Part shown: in pieces, positions 1 through 11,389 of the stretch | How positions within the stretch are numbered: the first letter of the stretch is position 1 | Layout of the letters: each line of letters starts with the position of its first letter | Source of the DNA: Verrucomicrobiota bacterium | GTDB lineage: Bacteria > Verrucomicrobiota > Verrucomicrobiae > Chthoniobacterales > UBA10450 | Assembly: GCA_003219495.1 (NCBI GenBank) | Contig: QHOZ01000159.1 | Span: 1 to 11,389, forward strand | Direction: 5' to 3' | Length of the DNA: 11,389 nucleotides | Notes under the pieces: generated by a model | The model's database searches: none | What the model was told of the DNA's origin: nothing | What the model saw: the letters and a program-made list of their open reading frames with translations, nothing else | Position numbers and translations under genes: made by a program

Positions 1-1
1 G

Positions 2-115
2 CCCTACAAGATCGACAACCGCGCCCTTTTTTATGCGAGCTCAATCGGGACCGATCCGCGCGTGTCCGACATTATTCTCGAACAAGCCACCGCCTGCGAT
101 TCCGCTCCTGATTAA
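2..115 (+). CDS. C-terminus of a CbiX-like sirohydrochlorin chelatase (partial)
   Basis: Reading from base 2, an open frame runs to TAA at 113-115 and encodes 37 residues; the gene starts outside the window. The tail contains LFYASSIGTDPRVSDIILEQ, which resembles the C-terminal element of CbiX/SirB class II chelatases (aromatic residues, then GT-x-P and a helix of the VADVILER type). CbiX-family enzymes insert cobalt or iron into sirohydrochlorin in the cytoplasm. Context supports this: the second gene downstream encodes the 4Fe-4S module that is fused to a CbiX domain in Deinococcus DR2241. The AAG ATC GAC near its start is the first copy of the repeated decamer. With so few residues the family call is an inference; that the frame is coding is more secure. 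Confidence 0.5.
   Translation, partial: PYKIDNRALFYASSIGTDPRVSDIILEQATACDSAPD
8..17 (+). repeat. AAGATCGACA word, copy 1
   Basis: Exact copy of a decamer found 11 times in this window (starts 8, 868, 2325, 4019, 4306, 4590, 6466, 6915, 7556, 8625, 9493). Here it lies in the partial chelatase gene and is read in frame as Lys-Ile-Asp. Confidence 0.75.
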
Positions 116-167
116 GAATAGTTGCGCGGTGGCCCGGCCTCGCAATCTTTGTGGCCCGCCAGTCGTT

Positions 168-626
168 ATGCACCCTGACACATTAAAGAAGCTTCAGGAC
201 ATCGGAGCCTTTGTTCTCGCGAGCAACTGCACGAAGAAAAGCATCAAACAAGTCGCGGAGATGATCCGGGCCGCGCGCGATTATCGTTGGGTCGCGATTT
301 ACAAAATCGTGAAGGACGAATTTGTGATCATGGGCGGGACGGGGGACGAACCGCCTGCTTATCCGCGCTTTCCGACTACACAAGGCTTGTGCAGCGCAGC
401 GCTTGATTCTGGCAAAGTGATCGTTGTCGGCGACGTTTCGAAGGACAAACGGTATCTGCCTGCATTTCACACCACGCGCTCGGAAATCATTGTGCCAATG
501 AAAGATGAGCATAAGCACATTGTTGGAATGCTCGACGCGGACAGCGACAAGTTGAACGCCTTCGGCGATGAAGATAAACAATTTCTCGAGCGCGCGGCCG
601 GCCTGATTGCGCATTGTCTGGCGTAA
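168..626 (+). CDS. GAF-domain protein related to free methionine-(R)-sulfoxide reductase
   Basis: A 152-residue single GAF domain. The open frame extends upstream to an ATG at 33, but that stretch overlaps the end of the previous gene and has no protein-like character, so I start at ATG 168 (MHPDTLKKLQ). The core WVAIYKI (41-47), QGLCSAAL (72-79), SEIIVPM (105-111) and GMLDADS (120-126) follows the fRMsr (YebR/MsrC) fold order. Of the three fRMsr redox cysteines only the one in the G-[LV]-C motif is present (C75). The positions expected to carry the other two hold Tyr65 and Thr102/Thr103, so reductase activity is doubtful and a ligand-sensing or vestigial role is equally possible. Its stop is overlapped by the next gene (614-626), implying cotranslation with the 4Fe-4S protein. 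Confidence 0.8.
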   Translation: MHPDTLKKLQDIGAFVLASNCTKKSIKQVAEMIRAARDYRWVAIYKIVKDEFVIMGGTGDEPPAYPRFPTTQGLCSAALDSGKVIVVGDVSKDKRYLPAFHTTRSEIIVPMKDEHKHIVGMLDADSDKLNAFGDEDKQFLERAAGLIAHCLA

Positions 627-1270
627 ATCCAATCGAACGCCTACTCGGCGCGATTCTGGGCGACCAAAGCCGCTTCGGCCAGCTTCTCATTCGCGGAACG
701 AGCAGCGGCGGTTTTGTCCTTTGTCACCGCGACGATCAAAACGCCGCCACTCTGCAAGTTTTTCGAAGCGCTGAGGACGCGATCGAGATCGCGCGCTACG
801 ACGAAGCGGGGAATTACCGCCCGCTGAAGACCGCTCCGGATTTGAGGCGCGGCTGGCAATTGGAAGTTGTCGATCTTAGCGAGCTGCGCCGCGCGCTCGA
901 TTATTTTTATCCAGGACGACTTGCTGCTCTGGTCGCCTGGGAAAGAAAACGGCTAACAACAACGCCGTTGCGTGACACGTTGGATCGCCAATCGGGGATG
1001 TATCGCGTCGCGGCGAAGATTTCGGATCAGCAAATCGACGATGTTGTCGCAAACACATGTCGATCGGACGGCAGTTGTTTGCGCACGATTTTGTGGAAAA
1101 GAGATAAAACCGGAGCAATTTCATCCACAAAACTCCCGTCGGAGAAATTCGAGCCAGCGCACGATCAAACCGGCCGCGGTGAGAAGACGATTCCGCTGCT
1201 CTGTCAGGAAGCGTGCGCGGTGTTGCTGAACGAGTGTCGCAGAGCGGTTAAAGGCGAAACCGAAGAATGA
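614..1270 (+). CDS. DR2241-type 4Fe-4S cluster protein (stabilising domain + Fer4_23-like domain)
   Basis: A 218-residue protein. Residues about 5-135 resemble the DR2241 stabilising domain, including YFYPGRLAALVAW (98-110) and RQSGMYRV (125-132). The C-terminal part carries four cysteines in the arrangement CRSDGSC (C149, C155) and CQEAC (C197, C201), matching the DR2241 4Fe-4S binding domain; C208 is a fifth. In Deinococcus this module is fused behind a CbiX chelatase; here it stands alone, with a CbiX-like gene ending two genes upstream, so it probably serves the same tetrapyrrole pathway. The only plausible start is TTG at 614, which overlaps the GAF gene by 13 nt and suggests translational coupling. 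Its stop overlaps the next start as ATGA (1267-1270). Family assignment is from memory of the motif, not a search. Confidence 0.65.
   Translation: MSGVNPIERLLGAILGDQSRFGQLLIRGTSSGGFVLCHRDDQNAATLQVFRSAEDAIEIARYDEAGNYRPLKTAPDLRRGWQLEVVDLSELRRALDYFYPGRLAALVAWERKRLTTTPLRDTLDRQSGMYRVAAKISDQQIDDVVANTCRSDGSCLRTILWKRDKTGAISSTKLPSEKFEPAHDQTGRGEKTIPLLCQEACAVLLNECRRAVKGETEE
868..877 (-). repeat. AAGATCGACA word, copy 2
   Basis: Exact copy on the minus strand inside the 4Fe-4S protein gene, which reads its complement as GTT GTC GAT CTT (Val-Val-Asp-Leu). Confidence 0.75.
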
Positions 1271-2412
1271 TTGTCCGCGCGAAAGTCGTCGTCACGATGG
1301 ACGGCCCGCCGATCGAAAATGGTGCGGTCGTGATTGTGGGAGAACGCATCACCGACGTCGGGAAATTTTCCGAGCTGAGAAAGGCCCACTCGACGGACGA
1401 AGTTGTCGATCTCGGTGAACGAGGACTCCTGCCCGGGCTAATCAACGCGCATTGCCATCTCGATTACACGCGCCTGCGCGGCAAGATTCCGCGGCAGAAA
1501 TCGTTCACGGACTGGATTCGCGCGATTAACGCTGAGAAAGCGACGCTCTCGCCGCAAGACTACGTCGCGTCGATAAACGAAGGCTTTGTTGAAGCAAAGC
1601 GATTCGGAACGACGACGATCGCCAATCTGACTGCGTTTCCGGAATTGGTTGCGCGAATTCAGGCGCCGATTCGGACTTGGTGGTTTGCCGAATTGATCGA
1701 AATCGCAGACGCACTGGGGACTGGCGCCGCACGCGCCTTTTACCGCATCAGCAAATTTGTATCGGCGTTGCGAAGAAATTGCGGACCGCGAAGATATTTT
1801 GCTCACGACCCATTTGGCTGAATCGCGGGAGGAGATGTCGATGTTTGGGGACGCGCGCGGGCCGCTCTACGATTTCTTGAAGGGAATCGGGCCGGCCATG
1901 AGCGATTTTTCCGACGAAACCCCGGTCGAAAAGTTTTTAGTGGAACGCGTGACGAAAATCGATCGCACCTACCTGCTGGTGCACCTGAACGAAATGACGC
2001 AGACCGATTTTGAATTGTTTGCAGCATCGAAAGGTCGATTCTCGGTCGTCCATTGTCCGCGGAGTCATGCGTACTTCGAGCATTCGCCGTTTCAGTTCGA
2101 AAAACTACGTGCGCTCGGACTAAACATTTGTCTCGGAACGGACAGTTTGGCGAGTAACGTGGACTTGAGTTTGTTCGCGGAGATGCGCGCGTTTCAAAAA
2201 GAGTTTCCGAACGTTTCGCCGGAAGAAATTCTAAAGATGGTGACCTCGAATCCTGCGCGCGCGTTGCGACGCTCGGAAAGATTTGCGCGGAATTCTTTGC
2301 GGACCTCATCGCGGTTCCGCTTACAAGATCGACAGCGATCTTCGACACGATCATTGCGTCCGGCCAGCCGGCCGGCTGGTCGATGGTCGGAGGCCGGGTT
2401 TTGGCCCCGTAG
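1267..2412 (+). pseudogene. TRZ/ATZ-type metal-dependent amidohydrolase, broken by two frameshifts
   Basis: Three frame segments together spell one amidohydrolase. From ATG 1267 to about 1705 the frame gives the N-terminal beta domain and the metal motif NAHCHLDYTRL (H62, H64). Family-like sequence then continues one frame over from about 1706 (HWGLAPHAPFTAS, YRRCEEIA, LLTTHLAES, CPRSHAYF, LGTDSLASN, SNPARAL). From about 2266 to TAG at 2410-2412 it returns to the first frame (TLGKICAEFFADLIAVP, MVGGRVLAP). Metal-binding motifs survive in pieces, but between ELIEI and HWGLAPHAP the protein looks about 25-30 residues shorter than relatives, so the first lesion seems to be a real deletion rather than a one-base error. 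The family deaminates or hydrolyses cyclic amidines (S-adenosylhomocysteine, guanine, aminodeoxyfutalosine); the substrate cannot be chosen here. Assembly or read errors remain possible. Confidence 0.8.
2325..2334 (+). repeat. AAGATCGACA word, copy 3
   Basis: Exact copy in the last part of the amidohydrolase gene. In the family-like frame it is read ACA AGA TCG ACA (Thr-Arg-Ser-Thr), a different codon phase from copies 1 and 2. Confidence 0.75.
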
Positions 2413-2413
2413 A

Positions 2414-2477
2414 GGTAAATTCTCAAAACCGCTTTCTTTTTCTCAAAACTGAAATATTCTCCGCGCTGAGATTTACC
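2414..2477 (+). promoter_or_regulatory. Repeat-rich leader before the response regulator start
   Basis: The 65 bp between the amidohydrolase stop and the regulator ATG hold two structures. GGTAAATTCTCA (2414-2425) and TGAGATTTACC (2467-2477) form an inverted repeat with one bulged base; its right arm abuts the ATG. Inside it, TCTCAAAAC occurs twice in direct orientation (2421-2429 and 2441-2449), 20 bp apart, about two helical turns. An operator, an autoregulatory site or a start-codon hairpin are all possible. I see no clear -24/-12 or -35/-10 pair and no strong ribosome binding site. Confidence 0.4.
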
Positions 2478-3845
2478 ATGGCAAAAATCGTAATTATCGA
2501 CGACGAGCCCGCAATGGTGGAGGTCATTGTGACCCTCTGTCGCGAAAAGGGGCATCAAGTTTTCCCATTCAACTCAGCGCCGAAAGCGGTCGAGCAGCTC
2601 GACAGCATCGAACCGCAAGTGGTCATCGCCGACATCAAGATGGAAACGATGAGCGGCTTCGATGTGCTGCGCCACGTCCGCGAACATCATCGGCAGACGG
2701 CGGTCATTTTGATCACGGCCTACGGAACCGAGGAGACAGCGGTCCAGGCGATGCGAATGGGCGCTTACGATTACATCAAGAAGCCGTTCAAGATCGACGA
2801 GCTGCAACTCACGGTGCAGCGCGCGCTCGATTATCAAGCAGCCGTTCGCGAAAACGTTTATCTCCGGAAAGAACTCAAGAATCGCTACAAGTTCGAGAAC
2901 ATCATCGGCACGAGCGGCAACATGCAGCACGTTTACAATTTGATCAGCAAAGTCGCCGACACGGATAGCACGGTGTTGATCGTCGGTGAAAGTGGCACGG
3001 GCAAGGAGCTCGTCGCGCGCGGTCTACATTTTAATTCCAACCGCCAGCATCATCCATTCGTCGCGATCAACTGCAGCGCGTTGCCGGAAAATTTGCTCGA
3101 GTCGGAATTGTTCGGGCACAAGAAAGGTTCGTTCACGGGGGCAGTTGTCGACAAGCGCGGTCTGTTCGAGGAAGCAAACCTCGGCACGATCTTCCTCGAC
3201 GAAGTGAATTCAATGGCGCCGGCATTGCAGACAAAGCTGCTGCGTGTTTTACAGGAGCGTGAAGTCCGGCGAGTGGGCGACAACAAAAGTTCGCCCGTTA
3301 ACGTGCGCGTCGTCGGAGCAACGAACGAAGCGCTGCAACCGAAGTTAAAGGACGGAACTTTTCGCGAGGACTTGTATTACCGACTCGCCGTCATTCCGAT
3401 CGAGATCCCGGCATTGCGTGATCGGCTCGAAGACGTTCCGCTGTTGGTGAATCATTTTCTCCAGAAACAAGCGAGCTCCTCCGGAGGCGAGCCGAAAAAG
3501 ATCGATCCCGAAGCGGTCGATATTCTGTGTCATTACAATTATCCCGGAAACGTGCGCGAATTGGAGAATGCGATCGAGCGCGCCTGTGCGTTATGTGAGA
3601 ACGATCAGATTTTGGCGACTGATCTGCCGCCGCACATCGTCAGTCACGCCAAAGGCGATAAGCAGGACCACGCCCTCGCGAACATGCCGGTGGGGCAGAC
3701 GCTCGACGATTTTGTCGCGCAACAGGAGCGCAGCTACATCGAAGCGACGCTCCAACATTGCGATGGCTCGCGCGAAAAAGCCGCCCAGATGCTCGGCATC
3801 AGCATGGCCACGCTTTATCGCAAAATTGAACCGAAGAAGAAGTAG
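2478..3845 (+). CDS. NtrC-class sigma-54-dependent response regulator
   Basis: A 455-residue cytoplasmic transcription activator with three domains in the standard order. Receiver (1-120): acidic pair D8/D9, phospho-acceptor D52 in ADIKM, T80, and K102 in KKPF. AAA+ sigma-54 activator (about 140-380): Walker A GESGTGKE (170-177), loop GSFTGA (217-222, a common variant of GAFTGA that contacts sigma-54), Walker B TIFLDE (237-242), and [12 protein letters not shown] (354-365). A Fis-type helix-turn-helix closes the protein (about 430-450, [20 protein letters not shown]). I start at ATG 2478 because the receiver begins immediately ([10 protein letters not shown]); the open frame runs further upstream only through the end of the previous gene. 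All catalytic motifs are intact. No histidine kinase is adjacent, so its partner and target promoters are unknown. Length is typical. Confidence 0.95.
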
Positions 3846-3877
3846 CGAGCGACTCAGCTATTCGACGCGTCGCTCGC
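3845..3877. terminator. Hairpin at the convergent regulator/fmt junction
   Basis: GCGAGCGAC (3845-3853) and GTCGCTCGC (3869-3877) form a perfect 9-bp inverted repeat with a 15-base loop. It spans the junction of two converging genes and reaches into the last codons of fmt. Neither side has a T-run, so it is at best a weak or factor-assisted bidirectional terminator. Confidence 0.45.
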
Positions 3878-4768
3878 ACGAATGGCTCCGCGCAGAAAAT
3901 CGGTAGCGCTCATTCGCCGTTTGCCTTCGAGCTGCACTTCAGTCAGCGACAACGCGCGATCTGCCGCCGCGATCACGAGCTCTTTATCACGGCGCAAAAT
4001 TTCGCCGGGCTTGCCGCGAAGATCGACAATCGATGCGGAGAAAATCTTGAGCTTTCGATTTTGGAAATCGCTGAACGCTCCCGGCCACGGATTGTAAGCG
4101 CGAATCTTTCGCTCGATCGTTTCCGCGGGCTCGTTCCAATTGATGCGCCCCGACTCGCGATTGAGTTTCGGCGCGTAAGTCGCAGACGCTTTGTCTTGCG
4201 GAACGCGCGGCGCGTTTGGAAACATTTTTAACGCCTCGAGCAAAACTTCCGGTGCGATTTCGGCGAGCCGATCGTGCAACGACTCGCCGGTTTCATTCGC
4301 CGCGATGTCGATCTTGCGTTGCAACAAGACGTCGCCGGTGTCGAGACCTTCATCCATGTACATGACCGTCATTCCGGTTTCGCGATCGCCGGCCGCGATG
4401 GCGGCCTGAATCGGCGCCGCGCCGCGCCAGCGTGGCAGCAGCGACGCGTGCAAATTCAAACACGCGATCTTTGGAGTTTCGAGAACGGCGCGCGACAGAA
4501 TCTGCCCGTACGCGAAAACGACGATCATATCCGGCGCGAGCGCGCGAATTTGTTCGATCGCTTGAGGATCTTTGATTTTCGCCGGCTGTAAGATCGACAT
4601 CTTGCCTTCATCGAGCGCAGCTTTGATCGGCGGCGCGGTGATTTTTTGCTCGCGACCGGCGGGTTTATCCGGCTGCGTGACAACGCCGACGAGTTCGTGC
4701 TCGGATTTTTGCAGCGCGCGCAACGTCGGCACGCCGATGTCGCCGGTGCCGATGAATACGATCCGCAT
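3854..4768 (-). CDS. fmt: Methionyl-tRNA formyltransferase
   Basis: A 304-residue enzyme that transfers the formyl group of 10-formyltetrahydrofolate to initiator Met-tRNA, allowing bacterial translation initiation. The N-terminal Rossmann-like formyltransferase domain shows MRIVFIGTGDIGVPTL at the start, the signature LNLHASLLPRWRGAAPIQ (104-121) with catalytic N105 and H107, and D143 in DEGLDTGDVL. The C-terminal OB-like tRNA-binding domain begins near residue 205 (SGRINW, RAYNPWPGA). Length is close to the family norm of about 310. It is the last gene of the minus-strand cluster, starting 7 nt after the zinc-ribbon gene stop, and ends 8 nt from the converging regulator gene. Three copies of the repeated decamer lie inside it. 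Confidence 0.97.
   Translation of the reverse strand: MRIVFIGTGDIGVPTLRALQKSEHELVGVVTQPDKPAGREQKITAPPIKAALDEGKMSILQPAKIKDPQAIEQIRALAPDMIVVFAYGQILSRAVLETPKIACLNLHASLLPRWRGAAPIQAAIAAGDRETGMTVMYMDEGLDTGDVLLQRKIDIAANETGESLHDRLAEIAPEVLLEALKMFPNAPRVPQDKASATYAPKLNRESGRINWNEPAETIERKIRAYNPWPGAFSDFQNRKLKIFSASIVDLRGKPGEILRRDKELVIAAADRALSLTEVQLEGKRRMSATDFLRGAIRASDASNS
4019..4028 (+). repeat. AAGATCGACA word, copy 4
   Basis: Exact copy on the plus strand; fmt reads the complement as ATT GTC GAT CTT (Ile-Val-Asp-Leu). Confidence 0.75.
4306..4315 (-). repeat. AAGATCGACA word, copy 5
   Basis: Exact copy on the minus strand, read by fmt as AAG ATC GAC ATC (Lys-Ile-Asp-Ile). Second of three copies in this gene, 287 bp from copy 4. 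Confidence 0.75.
4590..4603 (+). repeat. AAGATCGACA word, copy 6, extended to AAGATCGACATCTT
   Basis: The decamer at 4590-4599 is followed by TCTT, giving a 14-mer with complementary arms AAGAT/ATCTT. The same 14-mer recurs at 6915 and 9493. fmt reads the complement in another phase, giving Met-Ser-Ile-Leu. Confidence 0.75.
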
Positions 4769-4775
4769 TTGCGGA

Positions 4776-5057
4776 TTATCGAAGCGATCGAAGTGGAATG
4801 CGAACTTGTCTCCGTTGCGGCTGCATCGCCTGCGCCATCACCTTTTCGCTGGCGGTGACTTCGCGTTGCCCGACGGACGAGCCGCACTCGGTGCAGAGAT
4901 AATCGAAGATCTCTTTCTCCGGCAGAACTAGGAGCAATCGCTCGCGCACCGGCGTGGTCGCGCGGCATTTTTCGCAGTAAAGGCTCGAGGCAGTGAAATT
5001 CTCAAACTGCGACTGCTGCGGTCGCGGTTGCGGCGGCTCGTGCTGGTGCGGGTTCAT
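4776..5057 (-). CDS. Small zinc-ribbon-like protein of unknown function
   Basis: A 93-residue protein. The N-terminus is rich in Pro, Gln and His (residues 1-17), then two CxxC knuckles appear: CEKC (C28, C31) and CTEC (C55, C58), separated by 23 residues that include a hydrophobic strand (RLLLVLPEKEIFDYL). This is the layout of a zinc ribbon, with the metal inferred rather than shown. The tail is basic (RRQVRIPLRSLR), compatible with nucleic-acid or ribosome contact. The start is ATG at 5057 because no other start codon precedes the first CxxC; it overlaps the end of the upstream kinase gene by 56 nt in a different frame. It sits between the kinase and fmt, so it is expected to be co-transcribed with translation genes. 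I do not recognise the family. Confidence 0.7.
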   Translation of the reverse strand: MNPHQHEPPQPRPQQSQFENFTASSLYCEKCRATTPVRERLLLVLPEKEIFDYLCTECGSSVGQREVTASEKVMAQAMQPQRRQVRIPLRSLR

Positions 5058-5640
5058 TCTTGATTCCGTTAACGCTCGCTAAAATGTCGAACAACACTTT
5101 CGCGGGCGGCTGCGTCGCGTCAACGACCGTGATGCAATCCTTCGGATAATGACTGAGCACCGGCTTGGATTCTTTTTCGTAAATGTCGAGCCGACGTTTG
5201 ATGACTTCTTCGTTCGCGTCATCGAGGCGGTTGTCTTTCAACGCGCGCTTTTTCAATCGCCCGAACAAGGTCTCCCGATTTGGACAGGCGAGATGAAAAA
5301 CTTTCTCCACGTCGATCAGTGCTTCCATGATCTTCGCTTGCGCCACATTTCTCGGGATCCCGTCGAGCACGAGGATATCGATGTCGGGTTTGAATTTGTG
5401 CGCGTCGACCGCGGCATCAATCGCTTCTTTCCAAAGCTCGACCGTGATGTCGTCCGGCACGAGCTGGCCTTTGCTCGAATATTCCAGGAACGCTTTGCCG
5501 AGTTTTGTGCGGGTGTCGATCGAGCGGAAGACGTCCCCGCACGGGCAATGGAAATATCGGGGGATCGTGCCGAGGGTTTTCCCTTGAGTGCCTTTGCCGC
5601 TACCGGGCGCGCCGAACAAAATAAACGTGCGGTATTTCAT
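5002..5640 (-). CDS. adk: Adenylate kinase-like nucleoside monophosphate kinase
   Basis: A 212-residue protein from ATG 5640 (a GTG at 5646 would add two residues). The P-loop GAPGSGKGT is at 10-18, followed by the NMP-binding region with CGDVFR (34-39, usually GDLLR) and DGIPRN (93-98, usually DGFPRT). The LID is short, around 130-160 (GRLKKRALKDNRLDD), and has no zinc cysteines. It should phosphorylate AMP to ADP with ATP, though the altered NMP motifs leave another NMP substrate possible. The last residues are a low-complexity Ala/Thr/Val tail coinciding with the 56-nt overlap by the zinc-ribbon gene. The position downstream of rplU-rpmA is a translation/nucleotide operon context. An inverted repeat surrounds its start codon. 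Confidence 0.85.
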   Translation of the reverse strand: MKYRTFILFGAPGSGKGTQGKTLGTIPRYFHCPCGDVFRSIDTRTKLGKAFLEYSSKGQLVPDDITVELWKEAIDAAVDAHKFKPDIDILVLDGIPRNVAQAKIMEALIDVEKVFHLACPNRETLFGRLKKRALKDNRLDDANEEVIKRRLDIYEKESKPVLSHYPKDCITVVDATQPPAKVLFDILASVNGIKNEPAPARAAATATAAVAV

Positions 5641-5662
5641 GAACACGTCAGGTATACCGCAC
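5627..5662 (-). promoter_or_regulatory. Inverted repeat enclosing the kinase start codon
   Basis: GTGCGGTAT (5627-5635) and ATACCGCAC (5654-5662) are perfect 9-base complements with an 18-base loop that contains the ATG (5638-5640) of the kinase gene. In the minus-strand transcript this hairpin could limit ribosome access, or the site could bind a protein. No strong Shine-Dalgarno sequence is visible nearby. Confidence 0.35.
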
Positions 5663-5685
5663 TCGCGGTAAATCGGGAAGGGAAG

Positions 5686-5940
5686 TTATTTCGTTCCGAC
5701 GGGATCGATATTGACGCGGCGACCTCCGCGATCGAAGCGAACGTTGCCATCCACGAGCGCGAAAATCGTGTAATCGCGGCCGAGACCAACGTTCTTGCCC
5801 GGTTGAAATTTCGTGCCGCGCTGGCGAATAATAATATTGCCCGCGACAACCATCTCGCTGCCGAATTTTTTAACGCCCAGCCGTTTGCTAACGCTATCGC
5901 GGCCGTTCTTAACGCTGCCCTGTCCTTTTTTATGAGCCAT
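5686..5940 (-). CDS. rpmA: 50S ribosomal protein L27
   Basis: An 84-residue protein beginning [16 protein letters not shown], the form of L27 without the cleaved N-terminal extension seen in Firmicutes. [15 protein letters not shown] (34-48) and [15 protein letters not shown] (51-65) are the family core. L27 sits at the 50S peptidyl transferase centre, where its N-terminus reaches the tRNA ends. It starts 3 nt after the rplU stop, the usual rplU-rpmA arrangement, and is followed 45 nt later by the kinase gene. Confidence 0.98.
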
Positions 5941-5943
5941 TGC

Positions 5944-6258
5944 TTAGGATTTTTTAGATTTTGAACCGGCGGCAATACTTTTGATTTTCACGCGCGTCAA
6001 CTTGCGGCGATGCCCAACCGTGCGGTGATAACCTTTGCGGCGCCTGTATTTGAACGCGATGACCTTTTTATCTTTGCGTTGCTCAACGACCTCGGCCGTG
6101 ACCTTTCCACCGTCGCTCAATTTCCCGCCGTCGATGTGCATCAACACTTCGAACGTTGCGGTCTTGCCCGGCTCAACGTCCAAAAGATCGACGTCGACCG
6201 TATCGCCTTCCGCGACGCGATATTGCCGGCCACCAGTCTTGATAATTGCGTAGGTCAT
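5944..6258 (-). CDS. rplU: 50S ribosomal protein L21
   Basis: A 104-residue protein beginning MTYAIIKTGGRQYRVAEGD, with the C-terminal signature FKYRRRKGYHRTVGHRRK (73-90). L21 binds 23S rRNA with L20 in the large subunit. A purine-rich GGAAAAGA lies just upstream of ATG 6258 as a possible ribosome binding site. It is the first gene of the rplU-rpmA-kinase-zinc ribbon-fmt series. The 71 bp upstream contain a terminator-like hairpin, so either a promoter or leader control lies there. Confidence 0.98.
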   Translation of the reverse strand: MTYAIIKTGGRQYRVAEGDTVDVDLLDVEPGKTATFEVLMHIDGGKLSDGGKVTAEVVEQRKDKKVIAFKYRRRKGYHRTVGHRRKLTRVKIKSIAAGSKSKKS

Positions 6259-6276
6259 AAGGTCTTTTCCGAGGGG

Positions 6277-6307
6277 AAAAAGCCGCGCAAAGTCTCACAG
6301 AAGCGGC
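6277..6307 (-). terminator. Terminator-like hairpin between rsmI and rplU
   Basis: On the minus strand GCCGC (6307-6303) and GCGGC (6286-6282) form a short stem followed directly by TTTTT (6281-6277). An alternative outer pairing of GGGG and CCCC flanks it. It may end rsmI transcripts, or act as an attenuator in the rplU leader. The stem is only 5 bp with a 16-base loop. Confidence 0.4.
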
Positions 6308-6329
6308 CCCTTGGCAACCCGGAAATCGT

Positions 6330-6998
6330 CTACTTTTGAGACGGTGAAATTAGCAGGACAATCTCGCCTTTTGGAAGGTGCGCCTCGTAATGCGCAAGGA
6401 GCTCGGTCGCAGTGCCACGCCGGAATTCTTCGAATTTCTTAGTCAGCTCGCGCGCAACGCACAGTTGTCGATCTTGCAGGATGTCGATCGACGCCTTCAG
6501 CGTTTTCGTAAGCCGATAAGGCGATTCGAAAAAGATCGATGTTACTTCACGCGTGGCGGCGGCGCGCAATTCGCGCTCGCGCTGGCCGCTTTTGATCGGC
6601 AAAAATCCGCCAAAGAAAAATCTCTCGGCCGAGAATCCGGATCCGACCAGCGCCGTCGAGATCGATGACGCGCCGGGAATAATTGTGAATGGAAGTTCGC
6701 GCTTGATGCATTCGCGGATCAATCGCGCGCCGGGATCGGAAACTCCCGGCGTTCCGGCATCGGTGATGAGCGCGATTTTTTCGCCGGCCGCGAGTCGTTC
6801 CACCAACTGCGCGGTGCGCATCGCTTCATTGTGCTGGTGATAACTGATCAGCGGCTTCGCAATTTGATAATGCTTTAACAAAATTCCCGAATGCCGCGTG
6901 TCCTCCGCTGCGACAAGATCGACATCTTTCAAGACCTCAAGCGCGCGCAGTGTGATGTCGCCGAGGTTTCCAATAGGCGTAGCGACAACGTAAAGCAT
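6330..6998 (-). CDS. rsmI: 16S rRNA 2'-O-ribose C1402 methyltransferase
   Basis: A 222-residue SAM-dependent tetrapyrrole-methylase-fold enzyme that methylates the ribose of C1402 in 16S rRNA, tuning the P site. Motifs are VATPIGNLGDITLRA (5-19), AEDTR (31-35), LITDAGTPGVSDPG (77-90), PGASS, FFESPYR and GEIVLLI near the end. It is shorter than the E. coli enzyme (about 286 residues) because the C-terminal extension is missing; short forms are common. It lies upstream of rplU on the same strand with a 71-bp gap, and divergently from the lipoprotein gene with 60 bp between starts. Two copies of the repeated decamer lie inside it. Confidence 0.96.
   Translation of the reverse strand: MLYVVATPIGNLGDITLRALEVLKDVDLVAAEDTRHSGILLKHYQIAKPLISYHQHNEAMRTAQLVERLAAGEKIALITDAGTPGVSDPGARLIRECIKRELPFTIIPGASSISTALVGSGFSAERFFFGGFLPIKSGQRERELRAAATREVTSIFFESPYRLTKTLKASIDILQDRQLCVARELTKKFEEFRRGTATELLAHYEAHLPKGEIVLLISPSQK
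6466..6475 (-). repeat. AAGATCGACA word, copy 7
   Basis: Exact minus-strand copy, read by rsmI as CAA GAT CGA CAA (Gln-Asp-Arg-Gln), a codon phase distinct from the Lys-Ile-Asp copies. Confidence 0.75.
6915..6928 (+). repeat. AAGATCGACA word, copy 8, extended to AAGATCGACATCTT
   Basis: Second copy of the 14-mer. rsmI reads the complement as GAT GTC GAT CTT (Asp-Val-Asp-Leu). Confidence 0.75.
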
Positions 6999-7058
6999 CG
7001 AATTTGAATAAGGCCAACTCGTCTAACGAGAAACGAAAATCATACAAAGGATATTATT
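6999..7058. promoter_or_regulatory. Divergent intergenic region, rsmI and lipoprotein gene
   Basis: Sixty AT-richer bases between divergent starts must hold promoters for at least one side. CTCGT (7018-7022) and ACGAG (7026-7030) form a small inverted repeat around CTA, a possible operator. AAAGGA (7046-7051) is a good ribosome binding site for the ATG at 7059. I cannot place -35/-10 boxes with confidence. Confidence 0.4.
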
Positions 7059-7430
7059 ATGAGAATACGAAATTGGTTTTTGGCGCTGATGCCGTTCGGA
7101 TTGATTGGTTGTGCGGAGGAAGCGCCGCCTCCTGTCGCGACGACGACGACCGTAACCCGCGAAGTGACGACCACTGGTCCGACGGTTGAGCCGGTTGGCA
7201 CTAATGTCGTGGTGACCCAAGCGCCGCCGCCCGTGCGCGTCGAAACGCAAACGGTCGCGCCGGGCCCCACTTATGTCTGGCAAAAAGGCTACTGGCGTTG
7301 GAATGGCGGACGTTATCTTTGGGTGCCGGGGCATTGGGTTGAGCGTCCACGTGCCGCGGCCGTTTGGACGGAAGGTCATTGGGTTCGCCGCGGTGGCGGT
7401 TGGATTTGGGTCGGCGGTCACTGGCAATAA
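7059..7430 (+). CDS. Tryptophan-rich YXWGXW-repeat lipoprotein
   Basis: A 123-residue secreted lipoprotein. Residues 1-17 form a signal peptide ending in lipobox LIGC, with C18 as the acylation site. A Thr/Pro/Val-rich, low-complexity spacer follows (about 20-68). The C-terminal part is four copies of an eight-residue unit, aromatic/small-x-W-x-x-G-[YH]-W: YVWQKGYW (72-79), YLWVPGHW (86-93), AVWTEGHW (101-108) and WIWVGGHW (115-122), spaced 14-15 residues. This matches the YXWGXW repeat family found in envelope proteins of Gram-negative bacteria; its molecular role is not known. Outer-membrane location is inferred. AAAGGA seven bases upstream supports the start. The next gene follows after a strong hairpin. 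Confidence 0.85.
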   Translation: MRIRNWFLALMPFGLIGCAEEAPPPVATTTTVTREVTTTGPTVEPVGTNVVVTQAPPPVRVETQTVAPGPTYVWQKGYWRWNGGRYLWVPGHWVERPRAAAVWTEGHWVRRGGGWIWVGGHWQ

Positions 7431-7437
7431 GAGAATT

Positions 7438-7478
7438 TGCATCGCGTCGCAGTGAAGACTTTCTTGCGGCGCGATGCA
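7438..7478 (+). promoter_or_regulatory. 15-bp hairpin that buries the hydrolase start codon
   Basis: Bases 7438-7452 pair with 7464-7478 over 15 positions (13 Watson-Crick, two G-U) around an 11-base loop (7453-7463). The outer nine pairs are TGCATCGCG/CGCGATGCA. The ATG of the hydrolase (7474-7476) lies in the 3' arm. No T-run follows, so it is not a classical terminator by itself; start-codon sequestration or 3'-end protection of the lipoprotein mRNA are the likely roles. Confidence 0.5.
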
Positions 7479-8316
7479 TGATTCCTCCCGCCGAACGCCT
7501 ACGCGAAAAGGCGTTCGATTTTTCTTCGGCGTTTTTCTGCTTTTGCTGATCGCGCTGTCGATCTTGTACTTCAAGCAGCACGCGCTCGTTTATCATCCGC
7601 GACCGTACGGCGAAAGTTATGTTTACGCGCTGCCGGCCAACGGCGTTGAAATCAATTACACCGTCGCCAATGCGAAATACGTCGCGTTCTACGTTTCTGG
7701 AATTCACGCGACGCCGGACCGAGTGTGGGTCGCATTTTGCGGTAACGGTTCACTCGCGCTGGATTGGACGTCGATCCTCAAACAATATCCGCCGAATGGT
7801 GACGCGTTTTTGTTGATTGATTATCCCGGTTACGGAAAGAACGGCGGTTATGCGACGATCGCGAGCACGCGTCTGTCGGCTGCTGCGGCGCTGAAGACAT
7901 TGCTCGAGCGGCTGCAAACCAATGAAGATCGCCTGACGCTCTGCACGATCGGGCATTCGTTGGGCGCGGCGGTCGCGCTCGATTTCGCCACGAATCATCG
8001 CGTGCAAAAAATTGTCCTGATCGCGCCATTCACAACACTGCGAGAAGAAGCGGCGAGCATCTTCGGCGGTTGGGTTTCGCATTTGCTGATCGAGAGTTAC
8101 GACAACCGCGCAAATCTTCGTGGCGCGATGAAGCTGAATCCAGTAACGCGCGTCGCGATTTTTCATGGCACGGAGGATCAGGTGATTCCGGTCCGGATGG
8201 GCACCGAGCTCGCTCGCGAATTTCCGTTCGTGCAATTCTTTGCGATCAAAGGCGCCGATCACGTGAGTGTCCTCAATCACGCTCACGACGACATTATCAA
8301 TTGGATGAACGATTGA
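7474..8316 (+). CDS. Membrane-anchored alpha/beta hydrolase (BEM46/ABHD-like)
   Basis: A 280-residue serine hydrolase. A basic N-terminus (RRTPTRKGVR) and one transmembrane segment (about 15-33) suggest an inner-membrane anchor with the catalytic domain outside. The nucleophile motif GHSLG (160-164) gives S162; HGTEDQVIP (231-239) gives the acid D235; H263 in GADHVSVL is the probable catalytic His. The oxyanion region reads CGNGS (89-93), where relatives usually have HGNG, and DYPGYGKNGG (116-125) is the typical following loop. The substrate is unknown; lipids, esters or peptides are possible. ATG 7474 is chosen because the TM segment follows directly and later starts would fall within it. 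No Shine-Dalgarno is evident, and two hairpins overlap the start region. Confidence 0.85.
   Translation: MHDSSRRTPTRKGVRFFFGVFLLLLIALSILYFKQHALVYHPRPYGESYVYALPANGVEINYTVANAKYVAFYVSGIHATPDRVWVAFCGNGSLALDWTSILKQYPPNGDAFLLIDYPGYGKNGGYATIASTRLSAAAALKTLLERLQTNEDRLTLCTIGHSLGAAVALDFATNHRVQKIVLIAPFTTLREEAASIFGGWVSHLLIESYDNRANLRGAMKLNPVTRVAIFHGTEDQVIPVRMGTELAREFPFVQFFAIKGADHVSVLNHAHDDIINWMND
7492..7523 (+). terminator. Intrinsic-terminator-like hairpin inside the hydrolase start region
   Basis: CGAACGCC (7492-7499) and GGCGTTCG (7510-7517) form a perfect 8-bp stem with a 10-base loop, followed by A and five T (7519-7523). It has the form of a rho-independent terminator yet lies over codons 7-17 of the hydrolase. 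It could end lipoprotein transcripts or attenuate hydrolase expression. Confidence 0.45.
7556..7565 (-). repeat. AAGATCGACA word, copy 9
   Basis: Exact minus-strand copy within the transmembrane codons of the hydrolase, where the complement is read CTG TCG ATC TTG (Leu-Ser-Ile-Leu). Confidence 0.75.
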
Positions 8317-8362
8317 GTGAACGAATGACGGCCTGGAACGATCCAAGCTGTGGAGACGTTCA

Positions 8363-8626
8363 GTGAAGCCAGATTTCCAGTTCGACCACCAGCGCTTCCC
8401 GCGCACCGACTGTTTCTTTCAGTCGGGTGCCGACCGTTGGTATCATTACTGGTCGAACGATGAGGGAGATTTTCGCGCTCACAACGTTGGCCGCGAATAT
8501 TTGATCGCGGCCGCGCGCGAACGTGCAAAAGACATGGTCGTTCTCGGCATTCTTCTGCTCGCGGCAGCGTGGCCTATTGTTTTGGTAATGATCGAAGTGG
8601 CGCGGCTCCACCAAACTCACCACTAA
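8363..8626 (+). CDS. Small single-pass membrane protein of unknown function
   Basis: An 87-residue protein. GTG 8363 is the start because GGAG (8352-8355) sits 7 bases upstream. The N-terminal half is polar and aromatic (DCFFQSGADRWYHYW, 16-30). One transmembrane segment follows at about 58-79, after a charged stretch (AARERAKD), suggesting a C-tail anchor or a cytoplasmic N-terminus. The histidine-rich end is RLHQTHH. I do not recognise a family. It follows the hydrolase by 46 bp, and its GTG overlaps the stop of a 13-codon mini-frame starting at 8325. Its TAA overlaps the stop of the converging proline dehydrogenase gene. Confidence 0.65.
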   Translation: MKPDFQFDHQRFPRTDCFFQSGADRWYHYWSNDEGDFRAHNVGREYLIAAARERAKDMVVLGILLLAAAWPIVLVMIEVARLHQTHH

Positions 8627-11389
8627 GATCGACAATGTCGATCAGCGGGCGGAAGAAATTCGTCGCGGTATTGCGGAGTAGTTTCGGGCGCGAACCCGTG
8701 ACGCGTAATGTTTTCGGTGACGACGCGCGGGACGACGAATTGCAAAAGATAATCCGCGCCGCCGGCTTTGGTGCCGTCGCCACTCATTTTAAATCCGCCG
8801 AATGGATGACGGCCGACGACCGCGCCGGTGCATGAACGGTTAATGTAAACGTTACCCGCCACGAGCTCCGCTTTCGCGCGCTCGATGTTCGCCGGACTGC
8901 GCGAGAAAAATCCGGCGGTTAGCGCGAACTCGGTGCCATTTGCGATTTCAAATGCTTCATCGAGATCGCGCGCTTTGATCACGCTCAAGACCGGGCCGAA
9001 GATTTCTTCGCACGCGATCTTTGCCGCCGGATCGACATTCGTGAAGATCGTCGGCGGAATAAAAAATCCCTGGTTCGGCACATCGCCGCGTTGAAAGGCG
9101 AGACGCGCTTCCTGTTTACCGCTCTCGATGTAGCCGAGAATATTTTTGTGCGCTTTACCGTCGATCACCGGGCCGACCGTAATTCCGGGTTCTTCCGGGT
9201 TTCCGACGCGCAAGCTCGCCGCGGCGCTCATCAAACGTTCCATCGCGCGCGGATAAATTTCATCGAGAATAATCAAGCGGGAGCAGGCCGAACACTTTTG
9301 GCCTTGATAGCCGAACGCTGAATAAATCGTGTCGACGATCGCTTCGTCGAGATCTGCATCAGCGTCGATGATCACCGCGTTCTTGCCACCCATTTCGCAA
9401 ATAACTCGTTTTAGCTCGCGCTGACCTTCGCGCGTCTTACCTGCGCTTTCCCAAATCCGCAGACCGACTTCGCGCGAACCGGTGAACGCGATAAGATCGA
9501 CATCTTTGTGATCGACCAAATGCGCGCCCATAACTGAGCCTTTGCCGGGAAGATAATTCAGAACGCCGCGCGGGATTCCGGCTTCCTCGAAAATCTCCAT
9601 CAACATTGCGCCGACGACTGCGGATTGCTCGGCGGGTTTCATGATGACGGTGTTGCCGGTGACGAGTGCGGCGGCTGTCATGCCGGTGAGAATGGCGAGC
9701 GGGAAATTCCATGGCGCGATGATCAAGGCGACGCCGCGCGGCCAATAATGCTGATAACTTTCTTCGCCGAGCACGTGTTGCGTCAATCGCGGGCGACCAA
9801 TCATCCGCATTTGTTGCGCGTAGAAGAGACAGAAATCTATCGCTTCGCGAATGTCGCCATCCGCCTCCGCCCACGCTTTGCCGACTTCGTAAACTTCGAG
9901 GGCTGAAATTTCATAACGGCGCCGATCCATAATGTCGGCCGCGCGTTCGAGCAGACAGCAACGCGCTTCAAACGGCGTGCGGCTCCATTTTTCGAACGCT
10001 TCGCGCGCCGCTTTTACCGCGCGTTCGGCCTCAGCAATTCCTGCTTCGGCAACATGACCGACCACTTCGTCGGGCCGGCTCGGGTTGATCGACGCGATCG
10101 TGCTGTCGGTCCAAACGCGATCGCCATCGATGACGAGCGGATATTTTTGCCCGAGTTGCATCTTCACGTGCGCGAGGGCCGCGCGCATTCGTTCCTGGCT
10201 TTCTTTGTAGACGAAATTTATCAGTGGCGCGTTTTCGTAAATGTCGCCCGGCGGCGTATCGAGAGAAGCGCCGTCACCGCGAATCTCGAGTTGGCGGGCG
10301 CCGTTCGAGCTTTGCGGGACGATTCCAGCGGGATCGCGGAGCAATTCGTTTTCGGAAACGTTATCGGAAAATTTTGCGCGCAAGAAACCTTCGTTCGAAG
10401 TGTTTTCGAGCAGACGACGCACGAGATAAGCCATTCCCGGCAACAACTCGCCGACCGGCGAATATTCGCGAACGCGATATCCCGTTTCGACGAGCGCGCG
10501 TTTCACCGGACCGGCCATGCCGTAGAGCAATTGAAATTCGAAACGACTGCGGTCGATCCCGAGTTGCTCTGCGAGCGCTTGCGCGTGCGCGATGCTGCGA
10601 ACGTTGTGCGACCCGAACGCAGCGGTGACGATCGCTTCGTTCTCGAGCAAGAGGCGCGTGAGCACTTCGAAATTCAGATCGCTCTCGGGCTTTTGGAGAA
10701 AGACCGGGCAGTCCCATCCGTTTTGACGCGATTTTATTTTTTCAAAATCCCAGTAAGCGCCTTTGACCAGCCGAACGGCGAATCGCGTTCCTCGCTCGCG
10801 GCCCCATTCGAGCAAATCGCGCAGATCGTCTTCGGCGTCGCGCAGATAAGCTTGAATGACGATGCCGACGTGCGGCCAGTCGCAAAATTCGCTCTCCATG
10901 AACAGGGTCTTGAAGAGATCGAGCGTGGAATTTTTGTGCGCGTAACTCTCCATGTCGAAATTCACAAACGCGCCGAGCTCTCGCGCGCGTCGCAGGATCG
11001 GGCGCAATTTTGGCGCGAGATGCGCGATCGCGTTCGCCGGATCCGCGGGATTCATTTGTGAATAGAGCGCCGAGATTTTGACGGAAAGATTTACGACCGG
11101 GAACAGATCGGCGTCTTTCCCAAGCGGGTCCGACCAACCGCGACATTCGTGACCAAGATGCTCGAGCAACTGCATGCAGCGCATCGCGTATTCGTTCGCT
11201 TCGTTTTCGCTAACGACCGCTTCGCCCAGGAGATCGACCGTGAAACCGATGCCTTGTTTGCGCCGTTTCCGCAGAGTCTTCATGACGTCTTGCGGATTTT
11301 TTCCGGCGATGAACTGCCGCGCCATGCCGGAGACGTTCCAGCGCAGGAGCTGACCGCTGATAAACGGCACAATCCTCGCCGCGCGGACA
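8623..11389 (-). CDS. putA: Bifunctional proline dehydrogenase / delta-1-pyrroline-5-carboxylate dehydrogenase (5' end outside window)
   Basis: The enzyme oxidises proline to P5C (FAD) and then glutamate semialdehyde to glutamate (NAD). From a GTG at 11370 it has 915 residues, but the frame stays open to the window edge (VRAARIVPFISG), so the true N-terminus lies beyond. Positions below count from 11370. The proline dehydrogenase barrel spans about 40-335: VNLSVKISALYSQ (93-105), FVNFDMESY (135-143), AVRLVKGAYWD (198-208), FQLLYGM (279-285), YSPVGELLPGMAYLVRRLLE (303-322). The aldehyde dehydrogenase domain spans about 410-880: APWNFPLAI (552-560), KPAEQS (578-583), FTGSREVG (629-636), general base E659 in CEMGGKNA, nucleophile C693 in GQKCSACSRL, EEIFGPV (788-794). 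All catalytic residues are present. A DNA-binding N-terminal domain, as in E. coli PutA, cannot be assessed. No proline permease is in view. Confidence 0.95.
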   Translation of the reverse strand, partial: VRAARIVPFISGQLLRWNVSGMARQFIAGKNPQDVMKTLRKRRKQGIGFTVDLLGEAVVSENEANEYAMRCMQLLEHLGHECRGWSDPLGKDADLFPVVNLSVKISALYSQMNPADPANAIAHLAPKLRPILRRARELGAFVNFDMESYAHKNSTLDLFKTLFMESEFCDWPHVGIVIQAYLRDAEDDLRDLLEWGRERGTRFAVRLVKGAYWDFEKIKSRQNGWDCPVFLQKPESDLNFEVLTRLLLENEAIVTAAFGSHNVRSIAHAQALAEQLGIDRSRFEFQLLYGMAGPVKRALVETGYRVREYSPVGELLPGMAYLVRRLLENTSNEGFLRAKFSDNVSENELLRDPAGIVPQSSNGARQLEIRGDGASLDTPPGDIYENAPLINFVYKESQERMRAALAHVKMQLGQKYPLVIDGDRVWTDSTIASINPSRPDEVVGHVAEAGIAEAERAVKAAREAFEKWSRTPFEARCCLLERAADIMDRRRYEISALEVYEVGKAWAEADGDIREAIDFCLFYAQQMRMIGRPRLTQHVLGEESYQHYWPRGVALIIAPWNFPLAILTGMTAAALVTGNTVIMKPAEQSAVVGAMLMEIFEEAGIPRGVLNYLPGKGSVMGAHLVDHKDVDLIAFTGSREVGLRIWESAGKTREGQRELKRVICEMGGKNAVIIDADADLDEAIVDTIYSAFGYQGQKCSACSRLIILDEIYPRAMERLMSAAASLRVGNPEEPGITVGPVIDGKAHKNILGYIESGKQEARLAFQRGDVPNQGFFIPPTIFTNVDPAAKIACEEIFGPVLSVIKARDLDEAFEIANGTEFALTAGFFSRSPANIERAKAELVAGNVYINRSCTGAVVGRHPFGGFKMSGDGTKAGGADYLLQFVVPRVVTENITRHGFAPETTPQYRDEFLPPADRHCRS
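8625..8643. repeat. AAGATCGACA word, copy 10, as an inverted pair at converging stops
   Basis: The decamer (8625-8634) is followed after one base by a partial inverted copy, so GATCGACA (8627-8634) and TGTCGATC (8636-8643) make a perfect 8-bp palindrome. The plus-strand stop TAA (8624-8626) and minus-strand stop TAG (8623-8625) both overlap its edge. It may double as a short hairpin terminator, though no T-run follows. Confidence 0.7.
9493..9506 (+). repeat. AAGATCGACA word, copy 11, extended to AAGATCGACATCTT
   Basis: Third copy of the 14-mer. The putA gene reads the complement as GAT GTC GAT CTT (Asp-Val-Asp-Leu), just before FTGSREVG. Confidence 0.75.

Follow-up and report, generated by a model that had tools for sequence, protein, structure and literature searches.

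The 11,389-nt window analysed here (the whole stretch of DNA under study) carries repeated copies of a short word, AAGATCGACA. We put at roughly 0.6 the probability that these copies are its part of a recognition word spread through the whole genome, AAGATCGACAW (W1), which most likely works like the uptake words of the Neisseriaceae and Pasteurellaceae. W1 itself is a genome-wide, lineage-specific word of a clade of Chthoniobacterales (Verrucomicrobiota), the bearers of which are probably soil bacteria.

Eleven copies in one window

Every copy listed by the initial annotation was found: 11 exact matches to AAGATCGACA, seven on the plus strand and four on the minus strand. They are given below with their strand, the base that follows the word and, where present, the loci in which the same word is found, the comparison covering the best 80 among 580 loci. 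The gene for methionyl-tRNA formyltransferase (3854-4768, minus strand) holds copies at 4019..4028 (plus, A; L004, L009 and L021), 4306..4315 (minus, T; L004, L005, L009, L021 and L060) and 4590..4599 (plus, T; L004 and L007). The TP_methylase (RsmI-like) gene (6330-6998, minus strand) contains those at 6466..6475 (minus, A; L004 and L005) and 6915..6924 (plus, T; L004). The copy at 9493..9502 (plus, T), within the proline dehydrogenase/aldehyde dehydrogenase gene (8623-11370, minus strand), recurs in L005, L006, L010, L015, L018, L021, L043, L049, L050 and L060. That at 7556..7565 (minus, G), in the alpha/beta hydrolase gene (7474-8316, plus strand), is not conserved, having 3 and 5 mismatches in the two aligning orthologues. 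As the annotation had described, one copy (8625..8634; plus, A) lies across stop codons, namely those of two converging ORFs, 8363-8626 on the plus strand and the proline dehydrogenase/aldehyde dehydrogenase gene on the minus strand; a partial inverted copy follows it. Exact copies also occur at 8..17 (plus, A), 868..877 (minus, A) and 2325..2334 (plus, G). Four further sites differ from the word by one mismatch: GAGATCGACA at 1404..1413 (minus), the over-represented G3C variant AACATCGACA at 1836..1845 (minus), and AAGATCGACG at both 2790..2799 and 6184..6193 (plus).

This number of copies is far above chance. Dinucleotide shuffles of the window (n=200) gave a mean of 0.04 copies and a maximum of 1, and the second-order Markov expectation is 0.065. 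Codon bias was likewise insufficient: synonymous-codon shuffles within the ORFs of the window (n=100) yielded a mean of 0.61 and a maximum of 5, against 12 counted (the 11 copies, one of them scored twice owing to ORF overlap). The copies occupy all six phases relative to the ORFs, again as first described, and the next base is A or T in 9 of the 11.

W1 is abundant in a clade of Chthoniobacterales

The initial annotation had presented the word as a decamer. Those 10 bases are real, but the full motif in relatives is 11 bases long, with A or T after AAGATCGACA in 89-97% of copies in the flank profiles. Past base 11 the flanks carry at most about 0.3 bit per base, a weak signal that is partly codon-like. 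In dense relatives W1 is present 1,509 times in 2.1 Mb, 1,419 times in 2.8 Mb and 4,653 times in 2.9 Mb (rounded genome sizes), with the strands balanced, and its density in the five densest genomes is 0.5-1.6 per kb, also on balanced strands; such counts exclude an enrichment limited to this window. In 22 genomes the reversed word was counted 0-3 times each. Among 213 genomes of the order, 130 have at most 46 copies of W1 and the remaining 83 have 9 to 4,653, while the 11-base form is found no more than 37 times in 384 of the 387 sampled genomes of the phylum. A density of at least 0.2 per kb is reached in 18 of the 83 (22 genomes reached by loci plus G127-G187, a block picked after seeing the 213-genome counts).

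Within genes, W1 is most commonly read as KID or xVDL, as might be expected if codon usage, or common peptides like Lys-Ile-Asp, produced the enrichment as a side effect. However, the codon-preserving null in relatives gave means of 8.5, 6.3 and 7.1 against 111, 101 and 68 genic copies observed. The shuffled counts are thus at most roughly one tenth of the real number, which refutes this explanation and places the counts outside the range of such shuffles. Against it stand also the use of all six phases and an intergenic density above the average: on one contig 890 of 1,069 copies lie inside genes, but 145 of the 1,069 are fully non-coding, compared with 6.5% of the sequence. Finally, relatives poor in the word mostly have a different sequence at its places although their proteins are similar. 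We give a codon or peptide origin almost no weight. The thousands of dispersed copies might instead have been left behind by a small mobile element or a family of repeats, but the near-featureless flanks past base 11 make this unlikely, copies sit in conserved reading frames, and where two copies lie close together (see below) both linkers and flanks differ; we consider such an origin extremely improbable.

The spacing of W1 is only slightly even (gap CV 0.840 versus 0.905 +/- 0.029). On a 737-kb contig 532 of 1,070 copies are forward, and counting per 50 kb shows no consistent skew between the strands. Chi and KOPS are strand-polarised chromosome words; W1 resembles them as a short genome-wide lineage word, but lacks consistent strand skew on this one contig.

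A second, unrelated word

Other genomes of the same block are filled with a word unrelated to W1, GCCTAACGA (W2), in up to 4,605 copies. W2 reaches at least 0.2 per kb in 7 of the 83 genomes, and one genome, G158, carries both words, a combination that would not be expected from a single receptor. By eye, no common inner core of W1 and W2 was obvious in either orientation, unlike the dialects of the Neisseriaceae DUS (core CTG) or the Pasteurellaceae USS (core GCGG). We rejected a reading of GCCTAACGA as integron attC ends because it is dispersed as single copies in either orientation, many of them in genes.

Since de novo word lists came only from G158, G003, G006, five W2 loci and 14 word-poor loci, further dialects may exist. 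Several candidates from such searches were discarded: AACACGGCCA in G006 turned out to be a repeat of some 51 bp within a single kind of gene, GACATATACA sits in clustered repeats, ATCTCGACGA recurs chiefly where the coding sequence around PutA is conserved, and GTCATCCCGA belongs to a dispersed repeat. In L029 GAACTGTACGA is over-represented, but there it is a coding-type repeat with a spacing of about 147 bp; its highest count in the 213 genomes is 58, and the copies are clustered.

Both GATC and TCGA lie within W1, and there are abundant motifs whose function is not known, among them HIP1 (GCGATCGC) of cyanobacteria, a very abundant 8-base palindrome that contains GATC. The initial annotation had accordingly raised a methylation protein as an alternative, and the word could be a modification site, or the by-product of a bias around GATC that stems from a methyltransferase or from repair. 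W1 is like HIP1 in being abundant genome-wide and in containing GATC, but it has 11 bases, is directional and non-palindromic, and does not require GATC. Indeed, the variant AACATCGACA, which destroys GATC, occurs 18 times in G003 against 0.4-0.8 expected, and W2 has no GATC. These observations weaken the GATC-based alternative, and we regard it as improbable.

Conserved, decaying and paired sites

Between word-rich loci, W1 was identical at 314 of 485 aligned sites (65%) and W2 at 128 of 198 (65%), compared with 1,491 of 9,426 (16%) and 646 of 4,724 (14%) for the respective control 10-mers, which were matched on base composition, not codon context, each pair being counted both ways. In G158, G003 and G004 exact copies of W1 outnumber one-mismatch copies. 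The excess of one-mismatch over exact copies climbs as density falls (0.12, 0.32, 0.62 and 1.53), measured against an imperfect Markov baseline: outgroup loci, a set without the non-Verrucomicrobiota loci and L060, had 1 exact W1 and 45 one-mismatch copies versus 25 expected.

Inverted pairs at gene ends, which the first description cited for DUS and USS, did not prove general here. In 1.06 Mb of G158 there are 35 opposite-strand pairs within 60 bp, four of them convergent at 18 bp, versus 94 same-strand pairs, of which 62 are spaced at 15/16 bp. No 15-bp W1 doublets were found in viral contigs. Since doublets of 15-16 bp recur in this one genome, a dimeric or side-by-side reader is suggested.

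Paired sites of this kind would also suit cooperative binding by a chromosome protein inside the cell, serving the nucleoid, repair, segregation or recombination, whose sites would be kept by per-site selection and not by uptake. The strong conservation of sites and the enrichment of W1 between genes point the same way. On the other side, the 737-kb contig has no consistent polarity of the Chi or KOPS type, and the encoded residue changes at some copies, as in PutA, where LRDL becomes LVDL. Moreover, two unrelated words, with dense and decaying genomes in one block, suggest a reader that is rapidly changing and dispensable. On balance we think a chromosome protein unlikely, although it is the most serious rival to an uptake word.

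An uptake word would be expected to be scarce in foreign DNA, and one such case was seen: in the densest genome, a 105-kb conjugative-type island encoding a TrwC relaxase, a TraG-type ATPase and TrbI has no internal W1, versus about 180 at chromosome density (one island in one genome).

Pilus and uptake genes

A ComEC match was present in 79 of 80 genomes, with E of 1e-10 or better in 76; none of the 80 exceeded the curated cut-off, which 5 of 14 control genomes passed. PilT was above its cut-off in 25 of 26 genomes and PilM in 26 of 26, DprA was matched in 24 of 26, and pilin N-termini were present in 14 of 14. The ComEA-type HHH_3 domain was matched in 14 of 26 genomes and was absent from the word-rich G003, G004, G021, G129 and G157. 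Pilus, ComEC and DprA genes are equally present in word-poor genomes and do not separate them from word-rich ones.

Word-specific receptors comprise the minor pilin ComP and the candidate PpdA/ComN; in Pasteurellaceae, PpdA is reported to coevolve with the dialect. Unlike the Neisseriaceae, whose receptor is ComP, these genomes gave no ComP: a GspH profile found nothing in 26 genomes, and from the many pilins none was singled out as ComP-like. One pilin locus resembled a receptor locus but was set aside: in L205 its genes look, by eye, like those of type II secretion, and such pilins were seen in the 7 loci examined of 12.

Discussion

The initial annotation had proposed a genome-wide word analogous to DUS and USS. 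In relatives this was well supported by density, presence on both strands and in all phases, conserved sites, lineage dialects and a conjugative-type island without copies, a pattern consistent with a function in DNA uptake. Published accounts describe the Neisseriaceae DUS as a short directional word present about once per kb on both strands, with lineage dialects, few foreign-dialect copies, high site conservation and atypical occurrence in conjugative elements (PMC3630211, PMC2397512, PMC7371117), and say that most copies are intergenic. The Pasteurellaceae USS is portrayed as a highly enriched 9-base word with flanking preferences whose receptor was long unknown (PMC12616744).

W1 shares with DUS its directionality, density of about one per kb, occurrence on both strands, lineage dialects, scarcity of foreign-dialect copies and conserved sites, together with an atypical distribution in conjugative elements, seen here in the single island that has no internal W1. 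It differs in several respects: W1 and W2 are unrelated in sequence to DUS and belong to a different phylum, W1 copies are mostly within genes, inverted pairs are few where those of Neisseriaceae are numerous, same-strand 15-16 bp doublets occur, and one-mismatch copies are fewer than exact ones in the three genomes named above. Like USS, W1 is an enriched word; unlike USS, it has no GCGG core and its flank signal is weak and partly codon-like. We liken W1 to both in its most likely mode of working and assign it to neither.

If W1 is an uptake word, a DNA receptor on the cell surface, belonging to the type IV pilus machinery, would favour word-bearing DNA, which would enter via ComEC, and recombination with DNA taken up from kin would spread the copies and maintain them at permissive sites. 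Elsewhere in the block, genomes would read W2 in place of W1, and where a lineage lost or switched its reader, its word would decay by point mutation. More tentatively, and at somewhat less than even odds, this may be the first system of DNA-uptake words outside Pseudomonadota: one in a Verrucomicrobiota family, with two unrelated words, a dialect turnover in progress (G158, with sharp W1 and decaying W2) and a receptor gripping paired sites 15-16 bp apart. No report of a Verrucomicrobiota word of this kind was among the open-licence literature matches listed.

Some Verrucomicrobiota thus hold hundreds to thousands of copies of either of two unrelated words, outside both families with known uptake words. 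If the uptake reading is true, they would represent a third, unrelated case, implying that the trait arises repeatedly, and would offer many genomes at various stages of word gain and decay, in which selfish drive versus benefit, and word switching, could be tested by comparison. Natural transformation would be predicted in these little-cultured bacteria, and the words would provide a simple marker for sorting their DNA and spotting foreign islands in metagenomes.

Results

The decamer AAGATCGACA occurs 11 times in the window as exact copies, whereas dinucleotide shuffles predict 0.04 and a second-order Markov model 0.065. A recount found every copy at the coordinate reported in the initial annotation. 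Four further copies carry one mismatch. Shuffling synonymous codons within the window's ORFs gave a mean of 0.61 copies and a maximum of 5 in 100 trials, in agreement with the earlier proposal that codon bias alone is insufficient. The genes themselves are ordinary, encoding a sigma-54 response regulator, a formyltransferase, adenylate kinase, ribosomal proteins L27 and L21, an RsmI-like methylase, a hydrolase and a proline/aldehyde dehydrogenase (PutA; 8623-11370, minus strand). The PutA protein is 88% identical to that of an uncultured Chthoniobacterales bacterium and 72-88% identical to 50 loci whose records are titled Chthoniobacterales, Spartobacteria, Verrucomicrobia or Udaeobacter, among the best 80 of 580 matches; from the record titles, the host is probably a soil bacterium. 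An amidohydrolase gene (1267-2452) is broken into overlapping frames (1267-1821 and 1757-2452), and its end seems to be read in yet another; frameshifts in the sequence record or decay of the gene may account for this. Its last part holds one copy of the word.

All genome-wide figures come from the genomes of relatives. Copies from four genomes share the common form AAGATCGACA followed by A or T (hereafter W1). Bases 4-7 tolerate almost no variation in genomes G003 and G158, and more in G006; the variants AACATCGACA and TAGATCGACA are in excess, and flank preferences on either side are weak. Counts of W1 in 22 relatives spanned 19 (in a 4.2-Mb genome) to 1,509 (in 2.1 Mb), compared with 0-3 per genome for the reversed word. 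Across 213 Chthoniobacterales genomes, 130 had at most 46 copies; the remaining 83 (the block) had 9 to 4,653, the maximum being in G158 (2.9 Mb). In a sample of 387 genomes from the phylum, the 11-base W1 exceeded 37 copies in only three, which were the three block members that the sample included. Neither restriction to this window nor general Verrucomicrobiota composition thus explains W1, and the predicted genome-wide word is borne out in relatives. Close relatives of the window differ widely, with 654 copies in 2.0 Mb (the genome of locus L001) and 147 in 2.8 Mb (that of L002).

Within genes, W1 is read in all six phases, as had been claimed, most commonly as Lys-Ile-Asp and x-Val-Asp-Leu. 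Genic counts in G003, G004 and G006 (111, 101 and 68) lay far above codon-preserving shuffle means (8.5, 6.3 and 7.1), eliminating codon usage as an explanation in these relatives; the null is conservative because the word's own codons are in the shuffled pool.

Loci of other block genomes share a second word, GCCTAACGA (W2), with no obvious core in common with W1. It occurs 112 times in 99 kb against 2.0 expected; its genic copies number 84, while codon shuffles average 2.0. The highest count was 4,605 (G017, 4.3 Mb), and each of the 130 genomes outside the block had at most 30. Among the 83 block genomes, a density of at least 0.2 per kb was reached by W1 in 18 and W2 in seven, and by both only in G158. 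W1-rich genomes have a modest W2 excess over the reversed control (128 versus 45 in G003; 134 versus 60 in G004), compatible with relics or exchange. The ratio of one-mismatch excess to exact copies of W1 rose as density fell (G158, 0.12; G003, 0.32; G004, 0.62; G006, 1.53). The W2 ratio was 0.34 for loci rich in that word and 0.87 for G158; in G003, G004 and G006 it was 0.74, 0.78 and 1.68, from just 10, 11 and 5 exact copies. We read these ratios as a word maintained in dense genomes and decaying elsewhere, with W2 in decay within G158.

Individual sites are conserved. In pairwise alignments of nine W1-rich loci, 314 of 485 W1 copies were identical in the partner, compared with 1,491 of 9,426 control 10-mers of equal composition; for W2 the figures were 128 of 198 and 646 of 4,724. 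The neisserial uptake word, DUS, is conserved with comparable stringency (PMC2397512). L004, whose formyltransferase protein is 75% identical to the window's, keeps all three W1 sites of that gene unchanged; in nine aligning loci without W1, 24 of 27 places were 2-9 bases off and three were one off. The site in the hydrolase gene is not conserved in either of two aligned orthologues. An alignment of 51 PutA sequences has W1 at four positions and W2 at five, and the genomes with W1 there do not overlap with those that have W2. At some of these sites the word changes a residue that is common elsewhere.

A 1.06-Mb portion of G158 contains 62 same-strand W1 pairs whose starts are separated by exactly 15 or 16 bp; all remaining spacings up to 60 bp together account for 32, and opposite-strand pairs number 35. 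On a 737-kb contig there are 39 such doublets against 1.7 expected (maximum 6 in 200 trials). Neither coding nor duplication explains them, since 15 bp is in frame and 16 bp out of frame, and linkers and flanks are unlike. G003 and G004 have one doublet each, at 15 bp, and the trait is therefore established in G158 alone.

The same contig carries 1,070 W1 copies, 532 of them forward, without consistent strand skew along its length and spaced slightly more evenly than random. W1 is enriched between genes in G158 (145 of 1,069 copies fully non-coding, versus 6.5% of the sequence), an enrichment that W2 lacks (21 of 374). The largest W1-free gap is 105 kb, the second largest 5.3 kb. This gap (contig C14, about 355-459 kb; L171-L176), flanked by two different tRNA-Thr genes, is a conjugative-type island: ten scanned proteins include a TrwC relaxase, a TraG-type ATPase, TrbI, two RND pumps and a P-type ATPase. 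It contains no internal W1, the single copy counted there lying at its boundary. It does hold ten copies of W2 against 0.46 expected, as if a W2 genome had formerly been its host. Atypical DUS distribution has revealed conjugative elements in neisserial genomes (PMC7371117).

Other repeats were seen in relatives. AACACGGCCA belongs to one of about 51 bp, situated at the ends of G006 contigs or close to them (L124, L126, L130, L136). GTCATCCCGA is a dispersed repeat of several genomes (L008, L011, L016, L017, L044 and others), in many cases with a similar stretch after it. GAACTGTACGA marks a repeat spaced at about 147 bp (L029:21430-22171; G141, G142, G014), and was rejected as a third word, being clustered and present in at most 58 copies per genome.

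Genes for a candidate transformation machinery are present. ComEC-type matches occurred in 79 of 80 genomes, every one under the curated cut-off, PilT in 26 of 26 (25 above cut-off), PilM in 26 of 26 and DprA in 24 of 26; the GspH profile matched none of 26. ComEA-type HHH_3 domains, a component suggested initially, matched in 14 of 26, and pilin N-termini were found in 14 of 14, but searches for pilus and competence genes in up to 80 genomes singled out no word reader, and machinery genes did not differ clearly between word-rich and word-poor genomes. A pseudopilin locus resembling type II secretion (L205-L208, L211, L212, L215) encodes among its pilins one of about 150 amino acids that is basic in two W2 genomes (pI 8.9 and 8.8); its pI is 6.8 in a third genome, and in G158 it is 5.1.

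Discussion

Unlike the dialects of known uptake words (DUS and USS, the Pasteurellaceae word), W1 and W2 share no obvious core, and W1 does not form abundant inverted pairs in G158; we therefore do not class the system as either. The passage on such words in a 2025 paper (PMC12616744) names Neisseriaceae and Pasteurellaceae alone, and the matches listed in open-licence literature included no report of one in Verrucomicrobiota. A serious rival is that the word is the site of an intracellular binding protein, since such a protein would match nearly all the same facts. Nevertheless, an uptake-word system fits best, because the word is dense and directional, conserved yet changeable between lineages, absent from a conjugative-type island and without chromosome polarity. 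By analogy, W1 and W2 would work like DUS and USS, with DNA uptake itself as their candidate function.
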